Below, piece by piece: positions 1-64,000 of a stretch of 64,000 nt of DNA. The notes below the pieces were generated by a model. It did no database searches. It saw nothing but the letters and a program-made list of their open reading frames with translations, and was not told the origin of the DNA. Origin of the DNA: Sphingobium sp. V4 (lineage in GTDB: Bacteria > Pseudomonadota > Alphaproteobacteria > Sphingomonadales > Sphingomonadaceae); assembly GCF_029590555.1 (NCBI RefSeq), contig NZ_CP081001.1, forward strand, positions 62,001 to 126,000, in the 5' to 3' direction. Each line of letters starts with the position of its first letter. Positions within the stretch are counted from its first letter, which is position 1. Made by a program: the position numbers and the translations under genes.

Positions 1-1
1 G

Positions 2-613
2 CAGGAGCGCGGGCCGTGCCCGGACGCCGCAGACCAGGGCGTGATGGAGCGGTTCAGCTGCAAGATGGCGATCGCGCCCACCGCGTCGATTAGCATCATC
101 TGCGGCGGCGCATCGGCCTGCATCGAGCCGATCCCGGCCAATATCTACACCCACAAGACGCTGTCGGGCAGCTTCGCGGTCAAGAATCCCTATCTGGAAA
201 AGCTGCTGGTCGCCAAGGCCAAGGACAGCACGGCCGTGTGGAACTCGATCCTGGAAAAGGGCGGATCGGTCCAGCATCTCGACTTCCTGACCCCGGAAGA
301 AAAGGATGTGTTCAAGACCAGCTTCGAGATCGACCAGCGCTGGCTGCTCGAACTCGCGGCGGATCGCACCCCCTATATCGACCAGGCGCAGTCGCTCAAT
401 CTGTTCATTCCGGCCGACGTGGAGAAATGGGATCTGCTCATGCTCCACTTCCGCGCCTGGGAACTGGGCATCAAGTCGCTCTATTATCTGCGGTCGAAAT
501 CGGTCCAGCGCGCGGGCTTCGCCGGTGGCGTGGAAGCCGACAACACGATCGACGCGCCCAAGTTCGAAATCGGCGAGACCACCGACTATGACGAGTGTCT
601 TGCCTGTCAGTAA
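2..613 (+). CDS. nrdA: ribonucleoside-diphosphate reductase subunit alpha, 3' part
   Basis: This is the C-terminal 203 residues of the large subunit of class I ribonucleotide reductase, which makes deoxynucleotides from ribonucleoside diphosphates in the cytoplasm. The 5' end lies outside the window. The visible part carries the family core PTASISIICGG, the EPIPANIYTHKTLSG strand-loop region and, near the end, the paired tyrosines SLYYLRS of the radical-transfer path. It ends in ECLACQ, a C-terminal cysteine pair as expected for the reductant shuttle. The reading frame is open from base 2, and GTG/ATG at 41 and 44 are internal codons, not starts. The beta subunit gene follows at 1252 after two small genes, so the operon is interrupted. 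Confidence 0.95.
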   Translation, partial: QERGPCPDAADQGVMERFSCKMAIAPTASISIICGGASACIEPIPANIYTHKTLSGSFAVKNPYLEKLLVAKAKDSTAVWNSILEKGGSVQHLDFLTPEEKDVFKTSFEIDQRWLLELAADRTPYIDQAQSLNLFIPADVEKWDLLMLHFRAWELGIKSLYYLRSKSVQRAGFAGGVEADNTIDAPKFEIGETTDYDECLACQ

Positions 614-659
614 GCGCTTGAAGCGGCGCGCGACGGCCTATGCCGCCGCGCCCGTCCGC

Positions 660-905
660 TCAAGCTTCTTCCTCGAACGTCACCGCGACGTCGGCATTGG
701 CGGAAAGCCGCACCGTGCCGTCATCCTCGACCGCCGCGATCAGGCCCCGGCTGATATAGTGATGATGCCCCTTATGGCTGCCTTCCCCGCTGTCCTTCTT
801 GGTCAGCTTGATCCGGTCTCCGTCCATATGGTCGACGGTGCCTATATGGACGCCATCGGCGCCGATCACTTCGGCATGTTCCTTGATGCTGGTCAGGTCG
901 ACCAT
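660..905 (-). CDS. DUF2171 domain-containing protein
   Basis: This 81-residue soluble protein matches the DUF2171 family, small proteins of unknown function common in sphingomonads and rhizobia. The family-type segment EHAEVIGADGVHIGTVDH is followed by RIKLTKKDS and a histidine-rich loop KGHHHYIS, then an acidic C-terminus. The fold is likely a PRC-barrel-like beta structure, which is inference from the alternating strand pattern. The gene lies antisense between nrdA and nrdB and is divergent from the small membrane protein gene at 965. A ribosome binding site AGGAGAA lies just upstream of the ATG on the minus strand. No function can be assigned from sequence. Confidence 0.8.
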   Translation of the reverse strand: MVDLTSIKEHAEVIGADGVHIGTVDHMDGDRIKLTKKDSGEGSHKGHHHYISRGLIAAVEDDGTVRLSANADVAVTFEEEA

Positions 906-964
906 GATATTTCTCCTGTGCTGGGGGTAGCGAGCGTTGAACGCGCGGGGGCGGAGATGGTCGC

Positions 965-1240
965 ATGACTGATGGGCGCGTCTTTCTTTCGATCGTTGCG
1001 GTCATTGCCTTGGGGGTATTCGTGAACGGTTTGCGTTTCGCGCGCATGACCTCGAACCCCTTTGTTGGTCGCAGGCTGTTTGGAATGCCTATGGAAGGTT
1101 CGGAGTTGCCGATCGGCCGGTTGAACCTGATCGGCAAGATTCAGATGATTTTCGCGCCGCTATTTCTCGGTTTTGCCTGCGCTCTGACTTTCGGATTTCT
1201 CGGCCCTGTTGAGGGCATCGAAACAATCAAATTACATTAA
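965..1240 (+). CDS. small membrane protein, unknown
   Basis: This 91-residue protein has two hydrophobic segments, at about residues 5-22 and 58-80, with a short basic loop between them, so it is probably a small inner-membrane protein. I do not recognise a family. It starts at ATG 965, with GGAG about 9 bases upstream, and ends only 11 bases before nrdB, so the two are probably cotranscribed. The composition is slightly less GC-rich than the neighbours. Whether it has any link with ribonucleotide reduction is unknown. Confidence 0.6.
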   Translation: MTDGRVFLSIVAVIALGVFVNGLRFARMTSNPFVGRRLFGMPMEGSELPIGRLNLIGKIQMIFAPLFLGFACALTFGFLGPVEGIETIKLH

Positions 1241-1251
1241 GGATAGCCCCC

Positions 1252-2304
1252 ATGCCTCTTCTTCAAGCCAGCAAGGTCTACAAGCCCTTCGAATATCCTT
1301 GGGCCTATGAATATTGGAAGCGCCAGCAGCAGCTCCACTGGCTACCCGAGGAAGTGCCCTTGGGCGAGGATTGCCGCGACTGGGCGCAGAAGCTCAGCGA
1401 CCATGAGCGCAACCTGCTGACCCAGATTTTCCGCTTCTTCACCCAGGCCGACGTCGAGGTGCAGGATTGCTACCACGAGAAATATGGCCGCGTGTTCAAG
1501 CCGACCGAGGTCAAGATGATGCTGACCGCGTTCAGCAACATGGAAACCGTCCACATCGCCGCCTACTCGCACCTGCTCGACACGATCGGGATGCCCGAGA
1601 GCGAATATAGCGCCTTCATGCAGTATAAGGAGATGAAGGACAAACACGACTATCTGCAGCAGTTCGGCGTCGACACGGACGAGGACATCGCCAAGACGCT
1701 GGCCATGTTCGGCGGCTTCACCGAAGGGCTCCAGCTCTTCGCCAGCTTCGCCATGCTGATGAACTTCCCGCGCTTCAACAAGATGAAGGGCATGGGCCAG
1801 ATCGTCAGCTGGTCGGTCCGCGACGAGACGCTGCATTGCGAAGGCATCATCCGCCTGTTCCACGCCTTCGTGAAGGAACGCGACTGCCTGACCGCATCGG
1901 TCAAGGACGACATCATGGACATGTGCCAGAAGACCGTCCGCATCGAGGACGCCTTCGTCGACCTGGTGTTCGAAATGGGTCCGGTGCCGGGCATGACGCC
2001 CAAGGACATCAAGAAATATGTCCGCTACATCGCCGACTGGCGCCTGGGGCAGCTGGGCCTGAAACCCATCTACATGATCGACGAGCATCCGCTGCCCTGG
2101 CTGACCCCGCTGCTGAATGGCGTGGAGCACGCCAATTTCTTCGAAACCCGCGCGACCGAATATTCGAAGGCGGCGACCCGCGGGCAGTGGAACGACGTCT
2201 GGGACGCGTTCGACCGCCGCCAGAAGGTCAAGGGCGACGCCGCCGCCAACGCCGACGATGAAGGCCCCGACATGTTCAAGGCTGCCGGCATCGCGGCGGA
2301 GTGA
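1252..2304 (+). CDS. nrdB: ribonucleoside-diphosphate reductase subunit beta
   Basis: This 350-residue small subunit of class I ribonucleotide reductase holds the diiron-tyrosyl radical cofactor. The ligand motifs are present: Asp67 in QADVEV, the ExxH pair Glu98/His101 in METVHIAAY with the radical tyrosine at 105, Glu158 in FTEGLQ, and Glu192/His195 in DETLHCEG. The length is normal for the family. The ATG at 1252 follows AAGGATAGCCCC. The alpha subunit gene ends at 613, so the partners are separated by a minus-strand gene and a small membrane protein gene. A hairpin at 2314 probably ends the transcript. Confidence 0.96.
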   Translation: MPLLQASKVYKPFEYPWAYEYWKRQQQLHWLPEEVPLGEDCRDWAQKLSDHERNLLTQIFRFFTQADVEVQDCYHEKYGRVFKPTEVKMMLTAFSNMETVHIAAYSHLLDTIGMPESEYSAFMQYKEMKDKHDYLQQFGVDTDEDIAKTLAMFGGFTEGLQLFASFAMLMNFPRFNKMKGMGQIVSWSVRDETLHCEGIIRLFHAFVKERDCLTASVKDDIMDMCQKTVRIEDAFVDLVFEMGPVPGMTPKDIKKYVRYIADWRLGQLGLKPIYMIDEHPLPWLTPLLNGVEHANFFETRATEYSKAATRGQWNDVWDAFDRRQKVKGDAAANADDEGPDMFKAAGIAAE

Positions 2305-2313
2305 AGAGAAAAG

Positions 2314-2352
2314 CGAAAGGCGGCTCCGCCGTGACGGTGCCGCCTTTCGGTT
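2314..2352 (+). terminator. hairpin after nrdB
   Basis: A perfect 11-bp inverted repeat (arms 2314-2324 and 2339-2349, CGAAAGGCGGC and its complement) with a 14-base loop begins 10 bases after the nrdB stop. Only a short T-poor stretch follows, so it could be a weak intrinsic terminator or a 3'-end stabiliser. Confidence 0.55.
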
Positions 2353-2456
2353 GATCGGGAGCGAGGATGCGCCTGCGCCCGCAAGACGCAGGGCGATGTG
2401 TCCATAACGGATCAACATCCCGCCAAAACGGCGCAAGTCGCGTTTATGCTCACCGC

Positions 2457-2711
2457 ATGACCGAGCCAGCCACACCTCACCCCGCCTCTGTCCGACACGC
2501 CTATATCTGCCACGTCTGTGGTAGCGATCATGTCACCCGCGACGCATGGGCGGAATGGAATGTGGAGGCGCAGGACTGGCTATTGGGCGTGGCCTTCGAC
2601 CACGCCTATTGCCATCGCTGCCAGAATGACACCCGACTGGATCGCGTCGTGCTGACGAGTCCGGTCACTTTCTCGGCCCCGGAAGGCGCGGGAGGTGGGA
2701 TGGCTACCTAA
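2457..2711 (+). CDS. small zinc-ribbon-like protein, unknown
   Basis: This 84-residue protein has two CxxC pairs, Cys18/Cys21 in ICHVCG and Cys52/Cys55 in YCHRCQND, spaced as in a zinc ribbon. The middle is rich in tryptophan and acidic residues (AEWNVEAQDW). I place the start at ATG 2457 because the sequence upstream in frame is arginine-rich and lacks family character. The function is not recognised; nucleic-acid or protein binding through zinc is inference. It stands alone after the nrdB terminator. Confidence 0.6.
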   Translation: MTEPATPHPASVRHAYICHVCGSDHVTRDAWAEWNVEAQDWLLGVAFDHAYCHRCQNDTRLDRVVLTSPVTFSAPEGAGGGMAT

Positions 2712-2916
2712 TCGCTGCTTCCGATCCATGCTCCCGATTTTTGGCGCGCACGCAGTCATCGTCACCGCCCGCCCGATTACCGATCCGCCCCGCCATTTGT
2801 CCGCGCTCGCCGCCTGTCCCCCGGCTGAACGGCCGGTTTTGTTCCGTTCATGCAACATTCGTCACGCCCATGGGTTCTACGATCGATCATCATTATCGAG
2901 GGAAGGAGCCTCACCC

Positions 2917-3453
2917 ATGAGTTTCTCGCTGAAACAGGCCATCGCGGCCTTTTCGCTCGGCGCGATGACGCTGACCGGCATCGTCGCGACCCCGGCCTTT
3001 GCCGATCCGGGCAACGGCCGCGGCCATGGCCGCCATGGCAATCCCGGGCATGGCCGGGGCGACTGGAAGCATGGTGGCAAGCATGTCGATCGCGACTGGC
3101 GCCAGAGCCGCCGCGACGATTATCGCCGTCCCGGCCGCGTCGTCTACGCCTATGACTATAACCGGCCCGATCCGCGCTATGGCCGCTATTATCGGCCGGA
3201 CCGCTATTATCGCGACGGCTATGCCCCGATCCGCGTCGATCGCCGCACCCGCATCTATCGCGGCTATGACGACCGCTATTATTGCCGCCGGTCGGATGGC
3301 ACCACCGGCCTGATCGTCGGCGCGGCGATCGGCGGCCTGCTCGGCAGCCAGATCGATCGCGGCCAGTCCAACATCGCTGGCATCCTGATCGGCGGCGGCG
3401 CGGGCGCATTGCTGGGCCGCGAGATCGACCGTGGCGGGGTCAGCTGCCGCTGA
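2917..3453 (+). CDS. glycine-zipper 2TM-type exported protein
   Basis: This 178-residue envelope protein starts with a signal peptide (residues 1-25, ending in a VATPAFA-type cleavage site). A glycine/histidine/arginine/tyrosine-rich middle follows (GHGRHGNPGHGRGD and repeated RYYRPDRYY). The C-terminal glycine-zipper hairpin is GLIVGAAIGGLLGSQI plus ILIGGGAGALLGREI, as in Rick_17kDa_Anti/Gly-zipper_2TM proteins. A strong GGAAGGAG lies about 8 bases before ATG 2917, which rules out the longer in-frame extension. The location is probably periplasm or outer membrane. The precise role is unknown. Confidence 0.75.
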   Translation: MSFSLKQAIAAFSLGAMTLTGIVATPAFADPGNGRGHGRHGNPGHGRGDWKHGGKHVDRDWRQSRRDDYRRPGRVVYAYDYNRPDPRYGRYYRPDRYYRDGYAPIRVDRRTRIYRGYDDRYYCRRSDGTTGLIVGAAIGGLLGSQIDRGQSNIAGILIGGGAGALLGREIDRGGVSCR

Positions 3454-3802
3454 TCCGCTGACCTGGCGCATCGTCCGAAACAGTGATGCGTCACCAAAAA
3501 GCCGGAGCCCGCGGGCCGAGACTTGCGGTCGCGCGTTCCGGTCATGCCATGTCATCCGCCCGCGCAACGGCGCGCGTGCCGAAGCTGCCGGGCGAAGCAG
3601 GCGCAAGCCCCGAACTGTCGACCCGTCCTCGTGCCAGGCCTGATCGCGCCTGGGGCCACACAGGTCGCTCGACATCATTCCATTCGAGACTGCGTTGCAT
3701 TCAGTCCGATATACGGGAAGGCGCGACTTACCAGAGCTATCGCTCAATGTGAAAACCGGTTCCCATAATTTGCAGCCCGTCAGGGCTGAATGTCGATCGG
3801 CG
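3454..3802. other. 349-bp intergenic stretch, no gene seen
   Basis: This stretch separates two convergent genes. Short open frames cross it but lack ribosome binding sites and family character. The only structure I see is a 6-bp GC hairpin (arms 3773-3778 and 3783-3788) about 15 bases beyond the stop of the minus-strand nuclease gene, possibly a weak terminator for it. No tRNA-like fold is visible. Confidence 0.4.
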
Positions 3803-4405
3803 CTAGCACCAGGGATGGCGGCTGCCGTCCCAGCTGCGGGCCAGCCCTTCGGCGACCATCATGCCGCCGATCGATTCGCCCTCCCGCGTCACCACGCGCA
3901 GCGCGCGGCCATAGCGGTCGGTGTCGCGATCGCCGCTCTCCAGCGAGAACGGGCCTGCGTTCATCAGAGCCTGCAAGCGCCGCGTCGCCTGCGCGCCCAG
4001 TTCGCCTTCCGCCGCGCAGCGCGGCCCATGGGTCTCGGGGGTGTCGCCGTCGACCACGCAGTTGGTTCCGCCGCCCCTATGGCAGAAACCGAAATCGGCC
4101 GACAGCAGGTCGGCGGATCGGGCCTGGGTGGAGCGGGTGCCGGGGAGATGGATGTCGCCGGGCAGGCGCAGCGTCGGGACATGCACCCCGGCCTCGTCGA
4201 TCCGTTCGACCCAGCCCGGCCCGTACCAGCCCAGCAGCAAGCCCAGGCACAAGGTGTAGATCAGCGCGGGACCGCTGAAACCCTTGCTTCGCCGTGGCCG
4301 CTGGTATCGCGCGCTCTGGTCGCCGTTCCGCGCCTGGGCCAGCCAGGCCTGCTGCACCCTGCCCTTGCGCGACGGCGCCTGCCGACCTGTCTCTCGTCTT
4401 GCCAT
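3803..4405 (-). CDS. thermonuclease-family (SNase-like) protein with internal deletion
   Basis: This 200-residue protein has a basic N-terminus, one membrane segment (about residues 45-62) and a C-terminal staphylococcal-nuclease-like domain. The domain opens with CVVDGDT (residues 116-122) and keeps DRYGR at 163-167 and a C-terminal GLAR. In the family, DGDT is followed by about 15-20 residues of beta strands, including the catalytic arginine, before DTPE. Here DGDTPETHG is contiguous, so that stretch is missing in frame and the two Asp-Thr motifs are merged. The arginine equivalent to Arg35 of the Staphylococcus enzyme is therefore absent, while the one equivalent to Arg87 remains. The protein is probably catalytically dead or altered. 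The membrane anchor suggests a periplasmic domain. Confidence 0.75.
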   Translation of the reverse strand: MARRETGRQAPSRKGRVQQAWLAQARNGDQSARYQRPRRSKGFSGPALIYTLCLGLLLGWYGPGWVERIDEAGVHVPTLRLPGDIHLPGTRSTQARSADLLSADFGFCHRGGGTNCVVDGDTPETHGPRCAAEGELGAQATRRLQALMNAGPFSLESGDRDTDRYGRALRVVTREGESIGGMMVAEGLARSWDGSRHPWC

Positions 4406-4556
4406 GCCGCCATGCTAACGGCCCGTTGGCAAACAGCCCGTTAAAGCCGCTCCAGCTTCCCGCCGATCCGGCGGCGCAACGATTTGACGCATGTCAATGC
4501 CGCTCCGACGCGGCCTGCCATGCTGTGACGGGACCATCCGAAACGGAGCCGATTTC

Positions 4557-4967
4557 ATGAATGCCGCCGCGCCGCCCAGCCCCTATGCCCGCATCGGCGG
4601 CGAGCCGGTGGTCCGCGCCATCGCGCACCGCTTCTACGACCTGATCGAACAGGACGCGGCCTATGCGGCGTTGCGCGCCATCCATGCGGCGGACCTGACC
4701 GCCGTGCGCCACGGCCTCACCCGGTTCCTGTGCGGCTGGCTGGGCGGTCCGCGCGACTGGTTCGAGCGCGGACCCTGCATCATGTCGCTGCATCGCGCCT
4801 TCCCGATCACCCCGGCTCTGGCGGATCAATGGGCGACCGCCATGGCCTGCGCGATAGCGGGCGAAGAGGATCTCGATCCCGCGATCGGCGACGCCATGGC
4901 CGAAGCGCTCGGCCACATGGCGCGGGGCATGATCAATTTCGGGCTGGAGGGCAGCGCGGCGGCCTGA
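4557..4967 (+). CDS. group II truncated hemoglobin
   Basis: This 136-residue protein is a group II (trHbO-type) 2-on-2 globin, which binds heme and O2 or NO in the cytoplasm. Visible family features are YARIGGEPVVRAIAHRFYDL at the N-terminus, FLCGWLGGPRDWFERGPCIM in the CD/E region, and LHRAFPIT with the proximal F-helix histidine. The tryptophan at the G8 position (DQWATAM) is typical of this group. Start ATG 4557 gives a normal family length; the in-frame extension upstream does not look globin-like. It is convergent with a minus-strand acidic protein gene that ends 2 bases away. A role in NO detoxification or oxygen handling is from family knowledge. Confidence 0.87.
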   Translation: MNAAAPPSPYARIGGEPVVRAIAHRFYDLIEQDAAYAALRAIHAADLTAVRHGLTRFLCGWLGGPRDWFERGPCIMSLHRAFPITPALADQWATAMACAIAGEEDLDPAIGDAMAEALGHMARGMINFGLEGSAAA

Positions 4968-4969
4968 CC

Positions 4970-5287
4970 TCAATCCTCATCCTCATCGTCGGTCGCGCCA
5001 TAGCTGTCCATTTCGTCGTCCATCGGCGGCTCGCCGGCATAGGCGTCCATGTCGATCCGGCCGGAGCGGGTCATCGCCTCCATCTTCTCGACCAGATCCT
5101 CGGTATCGTCGGGCGTGATCTGCGCCGGGTTGCTTCGTCCGCCGCGCTCGCTGTCCTCGGCCAGGTCGGTCGAGCGGGCGCGCGCATCGTCGGCGACATC
5201 CTGCGCCTGGGTGCCGGCCTCGGCCTGCTCGCCATTCTCGTCCGGTTCGGTAACGGGCAGTTCGCGATCCGGGGTAGGGCGGTCCAT
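4970..5287 (-). CDS. acidic low-complexity protein, unknown
   Basis: This 105-residue protein is very rich in Asp, Glu and Ala and ends in DEDED. It has no hydrophobic segment and is probably intrinsically disordered. The ATG at 5287 follows AAGGAGAG on the minus strand, which decides this start over a 30-residue-longer in-frame one. I do not recognise a domain. It stands alone, convergent with the globin gene and divergent from the RidA gene. Confidence 0.6.
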   Translation of the reverse strand: MDRPTPDRELPVTEPDENGEQAEAGTQAQDVADDARARSTDLAEDSERGGRSNPAQITPDDTEDLVEKMEAMTRSGRIDMDAYAGEPPMDDEMDSYGATDDEDED

Positions 5288-5427
5288 CGCGGCTCTCCTT
5301 GATTGAAGGGATGATGCCGCCTCAACGGCCCGCGTGCCCGGCTGTTCCGGCGAAAGCGCTGGACAGCGCCAGGACAAGGGGGCAAAGGCGCGGTCGATCC
5401 TTTCGCACTGCAGCAGGAATCCCCCTC

Positions 5428-5808
5428 ATGCCCCGCCAGCTCATTTCCTCCGGCTCGCCTTTCGAGGCGCAGGTCGGCTATTCGCGCGCCGTCGTCCAGG
5501 GCGACTGGTGCTTCGTCGCCGGTACCACCGGCACGGACCCTGAAACCAAGACCATGCCCGAAAGCGTGGTGGAGCAGGGCAGGAACGCCCTCAAGGTGAT
5601 CGGCAAGGCGCTGGAGGATGCGGGCTTCGCCTTTTCCGACGTCGTGCGCGTTACCTATTATATCACCGACGCCGCTTACTGGGACGTGATGGGTGAGATT
5701 GCCGGCCCCGTGTTCGGCGACATCCGCCCCGCCGCCAGCTGCGTCGTCGCCGGCCTCGTCAAGCCGGACATGAAGATCGAAATCGAAGTCACCGCCTTCA
5801 AAGGGTAA
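5428..5808 (+). CDS. RidA family protein (YjgF/YER057c/UK114)
   Basis: This 126-residue protein belongs to the RidA superfamily of trimeric enzymes that hydrolyse reactive enamines/imines from amino-acid metabolism. It shows the N-terminal SSGSPFEAQVGYSRAV strand, the VAGTTG loop, and the core DVVRVTYYITD. The usual catalytic arginine near the end is matched only loosely, since the C-terminus reads MKIEIEVTAFKG. It may therefore be a RidA paralogue (Rid-like subgroup) rather than canonical RidA. ATG 5428 is chosen because conserved sequence begins there. The ArsC-like gene starts 15 bases downstream and the phosphodiesterase gene overlaps that one, so the three probably form an operon. Confidence 0.85.
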   Translation: MPRQLISSGSPFEAQVGYSRAVVQGDWCFVAGTTGTDPETKTMPESVVEQGRNALKVIGKALEDAGFAFSDVVRVTYYITDAAYWDVMGEIAGPVFGDIRPAASCVVAGLVKPDMKIEIEVTAFKG

Positions 5809-5823
5809 CAGGAGCGCAGCATC

Positions 5824-6180
5824 ATGATTACCATGTACGGCATCAAGAATTGCGACACGATCAAGAAGGCCCGCAACTGGCTGGACAATGAGCGCGTCGC
5901 CTACGGCTTCCACGACTACAAGGTCGCGGGCGTCGACAAGGCCAAGCTGGAGGAATGGGTGATGGAGCATGGCTGGGAAACCATCCTCAACCGCTCCGGC
6001 ACGACTTTCAAGGCGCTCGACGCCGGTGACAAGGCGCATATCGACGCGGACAAGGCGATCCTGCTGATGATCACCAACCCCTCGATGATCAAGCGCCCGA
6101 TCCTCGACACCGGCAAGGGTACGATCGTCGGTTTCAAGGCGACGACCTATGAAGAGGCGTTGCAGGGCGTGAAGGCGTGA
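5824..6180 (+). CDS. ArsC/Spx-family reductase (YffB-like)
   Basis: This 118-residue thioredoxin-fold protein resembles the YffB branch of the ArsC family. The N-terminal active-site motif is YGIKNCDTIKKA, with a single cysteine in CDT rather than a CxxC pair. The C-terminal half has the ILLMITNPSMIKRPIL signature common to ArsC-like proteins. YffB-type proteins are thought to be glutathione-dependent thiol reductases rather than true arsenate reductases; that is family knowledge. The gene lies between ridA and the phosphodiesterase gene, whose GTG start overlaps this stop codon (6177-6180), so translation is coupled. Confidence 0.85.
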   Translation: MITMYGIKNCDTIKKARNWLDNERVAYGFHDYKVAGVDKAKLEEWVMEHGWETILNRSGTTFKALDAGDKAHIDADKAILLMITNPSMIKRPILDTGKGTIVGFKATTYEEALQGVKA

Positions 6181-7232
6181 TCGGACGGGGGCTGGCGCGC
6201 ATCGGGGCGATCCTGCTCATGAGCCTCATCCCCCTTTCCGTCGCCCCGTCGGCCTCGGCTGCCGAACCGATCCTGATCGCCCATCGCGGCGCCAGCGGCG
6301 AACGGCCCGAACATACGCTCGCTGCCTATGAGCGGGCGATCGACCAGGGCGCCGACTATATCGAGCCGGACCTGGTCCTGACGAAGGACGGGGTCCTCGT
6401 CGCCCGGCATGAGAATGAGATCAGCGGCACTACCGATGTCGCCGACCACCCGGAGTTTGCCGACCGCAAGACCAGCAAGACGATCGACGGCATCCAGATG
6501 GTCGGATGGTTCACGGAGGATTTCACCCTCGCCGAACTGCGCACCCTGCGCGCGCGCGAACGACTGCCCGACCTGCGTCCGGCCAACCGGCGTTTCAACG
6601 ATCTCTATCCGATCCCGACCTTCGAGGAGATTTTGAAGCTGGTCCGCGCCAAGGAAGCGGAAACCGGCCGCCGCATCGGCCTCTATCCCGAAACCAAGCA
6701 TCCCGGTTATTTCGCGGGGCTGGGCCTGCCGCACCAGGCGGCGCTGCTCGAACTGCTCAGCCGCTACGGCTATCAGACGGAGGCGGACCCGGTCTTCATC
6801 CAGTCCTTCGAGGTCGGCAACCTGCGCGCGCTGCGCGCCGCGACCCGCCTGCGCCTGATCCAGCTGGTCGACGCGGAGGGCGGCCCCGCCGACCTGCCCG
6901 GAACGACCTACGCCGACATGCTGACGGTACGGGGGCTGTCCGACATCGCGGCCTATGCCGACGGCATCGGCCCGTCGGCGGCGCTGCTGATCGCGCCCGA
7001 AGGCCCGACCGCGCTGGTCGGGCGTGCCCATGATGCGGGGCTTGCGGTCCATGCCTGGACGCTGCGGATGGAAAACAGCTTCCTGCCCGCCGCCTACCAG
7101 CGGCTCGACGATCCGCAGGGGCGGGGCGACTTCGCCGGCTATGTCCGGGCGATCGCAGCGACCGGTGTGGATGGCCTCTTCAGCGACTTTCCCGGCCAGG
7201 CGCGCGCGGCTTTGACCGCCGCCAATCCCTGA
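6177..7232 (+). CDS. glycerophosphodiester phosphodiesterase, exported
   Basis: This 351-residue enzyme of the GlpQ type hydrolyses glycerophosphodiesters to glycerol-3-phosphate and an alcohol. A signal peptide (residues 1-28, SVAPSASAA) indicates a periplasmic location. Catalytic residues of the family are visible: His36/Arg37 in AHRGASGE, Glu63 and Asp65 in YIEPDLV, and His78 in ARHEN. The insert MVGWFTEDFTL and IGLYPETKHP are also typical of GlpQ enzymes. The start is a GTG overlapping the preceding stop. The glycerol-3-phosphate product could feed GlpD, encoded about 25 kb away; that link is inference. Confidence 0.9.
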   Translation: MIGRGLARIGAILLMSLIPLSVAPSASAAEPILIAHRGASGERPEHTLAAYERAIDQGADYIEPDLVLTKDGVLVARHENEISGTTDVADHPEFADRKTSKTIDGIQMVGWFTEDFTLAELRTLRARERLPDLRPANRRFNDLYPIPTFEEILKLVRAKEAETGRRIGLYPETKHPGYFAGLGLPHQAALLELLSRYGYQTEADPVFIQSFEVGNLRALRAATRLRLIQLVDAEGGPADLPGTTYADMLTVRGLSDIAAYADGIGPSAALLIAPEGPTALVGRAHDAGLAVHAWTLRMENSFLPAAYQRLDDPQGRGDFAGYVRAIAATGVDGLFSDFPGQARAALTAANP

Positions 7233-7322
7233 TCGGGGTAAAGCGCCGCCAGCCCGGAAAACTTCCTTCGCGACCGGGTCACTTGACTTGCCAAAGCCCG
7301 CCCGCAGGCGAATAACGAAGTC

Positions 7323-7751
7323 ATGCTGTCCCAGAAGACCCGTTACGCCATCCGCGCCCTCCAGCATCTCGCCGACCGCTACCGCCAAGGCCCCGTACCC
7401 CTGAACGAAATCGCCACGCGACAGAATATCCCGGCCAAGTTCCTGACCGTGATCCTGTCCGAATTGTCACGCGAAGGGCTGGTGGCGACGCAGCGGGGGC
7501 GGGACGGGGGCTATTGGCTGGCGCTGGCACCTGTCGACATCAGCTATGGCGACATCGTCCGGCTGACGCGCGGATCGCTGGCGCTGACCCCCTGCGCCAG
7601 CCGCTTCGCCCATGAAAGCTGCACCAACTGCCTGCCCGAATCGGAATGTCGCCTGCACCGGGTGATGCTGCGCGTTCGCGACGAAACGGCCAAGGTGCTG
7701 GACAGCATCAGCCTTGCCGAGCCGTTCGCGGTGGCGGATGACGGAGCCTGA
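7323..7751 (+). CDS. Rrf2 family transcriptional regulator
   Basis: This 142-residue protein has the Rrf2 winged helix-turn-helix: LSQKTRYAIRAL at the N-terminus, IPAKFLTVILSEL in the recognition helix and the GRDGGYWLA wing. Four cysteines (91, 100, 103, 109) lie in the loop where IscR and RsrR-type members bind an iron-sulfur cluster. The spacing differs from IscR (C-x5-C-x5-C), so the cluster type or metal bound is uncertain. The ATG at 7323 gives the canonical N-terminus. The gene stands alone between the phosphodiesterase and MBL genes, and its targets are not obvious from context. Confidence 0.88.
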   Translation: MLSQKTRYAIRALQHLADRYRQGPVPLNEIATRQNIPAKFLTVILSELSREGLVATQRGRDGGYWLALAPVDISYGDIVRLTRGSLALTPCASRFAHESCTNCLPESECRLHRVMLRVRDETAKVLDSISLAEPFAVADDGA

Positions 7752-7817
7752 CCCCCACGCCGGACGGCCCAGCCTGGGTCTTGCGCTGGCCGCGCTGCTT
7801 CGCCACATGCGTAAGCC

Positions 7818-8477
7818 ATGACCACGCCGCCGCTCAAAGCCGTCCTGATCCCCGTCACCCCGTTGCAGCAGAATTGCACGCTCTTCTGGTGCACGGAAAC
7901 GATGCGCGGCACCTTCGTCGATCCGGGCGGCGACCTGCCGGTGCTCAAGCAGGCAGCGGCACAGCATGGCGTGACGATCGAGAAGATCCTCGTTACCCAT
8001 GGCCATATCGACCATTGCGGGCAGGCGGGGGTGCTGGCGCGCGACCTTGATGTCCCGATCGAGGGGCCGCATGAGGATGACCGTTTCTGGATCGACCGGC
8101 TGGCTGCCGATGGCGAACGCTGGGGGCTGCCGGGCGAGAGTTTCGAGCCGGACCGCTGGCTGCAGGACGGCGATCAGGTGACGGTCGGCAATCTGGTGCT
8201 CGATGTCATTCACTGCCCCGGCCACACGCCGGGCCATGTCGTCTTCCACCATGCGCCCAGCAAGCTGGCCATCGTGGGCGACGTGCTGTTCCAGGGGTCG
8301 ATCGGCCGCACCGACTTCCCGCGCGGCAATCATCAGGATCTGATCGACGCCATCACCGGCAAGCTCTGGCCGTTGGGCGGCGACACCGCCTTCGTCCCCG
8401 GTCATGGCCAGATGAGCAATTTCGCCCATGAGCGGCGCACCAACCCCTTCGTCGCCGATTCGGTGCTGGCGCGCTGA
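7818..8477 (+). CDS. MBL-fold metallo-hydrolase (glyoxalase II-like)
   Basis: This 219-residue protein is a metallo-beta-lactamase-fold hydrolase close to the YcbL/glyoxalase-II-like group. The dinuclear metal motif is THGHIDH (residues 60-66), followed by a histidine in HTPGH, the bridging Asp in VGDVLF and the final His in PGHGQMS. Members hydrolyse thioesters such as S-lactoylglutathione, but the substrate cannot be fixed from sequence. It begins 66 bases after the Rrf2 gene and may share its transcript. It ends convergently, 14 bases from the MAPEG gene. Confidence 0.88.
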   Translation: MTTPPLKAVLIPVTPLQQNCTLFWCTETMRGTFVDPGGDLPVLKQAAAQHGVTIEKILVTHGHIDHCGQAGVLARDLDVPIEGPHEDDRFWIDRLAADGERWGLPGESFEPDRWLQDGDQVTVGNLVLDVIHCPGHTPGHVVFHHAPSKLAIVGDVLFQGSIGRTDFPRGNHQDLIDAITGKLWPLGGDTAFVPGHGQMSNFAHERRTNPFVADSVLAR

Positions 8478-8491
8478 CGAACGACGGTTGG

Positions 8492-8923
8492 TTAGGCCCG
8501 CGCCGCCAGCGCCGGTGGTGCCGGCACCTCGCGCGTCGCACTATAGGCCAGCATCAGCGCCGCGATAGCCAGCACGACCATGATGATCCAACTGAGCAGC
8601 GCACCGCCCGCGCGGGTGGCCGTGGGCTTGTCGGCGTCCATGCCGAAACCATGGGCGACGCGCGCCAGCACATAGGCCAGCGCCCCGATCCACAGCCACA
8701 GCGACGCGCCTACCGCCAGTTCGATCAGCGCGAACAGGATCAGCACGATCGGCGTATATTCGACGAAGTTGGCGTGCGCGCGCATCCGTCGCGCCAGCAG
8801 GCTGTTGCCGGCATCGCCATGCAGCACCCTGTCGCCGATGCGAATCCGTGCGCAGCGAATCGCGAGCCAGAGGTTGAGCAGCGCGCAGGCAGCGGCAAAG
8901 GTCAGCGTGATCGGCAGCAGCAT
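8492..8923 (-). CDS. MAPEG family membrane protein
   Basis: This 143-residue integral membrane protein of the MAPEG family (membrane-associated eicosanoid and glutathione metabolism) has four predicted transmembrane helices. The family motif is around RMRAHANFVEYTPIVLILFALIE, where the Asn/Glu-rich helix forms the active site in eukaryotic members. ARVAHGFGM also fits. I take ATG 8923 as start, since the longer frame is not hydrophobic or conserved. Bacterial members are mostly uncharacterised. The gene is divergent from rpmF across about 220 bp. Confidence 0.83.
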   Translation of the reverse strand: MLLPITLTFAAACALLNLWLAIRCARIRIGDRVLHGDAGNSLLARRMRAHANFVEYTPIVLILFALIELAVGASLWLWIGALAYVLARVAHGFGMDADKPTATRAGGALLSWIIMVVLAIAALMLAYSATREVPAPPALAARA

Positions 8924-9001
8924 CGTCAAATCCCCCTTGTCTGGTGGGCCGCACCCTAGTCCGCGGGGGCAGGGGGGCAAGGTCAAAGGATAAGGAAGCA
9001 C

Positions 9002-9029
9002 TTGCGCCTCCGTCAAAAAGCGCTATAGG
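9002..9029 (+). promoter_or_regulatory. possible rpmF promoter
   Basis: TTGCGC at 9002-9007 and TATAGG at 9024-9029 are separated by 16 bp, a plausible housekeeping promoter about 115 bp upstream of rpmF. The -35 matches only half of the consensus, so this is tentative. Confidence 0.35.
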
Positions 9030-9143
9030 CGCAGGGCTTCGCGATCACCCGGGCCGCATGGGTCTGCGGCGCCGTTGGCGTCGGCACCATTCGGATACCG
9101 GCCAGTCGCACAACCAGATTGATATATGGAATAAGGTGCCGAC

Positions 9144-9323
9144 ATGGCTGTCCCCAAGCGCAAGACTTCTCCTTCCCGCCGCGGTATGCGCCGCAGCCAT
9201 GACGCACTGCGCGTCGAGGCGTTCCAGGAATGCTCGAACTGCGGTGAACTGAAGCGCCCGCACAATCTGTGCGACGCCTGCGGTCACTATAACGGCCGCG
9301 AAATCGTCGCCGTCGGGGCGTAA
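9144..9323 (+). CDS. rpmF: 50S ribosomal protein L32
   Basis: This 59-residue basic protein is ribosomal protein L32. It starts with [20 protein letters not shown] and carries the zinc-binding cysteines CSNCG and CDACG expected of the zinc-containing form. It ends in a conserved HYNGREIV segment. It is the first gene of the well-known rpmF-plsX-fabH cluster, which ties ribosome and fatty-acid synthesis together, and plsX starts 35 bases downstream. Confidence 0.96.
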
Positions 9324-9358
9324 GCCCTTTTCTCTACTCCGCAAAGGGGTGAACTAAA

Positions 9359-10417
9359 GTGTCAGGCCAACCGCGAATCGCAATCGACGCGATGGGCGGG
9401 GACGAAGGTGTGCGCGTGATGATGGCAGGGGCCGCGCTGGCCCGTCGCCGTCATGATGGGCTTCGCTTCACCCTGTTCGGCGACGAGGAGCGGATCAAGG
9501 CTGCGCTCGACCATCACCCCAATTTGCGGGCGGCGTCGGACATCGTTCACGCCGACACGGTCGTCGACGGCTCGGACAAGCCCAGCGTCGCGATTCGCAA
9601 GAAAAGCAGCTCCATGGCCAAGGCCATCGCCGCCGTGAAGGCGGGCGAGGCCGGGGCGGCGGTGTCCGCCGGCAATACCGGCGCGCTGATGGCGATGGCA
9701 AAGGTCGCGCTGCGCACCATGCCGGGTGTCGACCGGCCCGCGCTCGCCGCGATGCTGCCCACGCTGGGCGACAATGACGTCATCATGCTGGACCTGGGCG
9801 CCAACACCGAGTGCGACGCCCGCAACCTCGTCCAGTTCGCGGTCATGGGCGCGGCCTATGCGCGCATCGCCTTCGATCTCGACCGGCCGCGCGTGCGCCT
9901 GCTCAACATCGGCACCGAGGAACTGAAGGGCACCGACGAGATCCGCGACGCCGCCGCGGTGCTGCGCAGCGCCGACAGCCTGCCACTCCAGTTCGACGGC
10001 TTCACCGAAGGCGACAAGATCGGCCGCGGCGACACCGACGTCATCGTCTGCGACGGCTTTTCCGGCAATGTCGCGCTCAAGACGGCGGAGGGCACCGCCC
10101 GTTTCGTCACCGACGTGCTGCGCAAGGCCTTCACCAGTTCGATCCGGTCGAAGATCGGCTTCCTGATTTCGAAGCCGGCCATGTACATGCTCAAGCATCA
10201 TCTCGACCCCAACAATCATAATGGCGCGGTTTTCCTGGGCCTGAACGGCGTGGTGGTGAAGAGCCACGGCAGTGCGGACGAAAAGGGCGTGGCCAATGCC
10301 GTCCATGTCGCCGCTCGCTTGCTGGAAGAGGACATCACCCGTCGCATCGCCGCCGACATGGCGGGAATAGGGGGGCTTTCGGCCGCCGCGTCGAAGCTGG
10401 AGCAGCCCGCCAAGTGA
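9359..10417 (+). CDS. plsX: phosphate acyltransferase PlsX
   Basis: This 352-residue enzyme converts acyl-ACP and phosphate to acyl-phosphate, the donor for phosphatidic acid synthesis by PlsY. Family signatures include [11 protein letters not shown] at the N-terminus, [15 protein letters not shown], and the conserved [12 protein letters not shown] and [12 protein letters not shown] segments. The start is a GTG at 9359; it gives the family's usual N-terminus. It is peripheral at the inner membrane by family knowledge. The fabH start overlaps its stop by 4 bases, indicating translational coupling. Confidence 0.96.
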
Positions 10418-11382
10418 TCCGCCGTTCGATCCTTCTGGGGACGGGCTCGGCCCTGCCCGCGCGCATCGTCACCAATGCGGAACTGGCGCAGACCGTCGAC
10501 ACCAGCGACGAATGGATCGTCGAGCGCACTGGCATCCGCACCCGCCATATCGCGGGCGAGGGCGAGACGACCGCGACGCTCGCCACCGATGCCGCCCTTG
10601 CCGCGCTGGACGCCGCCGGCCTCGCCGCACAGGAGATCGACCTCATCATCCTGGCGACGGCGACGCCGGACCAGACCTTCCCCGCCGCCGCGACCAAGGT
10701 GCAGGCGGCGCTGGGCATCGACGACTGCGTCGCCTTCGACGTCGCCGCAGTCTGTTCGGGCTTCCTCTATGCCGTGACCGTGGCTGACAGCATGATCCGG
10801 TCGGGGGCGGCCAATCGCGCGCTGGTGATCGGGTCGGAGACGTTCAGCCGCATCCTCGACTGGGAGGATCGCACGACCTGCGTCCTCTTCGGCGACGGTG
10901 CCGGCGCGATTGTGCTGGGTGCGGAGGAAAGCTTGGAGGGCGCGCGCGGCATCCTGGCGTCGAAGCTGCACGCAGACGGCCGCCACAATCAGCTTCTCTA
11001 TGTCGATGGCGGTCCATCGACCACGCAGACGGTCGGCAAGCTGCGGATGAAGGGGCAGGAAGTGTTCCGCCATGCCGTGGTCAACCTCGCCTCCGTCCTG
11101 ACCGAGGTGATGACGCAGGTCGGGCTGCCGGCCACCGAGATCGACTGGCTGGTTCCGCACCAGGCCAATGCCCGCATCCTCGACGCGACGGCGCGCAAGC
11201 TCAAGCTACCGGCCGACCGGGTCATCATGACCGTGGATCGCCATGCCAACACATCGGCCGCCTCGGTGCCGCTGGCGCTGGACGTCGCCGTCCGCGACGG
11301 CCGGATCAAGCCGGGTGATCTGGTCGTGCTGGAAGCGATGGGCGGCGGCTTCACCTGGGGCGCCTGCGTCCTTCGGGTCTAA
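10414..11382 (+). CDS. fabH: beta-ketoacyl-ACP synthase III
   Basis: This 322-residue enzyme starts fatty-acid elongation by condensing acetyl-CoA with malonyl-ACP. The catalytic triad is intact: Cys114 in [10 protein letters not shown], His249 in VPHQANARI and Asn279 in HANTSAAS. The C-terminal [12 protein letters not shown] is the family ending. The GTG start at 10414 overlaps the plsX stop codon. Gene order plsX-fabH-ihfA-merR is the usual alphaproteobacterial arrangement. The length is normal, with no anomalies. Confidence 0.96.
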
Positions 11383-11473
11383 CCTTTTGGGTAGTCTTGC
11401 CGAATCACTGTAAATCCGTCAGATTCGCGGGTAGGTCATCGGGGGGTGATCGCGAGGCGAGAGGGGACGGGAA

Positions 11474-11764
11474 ATGAGCGGCACTGGGACGTTGACGCGG
11501 GCGGACCTCGCGGAGAGCCTGAATCGCCATGTCGGTCTGTCGCGAGCGGAAGCGGCGGCGCTGGTCGAATCCATTCTCGACCATATGTCGGCGGCGCTGG
11601 AGCGCGGCGAAAATGTGAAGATATCGAGTTTCGGCACCTTCGTGCTGCGGGACAAGACGCAACGCATGGGCCGCAACCCCAAGACCGGAGTCGAGGTGCC
11701 GATCGAGCCGCGCCGGGTGCTGACGTTCCGCGCCAGCCAGACGATGCGCGACCGGGTGGCTTGA
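11474..11764 (+). CDS. ihfA: integration host factor subunit alpha
   Basis: This 96-residue protein is a HU/IHF family DNA-bending protein, and its sequence and position mark it as the alpha subunit. It has [21 protein letters not shown] at the N-terminus, [14 protein letters not shown], and the DNA-minor-groove arm [14 protein letters not shown] with the intercalating proline. It works with IHF-beta as a nucleoid-associated heterodimer. It follows fabH by 91 bases and precedes the MerR gene, a conserved order. Confidence 0.93.
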
Positions 11765-11852
11765 AACGGGACGGTCGGCCGCCGCTTTTTCTGCCTTAAC
11801 GGCCATTTACCACGGTTGACCTGGCCGGGATGATGGGTGCAACATTCCTGTC

Positions 11853-12191
11853 ATGAAAAAAGCGGAGGGGGCCTTTCTTACGATCAGTGAACTGGCCGGC
11901 GAGCTGGGTTTGCCCCAACATATATTGCGCTATTGGGAAACGCGCTTTCCCCAGCTGCGGCCGCTGCAGCGATCGGGCAATCGCCGCTATTATCGGCCGG
12001 ATGATGTGGCGCTGGCGCGGCGCATCCACCATCTGCTCCATGTCGAGGGCTTCACCGTCAAGGGCGCGCAGAAGGCGCTGGCCGACGGGGAGGGCGCCGC
12101 TGGGGCGGCGCCTGCCGACGCACCGGCGGAGGATCTGGTCGTGCGGCTCGAGGGCATACGCGCCGCGCTGGCCGCTGCGCTGAAACTCTGA
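11853..12191 (+). CDS. MerR family transcriptional regulator
   Basis: This 112-residue protein has an N-terminal MerR-type winged helix with ISELAGELGLPQHILRYWETRF and the RRYYRPDDVALARRIHHLL second helix. The C-terminus is short and alanine-rich, without the metal-binding cysteines of MerR/CueR. It therefore probably belongs to the small MerR group found after ihfA in many alphaproteobacteria. Its targets and ligand are unknown. ATG 11853 gives a typical N-terminal tail. Confidence 0.88.
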   Translation: MKKAEGAFLTISELAGELGLPQHILRYWETRFPQLRPLQRSGNRRYYRPDDVALARRIHHLLHVEGFTVKGAQKALADGEGAAGAAPADAPAEDLVVRLEGIRAALAAALKL

Positions 12192-12197
12192 AAGGCC

Positions 12198-12719
12198 CTA
12201 CAGCGTCCGGGCGTAGATCAGGTCCCGGAACGGCTCGTCGCCGACCATGAAGGTCAGCTCGCCGACATGGACAAAGCCGTGCCGGGCATAGAAGCGCCGG
12301 GCGCGCTCATTCTGCGGATAGACCGCCAGCAGTAGCCGCTGCGCGCCGCGACGCCGCGCTTCTTCCTCTACCAGCGCCATCACCCGGTCGCCATGGCCTC
12401 CGCCCTGCCATCCGGCGAGCAGATAGACGCGCTTGATCTCCAGGTCGCGGGCCGCGTCGGTCGGCAGCGGCAGGTCGGGCGGCGTCATCATGACATAACC
12501 CACCGGCGCGCCGAGCGGCGTTTCCCCGATCAGGACGGTCTGAGCCGGATCGGCGAGCGCGGCCTGATAATAGGCCTCGCCATGCGCGTTCCGGATATGG
12601 GCGACCAAGGCGGCGCCCGGATGGTCGTGCGCGAAGCTGGCGAGGAATGTCGCGCCGCCCAGGATCGACAGCGCGGCGGCGTCCTGTGGCTCGGCGCGTC
12701 GCCAGGCGATCGGCGTCAT
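12198..12719 (-). CDS. GNAT family N-acetyltransferase
   Basis: This 173-residue protein is a GCN5-related acetyltransferase. The acetyl-CoA-binding motif A is in IKRVYLLAGWQGGGHGDRVM, and motif B includes LLLAVYPQNERARRFYARHGF, the classic N-x2-A-x2-F-Y-x3-G-F pattern. The substrate is unknown. The start at 12719 is set by conserved sequence; it lies 10 bases after the SixA-like gene stop, so the GNAT, phosphatase and helicase genes form a minus-strand operon. Confidence 0.87.
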   Translation of the reverse strand: MTPIAWRRAEPQDAAALSILGGATFLASFAHDHPGAALVAHIRNAHGEAYYQAALADPAQTVLIGETPLGAPVGYVMMTPPDLPLPTDAARDLEIKRVYLLAGWQGGGHGDRVMALVEEEARRRGAQRLLLAVYPQNERARRFYARHGFVHVGELTFMVGDEPFRDLIYARTL

Positions 12720-12729
12720 GCCCGGCGGC

Positions 12730-13272
12730 TCAGCGCGTCCCCGGCCCCAGCGCGGGGTCCAGGTCGCGCGGGCGGGTGAAGCTGGCCAGCGTCGCGCCCT
12801 TGGTCGCCGCCTGGCGCCAGTGGTCGATCGCCAGGTCCAGCACGGCCAGGCTGGCTGTCGGGAACTTGACCTCCACATCCTCGCGCAGCGGATTGGCGCC
12901 ATCGTCGGGCACCAGGTCCAGTATCAGTTCCTCGAAGCCCGGATTATGCCCCGCCATCAGCACATGTGCGGCGCTGTCGGGCAGGTCGCGCACCACGTCC
13001 AGCAGGGTCGGCGCGGAGGCGAGATAGATGCGGCGATCCCAATGGGCGTCCAGCGTCTCGCCATAGCCGGCGAAGAATGTGTCCAGCGTCTGCACCACCC
13101 GCACCGCGGGAGAGGCGACCAGAAAGTCGAACGCCATGTTCCGTTTTGCGGCGAACTGGCCCATCAGCAGCGCGGCCTTCTCTCCCCGGCGGTTCAGAGG
13201 CCGGTCGAAATCGCGCGCCACCGGATCATCCCAGTCCGATTTGGCGTGGCGCAACAGGGTCAGACGCTTCAT
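12730..13272 (-). CDS. SixA-like phosphohistidine phosphatase
   Basis: This 180-residue protein is a small histidine phosphatase of the SixA type. The catalytic motif LLRHAKSDW places the nucleophilic histidine at residue 8, with DRPLNRRGEKAA and the second histidine in GHNPGFEEL. SixA-like enzymes dephosphorylate phosphohistidine in phosphorelay or PTS proteins, but the target here is unknown. Its start overlaps the helicase gene end by 4 bases (13269-13272), implying coupling. Confidence 0.88.
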   Translation of the reverse strand: MKRLTLLRHAKSDWDDPVARDFDRPLNRRGEKAALLMGQFAAKRNMAFDFLVASPAVRVVQTLDTFFAGYGETLDAHWDRRIYLASAPTLLDVVRDLPDSAAHVLMAGHNPGFEELILDLVPDDGANPLREDVEVKFPTASLAVLDLAIDHWRQAATKGATLASFTRPRDLDPALGPGTR

Positions 13273-16022
13273 TTTCTCTCCTGTTGGGGCAAGCCGGATT
13301 CGCGCCCCTGATGCCCTAACGAACCGGCTTCGCCAAGCGTTTCGCTGCTCGCCCCGGCGCTGACGGCAATGATCGCCTCGTCCAGCGTCAGCCGGCGGAT
13401 CGGCGTGCCGGGGGGAAAGGCGGTCAAGAGGCGGCTTGGCATGGCGGCCGACAGGATGACGAAACTGCCCCGGTCCTCGGCCCGGCGGATCAGGCGACCG
13501 AAGGCTTGGGCGAGCCGCGCCCGGATCAGCCGGTCGTCATAGGCGTTGCCGCCGCCGGCGAGCCGACGCGCGGCGTGCAGGACGGTCGGCTTGGACCAGG
13601 GCACGCCTTCCATCACCACCAGCCGCAGCGAATGGCCCGGCACGTCGACGCCGTCCCTCAACGCGTCGGTACCGAGCAGCGAGGCGCGCGGATCGTCGCG
13701 GAAGATGTCGACCAGTGTGCCGGTGTCCATCGGATCGACATGCTGGGCGTAGAGCGGCAGGCCGCCACGCGCGAGCCGGTCGGCGATGCGGGCGTGGACG
13801 GCGCGCAGCCGCCGGATCGCGGTGAACAGGCCCAGCGTCCCGCCGCCCGCCGCCTCGATCAGCCGGCCATAGGCACCCGACAGCGCGGCGATGTCGCCCC
13901 GCTTGATGTCGGTGACGATCAGCACCTCCGCGCGGCCCGGATAGTCGAACGGGCTGGTCGCCTCGAACCGCTCCGCGCCATGGGGCAGGTGACGCGCGCC
14001 GCTGCGCCTTTCGGCATTGTCCCATTCGCCCCCGCCCTTGAGCGTCGCGGAGGTGACGATCACGCCCTGTGCCGGTTTCAGCACGGTTTCGGCGAGCGGG
14101 CGGGTCGGGTCGAGCCAGTGGCGGTGGATGCCGATGTCGAACTCGCGCCCCTCGATCCGGTCGACGGTCATCCAGTCGACATAATCGGGGTCGGCCGGGC
14201 CGCCGATCCTGGCGAGCAGCGCCAGCCAGGCGGCGATCAGGTCGCGTCGCCAGCCCAGCGAGGCGACCGCACCCTCGATCCGCGCCCGCGCCGGGCCGTC
14301 CAGCCAGTCGGGCGCATCCTCGATCACCGCCTCCAGCCGGCGGGCGAGGCGGACGAGCGGCTTGACGAGGGCGTCGAGAGCCAGCGCGGCCTCCTGCGCG
14401 GCTTCCACCAGCGCGCCGTCGGGCTCCGCCAACTCGGTTTCCAGTCCATAGCCGGCGTCCGCCTCCCCGGCGTCTGCGGCGCGAGCGTAGACGGTGCCCC
14501 GGACCGCGCCGAGCAGCGCCTCCAGCGGGCCGAAGGGTTCGCCCGCCACCACGCGCTTCAGCCAGTCGTCGGCGGGCAAGGCCTGCGCCGCGTCCACCGC
14601 CGCGCGGATCGCCTGTCCGCCCTCCTCGTCATAGCTCGCCATGTCGGACAGGCGCGCGGCCAGGCCCCGGCGGCGTCCACGCGATCCGCCCTCCGGCCCC
14701 ATGATCCAGCGACGCAGCTCGATCGCCTCCTGCCCGGACAGCGCGACCGAGAAGGTCGAATCGGCGGCGTCGAAGAGATGATGGCCTTCGTCGAAAATGA
14801 TCCGTTGCGGCCGCTGCCCCGTTTCCCGTCCGCGCGCGGCGTTGATCATCACCAGTGCATGGTTGGCGATGACGATGTCGGCATCGACGCTGGCGCGGGC
14901 CGACCGCTCGATGAAGCATTTGCGGTAATGCGGGCAGCCGGCATAGATGCACTCGCCGCGCCGGTCGGTGAGGGCGGTGGAGCCATTGCGGCGGAACAGC
15001 GTCGGCAACCAGCCGGGCAAGTCGCCGCCGACCATGTCGCCATCCTTGCTGAACGCCGCCCAGCGCGCGACCAATTGCGCCAGGATCGCGGCGCGCCCGG
15101 AAAAACCGCCCTGGAGCGCATCTTCGAGGTTGAGCAGGCAGAGATAATTTTCGCGCCCCTTGCGCACCACCACTCGCCTGGCCGCGACCGCCGGATCGGG
15201 GAAGAGTCGCAGCGATTCGCGGTCGAGTTGGCGTTGCAGCGCCTTGGTGTAGGTCGACACCCACACCGTCCCCTGCGCCTCTCCCGCCCAGAGCGAGGCG
15301 GGGGCGAGATAGCCCAAGGTCTTGCCGATGCCGGTTCCGGCTTCGGCCAGCAGCATGTTGGGCTGGTCGCGATGCTGGCGCGGGCGAAAGGCGGTGCTCG
15401 CGGCGGCGGCATAGGCGCGCTGGCCGGGACGGGGTTCGGCCATCGCTCCGGTCAGCGCGTCGAGCCGGGCCAGCACCTGATGTTCGGGCAGGGTGATGCT
15501 GCGGGGGGCGGGACGGGGCTGCGCCTCCTCCCATTCAGGCAGCTTGGAAAAGAGCCAGCGTTCCGCTTCCTTCGGCCGGGCGATGCGCGGCGCGACCAGC
15601 GGCGACCAGGGCCAGCGCAGCCGGTGCAGCGCCTGCGCGGCGGTCCAGCCGCCTTCGCGCTCCGGCCAGTCGGGCGATGCGAGGCGGGCCAGCAGCAGCG
15701 TTGCGCCCTGTTGCAGCAGCGCGGGAATATCCCCTTCATGGGTGGGTGCGGGCAGGTCCAGCGCCTGCGCCAGTCCCTTGGGCGTCGGCACCAGGAATCG
15801 GGCAGGGTGGAGGAAGGCCCAGAGTTCGAGCAGGTCGAGGCCATTGAGGTCGGGATAGCCGAGCCTTTGTCCCGTCAGCGGCGCATTGAGCAGCAGCACC
15901 GGCGTTTCGGCGGCGCGCGCGATCGCCTGTCCCTTGGCCAGCGCCTGGGTGCGGCCGTCGTCGCGCAGCCAGATTCCGCCATGGCTGGCGTGGAGTGCGG
16001 GCAATGTGGCGGGATCGATCAC
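13269..16022 (-). CDS. DinG-type ATP-dependent DNA helicase
   Basis: This 917-residue superfamily 2 helicase is of the XPD/DinG type. A non-family N-terminal region of about 170 residues precedes the motor. Walker A is AEAGTGIGKT near residue 225 and the DEAH-type box is FDEGHHLF near 410. Candidate iron-sulfur cysteines lie in NYLCLLNLE (about 293) and CIYAGCPHYRKC (about 355-366), as in DinG. The C-terminal helicase motifs include TDALRDGVDVPG and AFGRLIRRAEDRG. Such enzymes unwind 5'-to-3', resolving R-loops and G-quadruplexes. The gene leads the minus-strand operon with the SixA-like and GNAT genes. Confidence 0.92.
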   Translation of the reverse strand: MIDPATLPALHASHGGIWLRDDGRTQALAKGQAIARAAETPVLLLNAPLTGQRLGYPDLNGLDLLELWAFLHPARFLVPTPKGLAQALDLPAPTHEGDIPALLQQGATLLLARLASPDWPEREGGWTAAQALHRLRWPWSPLVAPRIARPKEAERWLFSKLPEWEEAQPRPAPRSITLPEHQVLARLDALTGAMAEPRPGQRAYAAAASTAFRPRQHRDQPNMLLAEAGTGIGKTLGYLAPASLWAGEAQGTVWVSTYTKALQRQLDRESLRLFPDPAVAARRVVVRKGRENYLCLLNLEDALQGGFSGRAAILAQLVARWAAFSKDGDMVGGDLPGWLPTLFRRNGSTALTDRRGECIYAGCPHYRKCFIERSARASVDADIVIANHALVMINAARGRETGQRPQRIIFDEGHHLFDAADSTFSVALSGQEAIELRRWIMGPEGGSRGRRRGLAARLSDMASYDEEGGQAIRAAVDAAQALPADDWLKRVVAGEPFGPLEALLGAVRGTVYARAADAGEADAGYGLETELAEPDGALVEAAQEAALALDALVKPLVRLARRLEAVIEDAPDWLDGPARARIEGAVASLGWRRDLIAAWLALLARIGGPADPDYVDWMTVDRIEGREFDIGIHRHWLDPTRPLAETVLKPAQGVIVTSATLKGGGEWDNAERRSGARHLPHGAERFEATSPFDYPGRAEVLIVTDIKRGDIAALSGAYGRLIEAAGGGTLGLFTAIRRLRAVHARIADRLARGGLPLYAQHVDPMDTGTLVDIFRDDPRASLLGTDALRDGVDVPGHSLRLVVMEGVPWSKPTVLHAARRLAGGGNAYDDRLIRARLAQAFGRLIRRAEDRGSFVILSAAMPSRLLTAFPPGTPIRRLTLDEAIIAVSAGASSETLGEAGSLGHQGRESGLPQQERK

Positions 16023-16064
16023 TCGCCGGGGTTTAGGCGAACGGGAACAAAAGGAAAACCTGAT

Positions 16065-16424
16065 TCAGCCGATCCGGCGTCCGAATCCACCACCGCCCAT
16101 CATCGCCTGAATGCGGGGCTGGAACGCGGCGGGCGTGCGCTTTGCAGCGCGGGCCAGTTCGAGCCGGTCGAACAGCGGTCCGTCGCTCAGTTCATAGGGA
16201 AAGCGGATGCCCATCCGGTCCTCTTCGGACCAACGCACCGTGCCGAAGGTGATGAAGCCATCCAGATCGATCTGGCAGGAACTGCCGGCAGGGAGGCTGC
16301 ACCCCACGACCTGCGCCCCGCCTTCGCTCAGGTCGATGATCGTGCCTTCCAGGCTGTCGAGTACCGTCGTCACGACGATCGGGATGTCCACCGAGACGCG
16401 CTCACGGCTGCGCTGTATGTGCAT
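16065..16424 (-). CDS. PilZ domain-containing protein
   Basis: This 119-residue protein resembles a single PilZ domain, a possible receptor for cyclic di-GMP. The N-terminal RSRERVSVDIPIVV supplies the basic RxxxR motif, and GTIIDLSEGGAQVVG matches the D-x-S-x-x-G motif. A GGAGG 5 bases before ATG 16424 decides the start over a longer frame at 16454. The C-terminus ends in a glycine-rich MMGGGGFG tail. A GGDEF protein and a second PilZ protein are encoded elsewhere in the window. Confidence 0.83.
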   Translation of the reverse strand: MHIQRSRERVSVDIPIVVTTVLDSLEGTIIDLSEGGAQVVGCSLPAGSSCQIDLDGFITFGTVRWSEEDRMGIRFPYELSDGPLFDRLELARAAKRTPAAFQPRIQAMMGGGGFGRRIG

Positions 16425-16555
16425 AGGGCCTCCAATCGCCGCAATCATGCACAAACAGGGTTAATGAAATGTAAAGGTGAGAACGATTCTCAACGCGCTT
16501 TTGCCTCGAAATAGCGTTTCCTTCGCGCATGTCCGGGGCTAGGGGCTTTGGCACT

Positions 16556-18136
16556 ATGACCATGTCCGACATTCTCCGCAGCGCCGCTCAGGCGTCCAAG
16601 GCTTGGCCCTATGAGGAAGCCCGGAAGCTGCTCAAGCGCTACCCCGGTGCTGCGCCCGACAAGGGGCATATCCTGTTCGAAACCGGCTATGGCCCGTCGG
16701 GCCTGCCGCATATCGGCACCTTCAACGAAGTGCTGCGCACCACCATGGTCCGCAACGCCTTCCACGCGCTGTCGGATATCCCGACCCGGCTGGTGGCGTT
16801 CAGCGACGACATGGACGGGCTGCGCAAGGTGCCGGACAATGTCCCCAACCAGGCGATGCTGACCGAATATCTGGGCAAGCCGCTGACGCAGGTACCCGAT
16901 CCCTTCGAGAAATATGAGAGTTTCGCGCATCATAACAATGCGATGCTGCGCGAGTTTCTCGACCGTTTCGGATTCGACTATGAATTCGTCTCGGCGACCG
17001 AGCGCTACAATGCAGGTGCCTTCGACGAAGCGCTGCGCCAGGTGCTGCGCCGTTACCAGGCGATCATGGACATCATGCTGCCGACCCTGCGCAAGGAACG
17101 GCAGGCGACCTATTCGCCGGTGCTGCCGATCAGCCCGAAGAGCGGCATCGTGCTTCAGGTGCCGGTCGAGGTGATCGACGCAGAGGCCGGTCTCGTCCGT
17201 TTCGAGGATGAGGGCGAGATGATCGAGCAGTCGATCCTTTCGGGCGGTGCCAAGCTGCAATGGAAGGTCGACTGGGCGATGCGCTGGTACGCGCTGGGCG
17301 TCGACTATGAAATGGCGGGCAAGGATCTGATCGATTCGGTGACGCAGTCGTCGAAAATCTGCCGCGCGCTCGGCGGCCGCCCGCCCGAAGGCTTCAACTA
17401 TGAGATGTTCCTCGACGAAAAGGGCGAGAAAATCTCCAAGTCCAAGGGCAACGGTCTCAGCCTGGAACAATGGCTGACCTATGGCCCGCAGGAGAGCCTG
17501 GCTTTCTACGCCTATCGCGAGCCGAAGAAGGCCAAGCAGCTGCACATGGGCGTGATCCCGCGCGCGGTCGACGAATATTGGCAGTTCCGCGGCAATTATC
17601 CCCGCCAAGCGATCGAGCAGCAACTGGGCAACCCGGTGCATCACATCCACGACGGCAAGCTGCCGGAGGGGGAACTGCCGGTCACGTTCGGCCTGTTGCT
17701 GAACCTTGTGGGCGTGATGGGTGACGCCAGCAGCGACCAGGTCTGGGGCTATCTCCAGAATTATGTGCCCGGCGCGAGCGCGGAGACCTATCCCGAGCTC
17801 GATGCGCTGATCGGCCATGCGCTGGCCTATCACCGCGATTTCGTAGCCCCGACGCTCCAGCGGCGCGCGCCCGAGCCGAACGAGGCTGCGGCGCTCGCCC
17901 GGCTGGACTCGGAACTGGCGGCGCTGCCGGGCGAGGCTACGGCTGAAGATATCCAGAATATCGTCTACGCCATCGGCAAGGATGAGGCGTTCGGCTTCGC
18001 CGAACTGCGCGACTGGTTCAAGGCGCTTTACCAGACGCTGCTGGGCGCCGACCAGGGACCGCGCATGGGCAGCTTCATCGCGCTCTATGGTGTTGAAAAC
18101 AGCCGCAAGCTGATCGCAGAGGCGTTGGCGGGATAA
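16556..18136 (+). CDS. lysK: lysine--tRNA ligase, class I
   Basis: This roughly 526-residue enzyme charges tRNA-Lys and is the class I (archaeal-type) LysRS used by many alphaproteobacteria. The HIGH-type motif is LPHIGTFNE near residue 50, and the KMSKS-type loop is KISKSKGNG near 291. Both belong to a Rossmann catalytic core, followed by an alpha-helical anticodon-binding domain. I chose ATG 16556, which has AGGGG 10 bases upstream; ATG 16562 is an alternative. An intrinsic terminator lies at 18292. Confidence 0.93.
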   Translation: MTMSDILRSAAQASKAWPYEEARKLLKRYPGAAPDKGHILFETGYGPSGLPHIGTFNEVLRTTMVRNAFHALSDIPTRLVAFSDDMDGLRKVPDNVPNQAMLTEYLGKPLTQVPDPFEKYESFAHHNNAMLREFLDRFGFDYEFVSATERYNAGAFDEALRQVLRRYQAIMDIMLPTLRKERQATYSPVLPISPKSGIVLQVPVEVIDAEAGLVRFEDEGEMIEQSILSGGAKLQWKVDWAMRWYALGVDYEMAGKDLIDSVTQSSKICRALGGRPPEGFNYEMFLDEKGEKISKSKGNGLSLEQWLTYGPQESLAFYAYREPKKAKQLHMGVIPRAVDEYWQFRGNYPRQAIEQQLGNPVHHIHDGKLPEGELPVTFGLLLNLVGVMGDASSDQVWGYLQNYVPGASAETYPELDALIGHALAYHRDFVAPTLQRRAPEPNEAAALARLDSELAALPGEATAEDIQNIVYAIGKDEAFGFAELRDWFKALYQTLLGADQGPRMGSFIALYGVENSRKLIAEALAG

Positions 18137-18291
18137 TTTATTGCGCAAACCGGCGCGGAACGGGAACATTCTACCCGATTTCGCGTTTGCGCATATGGTC
18201 CACCCCCCTTTCGGACTGGTGATGCGCCTTGCGCGTGTCATCGGCCGCGTGCGCCCGGAAACGGGCGGCGCGGCCAAGGGCGGGAAAGAGG

Positions 18292-18329
18292 AAACGGCCC
18301 CGATCGGATGATCGGAGCCGTTTTTTTTC
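18292..18329 (+). terminator. intrinsic terminator downstream of lysK
   Basis: A 7-bp stem (18292-18298 with 18317-18323) continues through an inner CCGAT/ATCGG stem and is followed by a run of eight T. It lies 156 bases after the lysK stop, in convergent position with the RcnB gene ending at 18341. Confidence 0.8.
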
Positions 18330-18340
18330 TCTCGCAGCGC

Positions 18341-18811
18341 TTACCAGAAGAAGCCGCGATTCACCTCCATCACACGACCGGTACGGACGTTGACCAGCAG
18401 CACGTCATTATAGTGGCGGACCCAGCGCAGGTTCGCGCCCGGACGGGGCAGGCGATAGCGATAGGGGTCGGCGATATAATAGCGCGAGCTGTAATAGGTC
18501 GGCCGCAACTGCGCGCCCCGGTTCCAGGCGGTGTAGCGGAAAGGCGCGCGCCAGTTGCCGCCGCGATAGACGTCGCGGTGCGATCTGCGATAATCCTGCC
18601 AGTCCTCGCGTGCTTCCTGCCGGGCGTCGCGGACATCGCGGCGCGCCTCGCGCACGTCATGGCGGTCGCCATAGCGCTGCGCCTGGCGCAGGTCGCGCTG
18701 TTCTTCACGCACATTGCGTTCGCTGCGGCGCGCCTCGCCATAGGATTGGGCAGACGCGACGCCGGGAACGACGGTGGCGGCCAGCAGACCCAGAATGATG
18801 AACTTACGCAT
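18341..18811 (-). CDS. RcnB-like periplasmic protein
   Basis: This 156-residue exported protein has a signal peptide (cleavage near GVASAQ, residue 22) and a middle rich in Arg, Glu and Asp. Its C-terminal domain is like that of RcnB: ADPYRYRLPRPGANLRWVRHYNDVLLVNVRTGRVM, with the usual NRGFFW ending. RcnB in E. coli is a periplasmic protein affecting nickel/cobalt efflux; the role here is unproven and no efflux gene is adjacent. A second, longer RcnB-like gene lies about 1 kb downstream on the same strand. Confidence 0.83.
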   Translation of the reverse strand: MRKFIILGLLAATVVPGVASAQSYGEARRSERNVREEQRDLRQAQRYGDRHDVREARRDVRDARQEAREDWQDYRRSHRDVYRGGNWRAPFRYTAWNRGAQLRPTYYSSRYYIADPYRYRLPRPGANLRWVRHYNDVLLVNVRTGRVMEVNRGFFW

Positions 18812-19076
18812 AGAATATCTCCCATTCGGCTTGACGGATGAACCCCGTCAGTGAGGCCGGGTTCCTTCGTCAACGAGAGGAGATATGCCCTGCCGCGCCT
18901 GAACGGGTCGGGAATGATCCAGTCAGATTCCAGTCATTTATGTCGCAAAGTGTATCGCCGGCTGGTGTCTGAAAATGCGCTGGAACGCGCGTGTCGAGGC
19001 GGCACCGGCCGGCTCCCCCACCCATATGATATTGGCGCCGGGCGGCACGCTGGGGCGCAGGTCGACGCAGCCGGCA

Positions 19077-19751
19077 TCACCCCCAGGGGCGTTCGCGAAA
19101 CCATTTGGTGACGACATATTTTGTGCCACGTTCGACCGGGCGCGCCGCGTGCAGGCTGAAGCGGTTGGGTGCGCCGTCGCGGTCCATATTGTTCCAGATC
19201 AGGATCATACCCTCGACCGGGGGCACCATGAATTCGCACTGCGGGAAATGCGTCTCTCCCCCCGCCTCGACGGGCGAGAGGTAGATCATCGCCGTCCAGG
19301 TGCGCTGCCCCCCGCTCTCGCGCATGGCCTGCCAATAATCGGCTGTCACCGGGAAATAGTCGCAATGGACCCGATATTCCTGGCCCTCGGTATAGCGCTG
19401 CCCCTGCAACGTTTCGCCATGGCTGGCGGGCAGGCCGGTGAGCGCGCAGATGCGGCCGGTGATGGATTCGACCAGCGGGTTCCACGGGCTGAGATTGCCG
19501 CTATGGCTGGTGCGATAGTCGGCGTTGGCGCTGCCGGAAAAGAGCGACGACGGCCTGGCGCTGGCGTCGATCAGTTCGCGCAGGCCGGCGCATTCCTCCG
19601 CGCTCAGGAAATTCTGGCGGCCGTAGATGTCCAGATGCGGCGAATCGATCCGGCTCACCATCGGATTGCGGTCCAGCCGGGCGCGGACGCTGGCGCCAAA
19701 TTGCGCGCGGGCGGGCGAGGCGATGCCCCCGTCGTCGATCATGTCGGTCAT
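19077..19751 (-). CDS. 2OG-Fe(II) oxygenase (prolyl-4-hydroxylase-like)
   Basis: This 224-residue protein resembles the bacterial prolyl 4-hydroxylase alpha-subunit type dioxygenases. The iron-binding triad is His129/Asp131 in YRVHCDYFP and His201 in RFSLHAARPV. Lys211 in GTKYVVTKWF would bind 2-oxoglutarate. There is no signal peptide, so it is probably cytoplasmic. Substrates are unknown; related proteins hydroxylate proline in proteins or free substrates. It lies between two RcnB-like genes on the same strand, but spacing of over 100 bp on each side argues against a tight operon. Confidence 0.87.
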   Translation of the reverse strand: MTDMIDDGGIASPARAQFGASVRARLDRNPMVSRIDSPHLDIYGRQNFLSAEECAGLRELIDASARPSSLFSGSANADYRTSHSGNLSPWNPLVESITGRICALTGLPASHGETLQGQRYTEGQEYRVHCDYFPVTADYWQAMRESGGQRTWTAMIYLSPVEAGGETHFPQCEFMVPPVEGMILIWNNMDRDGAPNRFSLHAARPVERGTKYVVTKWFRERPWG

Positions 19752-19782
19752 CCCCGCCCATTGCCACAGCGGAGGCGGGCAT

Positions 19783-19813
19783 GAAAAGACCCCGGCGCGT
19801 CGCCACGCCGGGG
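19783..19813 (-). terminator. intrinsic terminator of the long RcnB-like gene
   Basis: On the minus strand a perfect 8-bp GC stem (arms 19806-19813 and 19790-19797) is followed by TCTTTTC. It sits about 48 bases after the RcnB-like gene stop. A second perfect 7-bp hairpin lies at 19822-19841, between the stop and this terminator. Confidence 0.7.
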
Positions 19814-19860
19814 CCAGGCACTCCTGAAGGCCAGTTCAGGAAGGGGAGTGGGCCGTCCGC

Positions 19861-20787
19861 CTACCAGAAGAAATCATGGATCACGTCGACGACATAGCCG
19901 TCGCGCAGATCGACCAGCAGCGCATCGTCATAATAACGCACCCAGCGCAGCGTGCCGTAGGCGGGCGGCAGGCGATAGGCATAGGGATCGCTCAGCCAGT
20001 AGCTGTTGGAATAGAGCAGGCTGTTGAGGAATATCCCCACCGAAAAGCGCCGATAGCCATAGTCCCAGCCGCGCGGGGCATAATAGCGGCCGATCCGGTA
20101 GCGGTCGCCATAGCGGCTGCGATAGCTGCTCCAGTCATAGCGGCGATCGTTGCGCCAGCCATTGTCCCAGCGCCGCTGGCTGCTCCAGCGGGTGCGGTCG
20201 TCGTAGCGGCGGCCATTGTTCCAGCTGGTGCCGCTCCAGCCGCGATTGTCGGTCCAGCGCCGGTCGTCGCGCCGGTCGTTCCGCCAGTCCTGCCGGTCAT
20301 CCCTGCGGTCGTTGCGCCAGTCCTGGCGATCGTCGCGGCGGTCGTTCCGCGCATCCTGCCGGTCATCGCGCCGGTCGCCGCGCCACTCCTGTCGATCGTC
20401 CCGCCGATCGTCGCGCCAATCCTGTCGCTGCTCGCGCCGTTCGCGCACCGCCTGCTCGACGGCGCGGTTGGCGGGCAGGTTGGGTTCCCCGCGCCAGCGT
20501 GAATCGGGGCGCGGCGGGGCCATTTGTCCGGCAGGCGGTTGGGCCGCACGCTGCTGCCAGCGCTGCCCGCCAGCATCGCCGCGCTGTTGCCAGCGTTGCG
20601 CGCCGCCCTCGCCGCGCGGCTGGTTTGGGCGTTCGCCGCGCCAGCCCGCGCCGTCGCCACCCGCCCGGGCAGCGCGCTCGCCGCGATTGCCGCGTTCCTG
20701 CCCCGCCTGCGCCTGGGCATAAGCGGGCGCGATCCCGCCCAGCAGTGTCGCGCCCATCAGGCCGGCCAGCATCATTTTCCTGAACAT
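19861..20787 (-). CDS. RcnB-like protein with arginine/aspartate repeats
   Basis: This 308-residue exported protein has a signal peptide (ending near APAYAQA, residue 25) and a Gly/Gln/Arg-rich segment. About five 11-residue repeats of the type DRRDDRQDWRN follow, encoded by 33-bp direct repeats. It ends with the RcnB-type domain SDPYAYRLPPAYGTLRWVRYYDDALLVDL and a VIHDFFW tail. It is about twice the length of its neighbour at 18341 owing to the repeat region. A periplasmic location is expected. Metal or polyanion binding by the charged repeats is only speculation. Confidence 0.82.
   Translation of the reverse strand: MFRKMMLAGLMGATLLGGIAPAYAQAQAGQERGNRGERAARAGGDGAGWRGERPNQPRGEGGAQRWQQRGDAGGQRWQQRAAQPPAGQMAPPRPDSRWRGEPNLPANRAVEQAVRERREQRQDWRDDRRDDRQEWRGDRRDDRQDARNDRRDDRQDWRNDRRDDRQDWRNDRRDDRRWTDNRGWSGTSWNNGRRYDDRTRWSSQRRWDNGWRNDRRYDWSSYRSRYGDRYRIGRYYAPRGWDYGYRRFSVGIFLNSLLYSNSYWLSDPYAYRLPPAYGTLRWVRYYDDALLVDLRDGYVVDVIHDFFW
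20262..20430 (-). repeat. 33-bp direct repeats coding for DRRDDRQDWRN units
   Basis: Five imperfect copies with a strict 33-bp period (landmark CAGTCCTG-like cores at 20285, 20318, 20351, 20384 and 20417) lie inside the RcnB-like gene. The period keeps frame, so copy-number change by slippage would lengthen or shorten the protein by 11 residues. Confidence 0.85.
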
Positions 20788-20981
20788 CGTTCATATCCTC
20801 AACCGGGGACAGACCGTCCCGTCATGATGCCGGTATAGGTGATGCGGCGTGTCGCAAGTCTGAACCCGACCGTCAGCGTTCAGAAAGGAAATCGACAACC
20901 CAATATGGACATCGGGGCATATATTTCTCATCCTTCGTTGTTGTAGCGGCGCAGCAACAAAATTGCGACGCGGCGGAAAAG

Positions 20982-20995
20982 CTGATCCAGATCAG
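20982..20995 (+). promoter_or_regulatory. FNR/FixK-like palindrome upstream of the phytochrome operon
   Basis: CTGATCCAGATCAG is a perfect 14-bp palindrome centred 41 bp upstream of the heme oxygenase GTG. It matches the FNR/FixK consensus TTGAT-N4-ATCAA except at the outermost base on each side. It could place the operon under oxygen control. Confidence 0.4.
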
Positions 20996-21029
20996 TGCAA
21001 GCCGCTTTCACTCCCTTTAGGACTGCCGA

Positions 21030-21569
21030 GTGAAGAAATCCCCCGATGACGGCCGCGTGCGTCAGGCCCTGCGTGATGCGACGATGGACAGCCATCGGCG
21101 CGTGGATGCGCTGTTCGCGGATTTGCCGCTCGATTCGGCGACAAGCTACCGCGTCTTCCTGACCGCCCATGGCCGTGCGCTCGGTGCGATCGAGCCGGTC
21201 GCCCGCCCGGCATCGCCGCGTCTGCCGCTGCTGGCCGACGATCTGGATGCATTGGGAACGGCGTTGCCCGCGCCGTTGCCAGCCGCCGACGAAGCGGCCG
21301 ACGGCTATCGCTGGGGGCTTCTCTACACGCTCGAAGGATCGCGGCTGGGCGGCGCGATGCTGGCGCGGCAGGTGGGGGAAGGCCTGCCCAGCGCCTATCT
21401 CTCCGCCGTTCATGGCAAGGGCGAATGGCTTTCCTTCCAGCGCGCGCTCGACAGCGCTGCGGCGGAAGGCGGCGAAGGCTGGCTGGAGGACGCCGTGCAG
21501 GGCGCTCTGGCCGCCTTCGCCCTGTTTGCCAGGGCGGGCGAGGAAGCGCGGATGGCCGGACATGGCTGA
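21030..21569 (+). CDS. biliverdin-producing heme oxygenase
   Basis: This 179-residue protein matches bacterial heme oxygenases, which cleave heme to biliverdin, CO and iron. The proximal heme-ligand histidine is His22 in ATMDSHRRVDALF, and the distal-helix segment WGLLYTLEGSRLGGAML is recognisable. The start is GTG 21030, with AGGA 8 bases upstream. The bacteriophytochrome gene starts at 21562, overlapping this one by 8 bases, so enzyme and photoreceptor are made together. Biliverdin is the chromophore the phytochrome needs. A gene symbol such as bphO or hmuO would be a guess, so none is given. Confidence 0.87.
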   Translation: MKKSPDDGRVRQALRDATMDSHRRVDALFADLPLDSATSYRVFLTAHGRALGAIEPVARPASPRLPLLADDLDALGTALPAPLPAADEAADGYRWGLLYTLEGSRLGGAMLARQVGEGLPSAYLSAVHGKGEWLSFQRALDSAAAEGGEGWLEDAVQGALAAFALFARAGEEARMAGHG

Positions 21570-24129
21570 TGGCCGTGATCCTGGCGCGATCGATTTCGCC
21601 GTCGACCTCACCAACTGCGATCGCGAGCCGATCCATGTGCTGGGCAAGGTCCAGCCTTTCGGCTTCCTGATCGCGTTGACGGCCGACTGGCTGGTGTCGC
21701 GGGTGTCGGCGAACAGCGCCGCCTTCATCGGCCTTGCGCCGGACGATCTGCTGGGCCGGCCGATCAGCGCGATCTTCTCCGGCGATGCCATCCATGCGCT
21801 GCGCAATCGCATCACCCTGCTTCGCGGTCCCGATTCGGTCGAGCGCGTCTTTTCGCTCGCGCTGATGGACGGCGGCACGGCCTTCGACGTGGCGGTGCAT
21901 TTCTCCGGCCCGCTGGTGGTGATCGAGGCCGAACCCGCCAGCCATGACGAAATGGAGGCGAGCAGCACCGTCCGGTCGATGGTGGCGCGGCTGGGACAGG
22001 CGGACGGCATGACCGCCTTCCTGCGCGATGGCGCGCGTCAGGTGCGGGCGCTGACCGGTTTCGACCGGGTGATGGTCTATCGCTTCGCCGACGGCGGCGA
22101 CGGCGAGGTCGTCGCCGAAGCGCTCAAGCCCGGCGTCGACAGCTTCCTCGGCCTCCACTATCCGGCGTCCGACATTCCGGTCCAGGCACGCGCGCTCTAT
22201 CTGCGCAACATCTTCCGCATCATCGCCGACGTGCACGCGGAGCCGGTGCCGGTCGTGCCCGCGCTGGACCCGACCGGGGCGGCGCTCGACATGTCGCTGT
22301 GCCTAACGCGAGCGGTGTCGCCGATCCATATCGAATATCTCGGCAATATGGGCGTGGGCGCGTCGCTCTCCATCTCGATCATCGTCGACGGCAGGCTGTG
22401 GGGGCTGTTCGCCTGCCATCATTACAGCCCGCGCCTGCCGACATTCGCGCAGCGCAGCGCGGCCGAACTGTTCGGCCAGATCTTCTCGATGATGCTCGAA
22501 AGCCGCGAGCGCGCCGAAACCGCCACCTATGAGGGCAAGGCGCGGCAGGTCGCCGACCGGCTGCTGGCGGCGGTGGCGCAGGATCATGACCTGCTGTCCA
22601 ATGCGCGCTGGCTGGGCGACATCATCTTCGACACGATTCCCGCCGATGGCGTCGGCGTTTATATCGACGGGCAGATGACCTTTTCGGGCCTGACGCCCGA
22701 CGAGCCTGCCTTCGTCGCGATCGTGCAGATGCTGAACCGGGTCGCCGCCAGCCAGGTCTATACGACCGACAGCCTGACCCGCGTCCTGCCCGAAGCGGCG
22801 GTCCATGCCGATCGCGCCGCCGGCATCCTCGCCATTCCGTTGTCGCGCCGGCCGCGCGACTATGTCGTGCTGTTCCGCGCCGAACAGTTGCGATCGGTGC
22901 GCTGGGCGGGCAAGCAGGACAAGCATATCGAATATGGCCCGAACGGCCCGCGCCTCACTCCGCGCAAGAGTTTCGAACAATGGTCGCAACTGGTGCAGGG
23001 CGTGGCGCTGCCTTTCACACCGGCCGAACTGCGCGTTGCCGAAGCGCTGCGTACCGCGTTGCTGGAGGTGATCCTGCGCCTGTCGGACTCCGCCGATGCC
23101 GAACGGCAGCGCGCGCATGAGAAGCAGGAACTGCTGATCGCCGAACTCAACCACCGGGTCCGCAATATCCTCTCGCTGATCCGCGGCCTGCTGTCTCAGA
23201 CCCGCGACAGCGCCGGATCGGTGGAGGAATTTATCGCCACGCTGGAAAGTCGCGTCCATGCGCTGGCGCGTGCACATGACCAGATCACCGCCGATCGATG
23301 GAGCCCGGCACGGCTCTACGACCTGATCGAGGTGGAGGCGGGCGCCTATCTCGGCGAACGCAGCGACCGGGTGCGGCTGACCGGCCCCAATGTGCTGCTG
23401 ACGCCCGGCTGCTTTACCGTGCTGGCGCTGGTCATCCATGAAATGCTGACCAACGCCGCCAAATATGGCGCGCTGTCGGACAATGGATCGGTGTCGATCG
23501 ATTGGCGCGTGGACCAGGATGGCAGCCTGCTGATCGACTGGGTCGAAAGCGGCGGCCCGCCGGTGGTCGCGCCGACGCGTCGCGGCTTCGGTTCCACCGT
23601 GATCGAACGCTCGATCCCCTATGATCTGGGCGGTCATGCGGAGATCCATTATCGGCTGGCCGGGATCGAGGCGCAATTCTGCGTGCCGTCGCGCCATGTC
23701 GTTTCGGTCCTGCCCGACGGCATCGGGCGGGAGCGTGCAAAGCCCGCGGCGCCGGCGACGCCCAGCCTGCTCAAGGGCCGCCACGTCCTGCTGGTCGAGG
23801 ACAATATGATCATCGCCATGGACGGCGAGGATGCGCTGCGCGACCTGGGGGCGGAGGTGATGACCGCCGCGAGCGTCGGCCGCGCGCGCGAAGCGATCGC
23901 GACCCAGCCGGTTGATCTGGCCGTGCTCGACTTCAATCTGGGCCATGAGACCAGCCTGCCGGTGGCGGATCTGCTGGCGGAACGGGGCATCCCTTTCCTC
24001 TTCGCGACCGGCTATGGCGACGGGCTGGAACTGCCGGTGCGTTTTCAGTCCATGACGCTGGTCAAGAAGCCCTATTCGGGCGCGACGCTGGCGCAGGCGC
24101 TGGGGCCGGTGATGGACGCCCAGGGCTGA
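21562..24129 (+). CDS. bacteriophytochrome with HWE kinase and receiver domain
   Basis: This 855-residue photoreceptor is a full red/far-red sensor kinase. The N-terminal PAS domain carries the biliverdin-attachment cysteine at residue 19 (TNCDREP). The GAF domain has PASDIPVQAR (about 201) and the chromophore-contacting SPIHIEYLGNMGVGASL (about 253). A PHY region lies at about 320-500. The kinase is of the HWE/HisKA_2 class, with phosphoacceptor His531 in ELNHRVRNILSLIRG and DWVESGGPPV. A C-terminal receiver (about 740-855) has LLVEDN, phosphoacceptor Asp790 in LDFNLG and KKPYS. Fused kinase and receiver suggest internal phosphotransfer. ATG 21562 is the only start that fits the family; the longer frame runs through the heme oxygenase gene. 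Confidence 0.94.
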   Translation: MADGRDPGAIDFAVDLTNCDREPIHVLGKVQPFGFLIALTADWLVSRVSANSAAFIGLAPDDLLGRPISAIFSGDAIHALRNRITLLRGPDSVERVFSLALMDGGTAFDVAVHFSGPLVVIEAEPASHDEMEASSTVRSMVARLGQADGMTAFLRDGARQVRALTGFDRVMVYRFADGGDGEVVAEALKPGVDSFLGLHYPASDIPVQARALYLRNIFRIIADVHAEPVPVVPALDPTGAALDMSLCLTRAVSPIHIEYLGNMGVGASLSISIIVDGRLWGLFACHHYSPRLPTFAQRSAAELFGQIFSMMLESRERAETATYEGKARQVADRLLAAVAQDHDLLSNARWLGDIIFDTIPADGVGVYIDGQMTFSGLTPDEPAFVAIVQMLNRVAASQVYTTDSLTRVLPEAAVHADRAAGILAIPLSRRPRDYVVLFRAEQLRSVRWAGKQDKHIEYGPNGPRLTPRKSFEQWSQLVQGVALPFTPAELRVAEALRTALLEVILRLSDSADAERQRAHEKQELLIAELNHRVRNILSLIRGLLSQTRDSAGSVEEFIATLESRVHALARAHDQITADRWSPARLYDLIEVEAGAYLGERSDRVRLTGPNVLLTPGCFTVLALVIHEMLTNAAKYGALSDNGSVSIDWRVDQDGSLLIDWVESGGPPVVAPTRRGFGSTVIERSIPYDLGGHAEIHYRLAGIEAQFCVPSRHVVSVLPDGIGRERAKPAAPATPSLLKGRHVLLVEDNMIIAMDGEDALRDLGAEVMTAASVGRAREAIATQPVDLAVLDFNLGHETSLPVADLLAERGIPFLFATGYGDGLELPVRFQSMTLVKKPYSGATLAQALGPVMDAQG

Positions 24130-24200
24130 AACCGACAGCGAAACAGACAGTTTCCGCATTGTCCGTTGTCCGCATCGGGCGCAGTCCCGATTGTACGACC

Positions 24201-25010
24201 ATGACACAACCGACCTTGTTCATCCCCCATGGCGGCGGTCCCTGCTTCTTCATGGACCCTTCCGATCCCGACCGGCCGCACAGCGACCCGATATGGCATC
24301 CGATGCAGGATTATCTGGCGGGCCTGATCGCCGACCTGCCCGAACGGCCAAGGGCGATCCTGCTCGTTTCGGGACATTGGGAAGAGACCGACTTCACTGT
24401 CCATGTCGGTGTCCAGCCAGAGCTGCTGTTCGACTATCATGGCTTTCCGCCGCACACTTATGCACTGCGCTGGGATGCGCCGGGCGCTCCCGATCTGGCC
24501 CGGCGCGCGGCGGGCCTGCTGCGCGATGCCGGCTTCGCCACGGGCGAGGAAGCGGCGCGCGGCTGGGACCATGGCGTCTTCATTCCGATGAAGGTGGCGC
24601 TGCCCGATGCAGACATTCCGATCGCGCAGCTTTCACTGCGCCATGACCTCGATCCGGCGGCCCATATCGCCGCGGGCTGCGCCCTGGCGCCGCTGCGCGA
24701 CGAAGGCGTGCTGATCGTCGGGTCGGGCATGAGTTTCCACAATCTGCGCGTGCGCGGGCCGCAGGCGATCGCGCCGTCGACCGCCTGGGACTATGCGCTG
24801 ACCGCCGCCGTCACCGACCCGGACCCGGAGCGCCGGGCGATGCGGGTCGCCGCCTGGGACCAGTTGCCGCAGGCCCGCTTCGCCCATCCGCGCGAGGAGC
24901 ATCTGCTGCCCCTGATGGTGGCGCTGGGCGCAGGAGGCGACGATGCGGCGACCTGCGACCATCGCAGCAGCGTGATGGGCTGGACCGTGTCGGGCTATCG
25001 CTTCGGCTGA
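24201..25010 (+). CDS. class III extradiol dioxygenase family (DODA-type)
   Basis: This 269-residue protein belongs to the LigB/4,5-DOPA-extradiol-dioxygenase-like family of non-heme iron enzymes. Metal-ligand candidates are His10 in FIPHGGGP, the histidine in LLVSGHWEE, and that in GWDHGVFIPM. VGSGMSFHN and the late HPREEHLLPL also fit. The in vivo substrate is unknown; E. coli YgiD opens the ring of DOPA. It begins 71 bases after the phytochrome gene and could be read through from it. It overlaps the 3' end of the minus-strand 2Fe-2S gene by 16 bp. ATG 24201 gives the conserved N-terminus. Confidence 0.87.
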   Translation: MTQPTLFIPHGGGPCFFMDPSDPDRPHSDPIWHPMQDYLAGLIADLPERPRAILLVSGHWEETDFTVHVGVQPELLFDYHGFPPHTYALRWDAPGAPDLARRAAGLLRDAGFATGEEAARGWDHGVFIPMKVALPDADIPIAQLSLRHDLDPAAHIAAGCALAPLRDEGVLIVGSGMSFHNLRVRGPQAIAPSTAWDYALTAAVTDPDPERRAMRVAAWDQLPQARFAHPREEHLLPLMVALGAGGDDAATCDHRSSVMGWTVSGYRFG

Positions 25011-25549
25011 GCGGTGGGGCGGCCGAGAGCCGGAACCGTCCGCGCCGCCTCTTCGGGCGCGATGCCCGGTGGCGGCGCAGCGGCCACCTGTTCCTCCCCC
25101 CGCATGATCCGCCCCGCGCGCTTGATCGCGCCCCGGAGCCGGGGATAGATGCCGCAGCGGCAGATATTGGTGATCGCGGCGTCAATCTCCTCGTCGCTCG
25201 GATCGTTGGTCCGGCGCAGCAGCACCGACGCGGCCATGATCATGCCGGGGATGCAATAGCCGCATTGCGACACATTGTCGGCGGCGAATGCCTGTTGCAG
25301 CGGATGGCCGCGATCGGGCGAAAGCGCCTCGATCGTGGTGACGAAGCGCCCCTCGGTCTTGCCGATCGACACCTGGCAGGCGCGTATCGCCTCGCCATCG
25401 ATGTCGACCGTGCAGGCGCCGCAGTCGCCGGTGCCGCAGCCATATTTGGTGCCGGTGAGGTTGGAGGCATCGCGCAGCGCCCAGAGCAGGGGCGTGTCCG
25501 GGTCCATCCGATATTGCACCGGCCGGTCGTTGACGGTGAATTTGGTCAC
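24995..25549 (-). CDS. (2Fe-2S) small subunit of a molybdenum hydroxylase, IorA-like
   Basis: This 184-residue protein resembles the small iron-sulfur subunit of isoquinoline 1-oxidoreductase-type molybdenum hydroxylases. The ferredoxin-type cluster motif is YGCGTGDCGACTV with the fourth cysteine in IRACQ. The second cluster motif is CGYCIPG plus ICRCGIYPR. In the family it passes electrons from a molybdopterin-binding large subunit. No large subunit is adjacent, which is unusual. The C-terminal 30 residues after EEQVAAAPPP are low complexity. Its start overlaps the stop of the upstream DUF2721 gene by 4 bases. Confidence 0.85.
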   Translation of the reverse strand: MTKFTVNDRPVQYRMDPDTPLLWALRDASNLTGTKYGCGTGDCGACTVDIDGEAIRACQVSIGKTEGRFVTTIEALSPDRGHPLQQAFAADNVSQCGYCIPGMIMAASVLLRRTNDPSDEEIDAAITNICRCGIYPRLRGAIKRAGRIMRGEEQVAAAPPPGIAPEEAARTVPALGRPTAQPKR

Positions 25550-26031
25550 GCCGCCTCTTCCTCCTCCACCTTGTGGTAGAGGACTTCGTTGCGGATATGG
25601 ATGGTGCGCGAGGCGAGCCGGATTTCCTGGATGAAGGTGGCGAAGGCGCCCGCCTGCAACAGCATGGCCAGGCTGAACAGGATTGCGATCGGCGTGCCGA
25701 GATGGGCGCCGAACAGATTGCCCGCGAACAGCAGGATGACGACCAGGCAGACCGCGCAGGCCGATGCAACCGACAGGAAGATGGCGGCATTGACCACGCT
25801 CATCCGCCGGTCGAGCACGCGGATCTCGCTCACCATCCGGTCATGCTCCTTGCCCCGGGTGGTGAGCACCAGCTCCTCCACCGCGCGGGCGCGATCGATG
25901 ATCCGCGCCAGGCGGCTGACGCAGACATTCAGGAAGGCGCCGATGCCCGCCAGCAGGAAGACCGGTGCGAGCGCCAGCTGGATCGTCTGTGCGACCTGCG
26001 AGACTTGGGGGAGGGCGGGGATCATGGTCAT
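25546..26031 (-). CDS. DUF2721 family membrane protein
   Basis: This 161-residue integral membrane protein of the DUF2721 family has three likely transmembrane helices, at about residues 15-35, 75-98 and 102-125. The conserved loop between them reads RLARIIDRARAVEEL, and the family motif ASRTIHIRNEVLY lies near the C-terminus. The function is unknown. The start is ATG 26031 or 26025. Its stop overlaps the start of the 2Fe-2S gene, so the two are translationally coupled. Confidence 0.8.
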   Translation of the reverse strand: MTMIPALPQVSQVAQTIQLALAPVFLLAGIGAFLNVCVSRLARIIDRARAVEELVLTTRGKEHDRMVSEIRVLDRRMSVVNAAIFLSVASACAVCLVVILLFAGNLFGAHLGTPIAILFSLAMLLQAGAFATFIQEIRLASRTIHIRNEVLYHKVEEEEAA

Positions 26032-26107
26032 CCCCGCTTCCCTACCAACCAGCGGATCAGGAGAAAAGTGGCGATGCCGTGCCCGCCCGTCCGGTCCGGT
26101 CGATAGT

Positions 26108-27319
26108 TCAGGCCACGCCCTTGGACGAAGGGGTGTTGATGCCCATGGACTTGAGATACTGCTTGATGTTGCGCGCCGCCTGGCGCAGCCGCTGTTCATT
26201 CTCGACCATGGCGATCCGCACGAAGCCCTCGCCATCCTCGCCATAGCCCACCCCCGGCGCGACCGCGACCTTGGCGTGGGTCAGGAGCTGCTTGGAAAAT
26301 TCCAGGCTGCCCATCTCTTTCAGCGCGGGCGGCAACGGTGCCCAGCAGAACATCGACGCGCGCGCCGGCGGAATGTCCCAGCCCGCCCGGCCGAAGCTTT
26401 CGACCAGCACGTCGCGGCGCTTGTGGTAGAGCTGCCGGTTCTTCTCGACGATGTCCTGCGGGCCGTTCAGCGCGGCGCAGGCCGCTGCCTGGATCGGGGT
26501 GAAGGCGCCATAGTCGAGATAGGATTTCACCCGCGTCATCGCCGCGATCAGCTTCCTGTTGCCGACCGCGAAACCCATGCGCCAGCCGGCCATGCTGTAG
26601 GTCTTGCTGAGCGAGGTGAATTCGATCGCGACATCCTTGGCGCCCGGCACCTGGAGGATGGAGGGCGTCGGGTTGCCGTCGAAATAGAGTTCGGAATAGG
26701 CGAGGTCGGACAGGATCCAGACCTTGTTCTCCTTCGCCCAGGCGACCAGCCTTTCGTAGAAGGCGAGGTCGACCGTCTCCGCCGTCGGGTTGGACGGATA
26801 GTTCACCACCAGGATCGACGGGCGTGGCACGGTGAAGGCCATGGCGCGATCGAGTGAACGAAAATAATTCTCGTCCGGCGTGGTCGGCACCGACCGGATG
26901 GTCGCGCCCGCGATGATGAAGCCGAAGGTGTGGATCGGATAACTGGGGTTGGGGGCCAGCACCACGTCGCCCGGCTCGGTGATCGCGGTGGCGAGGCTGG
27001 CGAGGCCTTCCTTCGACCCCATGGTCACGACGACCTCGGTTTCGGGGTCGATGTCCACGCCGAAGCGGCGACCATAATAGTTGGCCTGCGCCTTGCGAAG
27101 GCCGGGGATGCCACGCGACTGGGAATAGCCGTGGGCGCTCGGCTTCTGCGCGACCTCGATCAGTTTCGCGATCACATGGTCGGGCGGCGGCAGGTCGGGA
27201 TTGCCCATGCCCAGATCTATAATATCCTCCCCCGCGGCGCGGGCCGCGGCCCGCATCGCGTTCACTTCGGCGATGACATAGGGCGGCAGGCGCTTCATGC
27301 GGTAGAATTCTTCGGACAT
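26108..27319 (-). CDS. pyridoxal-phosphate aminotransferase, AlaC-like
   Basis: This 403-residue fold-type I aminotransferase is closest to AlaC-like alanine transaminases (alanine from pyruvate and glutamate). It shows IIDLGMGNPDLPPP near the N-terminus, the NYPSNPTAE cofactor loop, LSDLAYSELYF, the PLP-binding lysine in SLSKTYSMAGWRMGF, and the C-terminal FVRIAMVENEQRLRQA arginine motif. ATG 27319 is chosen over the longer frame, which has no conserved sequence. It is divergent from phaC across 143 bp. The substrate assignment is from family likeness. Confidence 0.88.
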   Translation of the reverse strand: MSEEFYRMKRLPPYVIAEVNAMRAAARAAGEDIIDLGMGNPDLPPPDHVIAKLIEVAQKPSAHGYSQSRGIPGLRKAQANYYGRRFGVDIDPETEVVVTMGSKEGLASLATAITEPGDVVLAPNPSYPIHTFGFIIAGATIRSVPTTPDENYFRSLDRAMAFTVPRPSILVVNYPSNPTAETVDLAFYERLVAWAKENKVWILSDLAYSELYFDGNPTPSILQVPGAKDVAIEFTSLSKTYSMAGWRMGFAVGNRKLIAAMTRVKSYLDYGAFTPIQAAACAALNGPQDIVEKNRQLYHKRRDVLVESFGRAGWDIPPARASMFCWAPLPPALKEMGSLEFSKQLLTHAKVAVAPGVGYGEDGEGFVRIAMVENEQRLRQAARNIKQYLKSMGINTPSSKGVA

Positions 27320-27462
27320 TATTGGGGCTTTCCTGAAAGCTCTCTGTAGGGAATAGTGCGTGACGCGCCGCTGACGTGTCACAATCTGGCTATAACCCGC
27401 CAATCTGTGACGCGCCAGTGAAAGCCGCGCCCACGGACGATGCCAGGAAGAGGAAGGTGGCC

Positions 27463-29202
27463 ATGCAGAACGCCGACATCATGGAGCCCCATCTGCCCAC
27501 TCTGGAAGAGATGCAGCAATGGACCCAGGTGATCGGCCGCGCCCAGCAATTGATGCTGGAGCAGGCGGCGGGCACCACCGGCCAGACCCTGCCCTTCGAC
27601 CCGGCGATCGTCGCCCGCATCCAGACCAGCTTCGCGGACGAGGGCATGGCCTTGTGGCGGCGCTTCCTCGATTCGGGCGGACTGCTGCGCAGCCAGCCGG
27701 CGCCGGCGCCGGCGACCAGCCCCGCTTCGCGCAAGGATAGGCGGTTTGCCGACCCGGCCTGGACCGAACATCCCTTCTACGACCTGATCCGGCAAAGCTA
27801 TCTGCTGCTGTCCGACTATCTCATGAAGATGGCTGACGCGGTCGACGGGGTGGACCCGAAGCAGAAGGCCAAGCTGCGCTTCGCCACCACCGGCCTGCTC
27901 GACGCGATCGCGCCCAGCAATTTCCCCTTCACCAACCCGCAGGTCGTGCAGAAGACGATCGAGAGCGGGGGCGAGAATCTGGTCAAGGGTCTCAAGCATA
28001 TGCTCGCCGACCTGGAGAAGGGCCAGCTCACCCATACCGATGGCACCCAGTTCGAGCTGGGGCGCAACATCGCCGCGACGCCGGGCAAAGTGATCCACGA
28101 AACCCCGCTCTACCAGCTGATCCATTATGCACCCACGACGGACGCGGTGCTGGAGACGCCGCTCATCATCTTCCCGCCATGGATCAACCGCTTCTACATT
28201 CTCGACCTTTCGCCCGAAAAAAGCTTCGTCAAATGGGCGGTGGACCAGGGGATCAGCGTCTTCCTGGTGTCCTGGAAGTCGGCCGATGCGTCGATGAAGG
28301 ATCTGGTCTGGGACGATTATATCCTGAAGGGGCAGGTGGACGCGATCGACACGGTGCGCGACCTGCTGAAGGTGAAGAGCGTCCACACGATCGGCTATTG
28401 CGTGGCCGGGACCACGCTGGCCGCGACGCTGGCGTTGCTCGCGGCGCGGGGTGAGGCGGACAAGGTGGCCAGCGCGACCTTCTTCACGGCGCAGGTCGAT
28501 TTCAGCCAGGCCGGCGACCTGGCCCTGTTCGTCGATGACGAGCAGATGAAGATGGTCGAGCAACTGTCATCCAAGGGCTTTTTGGACGGGCGCTATATGG
28601 CGGCGACCTTCAACCTGCTGCGCGGTCGCGACCTGATCTGGAGCTATGTCGTCAACAATTATCTGCTCGGCATGGATTATCCGCCCTTCGACCTCCTCTA
28701 CTGGAACGGCGACACCACCAACCTGCCGGCGCGCTGGCATCGGGATTATCTGACGCAGCTCTATCGCGACAATCTGCTGGTGGTTCCGGGCGCGATCAGC
28801 ATCGACGGCACGCCGATCGACCTGACCAGGATCATGACCCCGGCCTATGTCCAGGCCGGCAAGGAGGATCATATCGCGCCGCTGGAAAGCGTGTGGCAGC
28901 TGACCCGGAACCTGTCCGGGCCGATCCGCTTCCTGCTCGCCGGTTCGGGCCATATCGCGGGCGTCATCAACCCGCCCGCGGCGATGAAATATCAATATTG
29001 GGCCTGTGACGAGGCGCAGCCGACGCTGGAAGCCTTCCTGGCGGGTGCGAAGGAGACGAAGGGCAGCTGGTGGCCCGACTGGCGCGGCTGGATCGAGGGA
29101 CTCGATTCGCGGACGGTGCCGGTGAAGGGCGCGCGCGTGCCGGGCAAGGGCCGGTTCAAGGCGGTCGAGGATGCGCCGGGACGTTACGTTAAGGCGCGTT
29201 AA
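27463..29202 (+). CDS. phaC: class I poly(R)-hydroxyalkanoic acid synthase
   Basis: This 579-residue polymerase joins (R)-3-hydroxyacyl-CoA units into polyhydroxyalkanoate on storage granules. The N-terminal domain is followed by an alpha/beta-hydrolase core. The lipase-box-like motif is IGYCVAGTTLA with catalytic Cys313; Asp469 in QAGKEDHIAP and His497 in GSGHIAGVINPP complete the triad. The length and sequence fit class I (single-subunit, short-chain monomers). ATG 27463 has AGGAAGG upstream; an in-frame GTG at 27376 would add 29 residues of poor quality. The phasin gene follows after 140 bp. Confidence 0.93.
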   Translation: MQNADIMEPHLPTLEEMQQWTQVIGRAQQLMLEQAAGTTGQTLPFDPAIVARIQTSFADEGMALWRRFLDSGGLLRSQPAPAPATSPASRKDRRFADPAWTEHPFYDLIRQSYLLLSDYLMKMADAVDGVDPKQKAKLRFATTGLLDAIAPSNFPFTNPQVVQKTIESGGENLVKGLKHMLADLEKGQLTHTDGTQFELGRNIAATPGKVIHETPLYQLIHYAPTTDAVLETPLIIFPPWINRFYILDLSPEKSFVKWAVDQGISVFLVSWKSADASMKDLVWDDYILKGQVDAIDTVRDLLKVKSVHTIGYCVAGTTLAATLALLAARGEADKVASATFFTAQVDFSQAGDLALFVDDEQMKMVEQLSSKGFLDGRYMAATFNLLRGRDLIWSYVVNNYLLGMDYPPFDLLYWNGDTTNLPARWHRDYLTQLYRDNLLVVPGAISIDGTPIDLTRIMTPAYVQAGKEDHIAPLESVWQLTRNLSGPIRFLLAGSGHIAGVINPPAAMKYQYWACDEAQPTLEAFLAGAKETKGSWWPDWRGWIEGLDSRTVPVKGARVPGKGRFKAVEDAPGRYVKAR

Positions 29203-29264
29203 CTCCTTCTAATCCTGCCTTTGCGACAGGGCGCCGGAGTCTTGCGGCGGGTCGTGGATGGCAG

Positions 29265-29330
29265 TTTTGTTGCACTGCACAATAAGTGTTGCATTGGACT
29301 TGCGATCGCTATATTGTGCACTGCAACAAA
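29265..29330 (+). promoter_or_regulatory. phasin promoter with two inverted PhaR-like operator sites
   Basis: Two 18-base boxes, 29267-29284 and 29312-29329, are inverted copies of each other with one mismatch at the centre, and each contains TTGTTGCACTGCA or its complement. Their centres are 45 bp apart. Between them a -35-like TTGCAT (29289-29294) lies 17 bp from TATTGT (29312-29317), which falls inside the second box. TGCA-rich sites of this type upstream of phasin genes are the operators of the repressor PhaR in other alphaproteobacteria. Repressor control is inference here. Confidence 0.7.
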
Positions 29331-29342
29331 CGGAGGATGGTC

Positions 29343-30281
29343 ATGGCCGATACCCCGAAGACCCCGAGGAACACACCGCGCAGCAAGGCCGGTACGACGA
29401 CATTGTCGGCGACCGAGGCGCTCAAGGCTGCGGAAGCGGCGATCGGCGTTGAACCCGTCAAGAAGAAGCCTGCCCCCAAGCCCGCGCCCCGCAAGGTCGC
29501 GACAGCGAGCGTGAAGCCGGTGGACAGCAATCCGCAGGATAATGTGCCGCCCGTCGACACCAACCCTCAGGACAGCGTGAAGCCGATCGACGTCAATCCG
29601 TCGGGTCAGCCCGCCGAGCCGGAGGCAATGCCGGTCGATCCGGTGGCCGTCATCGCCGCCACCACCGCCGTCGATGCTGCGCCCGAGCCGGAGCCTGCGG
29701 CCGAGACGCCGGCGCCCGTCATGGCGCCGACCGTGACCGAACCCGAAATTACAGAGAGCCTGGCCAAGGCCGAAACCATCGCGACCCAGCCGCTGCCCGC
29801 CACAGAAGGAACCAAGATCATGAACGACGTCATCGAAACCGGAAAGAAGTTCGCCGAGGAAACCAAGGCCAAGTTCGAAACCGCCTATGCCGATTTCAAC
29901 GAGAAGGCCAAGGCCAATGTCGAGAAGTCGACCAAGGCGATCGAGGAACTGAGCGACATCGCCAAGGGCAATGTCGAGGCGCTGGTCGAATCCGGCAAGA
30001 TCGCCGCCAAGGGCATGGAATCGCTGGGCCAGGAAGCCGTCGACTATGGTCGCAAGAGCTTCGAGAAGGCGACGACCTCGTTCAAGACCTTCTCGACGGT
30101 CAAGACCCCGACCGAATTCTTCCAGTTGCAGAGCCAGCTCCTCTCGAGCAGCTTCGACGAATTCACCAAGGAAGCCGCCAAGAGCAGCGAAGCGCTCATG
30201 AAGCTGGCCGGTGATGTCGCCCAGCCGCTGACGGCGCGCGTGACCCTGGTCACCGACAAGGTGAAGTCGCTCGCCGCCTGA
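29343..30281 (+). CDS. phasin family protein with long N-terminal extension
   Basis: This 312-residue protein coats polyhydroxyalkanoate granules. The C-terminal half (from about residue 160, MNDVIETGKKFAEE onward) is a typical phasin domain of amphipathic helices, with VKTPTEFFQLQSQLLSSSFDEF as the family signature. The N-terminal half is disordered, Pro/Ala/Lys-rich, with three repeats of the type VDxNPQD (around residues 60-90). GGAGG 7 bases before ATG 29343 sets the start. An internal ATG at 29820, preceded by GAAGGA, would give a 153-residue classical phasin. A terminator follows at 30311. Confidence 0.88.
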   Translation: MADTPKTPRNTPRSKAGTTTLSATEALKAAEAAIGVEPVKKKPAPKPAPRKVATASVKPVDSNPQDNVPPVDTNPQDSVKPIDVNPSGQPAEPEAMPVDPVAVIAATTAVDAAPEPEPAAETPAPVMAPTVTEPEITESLAKAETIATQPLPATEGTKIMNDVIETGKKFAEETKAKFETAYADFNEKAKANVEKSTKAIEELSDIAKGNVEALVESGKIAAKGMESLGQEAVDYGRKSFEKATTSFKTFSTVKTPTEFFQLQSQLLSSSFDEFTKEAAKSSEALMKLAGDVAQPLTARVTLVTDKVKSLAA

Positions 30282-30310
30282 GGCGTCCCGACCCCCGGAC
30301 TATAGCGCGA

Positions 30311-30344
30311 GGGCGCCCCTTCCACCGGGAAGGGGCGCCCTTTG
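30311..30344 (+). terminator. intrinsic terminator after the phasin gene
   Basis: A perfect 13-bp GC-rich stem (30311-30323 with 30328-30340) with a 4-base loop ACCG is followed by TTT, 30 bases after the phasin stop. Confidence 0.75.
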
Positions 30345-30469
30345 CATGAGGGCGATGCGCTCCGTGGCGCGCCGAGTGGCCACAGCGACCCCTTGCCATG
30401 ACCGGACGAATCGCCATATCCTGCTTCATCATGAACAATGTCACCACCGCATCGGCGTGGTCCGTGAAG

Positions 30470-30808
30470 ATGGCGGGCCGGGATCAGGACGATCAGGGCG
30501 AGGGACCGGGCGGCCCCAGCGTCGGCATCGCGACCCGTACCCGCACGCGCACCAAGAAGCCGTCCCTCTACAAGGTGTTGATGCTGAACGACGACTATAC
30601 GCCGATGGAATTCGTTGTGCATGTCCTGCAGAGCTTTTTCCGCATGGACATGGAGGAAGCCACCCGGGTGATGCTCCATGTCCATCAACGCGGCGTCGGC
30701 GTCTGCGGCATCTTCAGCTACGAAGTGGCCGAGACGAAGGTCAACCAGGTGATGGATTTCGCCCGGCAGAACCAGCATCCGTTGCAGTGCACGCTGGAGA
30801 AGGCGTGA
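30470..30808 (+). CDS. clpS: ATP-dependent Clp protease adaptor ClpS
   Basis: This protein of about 112 residues delivers N-degron substrates to ClpAP. The core is [25 protein letters not shown], followed by the [25 protein letters not shown] segment, whose methionine and Asp/His residues form the N-degron pocket. It ends [27 protein letters not shown]. No clear ribosome binding site decides between ATG 30470, 30431 and 30398; I prefer 30470 because homologues begin with a short acidic tail before TRTRTKK. A terminator-like AT-rich hairpin follows. ClpA is not in this window. Confidence 0.9.
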
Positions 30809-30847
30809 CGCCCTGCCCGCGTCGACCGGTCGAAAGCCTGTGTAGCG

Positions 30848-30891
30848 CTTATATTTCATCTCATTACATGACTGAAATATAAGGTTTTTTT
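30848..30891 (+). terminator. AT-rich hairpin with T run after clpS
   Basis: A perfect 11-bp stem CTTATATTTCA (30848-30858) with its complement at 30873-30883, a 14-base loop and then GTTTTTTT lies 40 bases after clpS. The AT-rich stem is unusual for this GC-rich genome but the layout is that of an intrinsic terminator. Confidence 0.65.
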
Positions 30892-30941
30892 ATAAATTCA
30901 TCGCATGATGTCCCTGCCAACATGAAGTGGGGACTTCAAGC

Positions 30942-31550
30942 ATGACCAGCATATCCAATAATTATGGCATGGCGATGCCGCCATCGCCGCGCGCGATGAT
31001 GGATCGTCGCATCGACGCCGCCGTGGAGGCGGGATCGCTCTCCGAAGTGGACGGCGACGCCCTGGAAACCGCGCTCGATTCGATCGACAGCGCGCTGTCT
31101 TCCACGGCGAGCGACGGCACGTCGCGGCTCGATCCGTCCGAGATGCAGGACCGGATCGAGTCGCTGATCGAGGAACAGGTTTCGGCGGGCACGCTGACGG
31201 AGGAACAGGCGACGCAGCTCCAGAGCTTTTTCGCGCAAGGGCCAGGGGGCGGTTCCGGCACCGATGCTGCCAGCAGCGATGGCGGCATGGCGGTCGAAGG
31301 CATGGGCGGGATCGGTGGTACCGGCGCGATGCGTGGCCCGCCGCCCGGACCGCCGCCGTCCGGCAGCGCGAGCGAGGACAGCAGCGGTTCGACCGACAGC
31401 AGCGATAGCGCCAGCGCCACCGAGCAGCTCGATTCGATCATCGCCTTTCTGGAAAATCTGCGATCGAGCCTGACGCAGTCGCTCTACGGCGGCACGGCAA
31501 CGAGCACCGACAGCAGCAACAGCGGGCTGGTCGTCGACAGCCTGGCCTGA
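30942..31550 (+). CDS. hypothetical protein with paired helical repeats
   Basis: This 202-residue protein has no signal peptide or membrane segment. Two similar helical units are visible: RIDAAVEAGSLSEVDGDALETAL near residues 22-45 and RIESLIEEQVSAGTLTEEQATQL near 73-95, both built as helix, AG-x-L-(T/S)-E, helix. A glycine/methionine stretch and a proline run (PPPGPPPSG) precede a serine/aspartate-rich tail and a final helix AIIAFLENLRSSL-like segment. I do not recognise the family. It is preceded by an AT-rich stretch that could hold its promoter. Low-complexity composition distinguishes it from its neighbours. Confidence 0.6.
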   Translation: MTSISNNYGMAMPPSPRAMMDRRIDAAVEAGSLSEVDGDALETALDSIDSALSSTASDGTSRLDPSEMQDRIESLIEEQVSAGTLTEEQATQLQSFFAQGPGGGSGTDAASSDGGMAVEGMGGIGGTGAMRGPPPGPPPSGSASEDSSGSTDSSDSASATEQLDSIIAFLENLRSSLTQSLYGGTATSTDSSNSGLVVDSLA

Positions 31551-31658
31551 TCCTGACGTCACCGGGGACGGGTGACGGAGCCGGCGGGGCTTCGCCGTCC
31601 CGCCGGCATCGCCTTTAGATGCTTCCCTTGCCCGACGGCGCGTCCTACATCTGCGCCG

Positions 31659-33182
31659 GTGAGCGAGGAGAGCCAAGCCGCCATCCATGATCTGGCCGTC
31701 ATCGGCGGCGGGGTGAATGGTTGCGGGATCGCCCGCGACGCGGCGGGGCGGGGCGCCAGCGTGCTGCTGCTGGAGCGGGGCGACTTGGCGCAGGGCACAT
31801 CCTCCGCCTCCACCAAGCTGATCCATGGCGGGCTGCGTTATCTGGAGCATGGTGCGTTCGCACTGGTGCGCGAGGCGCTGTCGGAGCGCGAGCGGCTGTG
31901 GCGGATCGCCCCACACATCATCCATCCCATGCGCTTCGTCCTGCCTTGGACCAGGGGGCTGCGGCCGCGCTGGATGCTGCGGCTCGGCCTGTTCCTCTAC
32001 GATCATATCGGCGGCCGCCGCGCGCTGCCCGCGACCGAGGCGATAGACCTGCGCCATCATGTGGCGGGCGCGCCGCTCAAGCCCGGCTTCGGCCCCGCCT
32101 ATTGCTATTCGGACGGCTGGGTCGATGACGCCCGGCTGGTGATCCTCAATGCGCGCGATGCGGCCGACCGGGGCGCGGACATCCGCACGCGGACCGAGGT
32201 GACGGGGCTGGCGCGTGCCGATCATGGCTGGATCATCGACGCGCGGACCGGCGATGGCGCCCCGCTGCGTTTTCGTGCGCGGGCGCTTGTCAACGCGGCC
32301 GGGCCGTCTGTGCTGGCGCTGATGTGCATGGCTCGTGGGAGGGGCGACGGCCGGATGCGGCTGGTGCGCGGGTCGCATATCGTCGTGCCGCGCCTGTTCG
32401 ATCACGGCTTCGCCTATTTTTTCCAGCTGCCCGACGGGCGCATCTTCTTCGCCATTCCCTATGAGCGCGACTTCACCCTGATCGGCACCACCGACCGCGA
32501 CCATGATGGCGGGCTGGACCATGTCGCGGCCAGTCCCGATGAGATCGCCTATCTGTGCGCGGGCGCGAACCGCTATTTCGCCCGGTCGATCACACCGGCC
32601 GATGTCGTGTGGAGTTATGCCGGAGTGCGGCCGCTGATCGATGACGGGTCGACCCGGCCCGAGGCGGCGACGCGCGGCTATCGGCTGGAACTGGAGGGGG
32701 ACGCGGACGGTGAAGCGCCGCTGCTCCATGTGCTGGGCGGCAAGATCACAACCTATCGCCATCTCGCGGAGGAAGCGGTGGCGCTGCTCCAGCCGCATCT
32801 GCCCATGCTGCAAGGCGGCGACTGGACGGCCGACGCGCCGCTGCCGGGCGGCGATTTCGCGACGGCGGGACTTGCCGATCTGATCGCGGGGCTGGCGCGC
32901 GACTATCCCTTCCTCGACGCGGCGAGCGCCGACCGCATCGGCCGGGCCTATGGCACGCGGGCGCGCGACTGGCTGGGCGAGGCGCGCGGCATGGCCGATC
33001 TGGGTGTCCATTTCGGTGTCGGGCTGACCGAGGCCGAAGTCGCCTATCTGGTGGCGCGCGAATGGGCGCGAACGACCGAGGACATCGTCTGGAGAAGGAC
33101 CAAATTGGGCCTGCGGCTGAATGCGGCGCAGCTCGCCGCGCTCGACGCATGGCTGAAGGAGAGGCAATGGGCGAACGCATGA
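31659..33182 (+). CDS. glpD: glycerol-3-phosphate dehydrogenase, aerobic
   Basis: This 507-residue FAD-dependent enzyme oxidises glycerol-3-phosphate to dihydroxyacetone phosphate at the inner membrane, passing electrons to quinone. The N-terminal dinucleotide-binding motif is LAVIGGGVNGCGIARDAAGRG, followed by the family stretch GTSSASTKLIHGGLRYLE. The segments IPYERDFTLIGTTDRDH, VVWSYAGVRPL and GGKITTYRHLAEEAV confirm GlpD. The start appears to be GTG 31659; no in-frame ATG gives a full FAD fold. glpK starts 16 bases before this gene ends, so the pair is coupled for glycerol use. Confidence 0.93.
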   Translation: MSEESQAAIHDLAVIGGGVNGCGIARDAAGRGASVLLLERGDLAQGTSSASTKLIHGGLRYLEHGAFALVREALSERERLWRIAPHIIHPMRFVLPWTRGLRPRWMLRLGLFLYDHIGGRRALPATEAIDLRHHVAGAPLKPGFGPAYCYSDGWVDDARLVILNARDAADRGADIRTRTEVTGLARADHGWIIDARTGDGAPLRFRARALVNAAGPSVLALMCMARGRGDGRMRLVRGSHIVVPRLFDHGFAYFFQLPDGRIFFAIPYERDFTLIGTTDRDHDGGLDHVAASPDEIAYLCAGANRYFARSITPADVVWSYAGVRPLIDDGSTRPEAATRGYRLELEGDADGEAPLLHVLGGKITTYRHLAEEAVALLQPHLPMLQGGDWTADAPLPGGDFATAGLADLIAGLARDYPFLDAASADRIGRAYGTRARDWLGEARGMADLGVHFGVGLTEAEVAYLVAREWARTTEDIVWRRTKLGLRLNAAQLAALDAWLKERQWANA

Positions 33183-34645
33183 TCCTGGTGCTGGACGAAG
33201 GCACGACCTCGACCCGCGCGATGCTCTACACGGTGGAGGGGGTTCGGGTCGGGACTGCGCAGCGGGAACTGACCCAATATTATCCCCGTCCCGGCTGGGT
33301 CGAGCATGATGCGGCGGAAATATGGGACCGCACCCTGGCCTGCGCGCGCGAGATGGTCGCCCAAGCCGGCGGGGCAGGCCGGATCGCGGCGATCGGCATC
33401 ACCAACCAGCGCGAGACGGTCGTCGCCTGGGACCGGCGCACCGGCGCGCCGCTGGCGCGCGCCATCGTCTGGCAGGACCGGCGGACCGCCGGCCGGTGCC
33501 AAGCCCTGCGCGAGCAAGGCCATGAAACGCTGGTCCAGGCGCGCACCGGGCTTGTCATCGATCCCTATTTTTCCGGGACCAAGATGCGCTGGCTGATCGA
33601 CCATGCACCCGATGTCGCGGCTGCGGGGGATGCGTTGGCGCTGGGAACGGTCGAAAGCTGGCTGGTCTGGAAACTGACCGGCGGCGTGCATGTCTCCGAC
33701 GCCAGCAATGCCAGCCGCACCCAACTGATGGCGCTGGACGGGCAGGACTGGGACGCGGGACTGTGCGGCCTGTTCGGCGTGCCAGGGGCGGCGCTGCCCC
33801 GGATCGTCGACAATGCCGGCGCGTTCGGCGCCGTGATGCCGGACCTGCTGGGCGGACCGATCCCGATTTGCGGGCTGGCCGGGGACCAGCAGGCCGCGAC
33901 AATCGGGCAGGGTTGCCTTGCCCCTGGTGCGGTCAAGGCGACGCTGGGGACGGGGGCGTTCATCCTAGCGCCTACGGGCGCGACGCCGCCCGTCTCGTCC
34001 CATCGCCTGCTGGGCACCGTGCTGTACCAGAACGAGGGCGTTCGCCATTATGCGCTGGAAGGCGCGATCTTCGTGGCCGGCAGCCTGGTCCAGTGGCTGC
34101 GGGACCGGATGGGGCTGATCGAGACGGCGGCCGACACGGAAGCGATCGCCCGATCCGTCCCCGACAATGGCGGCGTCGTCCTGCTGCCCGCCCTGTCGGG
34201 TCTGGGCGCGCCGCATTGGCAGGCGGGCATGACCGGGAGCATCCACGGCCTGACCCATGGCACCGGCCGGGCGCATATCGTCCGCGCCGCGCTCGAATCG
34301 ATCGCGCACCAGGTGCATGACCTAGCGGCTGCCTTCGCTGCCGATGGCGCGCCCTGGCACATGCTGAGGATCGACGGAGGCATGAGCGCCAATGACTGGA
34401 TCGCGCAGGATATGGCGGACATATTGCGCCTGCCGGTCGATCGGCCCGCCGATGTCGAAACCACCGCACGCGGCGCGGCGATGCTGGCGGCGGTGGGGGC
34501 GGGCATATTCCCGACGCTGGCGGCGGCGGTCGCGGCGTGGGAATCGCAGCGGACCCACTTCGCCCCCGTCATGCCGGCGGCAGAACATGCGGGGAGGCTG
34601 GCCGGCTGGCAATCGGTCCTGGCGAAAAGCCTGCCGACGGTCTGA
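33167..34645 (+). CDS. glpK: glycerol kinase
   Basis: This 492-residue FGGY-family kinase phosphorylates glycerol to glycerol-3-phosphate in the cytoplasm. The N-terminal phosphate-binding segment is LVLDEGTTSTRAML. Other signatures are GITNQRETVVAWDR, WQDRRTAGRC, YFSGTKMRWL, LAGDQQAATIGQ, GTGAFIL and the C-terminal RIDGGMSANDWIAQ. AAGGAGAGG just before ATG 33167 decides this start, which overlaps the 3' end of glpD by 16 bases. Together with GlpD it forms a glycerol-to-DHAP module. No glycerol facilitator gene is adjacent. Confidence 0.94.
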   Translation: MGERMILVLDEGTTSTRAMLYTVEGVRVGTAQRELTQYYPRPGWVEHDAAEIWDRTLACAREMVAQAGGAGRIAAIGITNQRETVVAWDRRTGAPLARAIVWQDRRTAGRCQALREQGHETLVQARTGLVIDPYFSGTKMRWLIDHAPDVAAAGDALALGTVESWLVWKLTGGVHVSDASNASRTQLMALDGQDWDAGLCGLFGVPGAALPRIVDNAGAFGAVMPDLLGGPIPICGLAGDQQAATIGQGCLAPGAVKATLGTGAFILAPTGATPPVSSHRLLGTVLYQNEGVRHYALEGAIFVAGSLVQWLRDRMGLIETAADTEAIARSVPDNGGVVLLPALSGLGAPHWQAGMTGSIHGLTHGTGRAHIVRAALESIAHQVHDLAAAFAADGAPWHMLRIDGGMSANDWIAQDMADILRLPVDRPADVETTARGAAMLAAVGAGIFPTLAAAVAAWESQRTHFAPVMPAAEHAGRLAGWQSVLAKSLPTV

Positions 34646-34724
34646 GCTTCGCGCGCCTGCGTGGCCCGGCCATTTCGCGCATCGTGAGCAAATATTAAGG
34701 TTAGCATTGTATCGCGGTCGCACC

Positions 34725-36509
34725 ATGTCGCGGCCCGTCCCTCGCCAATCCTCGTCCCTGCTTTCGCTGCTGATTACCGGCAGCGTCTATTTCGTGGTGG
34801 CGTCGATCGCGCTGATGGCCTCGCGCTTCGAAGGCGGCCTGGCGTTCATTTGGGGCGCCAATGCCTTCCTGATGGCCCAACTTCTGACATCGCGCACGGC
34901 CCACTGGCCCCGGACCATCATCGCCTGCGCCATCGCCAGTGCTCTGTCCACGTCGCTGTTCGGAATGGGGCCGCTGGCCGCTCTGCCCATGGCGGCCATC
35001 AACGTCAGCGAATCGCTGATCGTCGCGCTCATCTGCCGCCACTATCTCAGCGAGCGGGCCGTCACCGGGTCGGTGCGTCCGCTGGTCGTCTTCATCCTTG
35101 CCCTGTGCGGTGTCGCCGATGTCGTGACGGGCGTCGCGGCCGCAGCGGTGGCATCGCTGCTGACGCCCGTCGGCTTCACCGCGTCCTGGCTGCAATGGTA
35201 TACCGGCCATGCGCTGGGCGGCCTGACCTGCACGCCGATCCTGCTGATGCTGTTGCAGGGAGAGTTCGGACGGTGGATGCGCCACACGCCGACCGCGGTG
35301 AAGCTGGAGGCATTGGCCTTGCTGGCCCTCTTCACGCTGGTGACCGTGCATATCTTCTACTGGGCGCGCTATCCGATGCTGTTCGCGCCCCTGCTCCCGC
35401 TGGTCCTGATCGCATTCCGCGTCGGTCATATGGGTGCGGCGGCATCCATCGTCATCCTTGCGGTGATCGGGGGCATGGCGACCCTGTCGGGCCTGGGGCC
35501 GCTGATGATCATTCCCGCGACGCTGGGCGAGCGGGTCCAGGCGTTTCAATTCTATCTGGCGCTCAGTTTCCTGCTGTCCATGCCGGTTGCGGCCGAACTC
35601 AATGGCCGGCGGCGGCTGTTCCAGATGTTGCAGGAAAGCGAATCGCGTTTCCGCGCGATCGCCGAACATAGCGGGGACCTGGTGCTGGACATCCGTGTCG
35701 ACGGGGTGATCACATATGCCTCGCCCTCGGCGCTGGAGCAGATCGGGTGTGCGCCCGATCTGCTGGTCGGCCAGTCCGCCGCCGATCTGGTCGATCCGCG
35801 CGATCGCGCCGTCGTATCCGCCGCGCATCGTCGTGCGCTGGCGCAGCCCGGCGCAGTCCACAAGGTCGAGTTTCGTCCCCTTCTTGCGGTCAGCGATCTC
35901 GATTGGTGCGAAATGGTCAGCCGGGCCGTGATCGACGACCGCGGCCAGCCCAGCGGGGTCGTCAGCATGATTCGCGACATATCGCGGCACAAGGCGCGGC
36001 AGCGAGCGCTGCAACAGGTCGCCGCACGCGATTCGCTGACTGGCGCCGACAGCCGGCGCGCCTTCCTGGAAAAGCTCGACGCCGAAATGCTGCGCGTGCG
36101 GCAAGGCGCGCGGTCGAGCCTGCTGCTGATCGACATCGACCATTTCAAGTCCGTCAATGATCGCCACGGCCATAATGCGGGGGACCGCGTGCTCACTGGC
36201 TTCGTCGAGCGGCTGGTAGCCGGCTTGCGCGGCGTGGACAGCATCGGCCGGCTGGGGGGCGAGGAATTCGCTATATTGCTGGTCGACTGCGACATCGACC
36301 GGGCGACCATCCTCTGTGAACAGCTGCGCGCGCGGCTGGTCCGTCCGATCGAACTGAATGACCGGGGTGAGGCGATCGGCATCACCTTCAGCGCGGGCCT
36401 GGTCGAACTGGATGGCGATTCGACCCGATCAGCCATGCTGGAAGCCGCCGACAAGGCGCTCTATCGTGCCAAGCATAGCGGCCGCAACTGCCTGCGCCTG
36501 GCGGCCTGA
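34725..36509 (+). CDS. diguanylate cyclase with MASE1 and PAS domains
   Basis: This 594-residue membrane-bound signalling enzyme would make cyclic di-GMP. About eight transmembrane helices (residues 10-300) form a MASE1-type sensor, including the FIWGANAFLMAQLL segment. A PAS domain follows (about 310-430, from FRAIAEHSGDLVLDI), then a GGDEF domain (about 430-590). The active site is intact as RLGGEEFAILL, with the substrate-binding stretch DIDHFKSVNDRHGHNAGD. There is no EAL domain. ATG 34725 is the start just before the first helix. Two PilZ-type proteins in the window are possible receivers of the signal. Confidence 0.9.
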   Translation: MSRPVPRQSSSLLSLLITGSVYFVVASIALMASRFEGGLAFIWGANAFLMAQLLTSRTAHWPRTIIACAIASALSTSLFGMGPLAALPMAAINVSESLIVALICRHYLSERAVTGSVRPLVVFILALCGVADVVTGVAAAAVASLLTPVGFTASWLQWYTGHALGGLTCTPILLMLLQGEFGRWMRHTPTAVKLEALALLALFTLVTVHIFYWARYPMLFAPLLPLVLIAFRVGHMGAAASIVILAVIGGMATLSGLGPLMIIPATLGERVQAFQFYLALSFLLSMPVAAELNGRRRLFQMLQESESRFRAIAEHSGDLVLDIRVDGVITYASPSALEQIGCAPDLLVGQSAADLVDPRDRAVVSAAHRRALAQPGAVHKVEFRPLLAVSDLDWCEMVSRAVIDDRGQPSGVVSMIRDISRHKARQRALQQVAARDSLTGADSRRAFLEKLDAEMLRVRQGARSSLLLIDIDHFKSVNDRHGHNAGDRVLTGFVERLVAGLRGVDSIGRLGGEEFAILLVDCDIDRATILCEQLRARLVRPIELNDRGEAIGITFSAGLVELDGDSTRSAMLEAADKALYRAKHSGRNCLRLAA

Positions 36510-36553
36510 TCCCGCCGCCCGACAGCTATCGCCGCAATGCCGAAATATTCCCG

Positions 36554-36590
36554 ATGTTATGTTGTAACTTACAGCGGGCTGCCCTATGTA
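36554..36590 (+). promoter_or_regulatory. Zur-like palindrome and promoter before the MerC gene
   Basis: ATGTTATGTTGTAACTTA (36554-36571) resembles the alphaproteobacterial Zur operator, a GTTAT/ATAAC-type inverted repeat, with one mismatch in the inner arms. It overlaps a -35-like TTGTAA (36562-36567) that is 17 bp from TATGTA (36585-36590). Transcription from it would start only a few bases before ATG 36600, giving a near-leaderless message. Zinc control is inference. Confidence 0.5.
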
Positions 36591-36599
36591 GCGACCATC

Positions 36600-36977
36600 A
36601 TGCCGCAGAGCCTTCGCCATGCCTTTCTGACCGGACGCCTCGATCGCATCGCGATCGCGCTGTCGGGGCTGTGCGTGGCGCATTGCTTCGTGACGGCCGT
36701 GGTGCTCGGCCTGCTCGCCTCGGCGGGGGGCATTTTCGAAAGCCCGATCTTCCATGAAGTGGGGCTGGGCCTTGCCATCCTGCTGGGCGCCGTGGCGCTG
36801 GGCCATGGCGCGATCGTCCATGGCTTCATGATGCCCGCCGCGATCGGATCGCTCGGACTGGGTGTCATGGCCGGCGCTCTGACCATGGATCATGGCCCGC
36901 AGGAAAGCCTCTACACGCTGATCGGCGTCGGTATATTGGCGCTCGGCCACGACCTCAATCACCGCGCCGGTCGATAG
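36600..36977 (+). CDS. MerC domain-containing membrane protein
   Basis: This protein of about 125 residues is a four-helix inner-membrane protein of the MerC family. Helix one contains SGLCVAHCFVTAVVLGLLAS; the two cysteines are placed as in metal-binding MerC, though MerC's vicinal CC motif is absent. A histidine-rich end (HDLNHRAGR) may also bind metal. MerC takes up mercuric ion in mercury operons, but no mer genes are nearby, and the Zur-like site upstream points to zinc. ATG 36600 is preferred to 36537 because the promoter and operator lie between them. Confidence 0.75.
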   Translation: MPQSLRHAFLTGRLDRIAIALSGLCVAHCFVTAVVLGLLASAGGIFESPIFHEVGLGLAILLGAVALGHGAIVHGFMMPAAIGSLGLGVMAGALTMDHGPQESLYTLIGVGILALGHDLNHRAGR

Positions 36978-36986
36978 CTGGACATG

Positions 36987-37017
36987 AAAAAAGGGAGCCG
37001 GTTCAGGCTCCCTTTTT
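36987..37017. terminator. bidirectional terminator between MerC gene and glpX
   Basis: A 7-bp GGGAGCC/GGCTCCC stem (36993-36999 with 37006-37012) is flanked by six A on one side and five T on the other. It serves both converging genes. Confidence 0.85.
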
Positions 37018-37038
37018 CGTTCGGCCGACCCTGGCTGG

Positions 37039-38022
37039 TCAGTTGCCTCGATGGTCGCTGCGATGTTCGCCCCGCACCCAGCGCACGGTTCCGGTGCTGG
37101 CGCGCATCACCACGCTTTCGGTGGTGAGCCTGCCGCCGGGCAGGCGCTTGACTCCATGGAGCAGCGACCCGTCCGTCACCCCGGTCGCCGCGAAGATGCA
37201 GTCGCCCTTCGCCAGTTCCTTGATGTCGTAGATGCGGTCGAGATCGGTGATGCCCCATTTGCGCGCGCGCGCCTTCTCATCCTCGTTGCGGAAGAGCAGG
37301 CGGCCCTTGAACTGGCCGCCGACGCAGCGCAGCGCCGCGCAGGCCAGGACGCCCTCGGGCGCGCCGCCCGATCCCATATACATGTCGATCGTGGTCTCCG
37401 GGTCGGTTGTGGCGATCACACCGGCGACGTCGCCATCGGGGATCAGCATGATGCCGCAGCCGATGGCGCGCAGTTCGGCGATCAGCTTTTCATGGCGGGG
37501 CCGGTCGAGTACGCAGACGATGATTTCGTGCGGATCGACGCCCTTGGCCGCGGCGACCGCCTCCACATTCTCCTTCACCGACCTGTTGAGGTCGATGATG
37601 TTGTCGGGATAGCCGGGGCCGACCGCCAGCTTTTCCATATAGACGTCGGGGGCGTTGAGCAGGCCGCCTTCTTCGGAAATGGCGAGGACGGCGAGCGCAT
37701 TGGGGCCGGCCTTGGCGGTGATGGTCGTGCCTTCGAGCGGATCGAGCGCGATGTCGATCTTAGGCCCGGTGCCGATCGCGTTGCCGACCTTCTCGCCGAT
37801 ATACAGCATCGGCGCCTCGTCGCGCTCGCCTTCGCCGATCACGACCGTGCCGTCCATGTAGAGATCGTTGAAGGCGAGGCGCATGGCTTCGACCGCGGCG
37901 GCATCGGCGGCCTTTTCATCACCGCGCCCGATCAGCTTCGACGCGGCGATCGCGGCGGCTTCGGTGACGCGGACCATTTCCAACACCAGGACACGGTCGA
38001 GAATCGAGCTTCCCTGCACCAT
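37039..38022 (-). CDS. glpX: fructose-1,6-bisphosphatase, class II
   Basis: This 327-residue enzyme hydrolyses fructose-1,6-bisphosphate in gluconeogenesis (and sedoheptulose bisphosphate in some species). Family signatures are ILVLEMVRVTEAAAIAAS-like sequence at the N-terminus, VVIGEGERDEAPML, the metal-binding IALDPLEGT, and TIDMYMGSGGAPEGVLA. The length is standard for GlpX. It would act downstream of the glpD/glpK products when the cell grows on glycerol. It converges with the MerC gene and shares its terminator. Confidence 0.95.
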   Translation of the reverse strand: MVQGSSILDRVLVLEMVRVTEAAAIAASKLIGRGDEKAADAAAVEAMRLAFNDLYMDGTVVIGEGERDEAPMLYIGEKVGNAIGTGPKIDIALDPLEGTTITAKAGPNALAVLAISEEGGLLNAPDVYMEKLAVGPGYPDNIIDLNRSVKENVEAVAAAKGVDPHEIIVCVLDRPRHEKLIAELRAIGCGIMLIPDGDVAGVIATTDPETTIDMYMGSGGAPEGVLACAALRCVGGQFKGRLLFRNEDEKARARKWGITDLDRIYDIKELAKGDCIFAATGVTDGSLLHGVKRLPGGRLTTESVVMRASTGTVRWVRGEHRSDHRGN

Positions 38023-38129
38023 CTTGTTCCTCTTCCCTTTGCTTTGATTGAGGGCGATAGGCGCTGGGCCGGCCCTTGTCGAGCGTCGGCCATCATGCGG
38101 CCATCATTGGATGATTTCCTTCTCAACCG

Positions 38130-38564
38130 ATGAAAATATCGGGCCTTCCTCTCGCGTTCCTGCTGATGCCGCCGGCCGGTGCGATGGCGGCCGAAGGGCA
38201 GGATCCGATGGTGGTCTATCGCGCGAAGACGCAGGTGGCGAAACCGTGCGACAGGAGCGGCGGCGGCATCGTCGTGTGCGGTAGCCGGGCCGAGCGCAAT
38301 GCAAAGGAGCGGCTGCCGCTGCCGCGCGATCCGGCGGATGGAGGCGTGGCGAAAGGCGACGCGCCGCGCGCGTCGGCCGCGCCGGTCAAGCAGGGGAGTT
38401 GCGGCGTGGTCGGTGGGCAGGGGGCAGGATGCACGGGTGGCCTGCCACTGTTCCAGGCGGCGGGCATCCTGTTGAAGGCGGCGACCGCGATCATCGATCC
38501 CGATGCCGATCTCGCTCCGCCGCCGGCGCTGCCCGATCGCTTGGACGGCGCCGGGCTGCACTGA
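38130..38564 (+). CDS. hypothetical exported protein
   Basis: This 144-residue protein starts with a signal peptide (residues 1-20, cleaved near GAMAAEG). The mature part carries VVYRAKTQVAKPCDRSGGGIVVCGSR, with two cysteines that could form a disulfide, and then KERLPLPRDP. Proteins with this CxxxxxxIVVCGxR pattern are common in sphingomonads but have no known role. It ends convergently, 8 bases from hom. Confidence 0.65.
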   Translation: MKISGLPLAFLLMPPAGAMAAEGQDPMVVYRAKTQVAKPCDRSGGGIVVCGSRAERNAKERLPLPRDPADGGVAKGDAPRASAAPVKQGSCGVVGGQGAGCTGGLPLFQAAGILLKAATAIIDPDADLAPPPALPDRLDGAGLH

Positions 38565-38572
38565 CCGACGGG

Positions 38573-39877
38573 TCAGTCCAGAATGTGCATCACCATCGGC
38601 GTGTCGAGCAGGCTGTCCGATCCGGCGAGCCGTTCCAGCGTGTTCCGCACGGCGCGCTCCTCGCTCGCATGGGTGACGATCGCGACCAGCACGCCATCTT
38701 CCTGATGGGCGCCGCGCTGGATCATGCTTTCGATCGACACGCCCGCATCGCGGGTGGCGGCGGCGATCTCGGCCAGCACGCCGGGCTGGTCCTTGACCTT
38801 GAAGCGCAGATAGGCGCGGCCCACGCGCTTTCCGGCGTCGGCGGTCTTCTGTGGGGTGAGCGCGGCGACCGGCATGGCGAAGGCGTCGCCATATTCGTCC
38901 CGCGCGACATCGATCAGGTCGGCGACCACGGCCGAGGCGGTCGGGCCATCGCCCGCGCCACGCCCCTGAAAGAAGAGGCGGCCGACAAAATTGCCTTCCG
39001 CCACCACGGCATTCAGGGAGCCGTCGACATGGGCGAGCGGATGGTCGAGTGGCACCAGCATCGGGTGGACGCGCTGGAACAGGCCATCAGGTCCATTTTG
39101 CGCCATGCCGACCAGGCGGATGCGGAAGCCCAGCGCGGCCGCTTCGGCGATGTCGGCGGCGATGACATGGCGGATGCCGGTGGTGGCGACCGCATCGAAG
39201 TCCAGCTCGGTGCCAAAGGCGAGGCTGGCGAGGATGGTCAGCTTGTGCGCGGCGTCCACGCCGTCGATGTCGAAGCTCGGATCGGCTTCGGCATAGCCGA
39301 GTTCCTGCGCTTCCTTCAGTACAGCGTCGAAGCTGCGGCCCTCCTTTTCCATGGTGGTCAGGATATAATTGCAGGTGCCGTTGAGGATACCGTAAACCCG
39401 GCTGATCTCGTTGGCGGCGGCGCCTTCGCGCATTCCCTTGATGACCGGGATGCCGCCGGCGACCGCGGCTTCATATTTGAGGGCGATGCCGCCCTTTTCC
39501 GCGAGGCGGGCGAGGTCGAGGCCGTGATGCGCCAGCATCGCCTTGTTCGCGGTGACGAAGGGCTTGCCGATGGTCAGGCATTGGCGGGCAAGGGTGAGGG
39601 CCGGGCCGTCCGCGCCGCCGATCAGTTCCACCACCACATCGACATCGTCGCGCGTCGCGAGCGTCGTCATGTCGTCGACCCATTCATAGGGCGACAGATC
39701 GACGCCGCGGTCCTTGTTGCGGTCGCGCGCGGAAATGGCGACGATCTGAATCGGGCAGCCCGCCCGGCGCGCGATCAGGTCGCCATTTTTCTCCAGCAGC
39801 CGAATGACGCCGCCGCCCACCGTGCCGAGGCCGACGAGCGCGACGCGCAGCGGGGCATGGCGGTGCAGATTGGTCAT
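38573..39877 (-). CDS. hom: homoserine dehydrogenase
   Basis: This 434-residue enzyme reduces aspartate-semialdehyde to homoserine in the threonine/methionine pathway. The NAD(P)-binding motif is VALVGLGTVGGGVIRLL, the catalytic region contains KYEAAVAGGIPVIK and GILNGTCNYILTTM, and EAQELGYAEADPSFDIDG is the family signature. A C-terminal ACT domain (from about residue 345, YLRFKVKDQPGVLAEIA) implies feedback control by an amino acid, usually threonine. ATG 39877 is preceded by GGAAAGGAAG. The longer frame upstream is spurious. Confidence 0.95.
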   Translation of the reverse strand: MTNLHRHAPLRVALVGLGTVGGGVIRLLEKNGDLIARRAGCPIQIVAISARDRNKDRGVDLSPYEWVDDMTTLATRDDVDVVVELIGGADGPALTLARQCLTIGKPFVTANKAMLAHHGLDLARLAEKGGIALKYEAAVAGGIPVIKGMREGAAANEISRVYGILNGTCNYILTTMEKEGRSFDAVLKEAQELGYAEADPSFDIDGVDAAHKLTILASLAFGTELDFDAVATTGIRHVIAADIAEAAALGFRIRLVGMAQNGPDGLFQRVHPMLVPLDHPLAHVDGSLNAVVAEGNFVGRLFFQGRGAGDGPTASAVVADLIDVARDEYGDAFAMPVAALTPQKTADAGKRVGRAYLRFKVKDQPGVLAEIAAATRDAGVSIESMIQRGAHQEDGVLVAIVTHASEERAVRNTLERLAGSDSLLDTPMVMHILD

Positions 39878-39956
39878 GGCGGCTATCTTCCTTTCCGACG
39901 TTCCGAAAGCGGCGCTGATAGCCGCCTCTGCGCCCCTGTCCAAGGAAAAGCGCGAT

Positions 39957-40832
39957 TCAGGCCGCAGTGCGCGTTCGGCCGCAGGAACCGAGCGCATCGA
40001 GCACCAGCCTGTAGTCGGTCTGTGCCGCTTCCGCATCGGTGATCGAGAGCGTACGCACCGCGCGCGGCGGCAGGGCGGGGGGCAGGCTGCACGCCAGCCG
40101 GTACCAGAGCAGGCTACCCGGTTCGGGCGGGCGGGCTGCCTCGTCCACGATCTCGCCCAGGGCGACCGCCCAACGCGGCCCCTGGCCAGGGCGACGCAGG
40201 ATGGACAGCGAGACGGGCGTGCCGTTTTCGGTGCGCAGGAATATCTGCGTCTCCCCTTCGCCCGCGATCGTGCCCGCGACATGAAAGGCGTCACCCAGCC
40301 CGAGAATCCTGGGCGGGGCGTCCGGCGCCACCAGCGCCGACAGAATCTGTTTCACCCGCTCGACCTCGCCGGGGGTCGCCGGGATCTGTGCATCGGGCGC
40401 GATCAGTTGGATTTCGCCGGGTCGCCCGCCCGGGCGGGCGAAGAGAATGACCTGGGCCTTCTTCAGCTTGGGCAACTTGCCCCGGGCGTCCAGCGGCGCG
40501 TCGTACAGATAGGCCACGGTGGGGCTGATTCCCCCTTCGCCGCGAATCAGGCCGGTGACATCGGCCTCCAGATAGAGCCGCCGATGCCCCTGCGGCACCG
40601 TTCCGGCCTGTTCCGGCTTGAGGATGATGATGTTGCGAATACGCACATTGGCCACTAGCGGCGCTTTGTCCGCCAGGTCCACAATATCCGCATAGGACAG
40701 GCCCGGACGCGTAGCGGATGTTTGCGGTACCATCGGTCCAATTTGAGCAAAGGCGGGGAAAACCGTAGGATATGCGGCGGAAATGAGGCAGGCGATGCCC
40801 AGCGTGCGCGAGAGGATGGCGGATTTCTTCAA
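39957..40832 (-). CDS. hypothetical exported protein, sphingomonad type
   Basis: This protein of about 291 residues starts, I infer, at a TTG (40832) with AGGA 8 bases upstream. The start gives KKSAILSRTLGIACLISAAYPT as a signal peptide with an alanine-type cleavage near FAQ. No ATG in frame allows a signal sequence. The mature protein has SYADIVDLADKAPLVANVRIR and later strands, ending in a cysteine-containing helix DALGSCGRT. It is predicted beta-rich and periplasmic. I do not recognise a domain. It is divergent from tonB across about 250 bp. Confidence 0.65.
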   Translation of the reverse strand: MKKSAILSRTLGIACLISAAYPTVFPAFAQIGPMVPQTSATRPGLSYADIVDLADKAPLVANVRIRNIIILKPEQAGTVPQGHRRLYLEADVTGLIRGEGGISPTVAYLYDAPLDARGKLPKLKKAQVILFARPGGRPGEIQLIAPDAQIPATPGEVERVKQILSALVAPDAPPRILGLGDAFHVAGTIAGEGETQIFLRTENGTPVSLSILRRPGQGPRWAVALGEIVDEAARPPEPGSLLWYRLACSLPPALPPRAVRTLSITDAEAAQTDYRLVLDALGSCGRTRTAA

Positions 40833-41084
40833 CAGCTTCGTCCTATGGTTTTGGCCCGTGGCAAGGATATCACAGGCAAGTCTTTCTGATAGGAATTGGT
40901 ACACGCAAATGAGGATATCGATAAAGCGTTTGCGTGCCACGGTGCGCCGCGATAGGAGTTCGCTCGGTAGCAATTGGACGGACAGGGGCCAAAGGTGGCC
41001 GGGATAGCTCCCGGGCAGCTTGGGTCGTTTTTGGCTGATTTGTATAAACCACTGGTAAGATGAGTTAAGGAGTGTCGTTGCCGA

Positions 41085-41747
41085 ATGGCCTATGCTGACC
41101 ACTCGCAAGGATCGAGTCGCACGATATCGATCGTCATCGTCGCCCTGATTCACGCTGTTCTCGGCTATGCCTTCGTCACCGGTCTTGGCATGAAATATGT
41201 CAAAAAGGCGGCGGAACAGCTGAACGTGATCGACGTGAAGGAGGAACCGCCGCCACCGGACGAGGAGCCGCCGCCGCCGCCGCCAGACCAGCCGGTCGAA
41301 CCGCCGCCGGTCGTCGCACCTCCGCCGATCGTTCAGACCCCGGCTCCGGCGCCGCCGATCCAGACGGTTCGGACGCCCCCGCCGGTGTTCAATCCGGTCC
41401 CGGTCGCCGCACCGCCGCCGCCGCCGGCCGCACCGCCACCGCCGCCTCAGGCTGCCACGCGGGCTTCGCCGCGCAGCTCGCCAGGCAGCTGGCTCAGCGA
41501 TGCGGACTATCCGAGCCGCGCCCAGCGTGAAGAACGTTCGGGTACCGCAGGTTTCCGTCTGGAAATCGGCGCCGATGGCCGGGTGACCAACTGCACCATC
41601 ACTTCGTCGACCGGCCATGCCGACCTTGACGAAGCGACCTGCCGCCTGCTGCCGCGCCGTGCGCGGTTCAAGCCGGCCAAGGGTTCCGATGGCGCGGAAA
41701 TGCCCGACACCTACAACGGGCGCATCACCTGGCGTCTGCCGGAATAA
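41085..41747 (+). CDS. tonB: energy transducer TonB
   Basis: This 220-residue protein transmits proton-motive force to outer-membrane TonB-dependent receptors. It has an N-terminal membrane anchor (residues 13-35), a long proline-rich periplasmic spacer (about 52-125, with PPPPDEEPPPPPPDQP), and a C-terminal TonB domain (about 135-220) with the conserved YPSRAQREERSGTAGFRLEI strand-helix pattern. AAGGAG lies 12 bases before the ATG. The exbB gene follows after 72 bp, then two exbD genes, so all components are in one operon. Cysteines at the C-terminus may form a disulfide. Confidence 0.93.
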   Translation: MAYADHSQGSSRTISIVIVALIHAVLGYAFVTGLGMKYVKKAAEQLNVIDVKEEPPPPDEEPPPPPPDQPVEPPPVVAPPPIVQTPAPAPPIQTVRTPPPVFNPVPVAAPPPPPAAPPPPPQAATRASPRSSPGSWLSDADYPSRAQREERSGTAGFRLEIGADGRVTNCTITSSTGHADLDEATCRLLPRRARFKPAKGSDGAEMPDTYNGRITWRLPE

Positions 41748-41819
41748 TCGAAATCGGGAGGGTGCGCGCCCGGCGCCGCCCGTCCCAAGCTTGATCTCAT
41801 TGAGAGGGAAGTCTTGAAC

Positions 41820-42575
41820 ATGTTGATGTATCTCGCAGCTGCGGCTCCGAAGCCGGAAAACCCCTATGGTCTGATGGAAGCCCTCGAGCAGGGCGGCACC
41901 ATCGCCTGGACCGTCTTCATCATCCTGTGCGGCATGTCGGTCGGCACTTTCTACATTCTGTTCACCAAGCTGATCGAACAGCAGAAGGTGATCAACCAGG
42001 GCAAGAAGGTCCGCGCGACCTTCTGGCGTTCGGCCTCGCTCAAGGAAGCCTCGGCCAAGCTGGAAAAGAACTCGGCCTACAAGCAGATCGTCGACGACGG
42101 CATCAAGGCTCAGGAAGAGCATGGCAAGCTGAAGGATCCGGTCGAAGCGCATGACTGGCTGCACGGCTCGCTGGCTCGCTCGGAAGCCGCGATCAACTCG
42201 TCGCTGGGCGGTGGCCTGGCCTTCCTCGCGACCGTCGGTTCGACCTCGCCGTTCATCGGTCTGTTCGGTACCGTTATCGGCATCTACCGCGCCCTCATCA
42301 AGATCGGCGCCGCTGGTCAGGCCTCGATCGACGCCGTTGCCGGCCCGGTCGGTGAAGCTCTGATCATGACCGCCCTGGGTCTGGCCGTGGCCGTTCCCGC
42401 GGTGCTCGCCTACAACTTCCTGCAGCGCCGCAACAAGTCGATCGCCGAACAGCTGAACGGCTTCACCGTCGACCTGCTGGCCTATCTGGTTTCGGACGGC
42501 GCCGTGAAGCCGGCCGTCACTGCCGCTCCGGCTGCTCCGGCCGCCAAGCCGGCCGCCGCACCGACCAAGGCCTGA
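41820..42575 (+). CDS. exbB: MotA/TolQ/ExbB proton channel family protein
   Basis: This 251-residue inner-membrane protein is ExbB, which with ExbD uses the proton gradient to energise TonB. Three transmembrane helices are visible, at about residues 25-47, 133-155 and 170-195. The family stretch is LAFLATVGSTSPFIGLFGTVIGIYRALIKIG. The C-terminus is alanine/proline-rich (AAPAAPAAKPAAAPT). ATG 41820 follows GAGGGAAG; an upstream TTG at 41814 is less likely. Its place between tonB and exbD supports the assignment over TolQ. Confidence 0.93.
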   Translation: MLMYLAAAAPKPENPYGLMEALEQGGTIAWTVFIILCGMSVGTFYILFTKLIEQQKVINQGKKVRATFWRSASLKEASAKLEKNSAYKQIVDDGIKAQEEHGKLKDPVEAHDWLHGSLARSEAAINSSLGGGLAFLATVGSTSPFIGLFGTVIGIYRALIKIGAAGQASIDAVAGPVGEALIMTALGLAVAVPAVLAYNFLQRRNKSIAEQLNGFTVDLLAYLVSDGAVKPAVTAAPAAPAAKPAAAPTKA

Positions 42576-42702
42576 TCGGTCTCAAGACGCCGGCGCAGGG
42601 AATCGGGTGGCGGCTGCGACCGCCCGGTTCCCCCGCCGACCATGGCCCTCGCGATGCCCGCATTGACGGGGCGCCATCGACACCAAGGTTAGGATAGTAT
42701 CA

Positions 42703-43191
42703 ATGGCAATGAGTGTTGGCTCCGACGGCGGTGACGACAAGCCGATGTCCGACATCAACACGACGCCGCTCGTCGACGTCATGCTGGTGTTGCTCATCAT
42801 CTTTCTCATCGCGGTCCCGGTCGTCGTCCAGACGGTCGATCTGCAGCTTCCCAAGGTGGCGTTCGAGCCGACCACGACGAAGCCGGAAAATGTGTCCCTC
42901 TCGGTCACCACGGCTGCGGATGGCAGCTGCGCGGTTTTCTGGGGCATGGCTCCGGTCAATTCGAACGAGCTGCTCGACCGTGCGGTCGCGAAGCTCGAAG
43001 CGGACATCAAGAAGGCTGGCGGCGTTGAAAACATGACGCCGGAGGATCTGCCTGAAGTGCATATCCGCGGCGACATCAATACCCCCTATCGGTGCATCGG
43101 CGGCACCATCTACACGATGCAGCGCGCCGGTTTCCCGAAGGTGGGCTTCATCTCCGAACCGGAACCCGGTTCGGGCACCACCCGCCTCTGA
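42703..43191 (+). CDS. exbD: biopolymer transporter ExbD (first copy)
   Basis: This 162-residue protein has one N-terminal transmembrane helix with the essential membrane aspartate at residue 25 (NTTPLVDVMLVLLIIF), preceded by MSDINTTP, and a periplasmic domain. It forms the proton-driven ExbB-ExbD motor for TonB. The periplasmic part carries two cysteines (GSCAVFW and YRCIGG), absent from the second copy. A 127-bp gap separates it from exbB. Paired ExbD genes are common in sphingomonads, which have many TonB-dependent receptors. Confidence 0.92.
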   Translation: MAMSVGSDGGDDKPMSDINTTPLVDVMLVLLIIFLIAVPVVVQTVDLQLPKVAFEPTTTKPENVSLSVTTAADGSCAVFWGMAPVNSNELLDRAVAKLEADIKKAGGVENMTPEDLPEVHIRGDINTPYRCIGGTIYTMQRAGFPKVGFISEPEPGSGTTRL

Positions 43192-43215
43192 TCGGCCGAA
43201 GAAGGAGAATTCGCC

Positions 43216-43638
43216 ATGGCAATGAGTGCCGGCTCCGAAGATGGCGAGCCGATGGTGGAAATGAACACGACGCCGCTCATCGACGTCATGCTCGTTCTGC
43301 TCATCATGTTCATCATCACCATCCCGATCCAGACCCATGCGGTGAAGATCGACCTGCCGCAGAACGCGCCGCCTACGGACAGCGTGATCGACCCGGTCAA
43401 GAACAAGGTCGCGATCGACGCCGGTGGCGTCATCACCTGGAACGGATCGCCGATCGACCTGCTGACCCTGCGTCAGTATCTGCAGCAGTCGCTGCGCCTG
43501 CCGGTTGAGCCGGAACTCCAGTTCCAGCCGGCCGCAGCAACCCGTTACGTCGTCGTCGACGAGGTGCTGGCGGAGATCAAGCGTGCGGGCGTGACCAAGC
43601 TGGGTTTCGTCGGCAACGAACAATATGGCAGCTTCTAA
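43216..43638 (+). CDS. exbD: biopolymer transporter ExbD (second copy)
   Basis: This 140-residue ExbD-family protein has the membrane helix MNTTPLIDVMLVLLIMF with the essential Asp at residue 23, then a periplasmic domain ending RYVVVDEVLAEIKRAGVTKLGFVG. It follows the first exbD by 24 bases, with GAAGGAGAA before its ATG. The two copies share N-terminal sequence but diverge in the periplasmic part, so they probably form a heteromeric or alternative motor. A UUCG-loop terminator follows. Confidence 0.92.
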   Translation: MAMSAGSEDGEPMVEMNTTPLIDVMLVLLIMFIITIPIQTHAVKIDLPQNAPPTDSVIDPVKNKVAIDAGGVITWNGSPIDLLTLRQYLQQSLRLPVEPELQFQPAAATRYVVVDEVLAEIKRAGVTKLGFVGNEQYGSF

Positions 43639-43725
43639 GCGCTGAAAGCCAGCCGGTCCGCGCTGTCAGGACTTCCCCCTCACGCGGGGCGGCAGGAATC
43701 AGGGCTCATATCTGCCTGCATCTTC

Positions 43726-43757
43726 AGGGGTCGCTTCGGCGGCCCCTTATTTTTTCC
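43726..43757 (+). terminator. UUCG-loop terminator of the tonB operon
   Basis: AGGGGTCGC (43726-43734) pairs with 43739-43747 (one G-U pair) around a TTCG loop closed by C-G, followed by TATTTTTT. This is a classic stable intrinsic terminator 87 bases after the second exbD. Confidence 0.9.
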
Positions 43758-43823
43758 GCGCAGCAGGGCGTCCCTTAACATTTTCCTTACCCTGATCCGC
43801 GATCATGCGGGCAAGGACGGACC

Positions 43824-44153
43824 ATGGGCGCAGAACCGCATCTTGAACAGGATCGCAAACGGCGTGGAGCTGATCGCCGGCATGTGCAGATCGGCGTCAA
43901 GGTCCGCCGTCCCGGTGAGACCTGGTTCACCAGCCGCATCGCCGACCTTTCGCTGAGCGGATTCCGTCTTCAGAGCTTCATGAAATTGTCGGTCGGCAGC
44001 GATCTGTGGGTCATGCTGCCGGGGTTCGAAGGCCGTCGCGCGCGCATATTGTGGACTCGCGGGCATGAGGCGGGATGCACGTTCGAACGCCCCCTTCACC
44101 CCGCCATCCTCGACCATATCGTCCGGCTGGGACAGGCCGAAGCGGCCGGCTGA
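43824..44153 (+). CDS. PilZ domain-containing protein
   Basis: This 109-residue protein is probably a single PilZ domain that binds cyclic di-GMP. The basic motif is DRKRRGADRRHVQIGVKVRR and the second motif is IADLSLSGFRLQS (D-x-S-x-x-G). The strands WVMLPGFEGRRARILWTRGHEAGCTFE complete the barrel. Its target is unknown. It lies alone between the tonB operon terminator and the ABC exporter gene, with which it converges. Confidence 0.85.
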   Translation: MGAEPHLEQDRKRRGADRRHVQIGVKVRRPGETWFTSRIADLSLSGFRLQSFMKLSVGSDLWVMLPGFEGRRARILWTRGHEAGCTFERPLHPAILDHIVRLGQAEAAG

Positions 44154-44184
44154 CACGCCGATCCCCCGTCAGACGATCGGCCAG

Positions 44185-45972
44185 TCAGGCGACCGGTCCG
44201 TCCTGAAATTGCAGGCTCGCGAGGCGTGCATAGAGGCCGCCTTCACCGACCAAGGCTGCATGGTCGCCCTGCTCCACGATCCGGCCATGATCGAGAACGA
44301 TGATGCGATCGGCCGCGCGCACAGTCGCGAGCCGATGGGCGATGACGATCGTCGTGCGCCCCTGCATCAGGCGCGCGAGCGCATCCTGCACCAGCCGCTC
44401 GGATTCGGCATCCAGCGCGGAGGTCGCTTCGTCGAGCAGAAGGATAGGGGCATCGCGGAGCAGAGCGCGGGCGATCGAGATACGCTGGCGCTGCCCCCCC
44501 GACAGGCGCGCGCCGCCCTCGCCCAGAAATGTGTCCAGCCCCTGCGGCAGGGCGCGCAGGAAGCTTTCGGCATTGGCGGCGCGGGCAGCGTCCCATATTT
44601 CGGCGTCGCCGGCATCCCAGCGGCCATAGCGCAGATTGTCGCGCGCGGACGCGGCGAAGATGACGCTGTCCTGCGGCACCATCGCCATCATGGCGCGGAC
44701 CATGGCCGGATCGGCGTCAGGCAGCGGCACGCCGTTCAAGCGGATCGCTCCGCCGTCGGGATCGTAGAAACGCAGCGCAAGCTGGATCAGCGTGGACTTG
44801 CCGGCCCCTGACGGGCCGACCACCGCGACGGTTTCCCCCGGTGCGATGTCGAGCGTGACGCCATTCAGCGCGGCCTGGTCCGGGCGGGTGGGATAATGGA
44901 AATGCACATCCTCGAAACTGATTCGTCCACCTTGGGCAATGACGGGCACGGACGTCGGCGCGGGCGGGGGCAGGATGTCCGGTTTGGCCCGCATCAGCTC
45001 GTCAAGCCGGCTCGCCGCGCCGGCGCCGCGCAGCAGGTCGCCCCAGCTTTCGGACAGTGAGCCGAAGGCGCCCGCCACCAGCCCTCCGGTCAGCACGAAG
45101 GCGGCGATGCTGCCGCCCGACAGGCGGCCCGCCGCGACGTCGATCGCACCCAGCCACATGACGCCGGTAATCGACCCGAACACCAGCGCGAAGGCGATCG
45201 CTGTCATGGCGGCGCGCAACAGGATGCGACGCCGCGCGGTGACAAAGCCATGCTCGACCGTCGCGTCGAAGCGGGCGGCCTCCCGCGCCTCCTGTCCAAA
45301 CGCCTGGACGATCCGCATCGCGCCCAGCACTTCGGTGGTCAGGCTGCCGATATCGGCGAGCCGGTCCTGGCTGGCACGCGACAACAGGCGCACCCGCCGG
45401 CCCAGGCTGACGAGGACGAGCAGGATGACCGGGATGCCGAGCAGCAGCAGCCCCGCCAGCTTGGGCGCCAGGGCAAACAGATAGGCAAGGCCGCCAATGC
45501 CCGTCACCATGTTCCGCAGCGCGACCGACACCGTCGAGCCAACGACCTGCTCGACGATGGCGGTGTCTGCGGTCATGCGCGACGCGATTTCGGAGGGGCG
45601 GTTTTCCTCGAAGAATCGGGGCGCCTGACGCAACAGATTCGCCTGGGTGGCGCTGCGGATGTCGGCGACGACGCGCTCGCCCAGCCAGGAGACGAAGTAG
45701 AAGCGCAGCGCGCTCGCCAGCGCGAGCACGACCACGATCAGCAGCAGATATTCGAACCAGCGGCTGATGTCGCCGCCGCCCATGAAGCCTTTGTCGATGA
45801 CCAGCCTGAACCCGTTGGGGATGGCGAGGGTCGCGGCGGACGAGACGATCAGCGCTGCCAAGGCGCCCGCGATCCGCCCGGGATAGCGCCGGACGAAGCG
45901 CCAGAGCATCGCCAGGCTGCCGAGAGCGGGGCGTTTGGGCGCGGGCGGCGAAATGGGTGCGGCATCCTCCAT
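44185..45972 (-). CDS. ABC transporter, fused membrane and ATPase (MsbA-like exporter)
   Basis: This 595-residue half-transporter has six transmembrane helices in the first 320 residues and a C-terminal ATPase. Walker A is VGPSGAGKST near residue 385, the signature is LSGGQRQRISIARALL near 487, and Walker B is LLLDEATSALDAE near 510. The H-loop is IAHRLAT. It works as a homodimer that exports a hydrophobic substrate from the inner membrane. MsbA/lipid A is the nearest well-known member, but similar proteins move drugs or peptides, so the substrate is open. Nested palindromes lie just upstream of its start. Confidence 0.9.
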   Translation of the reverse strand: MEDAAPISPPAPKRPALGSLAMLWRFVRRYPGRIAGALAALIVSSAATLAIPNGFRLVIDKGFMGGGDISRWFEYLLLIVVVLALASALRFYFVSWLGERVVADIRSATQANLLRQAPRFFEENRPSEIASRMTADTAIVEQVVGSTVSVALRNMVTGIGGLAYLFALAPKLAGLLLLGIPVILLVLVSLGRRVRLLSRASQDRLADIGSLTTEVLGAMRIVQAFGQEAREAARFDATVEHGFVTARRRILLRAAMTAIAFALVFGSITGVMWLGAIDVAAGRLSGGSIAAFVLTGGLVAGAFGSLSESWGDLLRGAGAASRLDELMRAKPDILPPPAPTSVPVIAQGGRISFEDVHFHYPTRPDQAALNGVTLDIAPGETVAVVGPSGAGKSTLIQLALRFYDPDGGAIRLNGVPLPDADPAMVRAMMAMVPQDSVIFAASARDNLRYGRWDAGDAEIWDAARAANAESFLRALPQGLDTFLGEGGARLSGGQRQRISIARALLRDAPILLLDEATSALDAESERLVQDALARLMQGRTTIVIAHRLATVRAADRIIVLDHGRIVEQGDHAALVGEGGLYARLASLQFQDGPVA

Positions 45973-45986
45973 GGGCGGCGCTTAGA

Positions 45987-46101
45987 GCATTTTGAAGTCA
46001 GCTGGAACAGCTGACGACTAGCAAAATGCGACAGGCAAATGACCGGCATTTTGAAGTCAGCTGGAACAGCTGACGGCTCGGAAATTGCGACAGGCGATCG
46101 A
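45987..46101. repeat. tandem nested palindromes, 59-bp period
   Basis: Two units begin at 45987 and 46046. Each contains GTCAGCTG-GAA-CAGCTGAC, a perfect 8-bp hairpin with a 3-base loop. In the first unit an outer pair GCATTTTG...CAAAATGC encloses it, giving a two-tier palindrome; in the second the outer right arm has decayed (GAAATTGC). The unit opens with TTAGAGCATTTT, like palindromic intergenic repeats seen across alphaproteobacterial genomes. It lies between two same-strand genes. Confidence 0.85.
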
Positions 46102-46175
46102 CTTGGAACTGCCGGCAGCGCGCAAAACAGGACAAGCGAACCGTTGGCAGTCCGCTCCGCCGCCTTAAAGGCCGA

Positions 46176-47468
46176 TCAGCTCGCAGGCGCTATGGTTGCC
46201 GCCAGTTCCATGATGCGGCGAGGGGTGGCCTGTCCGGTGAGGGCATAGGCCATGTCGCCCGCCTCCCAATAGGCGATGACGTCCCCGGCGCGCTCCGCCA
46301 GCATCGGCTTGGCGTCCGCAGGGGTTTCCGCACGGTCGGCGAAGAAGGAGAGATGCTCGCCGCGCGGGCTTTCCAGCGACATGGCGATCGCCGGGCTGTC
46401 GGCGGTGGGGAAGAGCTGGACATCGGCGACGCGCCAGCCGACCGGAAGGGCGGGCAGGATAATGCCGGTCGATCGCTCGATCTCCTGAGGGTTCAATGTT
46501 GCGCTCTCCACTTGGGACGCCATCGCCTGGCGCAGCAGGGCGGCGCGGCGGGAAGCTGCCGCCTCGTCGAGGAAGCTGCTGGCCTGCGCCGGCTGGGGAA
46601 ATTCGCCCAGTGCTCCGCGTGCGATCCAGCCCGTCGCGATCAGCGCTGCGATGCCGGCGGCGCGGCCAAGGTGGCGCCAGGTGCGGCCGGCGTCGTTGTC
46701 GTTCGCGACCGGCAAGGTGACGTCGCGACGGCGGCCGACCAACGTGCCCTTGGTGCCGTCCTTCATCAGGCGGAAGTCGATATGCGGCCAGCGCTGCCGC
46801 CAGCGTCGGGCCACCAGCCGCTCGCCAGGGCGGGCGGCATCGTCCAGCAGCACCACGCCATCGGGGGACAGGCGCGCGAACAGGCTGTCGGCGGCGCCGC
46901 GCACCAGCGGATGCACGCTCCAGGGCGGGCCGTCGATGATGAGCAGGTCAATCTGGTCTGGCAGGTTGTCGATCGCATACCAGCGGCCCGGCCAGTCCGC
47001 GCTTTCGCGGGTCAGCGGCGCGTGGCGAATGTCCACGCCCAGGCCGTTGTCGGCCAGCCACTGGCGGGTGGCATCGACGAAACCGCCATGCTGGTCGAAA
47101 CTGTGCAGCCGTCCGCCGCCATGCAGTTGCAGGGCGCGCGCCGCGACCAGGGAGGAGGCGCCGGCACCCAGTTCCACGACATGAGCAGGGCGGAGCCGGG
47201 TGATTTCGCGCACGATGTGGCGCAGGAAGCCGACGTCCGCCTTCCAGCTGCCCAGATGCGGCAGGGCGTCATGGGCGAGGCCCAGCTCGTCCAGCAGCGC
47301 GCGCTTGTCCGCCTTGCGCCCGCCCGACAGGCTGGCCAGCAGCCAGGGCCAGCCGATCGCGCCGAAGCCGATGCGCCAGGCCATGTCGGACAGGCGGCGC
47401 GGCAGGTCGTCCTCGCCGGGTTGCGTCTCGCTCAGGGGAAGAAAGCCGGTCAGTTCGCGGGATGTCAC
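46176..47468 (-). CDS. SAM-dependent methyltransferase fused to anti-sigma-like C-terminal domain
   Basis: This 430-residue protein joins two unrelated parts. Residues about 55-245 form a class I methyltransferase (Methyltransf_24-like), with AdoMet motif I VVELGAGASSLVAARAL near 97, an acidic residue in LHSFDQHGG (125) and DLLIIDGPPW at 174-183. After the linker VANDND (255-260), one transmembrane helix spans about 266-288. The C-terminal 140 residues resemble the extracytoplasmic domain of RskA-type anti-sigma factors: EAAASRRAALLRQAMASQ, LPVGWRVADVQLF, and the closing GDMAYALTGQATPRRI. No zinc anti-sigma domain is present; the methyltransferase occupies its place. No sigma factor gene adjoins. 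The family assignment of the C-terminus is from pattern recognition. Confidence 0.75.
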   Translation of the reverse strand: MTSRELTGFLPLSETQPGEDDLPRRLSDMAWRIGFGAIGWPWLLASLSGGRKADKRALLDELGLAHDALPHLGSWKADVGFLRHIVREITRLRPAHVVELGAGASSLVAARALQLHGGGRLHSFDQHGGFVDATRQWLADNGLGVDIRHAPLTRESADWPGRWYAIDNLPDQIDLLIIDGPPWSVHPLVRGAADSLFARLSPDGVVLLDDAARPGERLVARRWRQRWPHIDFRLMKDGTKGTLVGRRRDVTLPVANDNDAGRTWRHLGRAAGIAALIATGWIARGALGEFPQPAQASSFLDEAAASRRAALLRQAMASQVESATLNPQEIERSTGIILPALPVGWRVADVQLFPTADSPAIAMSLESPRGEHLSFFADRAETPADAKPMLAERAGDVIAYWEAGDMAYALTGQATPRRIMELAATIAPAS

Positions 47469-47663
47469 GGAGCAGATGTTCCTTCTGGAAAGGCGGACTT
47501 ATGCCGGCCGACCTGTGTCAGCCATATGACGATCGGGGACAGCGTCAATGGGTGACGTTGGGAACGCGGACAGCCCGTATAATTTCCGCGACCGCTGTAT
47601 GACGGTTCGAGCCGTCCCGATTGGTCATGCCATGGGACCGGGCGGCCCCCGGAAATCCATCGC

Positions 47664-48056
47664 TCAATATCCGAGCGTCAGCCCCAGCGCATAATATTTC
47701 GGGCCGACATTGGCCTTGGCGCGCAGCTTGGGGATGAGCGGCATGGCCAGGGTCGCATAAGGGCGGGTGTTGTCGCCGCTGAAGCGCACACCTGCGCCGA
47801 TCGTGACCGACAGCGGAATGGTGTAGGCGGCCTCGACCCGGCCATAGAGCCGGGTGGCGCCATCGCGCAGATAGACGCCGCCGCCGGGCGTGAGGCTGAA
47901 GCCCGCTACGTCGAGCGCATAGCCTGCGCCTATCTCCGTGCCCCAATGACCGTCGGCACGGCCATAGTTGAGCTCTGCGCCCAGCCCTTCCGCCTGGGCG
48001 GTGGCGGGCAGGGCGGCCAGCGCCGTGGCGATCAGGGCAGTGCGAAGGACGATCAT
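47664..48056 (-). CDS. small outer-membrane beta-barrel-like protein
   Basis: This 130-residue exported protein has a signal peptide (residues 1-22, ATAQAEG) and alternating polar/hydrophobic strands ending in YYALGLTLGY. The terminal aromatic residue is typical of outer-membrane proteins assembled by the BAM machine. The small size suggests an 8-strand barrel like OmpA/OmpW-type proteins, but no family is certain. It lies 75 bases upstream of the mechanosensitive channel's end on the same strand; transcription direction is minus. Confidence 0.65.
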   Translation of the reverse strand: MIVLRTALIATALAALPATAQAEGLGAELNYGRADGHWGTEIGAGYALDVAGFSLTPGGGVYLRDGATRLYGRVEAAYTIPLSVTIGAGVRFSGDNTRPYATLAMPLIPKLRAKANVGPKYYALGLTLGY

Positions 48057-48131
48057 TTCATGGCGCTAGGACGACGGCCTGCCCGCGGCAAGGCCCAAGG
48101 GGCGAGGTGAGTCGCGGATGCGGCGGAATGT

Positions 48132-49292
48132 TCAGCTTCCCACCCGCCTGACCGACTGGCCTTCGGGATAGGGCATGATCGCCTTGCCGTCCGGCGCGGC
48201 GGTGAAGCTGGTCTGGGTCGGATAGGCGAACTCGATGCCCTCCGCATTGAAGCGTTTCCAGATGGCGAGGCCGATGCGGTGGCGCATCTGGAAATAGTCG
48301 TGATGGTCGGGATCGGGCACGTCGAAATTGAGCTGATAGTCGAGCGAGCTGGCGCCGAACTGGATGATGCCGGCATTGACGAAGATCATGCCCTCCGCTT
48401 CGACGATATCCTTCAGCATGTCCGGGATCGCCTCCGCCTTGTCCTCGGCCGTCTGGTAGATGATGCCGATGGCATAGGTGACGCGCCGCTGGACCAGCGT
48501 CTGGAGGCTGGTGATTTCCTTCTGGAGCAGGTTGGCGTTGGAAATGACCTTCTTCTCGCCGCTCATGGCGCGCAGGCGGGTGCTTTTGAGGCCGATCTTC
48601 TCGACCCGCGCGGTCGTCTGGTCATAGGTGATGATCTCGCCCCGGCGGAACGGTTTGTCGAAGATGATCGAGAGCGCGGCGAACAGGTCGGAGAAGATGC
48701 CCTGCGCGGCAAGGCCAATGGCGATGCCGCCGATGCCCAGGCCCGCCACCAGGCCGGTGACGTTGACGCCCAGATTGTCGAGCACCACGATCGCCGCGAT
48801 CGCGAACAGCGCGAAGGTGACGAGGACGCGGATCAGGCCCATCGCATTGGCCAGCGTCTCGCCCTGGCCATCCTCGGCCAGCGTCTTGCGCTCGATCAGG
48901 CCGAGGATGATCTCCCGCGCCCAGATGGCGGCTTGCAGGACGGCGGTGATGGTGAAGAGGAAGGCGACCGTGCGGTAGAGCGCGGGCGGCGCGTCGGCAT
49001 AGCCCACGACCAGTCGCGCGGAGACCATGATCATGAAATAATGGGTGGTGCGCGCGGCGGCGCGACCCAGCACATTGGCGTAGCCCAGCGGGTCGCCGCG
49101 ATGGCCGGTGTAGCGTTTCCCCACCTCCTTGAGCGCGGTCAGCGCGAGATAGATCAGAATGCCTGCGCCGATCGCGATCAGTATCTGTCCATAGTGAAGC
49201 TGGAACCAGCCGATGGTGGAGTCCCACATCTCGCGCAGATTGGGCGCATCGACACTGATGTCGGGCAGGGCGGGGTCTTTCTTGTCGGCCAT
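48132..49292 (-). CDS. mechanosensitive ion channel family protein (MscS type)
   Basis: This 386-residue membrane channel of the MscS family opens when membrane tension rises. It has about four transmembrane helices (residues 25-190). The pore helix VTGLVAGLGIGGIAIGLAAQGIFSDLFAALS is followed by the beta domain with IIFDKPFRRGEIITYDQTTARVEKIGLKSTRLR. A long C-terminal cytoplasmic domain follows. ATG 49292 is set by the conserved start MADKKD. It follows topoisomerase IB with 25 bases between them on the same strand, so an operon is likely. Confidence 0.9.
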   Translation of the reverse strand: MADKKDPALPDISVDAPNLREMWDSTIGWFQLHYGQILIAIGAGILIYLALTALKEVGKRYTGHRGDPLGYANVLGRAAARTTHYFMIMVSARLVVGYADAPPALYRTVAFLFTITAVLQAAIWAREIILGLIERKTLAEDGQGETLANAMGLIRVLVTFALFAIAAIVVLDNLGVNVTGLVAGLGIGGIAIGLAAQGIFSDLFAALSIIFDKPFRRGEIITYDQTTARVEKIGLKSTRLRAMSGEKKVISNANLLQKEITSLQTLVQRRVTYAIGIIYQTAEDKAEAIPDMLKDIVEAEGMIFVNAGIIQFGASSLDYQLNFDVPDPDHHDYFQMRHRIGLAIWKRFNAEGIEFAYPTQTSFTAAPDGKAIMPYPEGQSVRRVGS

Positions 49293-49317
49293 GCTGTTCC
49301 GTCTGGTGAAGGGCGGG

Positions 49318-50325
49318 TCAGGCGGCCGCTGCAAGCGGCGCGCATTCCGCGATGGAATCGAGGAAGGCGATCAGGCCGCGTTCCTCGCGGGACAGATAGC
49401 GCGTCCTGCGCGGCAAGCGAAGTCCTGCGCGCCATTCATCCTGTCCGTCCCTGCACAGCGCGATCAGCGCGGGGTGAATGTAGCTTTTGCGGCTGATGGC
49501 CGGCGTGTTGCCCAGCGCCTCCGCAACCGGGGCGATCATCGCCTTCAACGAGACAGGACCGGCGGCGAGCGTTTCGAAAGCGATGGTCGATGCGCCCCAG
49601 GTGCGGAAATGCTTGGCGGTGAAGGGCGCGCCCATGGCGTCCGCGATATAGGCATTGACGTCGCTGGAGCAGATCGGCCGGGCTTCCCCATCCTCGTCCA
49701 GATATTGGAACAGATGCTGGCCGGGCAGATCCTGCACCTGGCGCACGAAGCGCAGCAGGCGGCTGTCGGTGACGGTCAGTCGATGCTGCTTGCCCGACTT
49801 GGCGCGGTAGCACAAAGTCAGCGACCGGCCCTGTATGTCGAGATGGCGGCGGCGCAGCGTGGTGGCGCCGAAGCTCTTGTTGGTGGTGGCATAATGTTCG
49901 TTGCCGACGCGCAGCTTGGCGAGGTCGAGCAAGCGCACGACGGCGGCGATGGTCCTGTCCTTGCGCAGGCCGCGCCGCGACAGATCCACCTCCAGCCGCG
50001 CGCGCAGCCTGGGCAGGGCGCGGCCGAAATCGGGACAGCCGGCATATTTCTCCGCCTCCCGCGCGGCGCGGAAGTCCGGGTGATAGCGATATTGCTTGCG
50101 ACCCCGGTCATCATAGCCGGTCGCCTGGATATGGCCCCAGGGCGAAGGGCAGAACCAGCAGTCGCGATAGGCGGGGGGCAGCGCGACGGCGTTAAGCCGG
50201 TCGATCTCGTCCCGGTCGGTGATGCGTCTGCCCTGCGCATCATGATAGGCCCAGCCCCGCCTGAGCGCGCGGCGCGTGATGCCGGGAATGCTGTCGTCCG
50301 CATGGACGATGGAGGTTTGCGCCAT
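49318..50325 (-). CDS. DNA topoisomerase IB
   Basis: This 335-residue protein is a poxvirus-like type IB topoisomerase, which relaxes supercoils through a transient 3'-phosphotyrosine. It contains RYHPDFRAAREAEKYA, the catalytic-domain stretch KLRVGNEHYATTNKSFGATTLRRRH, KSGKQHRL, RTWGAST, and the active-site tyrosine in RKSYIHPALI. AGAAGGAC just before ATG 50325 fixes the start. Bacterial TopIB is widespread but not essential. It is cotranscribed upstream of the mechanosensitive channel gene. Confidence 0.93.
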   Translation of the reverse strand: MAQTSIVHADDSIPGITRRALRRGWAYHDAQGRRITDRDEIDRLNAVALPPAYRDCWFCPSPWGHIQATGYDDRGRKQYRYHPDFRAAREAEKYAGCPDFGRALPRLRARLEVDLSRRGLRKDRTIAAVVRLLDLAKLRVGNEHYATTNKSFGATTLRRRHLDIQGRSLTLCYRAKSGKQHRLTVTDSRLLRFVRQVQDLPGQHLFQYLDEDGEARPICSSDVNAYIADAMGAPFTAKHFRTWGASTIAFETLAAGPVSLKAMIAPVAEALGNTPAISRKSYIHPALIALCRDGQDEWRAGLRLPRRTRYLSREERGLIAFLDSIAECAPLAAAA

Positions 50326-50382
50326 AATGTCCTTCTCATGGCGCAAACCCGCAGATTGTCGCTTCGTTCCGAAGCAGCGCGA

Positions 50383-51093
50383 TCAGGGCAGCCGCGCCTG
50401 GATCGGCCACAATCCCCGCTTGGCGACAGGCTGGCCGTCGGGGCGCCACGGTACCGGGCGCTGGCGCAGAACCGACAGATGTGCCAGCGCCAGCGTCGCG
50501 CAGACCGTACCCGCGAGGAAGGCGAAGGGCAGGGTGGCAGGCAACAGCAGCGGCGCGACGATGGCCGCGCCCACGCCCGCAGCGGCCAGCGCCAGCGCCC
50601 GTCCGTCGCCGTCCGGACCGCGCAGCCAGAACAGGCAGCTGCTCATGCCGATGACGAAGGCGACGATGTAGCGCATCGGCTCGCTCGCCGCCGCGCCGAT
50701 GCCCAGAATCAACAGGACCAGCAGTCCGCCTATCACCGGACGGCCCAACCGGCCGAGCAGATGCGCGCAGACCGGGTAAACAAGCAGTTCGCAGAGCAGC
50801 GCCGCGCTCAGGATCGCCTGGGCGTCGTCCATCCTGCCCGCAATCAACGCCACGACCGCCGCGGCTGCCCAGGGGAGCAGGCGCCGGGGCGCCATGCGGA
50901 TATGGCTGATCCAGCCCAGCGGCCCGCCGCGCAGATCCCAGCGGCGATCGGCCAGGCGCAGCTGAAAGCCGCCCAGGATGAACAGGGCTTCGACGGCCCA
51001 GGGCAGCAGGTCCGGCGCCACCATGGGCGAGGCGAGCAGCAGGCCCAGCAGCAGGCCATGGACCAGGCCCAGCGCGCGCAATTCTCCGTTCAT
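50383..51093 (-). CDS. integral membrane protein, unknown
   Basis: This 236-residue protein has about seven hydrophobic helices (LVHGLLLGLLLASPMV, WAAAAVVALIAG, LLVLLILGIGA and others) with short loops, so it is an inner-membrane protein. Its first half resembles the TraX/acyltransferase style of membrane bundles only loosely; I assign no family. The start overlaps the end of the O-glycosylation ligase-like gene by 4 bases, so it may belong to the exopolysaccharide cluster. Confidence 0.6.
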   Translation of the reverse strand: MNGELRALGLVHGLLLGLLLASPMVAPDLLPWAVEALFILGGFQLRLADRRWDLRGGPLGWISHIRMAPRRLLPWAAAAVVALIAGRMDDAQAILSAALLCELLVYPVCAHLLGRLGRPVIGGLLVLLILGIGAAASEPMRYIVAFVIGMSSCLFWLRGPDGDGRALALAAAGVGAAIVAPLLLPATLPFAFLAGTVCATLALAHLSVLRQRPVPWRPDGQPVAKRGLWPIQARLP

Positions 51094-52454
51094 GCCGGTA
51101 GTCCCCTCTGCATGGCGAGCGACGCCCCCAGACTTTGCCGCGCCGCCGCCTTGCGCCTGCGCGTGAGATAGGTGTCCAGCCCGATTTGCAGGGCCAGCAT
51201 CATGAAGATGAAAGGCTGATAGGCGATGCCCACGAACAGCGATCCGATCATGTAGATGATATGTCCTTGTTGCAGCGCCACGGCGAAGGGCGCGATCCAG
51301 GCTTCGTCCGGTCCGTCGCGCTTGCGGTACAGCCGGCGGATCGATTCGGTGCGGACGAAGCAGATGAGGTGCAGCAGCGCCCAGAGGGCGAAGCCGACAT
51401 AGCCCTGCTCGCCGAGCAGCTCGAAATAGGCGCTATGATAGGCGCGGCCGCGATCAGTGACGATTCTCCGCTCGATCCGTGTGCCACCGCCGTCCGTGAC
51501 GGTGCTCTGGGCGACATAGGTGAAGCTGTTCTGGAGATAATTGTCGAAGCCGCCGCCGCCCGGATGCTGCTTCACATAGTCGAGCGTCCACATCCACACC
51601 GCGACGCGGGTGGAGGCGCTCTCGTCGCCCTGGTGATTCTCGATCGTCTGCATCCGCTGGGTGAAGCTGGCGGGCAGGAACGGAATGGAGACGAGCGCCG
51701 CCAGCAGCATGAGCGGCCCGTAGACGAATTTCCGTTTCGATCGCATCAGCATCAGCCCTGCCAGGATCACGATGCAGACGAGCCCCGTGCGTGCCTCCGT
51801 GCCGACCGGCATTAACAGGCAGGCAAGGCAGAGCGCGTAGCAGAAGCCGCTCGTCTTCCAGTCCGACGGGAAGATGGTGCCATGGTTCGCCACCCAGAGG
51901 ATCAGCGGTATCAGCGCGATGGCGACGCAGCTGATGATGCTGCCTTCATACAGGCCGCTATTATTGTCGACCATCAGGTTGAGCACGCCATAGCCGCCGC
52001 CCGACAGCGCGGTCTTCATGCCGCCGTTTATGATGATCGTGCTGGCGCACAGGATCATGAACAGGGCAAGTGCCTCGATTCGCAGACGGGTGCGCAGAAC
52101 CAGCGGCAGGAAGACGCCGGCGATGATCGCCTTCCACACCCAGTTCCATTTGGTCAGCGCCTCGACCGGAAAATCCGCCGTCATCGTAGTGTAGCCGCAC
52201 CAGGCGAGCAGCATCAGCATCAGCCCCTGGCGTGCGGAAAAGCGGCAATCCTTTTTGTCGTCGACCAGCAGCCATGCGCCCACCATCGCGGCGAAGGCGA
52301 TGAAGGAAATGGGGATGGAATTGAGCAGGAAGTAGGAGAGGCGCTGGGGCGAGACGATGTCGATATAGGCATAGACCGCCACCAGCAGGAACGGCCTGCG
52401 GAAGCCCATGAGGAAGAAGAGGCCGAGAAAGGCGACGAAGAAGAGATCACGCAT
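51090..52454 (-). CDS. putative O-glycosylation ligase, exosortase A system-associated
   Basis: This 454-residue polytopic membrane protein has about 11 helices. The N-terminal part (DLFFVAFLGLFFLMGFRRPFL, YAYIDIVSPQRLSYFLLNSIP) matches the family linked to exosortase A. The C-terminal half has an O-antigen-ligase (Wzy/WaaL) pattern, with a large periplasmic loop containing AYHSAYFELLGEQGYVG. It probably attaches or polymerises a glycan on PEP-CTERM proteins or exopolysaccharide; that is family inference. No exosortase gene is in this window. The gene overlaps the small downstream-coupled gene at 52447. Confidence 0.85.
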   Translation of the reverse strand: MRDLFFVAFLGLFFLMGFRRPFLLVAVYAYIDIVSPQRLSYFLLNSIPISFIAFAAMVGAWLLVDDKKDCRFSARQGLMLMLLAWCGYTTMTADFPVEALTKWNWVWKAIIAGVFLPLVLRTRLRIEALALFMILCASTIIINGGMKTALSGGGYGVLNLMVDNNSGLYEGSIISCVAIALIPLILWVANHGTIFPSDWKTSGFCYALCLACLLMPVGTEARTGLVCIVILAGLMLMRSKRKFVYGPLMLLAALVSIPFLPASFTQRMQTIENHQGDESASTRVAVWMWTLDYVKQHPGGGGFDNYLQNSFTYVAQSTVTDGGGTRIERRIVTDRGRAYHSAYFELLGEQGYVGFALWALLHLICFVRTESIRRLYRKRDGPDEAWIAPFAVALQQGHIIYMIGSLFVGIAYQPFIFMMLALQIGLDTYLTRRRKAAARQSLGASLAMQRGLPA

Positions 52455-52569
52455 CGCGGTGCGGCTCCTGCGGCTCGACGTCGCGGTCCAGATCGGCGCG
52501 CGGCAACAGGCGCCAGGCGGCGAGCAGGATCACGCCATGGCTGATCAGCAGGGACAGGGTGTCGATCAT
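52447..52569 (-). CDS. small coupled membrane-like protein
   Basis: This 40-residue protein has a hydrophobic N-terminal half (LSLLISHGVILLAAWRLL) and a charged tail. Its stop overlaps the O-glycosylation ligase start region by 8 bases, so it is probably translated first and coupled to that gene. It is below usual gene-calling size. ATG 52569 is the only in-frame start; no strong ribosome binding site is visible. Function unknown. Confidence 0.45.
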   Translation of the reverse strand: MIDTLSLLISHGVILLAAWRLLPRADLDRDVEPQEPHRDA

Positions 52570-52660
52570 CGCTCGTTTGGATTTCCAGTGCCTCTGCGGC
52601 GACTGGTAGCGCGACAGAGTTGACGGGCCGTTAAACCTTTTGCGGCACACAGGGCGGGCT

Positions 52661-53887
52661 ATGACTCGCATTCTCCATGTGCTGGACCACAGCCTGCCGA
52701 TGCACAGCGGCTACACTTTCCGCACCAGGGCGATCCTGCGCGCGCAGATCGCCAAGGGGTGGGAGGTGCGCGGCATCACCGGACGCCGCCACAAGGCGGG
52801 CGGCCCGCAGGAAGAACTGGTCGACGGCCTGGCCTTCCACCGCACGCCCGGGGAACCGGCGACGGGCAATCCGCTGCTGCGCGAATGGCGCGACATTGCC
52901 GCGCACGCCGATTCGATCGACGCGCTGGTGCGCGCGTGGCGGCCCGATGTCATTCATGCCCATTCGCCGGTGCTCAACGCCATCGCCGCGCATCGCGTGG
53001 CGAAGCGCCACGACATTCCCATGATCTATGAAATTCGCGCCTTCTGGGAGGATGCGTCGGTCGGCAACGGCACGGGCGTCGAGGGCAGTCCGCGTTACTG
53101 GCTGACCCGCCAGCTGGAAACCCACAGTGTGCGATCCGCCGATGCCGTCGCCGTGATCTGTGAAGGGCTGCGCGGCGATCTGATTGCGCGCGGCATCGAT
53201 CCGGCCAAGATCATCGTGTCGCCGAACGGGGTCGACATGGAGCAGTTCGGCGCCCCGGTGCCGCGCGATCCTGCGCTGACCGCGAAGCTGGGGCTGGAGG
53301 GAGCCGAGGTGGTCGGCTTCATCGGCAGCTTTTACGATTATGAAGGGCTGGACGACCTCATCGCCGCCATGCCGCGACTCGTGCGGGTGCGGCCCAGGGC
53401 GAAGCTGTTGCTGGTCGGCGGTGGTCCGATGGAGCAGGCGCTGCGCGATCAGGCGCTGGCATCTCCCTTCGCCGATCATATCCGGTTCGTCGGGCGGGTG
53501 CCGCATGACCAGGTCGAAAATTATTATTCCCAGGTCGATGTGCTGGCCTATCCCCGCAAGGCGATGCGGCTTACGGAACTGGTGACGCCGCTCAAGCCGC
53601 TGGAGGCGATGGCGCAGGGCCGGCTGGTGGCGGCGTCGAGCGTCGGCGGGCACCGCGAACTGATCGAGGATGGCGTCACCGGCACCCTGTTCGCGCCCAA
53701 TGACCCGTCCGCCATCGCCGCCGCCCTGGCGGACCTGCTGGCGAACCCGGCCATCTGGGAGGAGCGTCGCGCCGTGGCGCGCGCCTTCGTCGAACGCGAG
53801 CGTAACTGGTCGTCAAACATTTTGCGTTACGAGCCTGTTTACCAGCGCCTGCTGGCCTGCCCCGGTCGGGCGCGGGCGGCGGCGTGA
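52661..53887 (+). CDS. exosortase-A-associated glycosyltransferase
   Basis: This 408-residue GT4-type (GT-B fold) glycosyltransferase begins with the family motif RILHVLDHSLPMHSGYTFRT. The donor-binding half contains PNGVDMEQF, VVGFIGSFYDYEGLDDLIAAMP, LLLVGGGPMEQAL and the E-x7-E segment ELVTPLKPLEAMAQGRLVAAS, which binds the nucleotide sugar. It matches the family found with exosortase A in Gram-negative PEP-CTERM systems. It is divergent from the ligase gene. The sugar added is unknown. Confidence 0.88.
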   Translation: MTRILHVLDHSLPMHSGYTFRTRAILRAQIAKGWEVRGITGRRHKAGGPQEELVDGLAFHRTPGEPATGNPLLREWRDIAAHADSIDALVRAWRPDVIHAHSPVLNAIAAHRVAKRHDIPMIYEIRAFWEDASVGNGTGVEGSPRYWLTRQLETHSVRSADAVAVICEGLRGDLIARGIDPAKIIVSPNGVDMEQFGAPVPRDPALTAKLGLEGAEVVGFIGSFYDYEGLDDLIAAMPRLVRVRPRAKLLLVGGGPMEQALRDQALASPFADHIRFVGRVPHDQVENYYSQVDVLAYPRKAMRLTELVTPLKPLEAMAQGRLVAASSVGGHRELIEDGVTGTLFAPNDPSAIAAALADLLANPAIWEERRAVARAFVERERNWSSNILRYEPVYQRLLACPGRARAAA

Positions 53888-53893
53888 ACAGGA

Positions 53894-54928
53894 ATGAAGG
53901 TCGATGCGTTGACTGGCCCGGGAATCGGACGCGGAGCGACAAGGGTGGTGCTGGCCGCCGTAGGCGCCGCGATCGCCCTGTTGGCGACGCCGGTCGGGTT
54001 GCTCGAAACGGTCGTGGCGTCGAGTGGCCTGAGCGAGGTTCTGGCCGCCGCCGCGCCGCCGCTGGGACTGACGGCCCGGTTGTCGATGGCCGGCTTCGCC
54101 GCGCTGCTGGCGGCAGGAATAGTGGGTATTACTCGGCGCGATCCGCAAGAAGCGGATGGCGGATTGGACGATGAGGAGCGCGGGTCGCGCATCCAGGGAG
54201 CAAGCAAAATGGGTTTCGCCTTTTCAAAGCTGACCGCTCTTGCGCGAGGCCGCGCCATGCCGGAAGCCCGGTCCGATGCGCCCTCGCTGCGTCGGGCCGA
54301 CGCGCACCCGGATGCGCCGTCGCGCCCGCCCATCTTCGCGAGCCGGGATTTCGAAGGGGTCGAAATTTTCGCGCGACAGGGCGCGGGGCGGCGTCCCCTG
54401 GTCGCTCATCCTGAATCCGAACCCGAATCGGTAAGATCCGTCCCCGGCTTCACCATGCCGCGCGCGCCTGAGCCGCTGGCGGAGGATGCCATGCCCCAGC
54501 CCGCCTTCCTGCGCCCGGCCGCCTCGCTCGTGGAAACGGCGAAGGAAGCACCAAAGCCGGTCGGGGATGATGAAACTGCGTCGGTCATCCCTGCATCCGA
54601 TGAGCAATGGGCCGATGCGATGTCCGGCGATGCAGAAGCGATCGACCGGGACATGATGGCAGCGCCGGTCCAAATGGCGGCGACGGCATCGCTCGCACCT
54701 CTGCCCCTGCCGACTCATGGGCTGTCCATAGCCCAGCTTACCGAGCGGCTGGAGCGCGGCCTGGCCCTGCGTCGTCGCGGCCTGCCAACCGGCGCGGCCC
54801 AGGTGCTTGCCGACATGCCCGTCGTCCCGCCCGTGCCGGTGCGCGATTCGGTCGCACCCGACGCGGACGAGGCGCTTCGCGCGGCACTCGGCGCGCTGCG
54901 CAGCATGGCGGTGGCCCGCCAGCGCTGA
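53894..54928 (+). CDS. hypothetical membrane protein, sphingomonad type
   Basis: This 344-residue protein has two N-terminal hydrophobic segments (residues 16-34 and 62-78), a long disordered Pro/Ala/Glu-rich middle, and a C-terminal helical segment THGLSIAQLTERLERGLALRR and ALRAALGALRSMA. I recognise the layout from other sphingomonads but no domain or function. It starts 7 bases after the glycosyltransferase gene, so it is in the same operon. Confidence 0.65.
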   Translation: MKVDALTGPGIGRGATRVVLAAVGAAIALLATPVGLLETVVASSGLSEVLAAAAPPLGLTARLSMAGFAALLAAGIVGITRRDPQEADGGLDDEERGSRIQGASKMGFAFSKLTALARGRAMPEARSDAPSLRRADAHPDAPSRPPIFASRDFEGVEIFARQGAGRRPLVAHPESEPESVRSVPGFTMPRAPEPLAEDAMPQPAFLRPAASLVETAKEAPKPVGDDETASVIPASDEQWADAMSGDAEAIDRDMMAAPVQMAATASLAPLPLPTHGLSIAQLTERLERGLALRRRGLPTGAAQVLADMPVVPPVPVRDSVAPDADEALRAALGALRSMAVARQR

Positions 54929-54935
54929 CGCGCAT

Positions 54936-55307
54936 CTACCAGTCGCGAATCGTCAGTGCCGACATCTCGATCCAGACGCTGTCCACATGCTCCCCCTGAT
55001 CGTCGATGACGATGTCGGCGACGAAATGATGGGGCAGTGTCCACTCGGCTTCCGCCAATCCCTGGGCGAACAGGGCGCCGCGTGCGGCCGCATCGTCCCC
55101 GCCCAACGTCAGCCTGACGACATGGCGGCGCCCCTCGAACAAGGCGCTGGCCCAGGGCCGGCTGGTGGCGCGTTCGATGACGGCCGGCGCGCCTGCCCGC
55201 GCCAGCAGCTGCGCCAGGAGGCGGGGCAGGGGATCGGCCGTGCGATTTCCTATTGCTTGAGAACGGACAAGGTTGGCGCGGGCGAAAAGCGGATCGACGC
55301 TTGTCAT
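54936..55307 (-). CDS. hypothetical soluble protein
   Basis: This 123-residue protein has no signal or membrane segment. Its middle reads HVVRLTLGGDDAAARGALFAQGLAEAEWTLPHHFVADIVI, predicted alpha/beta. The function is unknown. GGAG 9 bases before ATG 55307 sets the start, and the start overlaps the stop of the conserved gene at 55304-55307, giving a coupled pair. Confidence 0.62.
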   Translation of the reverse strand: MTSVDPLFARANLVRSQAIGNRTADPLPRLLAQLLARAGAPAVIERATSRPWASALFEGRRHVVRLTLGGDDAAARGALFAQGLAEAEWTLPHHFVADIVIDDQGEHVDSVWIEMSALTIRDW

Positions 55308-55492
55308 TGGCCGATGCTCCTGCGATAAGTGTTCATGAAATGTTCTATCCTCCTCCGTACCCGTGTGCCAGGTTCGCGGCCGTTGCGCAGGTCGAAGACA
55401 AGCCGCGGATCGCGCGCGCATTCGCGGCCGAATCGGGTGGGTGGCATGTCGTGCCGGTGCAGGAATTTCTCGATCGTCATCAGCAGAAGCAT
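55304..55492 (-). CDS. small conserved DNA-binding-like protein
   Basis: This 58- to 62-residue basic protein contains FLHRHDMPPTRFGRECARDPRLVFDLRNGREPG, a pattern I recognise from small sphingomonad proteins that look like single helix-turn-helix units. The start is ATG 55492 (AGGGAG 10 bases upstream) or ATG 55480. It is the first gene of a two-gene minus-strand operon, divergent from the S24 repressor gene across an inverted-repeat-rich region. A DNA-binding role is inference. Confidence 0.6.
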   Translation of the reverse strand: MLLLMTIEKFLHRHDMPPTRFGRECARDPRLVFDLRNGREPGTRVRRRIEHFMNTYRRSIGQ

Positions 55493-55516
55493 TCGCTCTG
55501 GTCTCCCTGTTCGATG

Positions 55517-55584
55517 CGACTCGACGGATATGAGTCGATAGGCATATTCCTATCTCATGCTCAATTTCCTACTTGTCTAGGAAA
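55517..55584. promoter_or_regulatory. divergent promoter region with three inverted repeats
   Basis: Three perfect inverted repeats lie in 68 bp: CGACTC/GAGTCG (55517-55522, 55532-55537), ATAGG/CCTAT with an inner ATAT (55538-55553), and TTTCCTA/TAGGAAA with a 6-base gap (55565-55571, 55578-55584). They fill the gap between a basic small protein gene and an S24-type repressor gene and are probable operators for one or both. Confidence 0.55.
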
Positions 55585-55608
55585 AATCTTATCGATAATG
55601 GATCGGAT

Positions 55609-56277
55609 ATGGATGACTCGCAGGACGCCCGGATCGCGCTTGATCGGCTGATCGCCGAACGGGGGGAAAATTATGCCGATCTCTCGCGGCTGATCGGCCG
55701 CAACCCGGCCTATATCCAGCAGTTCATCAAGCGCGGCACACCGCGCAAGCTGGACGAGAATGATCGGCGGGTGCTGGCGCGCTATTTCGGCGTGGCCGAA
55801 GCGATGCTGGGCGCCGCAGCGGTGGAGGCGCCGCCGCCACCGCGCGTGCGCGCGCTTCCCTCCGTGGTCGCCGTGCCCCGGCTGGCGCTGGGGGCATCGG
55901 CGGGCGTGGGCACATTGGACGAGGATGAACGGGCTGCGGGCGTGATGGCGTTCGATGCGCGCTGGCTTCGCCATCTTGGCGTGCGGCCGCAGCATGTGTC
56001 GATCATCCGGGTCGATGGCGAATCGATGGCGCCCACGCTGAGCGACGGCGATGACATCATGGTCGATCATGATGACGCCGCGGAACGGCTGCGCGACGGC
56101 GTCTATGTGCTGCGTCTCGACGGCGTGTTGATGGTCAAGCGCATCGCTATCGGGCCGCTGCGGGGGCGCTTCAGCGTCGTCAGCGACAATCCGCATTATC
56201 CCGACTGGGCCGATATCGACCCGGCCCTGGTCGATATTGTCGGGCGCGTGGTCTGGACCGGGCGACGCTTGCACTGA
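55609..56277 (+). CDS. S24 family (LexA/CI-like) repressor-peptidase
   Basis: This 222-residue protein has an N-terminal DNA-binding helix-turn-helix (ARIALDRLIAERGENYADLSRLIGRNPAYIQQFI) and a C-terminal S24 serine peptidase domain with the catalytic dyad Ser139 in RVDGESMAPTL and Lys177 in VLMVKRI. Such proteins repress target genes and can cleave themselves under stress. A self-cleavage Ala-Gly site is not obvious; AAGVMAF near 105 is a candidate. ATG 55609 starts the conserved domain. The upstream inverted repeats may be its operators. Confidence 0.88.
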   Translation: MDDSQDARIALDRLIAERGENYADLSRLIGRNPAYIQQFIKRGTPRKLDENDRRVLARYFGVAEAMLGAAAVEAPPPPRVRALPSVVAVPRLALGASAGVGTLDEDERAAGVMAFDARWLRHLGVRPQHVSIIRVDGESMAPTLSDGDDIMVDHDDAAERLRDGVYVLRLDGVLMVKRIAIGPLRGRFSVVSDNPHYPDWADIDPALVDIVGRVVWTGRRLH

Positions 56278-56327
56278 ACGCGCCGCGGCTTCATTGCCGT
56301 CAAGCGGGCGTTGACCGCTGTAACAGG

Positions 56328-57269
56328 ATGACCGGTGCAGGAGTGTTCGCATTGACCGACAATGGCGCGGTGATTCGCAAGGCGATCGAATGGCGCGGCG
56401 CGCCGATGGCGCTGGCGACCGTCATTTCCACCTGGGGATCGGCGCCGCGTCCCAGGGGCAGCCATATGCTGGTTCATCAGGATGGCCGGCTGGAAGGCAG
56501 TATTTCAGGCGGTTGCGTCGAAACGGACGTATTGCAGCGTGCGGCCGAAGTGATCGCCGGCCGGCCGGCCCATATGCAGATTTACGGCGTGGCTGACGGC
56601 GATGCCTGGGAGGTCGGGTTGCCGTGCGGCGGCGAGATTGCGGTGCTGATCCAGCCAGTCGGGGAAGGCGGCTTCGCCGCCGATCTGTTCGACCGCATCA
56701 GGACCGAAAACGCGCGGGGGCGGGCGTTGGCGCTCGCCACCGATCTCGAAAGCGGCGTGACCCGCGAGGGAATGGAGGAGGGCCGATTCGTCAACCGCTA
56801 TGATCCGCCGCGTCGTCTGCTGATCGTGGGCGCGGTGCAGATCGCGCAGTCGCTGGTGCCGCTGGCGCAGGCGATCGGCGTGACGCCGGTGGTGATCGAT
56901 CCGCGCGGCCGCTTCCTGACGGAGGAGCGGTTTCCTGGCGTCGAACTGGACGACCGCTGGCCCGACGAGGCGGTCGCCGCGCGCCTGCCAGGCGAATCGA
57001 CCGCCATCGTCACGCTGAGTCATGACATCAAGATCGATGATCCGGCGCTTGTCGCGGCGCTGCGCGCGCCGACAGGCTATGTCGCGGCGCTCGGGTCCCG
57101 ACGCAGCCATGCCGCGAGGCTGGAGCGGCTGGGCGCCATGGGGTTTTCAGCGGAGGATCTGGCACGGATTGACGGGCCGGCTGGGCTGGATATCGGCGCG
57201 GTCGGTGCGGCGGAGATTGCGCTGTCGATCACCGCGGGCATGGTCGCAGGGTTCAACGTGAAGCGCTGA
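56328..57269 (+). CDS. XdhC family protein
   Basis: This 313-residue protein belongs to the XdhC family, which inserts sulfurated molybdenum cofactor into xanthine dehydrogenase and related enzymes. The N-terminal segment ALATVISTWGSAPRPRGSHM and GSISGGCVETDVL are typical, and the C-terminal Rossmann part has LLIVGAVQIAQSLVPLAQAIG and VAALGSRRSHAARLERL. Neither xanthine dehydrogenase nor a molybdenum hydroxylase large subunit adjoins; the small iron-sulfur subunit at 24995 could be a partner at a distance, but that is speculative. Confidence 0.86.
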   Translation: MTGAGVFALTDNGAVIRKAIEWRGAPMALATVISTWGSAPRPRGSHMLVHQDGRLEGSISGGCVETDVLQRAAEVIAGRPAHMQIYGVADGDAWEVGLPCGGEIAVLIQPVGEGGFAADLFDRIRTENARGRALALATDLESGVTREGMEEGRFVNRYDPPRRLLIVGAVQIAQSLVPLAQAIGVTPVVIDPRGRFLTEERFPGVELDDRWPDEAVAARLPGESTAIVTLSHDIKIDDPALVAALRAPTGYVAALGSRRSHAARLERLGAMGFSAEDLARIDGPAGLDIGAVGAAEIALSITAGMVAGFNVKR

Positions 57270-57279
57270 AATGCAAGAA

Positions 57280-57319
57280 TGTCCCCTGCCGCAAGGGATG
57301 GGCAGGGGACATATCCCTT
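57280..57319. terminator. overlapping hairpins between converging genes
   Basis: A perfect 11-bp stem (57280-57290 with 57301-57311, 10-base loop) begins 11 bases after XdhC. A second stem, AAGGGAT/ATCCCTT (57293-57299 with 57313-57319), shares bases with it, so the two are mutually exclusive. No T run follows on the plus strand. Confidence 0.5.
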
Positions 57320-57498
57320 ACGCTGTCGGGCACAAAGGACGGAGGGGCGTTAGCAAAGCGACTGGCAGGATCAATAGCTCGGATGACGTATTTGTGAAAT
57401 TTCCTGTCGCAAGATGGGATTTTACATTTGTAATATTGCGAAACATTGCGGCGCGCTTTGCCAGAAAATGTCATTATCCTATTGATTAACAATGCTTT

Positions 57499-57696
57499 CT
57501 AGCAGCATCGCCCGCCATTTTTGCCGCCATAACGTGCTTCCTGCCGGTCGCGAAAAAATTGGGTGCGGTCCATGACGGGTTGTTCGGGATGTAGATCGGC
57601 CATGTGGCGCCGATAGGCGTCATAGTCGGGCAGCCCGACCATCAGCCGCGCGGTGTGCGTCCATGTCCGGAAAAATCTGTGGAGCAGGCGCGTCAT
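57499..57696 (-). CDS. YbdD/YjiX family protein (DUF466)
   Basis: This 65-residue protein matches the small YbdD family usually encoded beside cstA. It has MVGLPDYDAYRRHM near the start and the conserved ending RYGGKNGGRCC. It overlaps the cstA stop by 4 bases (57693-57696), so the two are coupled. Its role with the peptide/pyruvate transporter is unknown. Confidence 0.88.
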   Translation of the reverse strand: MTRLLHRFFRTWTHTARLMVGLPDYDAYRRHMADLHPEQPVMDRTQFFRDRQEARYGGKNGGRCC

Positions 57697-59741
57697 TCCG
57701 CCGGCACCAGTTGCGCCGGGATTTCGCGCGCGGTGGGAGCAGCGATCCGGCGCGCGGCCAGGCAGGTCCGGATCGTGAAGAGGAGGATCGAGAGCACCAC
57801 CGCCAGGAATAGCGCGACCAGCGCCGCATCGACCCTGTCGTTGAAGATGATGCGCTCCATCTCCGCCATCGACTTTGCCGGGCTGAGCAGTTCGCCGGAC
57901 TGAGCCGCAGCGCTGAACTTGGCGGCATGGGCCAGGAATCCGACCTTGGGATCGGCCGAGAAGAGCTTGAGCCAGCCCGCGGACAGGGTGCAGATCAGCA
58001 GCCAGGCGGTCGGCAACATGGTGACCCAGGCGAACTTGTCCCGTTTCATGCGGAAGAGCACGGCGGTCCCCAGCATCAGCGCGATGGCGGCGAGCATCTG
58101 GTTGGAAATGCCGAACACCGGCCAGAGCGTGTTCACCCCGCCCAGCGGATCGGTGACGCCCTGGTTGAGGAAGAAGCCCCAGGCCGAAACGCACAGGCCC
58201 GTGGCGATGATGCCGGGGACGTGGCTTTTCGTGTCCTTGAACGCGGGGACGGCGAGCGCGATCAGGTCCTGGAGCATGAAACGCCCGGCGCGGGTGCCGG
58301 CGTCCACGGCGGTCAGGATGAACAAGGCCTCGAACAATATCGCGAAATGATACCAGAAGGCCTTCATGGCCGGGCCGCCGACGACATGGGAGAATATCTC
58401 CGCCATCGCCACCGCCAGCGTCGGCGCGCCGCCCGCACGGCTGATGATACTCTGTTCGCCCACATCCTTCGCCGTCTGGGCGATGAGGTCAGGCGTGATC
58501 GGGAAGCCCATTGCGGTGACGGCGGCGGACGCGCTGGCGGCGTCCGTCCCGATCAGCGCGGCGGGGCTGTTCATCGTGAAATAGATGCCGGGGTCTAGGA
58601 TCGACGCGCCCACCAGCGCCATGATCGCCACGAACGCCTCCATCAGCATCGCGCCATAGCCGATCATCGGCGCATGGGTCTCGCTGGCGATCAGCTTGGG
58701 CGTGGTGCCGCTGGAAATCAGAGCGTGGAAGCCCGACACCGCGCCACAGGCGATGGTGATGAACAGGAAGGGGAAGAGGCCGCCGGCCCAGACCGGGCCG
58801 TCGCCGCCGACGAACTGGGTCAGCGCCGGCATCTTCAGAGGCGGGGCCATGATGACGATGCCGACGGCCAGCGCTGCGATCGCGCCGATCTTGAGGAAGG
58901 TCGACAGATAGTCGCGCGGCGCCAGAAGCAGCCAGACCGGCAGGACGGAGGCGACCGCGCCATAGCCGATCAATATCCAGCAGAGCTGGACGGGCGTGAA
59001 GGTGAAAGCCGGACCCCAGACGGGCGAGGCGGCAATAGCCTGGCCATAGACGATGGCGGCGAGCAGGCCGATCAGGCCCAGGATCGACACTTCGCCGATG
59101 CGGCCGGGCCTGATCCAGCGGGTATAGGCGCCCATCAGCATGGCGAGCGGCACGGTGGCGGCGACCGTGAACATGCCCCATGGGCTTTCGGCAAGCGCCT
59201 TGACCACGATCAGCGCCAGCACGGCGAGGATGATGACCATGATCATGAAGGCGCCGAACAGGGCGATGGTGCCTGCAAGCTGCCCCATTTCCATGCGGAT
59301 CAGTTCGCCCAGCGACTTGCCGTCGCGACGCATGGAGATGAAGAGGACCATGAAGTCCTGCACCGCGCCCGCCAGCACCACGCCGACGATGATCCACAGC
59401 GTGCCGGGCAGATAGCCCATCTGCGCCGCCAGCACCGGGCCGACAAGCGGCCCCGCGCCGGCGATCGCCGCGAAATGATGGCCGAACAGCACGGTGCGGT
59501 CGGTCGCAACATAGTCGAGGCCGTCGGCGCGGCGGATCGCGGGGGGGGGCCGCGACGGATCGAGCCGCATCACATGGCGCGCGATGAACAGGGCATAATA
59601 GCGATAGGCGACCAGGAAGCAGCTGACCGCCGCCACCACGATCCAGAGCGCATTGACGGCCTCGCCGCGCGACACCGCGACGACCCAGAGCGCGATTGCG
59701 CCGATGATGGCTGTCAGGAGCCAGGGAAGATGGCGGGTCAT
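57693..59741 (-). CDS. cstA: carbon starvation protein CstA
   Basis: This 682-residue inner-membrane transporter of the CstA family takes up peptides or pyruvate on carbon starvation. It has about 18 transmembrane helices with the family motif FGHHFAAIAGAGPLVGPVLAAQMGYLPG near residue 86 and the conserved ISSGTTPKLIASETHAPMIGYGAMLMEAF. ATG 59741 follows the arginine-rich non-conserved part of the longer frame, which I drop. The small ybdD gene is coupled downstream. E. coli cstA is controlled by CRP; no site is seen here. Confidence 0.94.
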   Translation of the reverse strand: MTRHLPWLLTAIIGAIALWVVAVSRGEAVNALWIVVAAVSCFLVAYRYYALFIARHVMRLDPSRPPPAIRRADGLDYVATDRTVLFGHHFAAIAGAGPLVGPVLAAQMGYLPGTLWIIVGVVLAGAVQDFMVLFISMRRDGKSLGELIRMEMGQLAGTIALFGAFMIMVIILAVLALIVVKALAESPWGMFTVAATVPLAMLMGAYTRWIRPGRIGEVSILGLIGLLAAIVYGQAIAASPVWGPAFTFTPVQLCWILIGYGAVASVLPVWLLLAPRDYLSTFLKIGAIAALAVGIVIMAPPLKMPALTQFVGGDGPVWAGGLFPFLFITIACGAVSGFHALISSGTTPKLIASETHAPMIGYGAMLMEAFVAIMALVGASILDPGIYFTMNSPAALIGTDAASASAAVTAMGFPITPDLIAQTAKDVGEQSIISRAGGAPTLAVAMAEIFSHVVGGPAMKAFWYHFAILFEALFILTAVDAGTRAGRFMLQDLIALAVPAFKDTKSHVPGIIATGLCVSAWGFFLNQGVTDPLGGVNTLWPVFGISNQMLAAIALMLGTAVLFRMKRDKFAWVTMLPTAWLLICTLSAGWLKLFSADPKVGFLAHAAKFSAAAQSGELLSPAKSMAEMERIIFNDRVDAALVALFLAVVLSILLFTIRTCLAARRIAAPTAREIPAQLVPAE

Positions 59742-59970
59742 GGTTGGCGTCGGTCCTCGATCAGCGGCGATGGCGCACCCTAGAACCCAAGGTTCCGAAA
59801 TCAAACCATCATTCCCGCGGCGGTGGGGCAGATCATTGCGTCGCGGCTCTTCCATCCTCCGCCCACTGTCCATGTGCGCGGTCGGGAGGCGAGGGCGGAA
59901 GGGCCGGGAAGCATCCGGAACGGAAGCGGCGGCCGCCCGTTCCCCTTCTTCCCCCTGAGGAAGCCAGCCC

Positions 59971-60744
59971 ATGACCTGTGATCCCGCCGCCTTCGATCCC
60001 CCGCCCGAAGCAAGGCAATTCTACACCGAAAGCCTGGCGGAGCTGGTCGCGTCGGGCATACCCTTCATGCTGTCGAGCACCTATGCGCTGGGATGCCACA
60101 CCGGGATCGTGCGGCCGACCAAGGATCTGGACGTCTTCTGCAAAGCGGGCGACGCGCCGCGCATCCTCGCCCATTTCAAGCATCTGGGCCATGACGTGGA
60201 GTTCGAGGACGAACGCTGGATCGGCAAGGTCTGGAAGGACGGCAATTTCTTCGACGTCATCTACAATATCTCCTCGGCGAGCCTGCCGGTGACGGAGGAG
60301 TGGTTTCGCGACATTTCCTATGCCGAGGTTTACGGCACCCGCGTCCGCATCACGCCGCCGACCGAATTCATCCTCTCCAAGCTCTTCATCCAGGATCGCT
60401 ACCGCTATGACGGAGCGGACGTCGCCCACATGATCCTGAAGCAGCATGAGGCGATGGACTGGCAGCGACTGCTCGACGCGATGGAACTGCATTGGGAATT
60501 GCTGCTGATCCACCTGCTCAATTTCCGCTTCATCTATCCGACCGAGCGCCACTGCATTCCGCTCTGGCTGTTCGAGGAATTGCTGGGCCGGTTGCAGACA
60601 CGGGCGGAACTGCCCGTGCCCAACATCCGCGTCTGCCGGGGACGGCTCCTGTCCCCGCGCGACTATCTGGTCGACATCACCGAATGGGGCTTCGCCGATG
60701 TCGTCGGGAAAGGACTGGAGGAAAGCCATGACCGCAACAAGTGA
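59971..60744 (+). CDS. nucleotidyltransferase-fold protein
   Basis: This 257-residue protein has a nucleotidyltransferase signature: Ser/Thr-rich LSSTYALGCHTGIVRPT followed by KDLDVF, giving the two metal-binding aspartates Asp52 and Asp54, with a third, Asp95, in NFFDVIYNI. The C-terminus is all-helical. Substrate unknown; the fold is shared by MNT-type and aminoglycoside nucleotidyltransferases. The metallophosphoesterase gene starts 17 bases before this one ends, so they are coupled. Confidence 0.78.
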   Translation: MTCDPAAFDPPPEARQFYTESLAELVASGIPFMLSSTYALGCHTGIVRPTKDLDVFCKAGDAPRILAHFKHLGHDVEFEDERWIGKVWKDGNFFDVIYNISSASLPVTEEWFRDISYAEVYGTRVRITPPTEFILSKLFIQDRYRYDGADVAHMILKQHEAMDWQRLLDAMELHWELLLIHLLNFRFIYPTERHCIPLWLFEELLGRLQTRAELPVPNIRVCRGRLLSPRDYLVDITEWGFADVVGKGLEESHDRNK

Positions 60745-61459
60745 GGGCGGCCTGACCATAGCCGCGATCGGCGACCTGCATGTGACCGACACGTCGGAGC
60801 ATAAATATCGGGACATGTTCGCCGAGATTTCGGAAAAGGCCGACGTGCTGGCCTTGTGCGGCGATCTCACCAATTTCGGCAAGACGCGGGAGGCGGAGAT
60901 ACTGGCCGAAGATCTGCACGCCTGCACTATCCCCACGGTCGCGGTGCTGGGGAATCATGATCATGAATGCGGCCAGCCGGAGGAAGTGGCGCGCATCCTT
61001 CATGGCGCGGGCGTCACCCTGCTGGACGAGCAGGCGGTGGAGATAAGGGGTGTGGGCTTTGCCGGGGTGAAGGGCTTTGTCGGCGGCTTTGGCCGGGGCG
61101 AACTGGGTGCCTTCGGTGAAAGGGCGATCAAGGGGTTCGTCGAGGAATCGATCAACGAAGCGCGCAAACTGGAAAATGCGCTGCGCAGCCTGCGCACCGA
61201 CCGGGTGGCGGCGGTGCTCCATTATGCCCCGATTGCGGACACCGTGATGGGCGAGCCGCCCGAAATCTTCCCCTTCCTCGGCTCCTCGCGCCTGGCCGAC
61301 GCGATCGACCGGTTCGACAATGTACGCTTCGCTGTCCATGGCCATGCCCATCGCGGCGCTTTCGAGGGCAAGACGCGGCGCGGCGTCCCGGTCTATAATT
61401 GCGCGCAGTTTGTGGTGTCGGAACAGTTCGGCCGCCCCTATGCGCTGATCGCGGTATAG
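60728..61459 (+). CDS. metallophosphoesterase
   Basis: This 243-residue enzyme has the calcineurin-like phosphoesterase motifs: GDLH (Asp16, His18), GDLTN (Asp46), GNHDHE (Asn77, His78), a histidine in AVLHYAP and GHAHRG near the end. Substrate unknown. GGAGGAAAGCC precedes ATG 60728. It overlaps the nucleotidyltransferase gene by 17 bases; the pair suggests an add/remove or transfer-then-trim nucleotide reaction, which is inference. Confidence 0.87.
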   Translation: MTATSEGGLTIAAIGDLHVTDTSEHKYRDMFAEISEKADVLALCGDLTNFGKTREAEILAEDLHACTIPTVAVLGNHDHECGQPEEVARILHGAGVTLLDEQAVEIRGVGFAGVKGFVGGFGRGELGAFGERAIKGFVEESINEARKLENALRSLRTDRVAAVLHYAPIADTVMGEPPEIFPFLGSSRLADAIDRFDNVRFAVHGHAHRGAFEGKTRRGVPVYNCAQFVVSEQFGRPYALIAV

Positions 61460-61534
61460 GTGCGCCCGGCCGCTCTTGATCCTGCGCGCCGTCCGCTGTT
61501 CCGGCCGAGCCGGTTATGGTTTAAGGCCGGCGCG

Positions 61535-62065
61535 ATGACCCGCTTTGCCGCCTTGCTCGCCCTCGCTCTTCCTGCCGCCTGTTCCAGCCCCCCGCGCGCC
61601 GCCGATACCGCCGCATCCGCGCAGGAGAATAGGAACGCGCTCGTCCCGGTCGTCATCCGCACCGCTGGTGGCGCCCGTCGCTTCGCCGTGGAGGTCGCGC
61701 GCACGCCCCAGGAACAGGAAAAGGGGCTGATGTTCCGCAAAGAGCTGCCGGATGACGGCGGGATGCTCTTTCCCATGGAGCCGCCGCGCACGGCCAGCTT
61801 CTGGATGAAGGACACACTGATCCCGCTCGACATGCTCTTCGTCCGCACCGACGGCACCATCGCCTTGCTCAAGGCCGAAGCCGAACCTTATTCGCGCATA
61901 CCCGTGTCCGCCGGCGTGCCGGTGGCGGCGGTGCTCGAACTGCGCGGCGGGCGCGCGGCGGAACTGGGCATCGGCGAAGGCGACCGGGTCGCCTGGGGCG
62001 GCTGCGCGGTGCCGGGGGAAAAGCTCACGACCGACCTCAATTTCTGTCCCGCCCCGGCGCGATAG
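61535..62065 (+). CDS. DUF192 domain lipoprotein
   Basis: This 176-residue exported protein has a signal with a lipobox-like LPAACS ending at Cys16, so it is probably a lipoprotein. The rest is a DUF192 domain, with EVARTPQEQEKGLMFRKELPDDGGMLF and ASFWMKDTLIPLDMLFV, of unknown function. ATG 61535 begins the signal. It lies between the metallophosphoesterase and NDUFA12 genes. Confidence 0.85.
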   Translation: MTRFAALLALALPAACSSPPRAADTAASAQENRNALVPVVIRTAGGARRFAVEVARTPQEQEKGLMFRKELPDDGGMLFPMEPPRTASFWMKDTLIPLDMLFVRTDGTIALLKAEAEPYSRIPVSAGVPVAAVLELRGGRAAELGIGEGDRVAWGGCAVPGEKLTTDLNFCPAPAR

Positions 62066-62115
62066 CGCCATATCCACCTTGCCGAGGCGGGGCGCAGCGG
62101 CTAAGCGCATGGCCC

Positions 62116-62514
62116 ATGGGAATCCTGGCTAACATCTTCACCTGGTGGAATGGCGCCACCTTCGGCACCTGGCTCTTCACGACCCGCAAGGGCACCAAGG
62201 TGGGCGAAGACCATCAGGGCAATGTCTATTATGAAGGCGGCACCGACCCCAATGGCCTGACCCGCCGCTGGGTGATCTACAACGGCGCCAATGACGCGAG
62301 CCGCGTGCCGGCCGAGTGGCATGGCTGGCTGCATCATTCGATCGAGGGCGCGCCCGAAAGCTTCCTGCCGCCGCCGCGTATCTGGGAACGGGAATATACC
62401 CCCAACGCGACCGGCACCGCCAACGCCTATCGCCCGTCGGGCGCGCTCGAAAAGGGCGGCCAGCGCCAGAAGGCGACCGGCGACTATGAGGCGTGGAGCC
62501 CCGACGCGGCATGA
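62116..62514 (+). CDS. NADH:ubiquinone oxidoreductase subunit NDUFA12
   Basis: This 132-residue protein matches the B17.2/NDUFA12 accessory subunit of complex I, found in alphaproteobacteria as in mitochondria. It has IFTWWNGATFGTWLFTTRKGTKVGEDHQGNVYYE and WVIYNGANDASRVPAEWHGWLHH. Its stop overlaps the DUF2155 start (62511-62514). Confidence 0.93.
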   Translation: MGILANIFTWWNGATFGTWLFTTRKGTKVGEDHQGNVYYEGGTDPNGLTRRWVIYNGANDASRVPAEWHGWLHHSIEGAPESFLPPPRIWEREYTPNATGTANAYRPSGALEKGGQRQKATGDYEAWSPDAA

Positions 62515-63173
62515 CCCGGCGTCCGGCGGGGGCGTTCCCGCCGATCCTGCATGGCCTTCCCCTGCTGTCCTGCGCCCTGGTGCTGGCTGCCTGTGGCGAC
62601 AATGATCTGCCCGCCGCCAACCAGTCGGGGCCGGTCAAGGTCGAAGGCAGCTCGATCCGCACGGCCGACAATGGCGTGTTGCCCGGTACGCCGATGGCGC
62701 AACGCAGCGCCGTCATCGGCCTGCTCAACAAGCGCAACGGGCTGACCCGCGATTTGACGATGAAGCCGGGCGAAGCACTGCGTGTCGGCGATGCGATCGT
62801 CCGCCTCCAGGCTTGCGAAACCAGCGCGCCCTGGGAAAATGTCCAGGAAACCGGCGCCTTCGTCCAGCTCGACGTGCGATCCAGCGCCGACAATAAATGG
62901 CGTCGCGCCTTTTCCGGCTGGCTGTTCCGCGACCGGCCCGACCGCAATGTCGTGCAGCACCCGGTCTATGACGTCTGGGTCAGGAGCTGTGCGATGGAAT
63001 GGCCGGAAACCGGCCCTGACACGGTCAAGCTGGGCGGCAAGGGCGAGCCGGTGTCCGCCGCCTCTCCTGCGAGCGGGGCGAACGCCAGTTCGGCCGCCAG
63101 CCCCGAACCGGCCGACAGCGGGTCCGCGCCTACGCCCAGCGGTACGCCCGCGACCGCCGCGCCCAATAACTGA
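62511..63173 (+). CDS. DUF2155 domain lipoprotein
   Basis: This 220-residue exported protein has a signal ending LVLAACGD, a lipoprotein type, and a DUF2155 core with DAIVRLQACETSAPWENVQETGAFVQL and VVQHPVYDVWVRSC. The last 50 residues are a Ser/Ala/Pro-rich tail. The gene overlaps the 3' end of the minus-strand aat gene by 208 bp, so the tail is antisense to Aat. Start ATG 62511 is coupled to NDUFA12. Function unknown. Confidence 0.85.
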   Translation: MTRRPAGAFPPILHGLPLLSCALVLAACGDNDLPAANQSGPVKVEGSSIRTADNGVLPGTPMAQRSAVIGLLNKRNGLTRDLTMKPGEALRVGDAIVRLQACETSAPWENVQETGAFVQLDVRSSADNKWRRAFSGWLFRDRPDRNVVQHPVYDVWVRSCAMEWPETGPDTVKLGGKGEPVSAASPASGANASSAASPEPADSGSAPTPSGTPATAAPNN

Positions 63174-63718
63174 AGATAATCGCGCTGGCTGATCTCGATC
63201 GCGCCCATGGAGCGCAGATGATCGGTCATGAACTGGCAGTCGAGCAGGGTGAAGCCGGCAAAGCGCAGTCGCGCCACCAGCCAGGCCAGCGCGACCTTTG
63301 ACGCGTCGGTGCGGCGCGACACCATGGATTCGCCGAAAAACGCCTGGCCGAGCGCCACGCCATAGAGCCCGCCAACCAGTTCCTCGCCCTCCCAGACCTC
63401 GACCGAATGGGCGAAGCCGCGCGCATGGAGATCGCGATATGCGCGCTCTATCTCATGGTTGATCCAGGTGGAGGGGCGATCCGCCGCGGCCTGCGCGCAA
63501 AGCGCCAATATCTCGCCGAAGGCGCGGTTCGCGGTGACGCGGAACCGTTCGCGGCGAATCACTTTGGCCAGCGAGTGGGAGAGGTGAAAGCCCTCCAGTG
63601 GCAATATGGCGCGATATTTTGGCTCGACCCAGTAGACCTCGCGCGCGTCGCGATCGTCCGACATGGGGAAGACGCCGATGGAATAGGCCTGCAACAGGAT
63701 CAGCGGGTCGATCATCAT
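62966..63718 (-). CDS. aat: leucyl/phenylalanyl-tRNA--protein transferase
   Basis: This 250-residue enzyme adds Leu or Phe to N-terminal Lys/Arg of proteins, marking them for ClpS/ClpAP. It starts with IDPLILLQAYSIGVFPMSDD and has YWVEPKYRAILPLEGFHLS, STWINHEIERAYRDLH, and TLLDCQFMTDHLRSMGAIEI. The C-terminal 60 residues overlap the DUF2155 gene on the other strand, ending SGHSIAQLLTQTS, which is a family-like ending, so the overlap is real. ClpS encoded at 30.5 kb acts in the same pathway. Confidence 0.94.
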   Translation of the reverse strand: MMIDPLILLQAYSIGVFPMSDDRDAREVYWVEPKYRAILPLEGFHLSHSLAKVIRRERFRVTANRAFGEILALCAQAAADRPSTWINHEIERAYRDLHARGFAHSVEVWEGEELVGGLYGVALGQAFFGESMVSRRTDASKVALAWLVARLRFAGFTLLDCQFMTDHLRSMGAIEISQRDYLQLLGAAVAGVPLGVGADPLSAGSGLAAELAFAPLAGEAADTGSPLPPSLTVSGPVSGHSIAQLLTQTS

Positions 63719-63804
63719 GCTCCATCAGGATTAGCAGACCCGGACGGAAGGACCAGCCCCTTACGACCGCTTTCGGCGCTGTCCCGCGCGGCTTATGATG
63801 CCCC

Positions 63805-64000
63805 ATGCGCCTTGTGCTGATTTTCCTGCTGCTGGCCAGCCTTGCGGTTCCCGTCCTTGCTCGATCCGACCGCAGCGGCCATTATTATCTGCGCGGCGTG
63901 ATGGAGACGGGGTCGGAACTGCTGCTGCGACCCGATGGCCGATTTCAATGGTATCTGGTGATCGGCGCGCTCGACCTGTTCGCCGAAGGGCGCTGGAGCG
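63805..64000 (+). CDS. exported protein, 5' part
   Basis: The first 65 residues of a gene that runs off the window. A signal peptide (residues 1-19, ending LAVPVLARS) is followed by HYYLRGVMETGSELLLRPDG. It is divergent from aat. No family can be named from this fragment. Confidence 0.6.
   Translation, partial: MRLVLIFLLLASLAVPVLARSDRSGHYYLRGVMETGSELLLRPDGRFQWYLVIGALDLFAEGRWS

Follow-up and report, generated by a model that had tools for sequence, protein, structure and literature searches.

An O-methyltransferase-like protein of Sphingobium carrying a membrane and putative periplasmic module related to that of ECF anti-sigma factors

In ECF systems, an outside signal frees the sigma factor from the cytoplasmic sigma-binding domain of an anti-sigma factor. 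A gene of Sphingobium sp. V4 was read in a first-pass annotation as placing a methyltransferase where that domain should be, in front of a membrane helix and an RskA-type extracytoplasmic region. The locus raises the question of whether an enzyme has indeed been joined to an anti-sigma sensor, and what such a protein might do. The gene was analysed within a window of 64,000 nucleotides, the whole stretch of DNA under study, and coordinates without a further label are those of the window. The layout of the gene is as follows.

46176..47468, minus strand: complete fusion gene of 430 aa, starting with GTG at 47468 and ending in the stop codon at 46176-46178
47334..47468, minus strand: residues 1-45, low-confidence N-terminus with the MTSR start, a helix at 22-46 and a conserved hydrophobic stretch of the FGAIGWPWLL type
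46719..47333, minus strand: residues 46-250, class I AdoMet methyltransferase of the Methyltransf_24 type
46683..46718, minus strand: residues 251-262, variable linker with an ANDN-like motif
46611..46691, minus strand: residues 260-286, predicted membrane helix with R/H residues before it (AF2 and hydropathy)
46581..46589, minus strand: residues 294-296, A-x-A juxtamembrane motif (alignment of 52 rows)
46179..46574, minus strand: residues 299-430, putative periplasmic module, predicted as two helices, six strands and one helix

The uninterrupted frame, first described without a strand, was confirmed on the minus strand with a length of 430 aa. Its motifs lie as claimed, with ELGAGAS at residues 99-105, DLLIIDGPPW at residues 174-183 and the VANDND linker behind them. 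The single membrane helix, originally placed at residues 266-288, was predicted by AF2 at residues 260-286 and is short and weak, the best 19-residue Kyte-Doolittle mean being only 1.37, at residues 270-288. The R/H residues before it would mark the cytoplasmic side. A total of 1,371 homologues were found, and the best 120 comprised the window's own protein and 119 others with 66-87% identity over 80-100% of the fusion length, mostly from Sphingobium where organism names were given. The MTSR start is conserved in relatives, and the hydrophobic stretch within residues 1-45 could possibly contribute to membrane association. Recurrence of the fusion in related genomes had been proposed as a check, and the join was present in many genomes; the fusion is genuine and maintained.

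The N-terminal half contains both a Rossmann fold and AdoMet motif I, and residues 98-210 matched Pfam PF13578 (Methyltransf_24) with 41.5 bits (cut-off 26.3). A fold search of the PDB was performed with the whole protein, which probes the enzyme half, the module being searched separately, and returned folds like those of cation-dependent O-methyltransferases, COMT and TrmR. This half is best described as an O-methyltransferase-like enzyme, by family a class I AdoMet methyltransferase. It shares sequence family and fold with the Methyltransf_24 or YrrM-like O-methyltransferases, TrmR and COMT. The members known to us are soluble or have a simple anchor, and we know of no Methyltransf_24 or YrrM-like enzyme carrying such a sensor module. 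At E<=1e-20, 58 of 199 genomes in the family carry the methyltransferase, with 59 places in all: 9 fusions, 42 open frames of 242-301 aa and 8 of 324-666 aa. A further 29 methyltransferase loci, taken from the best places outside the own genome, comprised 21 with no module in frame and 8 with one; at L182 the free-standing methyltransferase stops at the domain end and no module lies nearby. The genes near free-standing copies were read by eye as housekeeping genes. The idea that relatives might carry the halves separately, with a sequencing error behind the join, was right in its first part, for other genera, and wrong in its second, the join not being explained by any such error.

Structure prediction gave residues ~299-430 as a folded domain. 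Searched alone, the C-terminal 134 aa matched nothing in Pfam (E<=1) or NCBIfam (E<=10), and the four matches of a PDB sequence search (E 0.092-0.34) were all unrelated proteins. The resemblance to RskA was therefore not borne out, and RskA-type identity of the module was ruled out, no RskA C-terminal profile being matched in Pfam-A at E<=1. When the predicted module was used as a Foldseek query, the ten best rows were all RseB or MucB, the C-terminal domain of which is the nearest solved fold and possibly that of the module. These periplasmic proteins belong to the sigma-E and AlgU stress pathways, and RseB is a free periplasmic protein. A sequence link to E. coli RseB or RseA was without support: profile-profile comparison with single E. 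coli RseB gave a probability of 0.7% and with E. coli RseA 0.8%, and the MucB_RseB_C profile PF17188 had no match in the own genome at E<=10.

The ancestry of the module was traced through its homologues. An initial search of 149 genomes of the family gave matches in 23, and 19 places were studied (E 1.6e-19 or better). At 11 of the 19 the module forms the C-terminal half of open frames of 258-357 aa with an anti-sigma-like N-terminus, each of them immediately preceded by an ECF sigma gene. None of the 8 enzyme fusions in this set shows such a sigma gene, the upstream DNA there being short (0 to ~0.7 kb). The better test of the sigma neighbour is a count over 151 frames, made up of 140 loci and the 11 from the 149-genome search and sorted by their N-terminal part; the window's own locus was left out, and many rows are close relatives and not independent. 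In this set an ECF sigma gene lies beside 79/81 anti-sigma-type loci (exceptions L067 and L127) and beside 0/69 enzyme-fusion loci, with flanks mostly of ~4-5 kb on each side and shorter in some loci (1 base upstream of the frame at L086, 986 at L035). From its homology to these ECF-linked anti-sigma-type proteins, the C-terminal half has a common origin with the transmembrane and periplasmic region of ECF anti-sigma factors. The anti-sigma likeness originally claimed for it holds in lineage, though not in type, and the claim that an enzyme takes the place of the sigma-binding domain is borne out.

That domain had been expected to be a zinc-binding one. The zinc motif of such anti-sigma domains is H-x3-C-x2-C, and 'zinc-binding' probably does not apply to this anti-sigma lineage, because the full motif was absent from all 11 anti-sigma-type rows inspected. 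The Pfam zf-HC2 cut-off of 22.2 bits was passed by two of seven anti-sigma-type proteins (L012, 23.0; L017, 33.3), the other five scoring below it (L010, 21.6; L013, L018, L152 and L168). The window protein gave no match to a zf-HC2-like sigma-binding domain, the enzyme being found there instead, and the suggested check for a nearby ECF sigma factor found none in the 64 kb window. The protein does have the membrane helix and periplasmic domain of this lineage. Lacking both the sigma-binding domain and a sigma neighbour, it is not an anti-sigma factor by membership.

The anti-sigma form is also found on plasmids. The module domain was present in 160 plasmid records, 127 of them from Rhizobium, and the annotation 'anti-sigma factor' is attached to 16 of the 20 best plasmid rows and to 39 of 60 rows sampled across the ranking. 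The module gene of R. leguminosarum and R. etli overlaps a sigma-70-family gene at the end of the latter. The Rhizobium leguminosarum protein BMW22_RS33915 and the R. etli protein RHE_RS24040, each annotated 'anti-sigma factor' and encoded beside an ECF sigma gene, have transmembrane and periplasmic parts homologous to the window module; the window fusion, in contrast, has an enzyme for the sigma-binding domain, and no ECF sigma gene was found beside the fusions within the flanks covered. On p42e of R. etli CFN 42 the anti-sigma-type module gene (L222:2164-3457) lies between the genes for an ECF sigma factor and a Bax inhibitor-1/YccA protein, near a heavy-metal P-type ATPase gene and cueR. 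Judging by gene order, the sigma gene beside RHE_RS24040 would be PE00004, an ECF gene described in PMC3188799 as expressed in growth arrest.

Three fusions (P0034, P0112 and P0148) are named by JGI with 'anti-sigma factor RsiW', which we take to be the COG5662 name. PMC3511301 describes sulfite activation of RpoE1 and RpoE4 of S. meliloti, two ECF26 sigma factors that are each accompanied by a putative anti-sigma gene, and notes COG5662 domains in the majority of ECF26-linked anti-sigma factors. The module and the anti-sigma factors of RpoE1 and RpoE4 probably belong to the same family, a grouping made by name. S. meliloti was absent from the best 80 of 269 loci of the genome scan, all of which were Rhizobium or Rhizobiales. 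PMC7406223 notes that fused domains are conserved within groups of class I anti-sigma factors. No paper describing enzyme-anti-sigma-module fusions was recognised in the literature covered, a scope outside which most subscription papers fell.

Genomes of the genus, family, order and class were searched with a 19-row profile of the module, in samples that overlap and with E-value limits that differ between them. The module was found in 44/61 genomes of the genus and in at least 52/397 of the family, 20/346 of the order and 53/337 of the class, the last three counts being lower bounds with 9 or 10 candidates scored per genome. The N-terminal parts of the 151 frames comprised 81 anti-sigma types (L147 and L167 assigned by reading, the other 79 by profile), 57 Methyltransf_24, 8 FkbM, 3 glycerophosphotransferase-like and 1 sulfotransferase domain, and 1 orphan (L057). 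The single sulfotransferase frame was typed by reading and then matched Pfam Sulfotransfer_1 at 79.3 bits. The orphan, L057:4541-5522, has no recognisable N-terminal domain and may be a free-standing module; on the opposite strand it overlaps a frame read by eye as two-domain cold-shock-like.

The own genome holds two clear modules, both on enzymes, namely the window gene and an FkbM fusion (L002:1483-3018, minus strand, at G000:C1 ~1549931-1551466; TIGR01444 68.7 bits against 37.7). The FkbM fusion adjoins a gene read by eye as delta-aminolevulinate dehydratase. A third, partial match of 45 residues (G000:C1:1767723-1767857, E 0.068) was seen in a frame of 356 aa. A protein search around the glycerophosphotransferase-like form gave 10 clusters of 570-591 aa, two with PF04464 and two named 'Glycosyl transferase' (Sphingomonas crocodyli and S. 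montanisoli); PF04464 matched P0152 with 29.7 bits against 22.1, the L007/L035 protein scored below the cut-off, and L053 and L054 had no match. Protein searches with the sulfotransferase-borne module gave 22 matches (14 Sulfotransfer_1 clusters, 7 Methyltransf_24 and 1 short match without a domain), and the clusters combining Sulfotransfer_1 with the module include Qipengyuania qiaonensis and Aurantiacibacter rhizosphaerae. The ANDN-like linker motif precedes the module in sulfotransferase fusions as well. In the genus, FkbM fusions and anti-sigma types showed a tendency to mutual exclusion (1/7 vs 22/37 module-bearing genomes, Fisher p 0.042), a post hoc observation with classes assigned by hand and one weak match included, which was not used in the conclusions. 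The module is tied to no single enzyme family: an ECF anti-sigma family shares it with four or more unrelated types of transferase, and this common sensor module is the larger finding.

A quick tree of 42 methyltransferase domains separated 22 fused and 2 free-standing domains from 18 free-standing ones (SH-aLRT 92), a topology that would suit one fusion followed by losses. The two free-standing methyltransferases within the fused clade, L202 (G094) and L200 (G230), suggest by their positions that the module was lost there. In a module tree of 85 rows, the methyltransferase, sulfotransferase and glycerophosphotransferase-like rows clustered (99/94), the FkbM rows stood apart, and the sulfotransferase rows joined two methyltransferase rows at 100/100. 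A single clade of all methyltransferase modules was rejected (AU p 0.0025), and a single clade of all fusions was compatible with the data (AU p 0.239). On the evidence of these groupings and AU tests, the module has moved between enzyme types at least once.

Downstream of the fusion gene, after 203 bases and on the same strand, lies an ABC exporter gene (44185-45972), and further on are genes read by eye as TonB/ExbB/ExbD-like (41085-43638). Relatives in the genus keep much of this neighbourhood, and an ABC-transporter gene was present in 40 of the 57 Methyltransf_24 loci. Neither the TonB/ExbB/ExbD-like nor the ABC neighbours were found at three loci from other genera (L036, L044 and L048); the genus-level recurrence being missing there, the neighbourhood was rejected as a clue to the substrate. 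A GT4 glycosyltransferase gene was found near 28/81 anti-sigma-type loci and 0/70 others, mostly upstream on the same strand (L104-L123 and others), with most of these loci from one genus. The ECF system of the anti-sigma-type loci may control envelope glycosylation, and the GT4 neighbours together with the enzyme types point, circumstantially, to envelope glycans or glycolipids.

Our preferred reading, held tentatively and a little short of an even chance, is that an O-methyltransferase-like enzyme is tethered to the inner membrane by an anti-sigma sensor module which still regulates it. In the window gene, as in three or more further enzyme families, a transferase stands in for the sigma-binding domain, and the periplasmic module would still receive an envelope signal. 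Passing through the membrane segment, the signal would alter where the enzyme sits, whether it is released, or how stable or active it is, by regulated proteolysis or conformational coupling, and envelope lipid or glycan decoration would respond without new transcription. The layout of the protein, the kinship of its module with anti-sigma factors, the repeated pairing with several enzymes, the lack of a sigma gene in the flanks covered and the upkeep by selection are observed; topology, retained sensing, envelope substrate and means of control are inferred from them. As a substrate, a lipid or glycan precursor of the envelope, reached at the membrane, is no less likely than the cytoplasmic methylation target originally suggested. 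Membrane histidine kinases, diguanylate cyclases and PASTA kinases have the same order of periplasmic sensor, membrane helix and cytoplasmic enzyme; their enzymes make or relay signals, whereas those of the fusions look like biosynthetic transferases. The RsgI-type anti-sigma factors of clostridia are modular with swapped domains, as are the fusions, but in RsgI types it is the outside sensor that is exchanged, and the sigma-binding part stays. The fusions reverse this pattern, keeping the sensor module and swapping the sigma-binding part.

Alternatively, sensing may have been lost and the module may serve only as a membrane anchor or as a docking domain at the inner membrane or a periplasmic partner, which we regard as plausible but less likely. 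A conserved hydrophobic stretch is already present at the N-terminus of the enzyme, which is free-standing in many relatives, and the module changes faster than the enzyme. When the codons of the window gene were compared with those of 21 relatives in the genus, median dN/dS was 0.10 in the enzyme, 0.13 in the helix, 0.22 in the periplasmic part and 0.33 in residues 1-45, and median pN/pS over all pairs was 0.19 for the enzyme, 0.30 for the helix and 0.38 for the periplasmic part. These values indicate purifying selection on both halves. A bare helix would do for anchoring, yet a folded periplasmic domain has been kept under such selection, and the module sits on at least four enzyme types.

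A two-in-one gene, in which signal peptidase would cut at the weak helix and the A-x-A motif and so yield a free periplasmic RseB-like protein and an enzyme with a membrane stub, is considered unlikely. A294 is invariant and A296 is conserved in at least 90% (alignment, 52 rows), the motif could be a signal-peptidase-like site, the hydrophobic segment is short and weak, and RseB itself is free in the periplasm. With the position set by an alignment anchor, an A-x-A-type motif was present in the 12 residues before the domain in 57/57 Methyltransf_24 rows, 7/8 FkbM rows, 3/3 glycerophosphotransferase-like rows and the one sulfotransferase row (1/1), but 12-residue control windows inside the domain contained it at rates of 63%, 51%, 47% and 74%, respectively, and the anti-sigma rows (41/75) were at their own control rate of 57%. 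The control windows therefore weaken the signal-peptidase reading, and the motif, steady in the fusions, is weak evidence because it is common and the rows are related, so that the counts look stronger than they are. In the methyltransferase fusions, moreover, the stretch from helix to motif is long and often has R and E, unlike the usual c-region.

A continuing part for the fusion in an ECF circuit, by competition for the same periplasmic signal or by pairing with an anti-sigma factor bearing the same module, would fit the many genomes of the genus that have both forms, but is very improbable for a genome whose only two clear modules are both on enzymes and a 64 kb window free of ECF sigma genes. 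An assembly error or read-through between neighbouring genes, for which the separate halves in other genera might speak, can be dismissed for practical purposes, as the same join occurs in many separate assemblies, the 119 others among the best 120 of 1,371 homologues match over 80% or more of the length, and both halves are under selection.

The tethered and still regulated methyltransferase would be one case of a wider pattern, which we put forward with slightly more reserve: in sphingomonads the anti-sigma sensor may be a general plug-in that has moved between enzyme families and lets periplasmic stress act directly on envelope-tailoring transferases (of the methyl, sulfo, and glycerophosphate or glycosyl types), without transcription. 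In proteins whose sole annotation is 'class I SAM-dependent methyltransferase', a second half has been overlooked. The enzyme types would narrow the substrate to molecules decorated with methyl, sulfo, (glycero)phosphate or sugar groups, for example sphingomonad glycolipids or polysaccharides, and the signal of the sensor could, if the reading is true, be found through an enzymatic or localisation readout. Envelope stress acting via ECF systems has so far been understood as transcription control; if the same sensor sits directly on biosynthetic enzymes, these bacteria would also have a fast, non-transcriptional envelope response.
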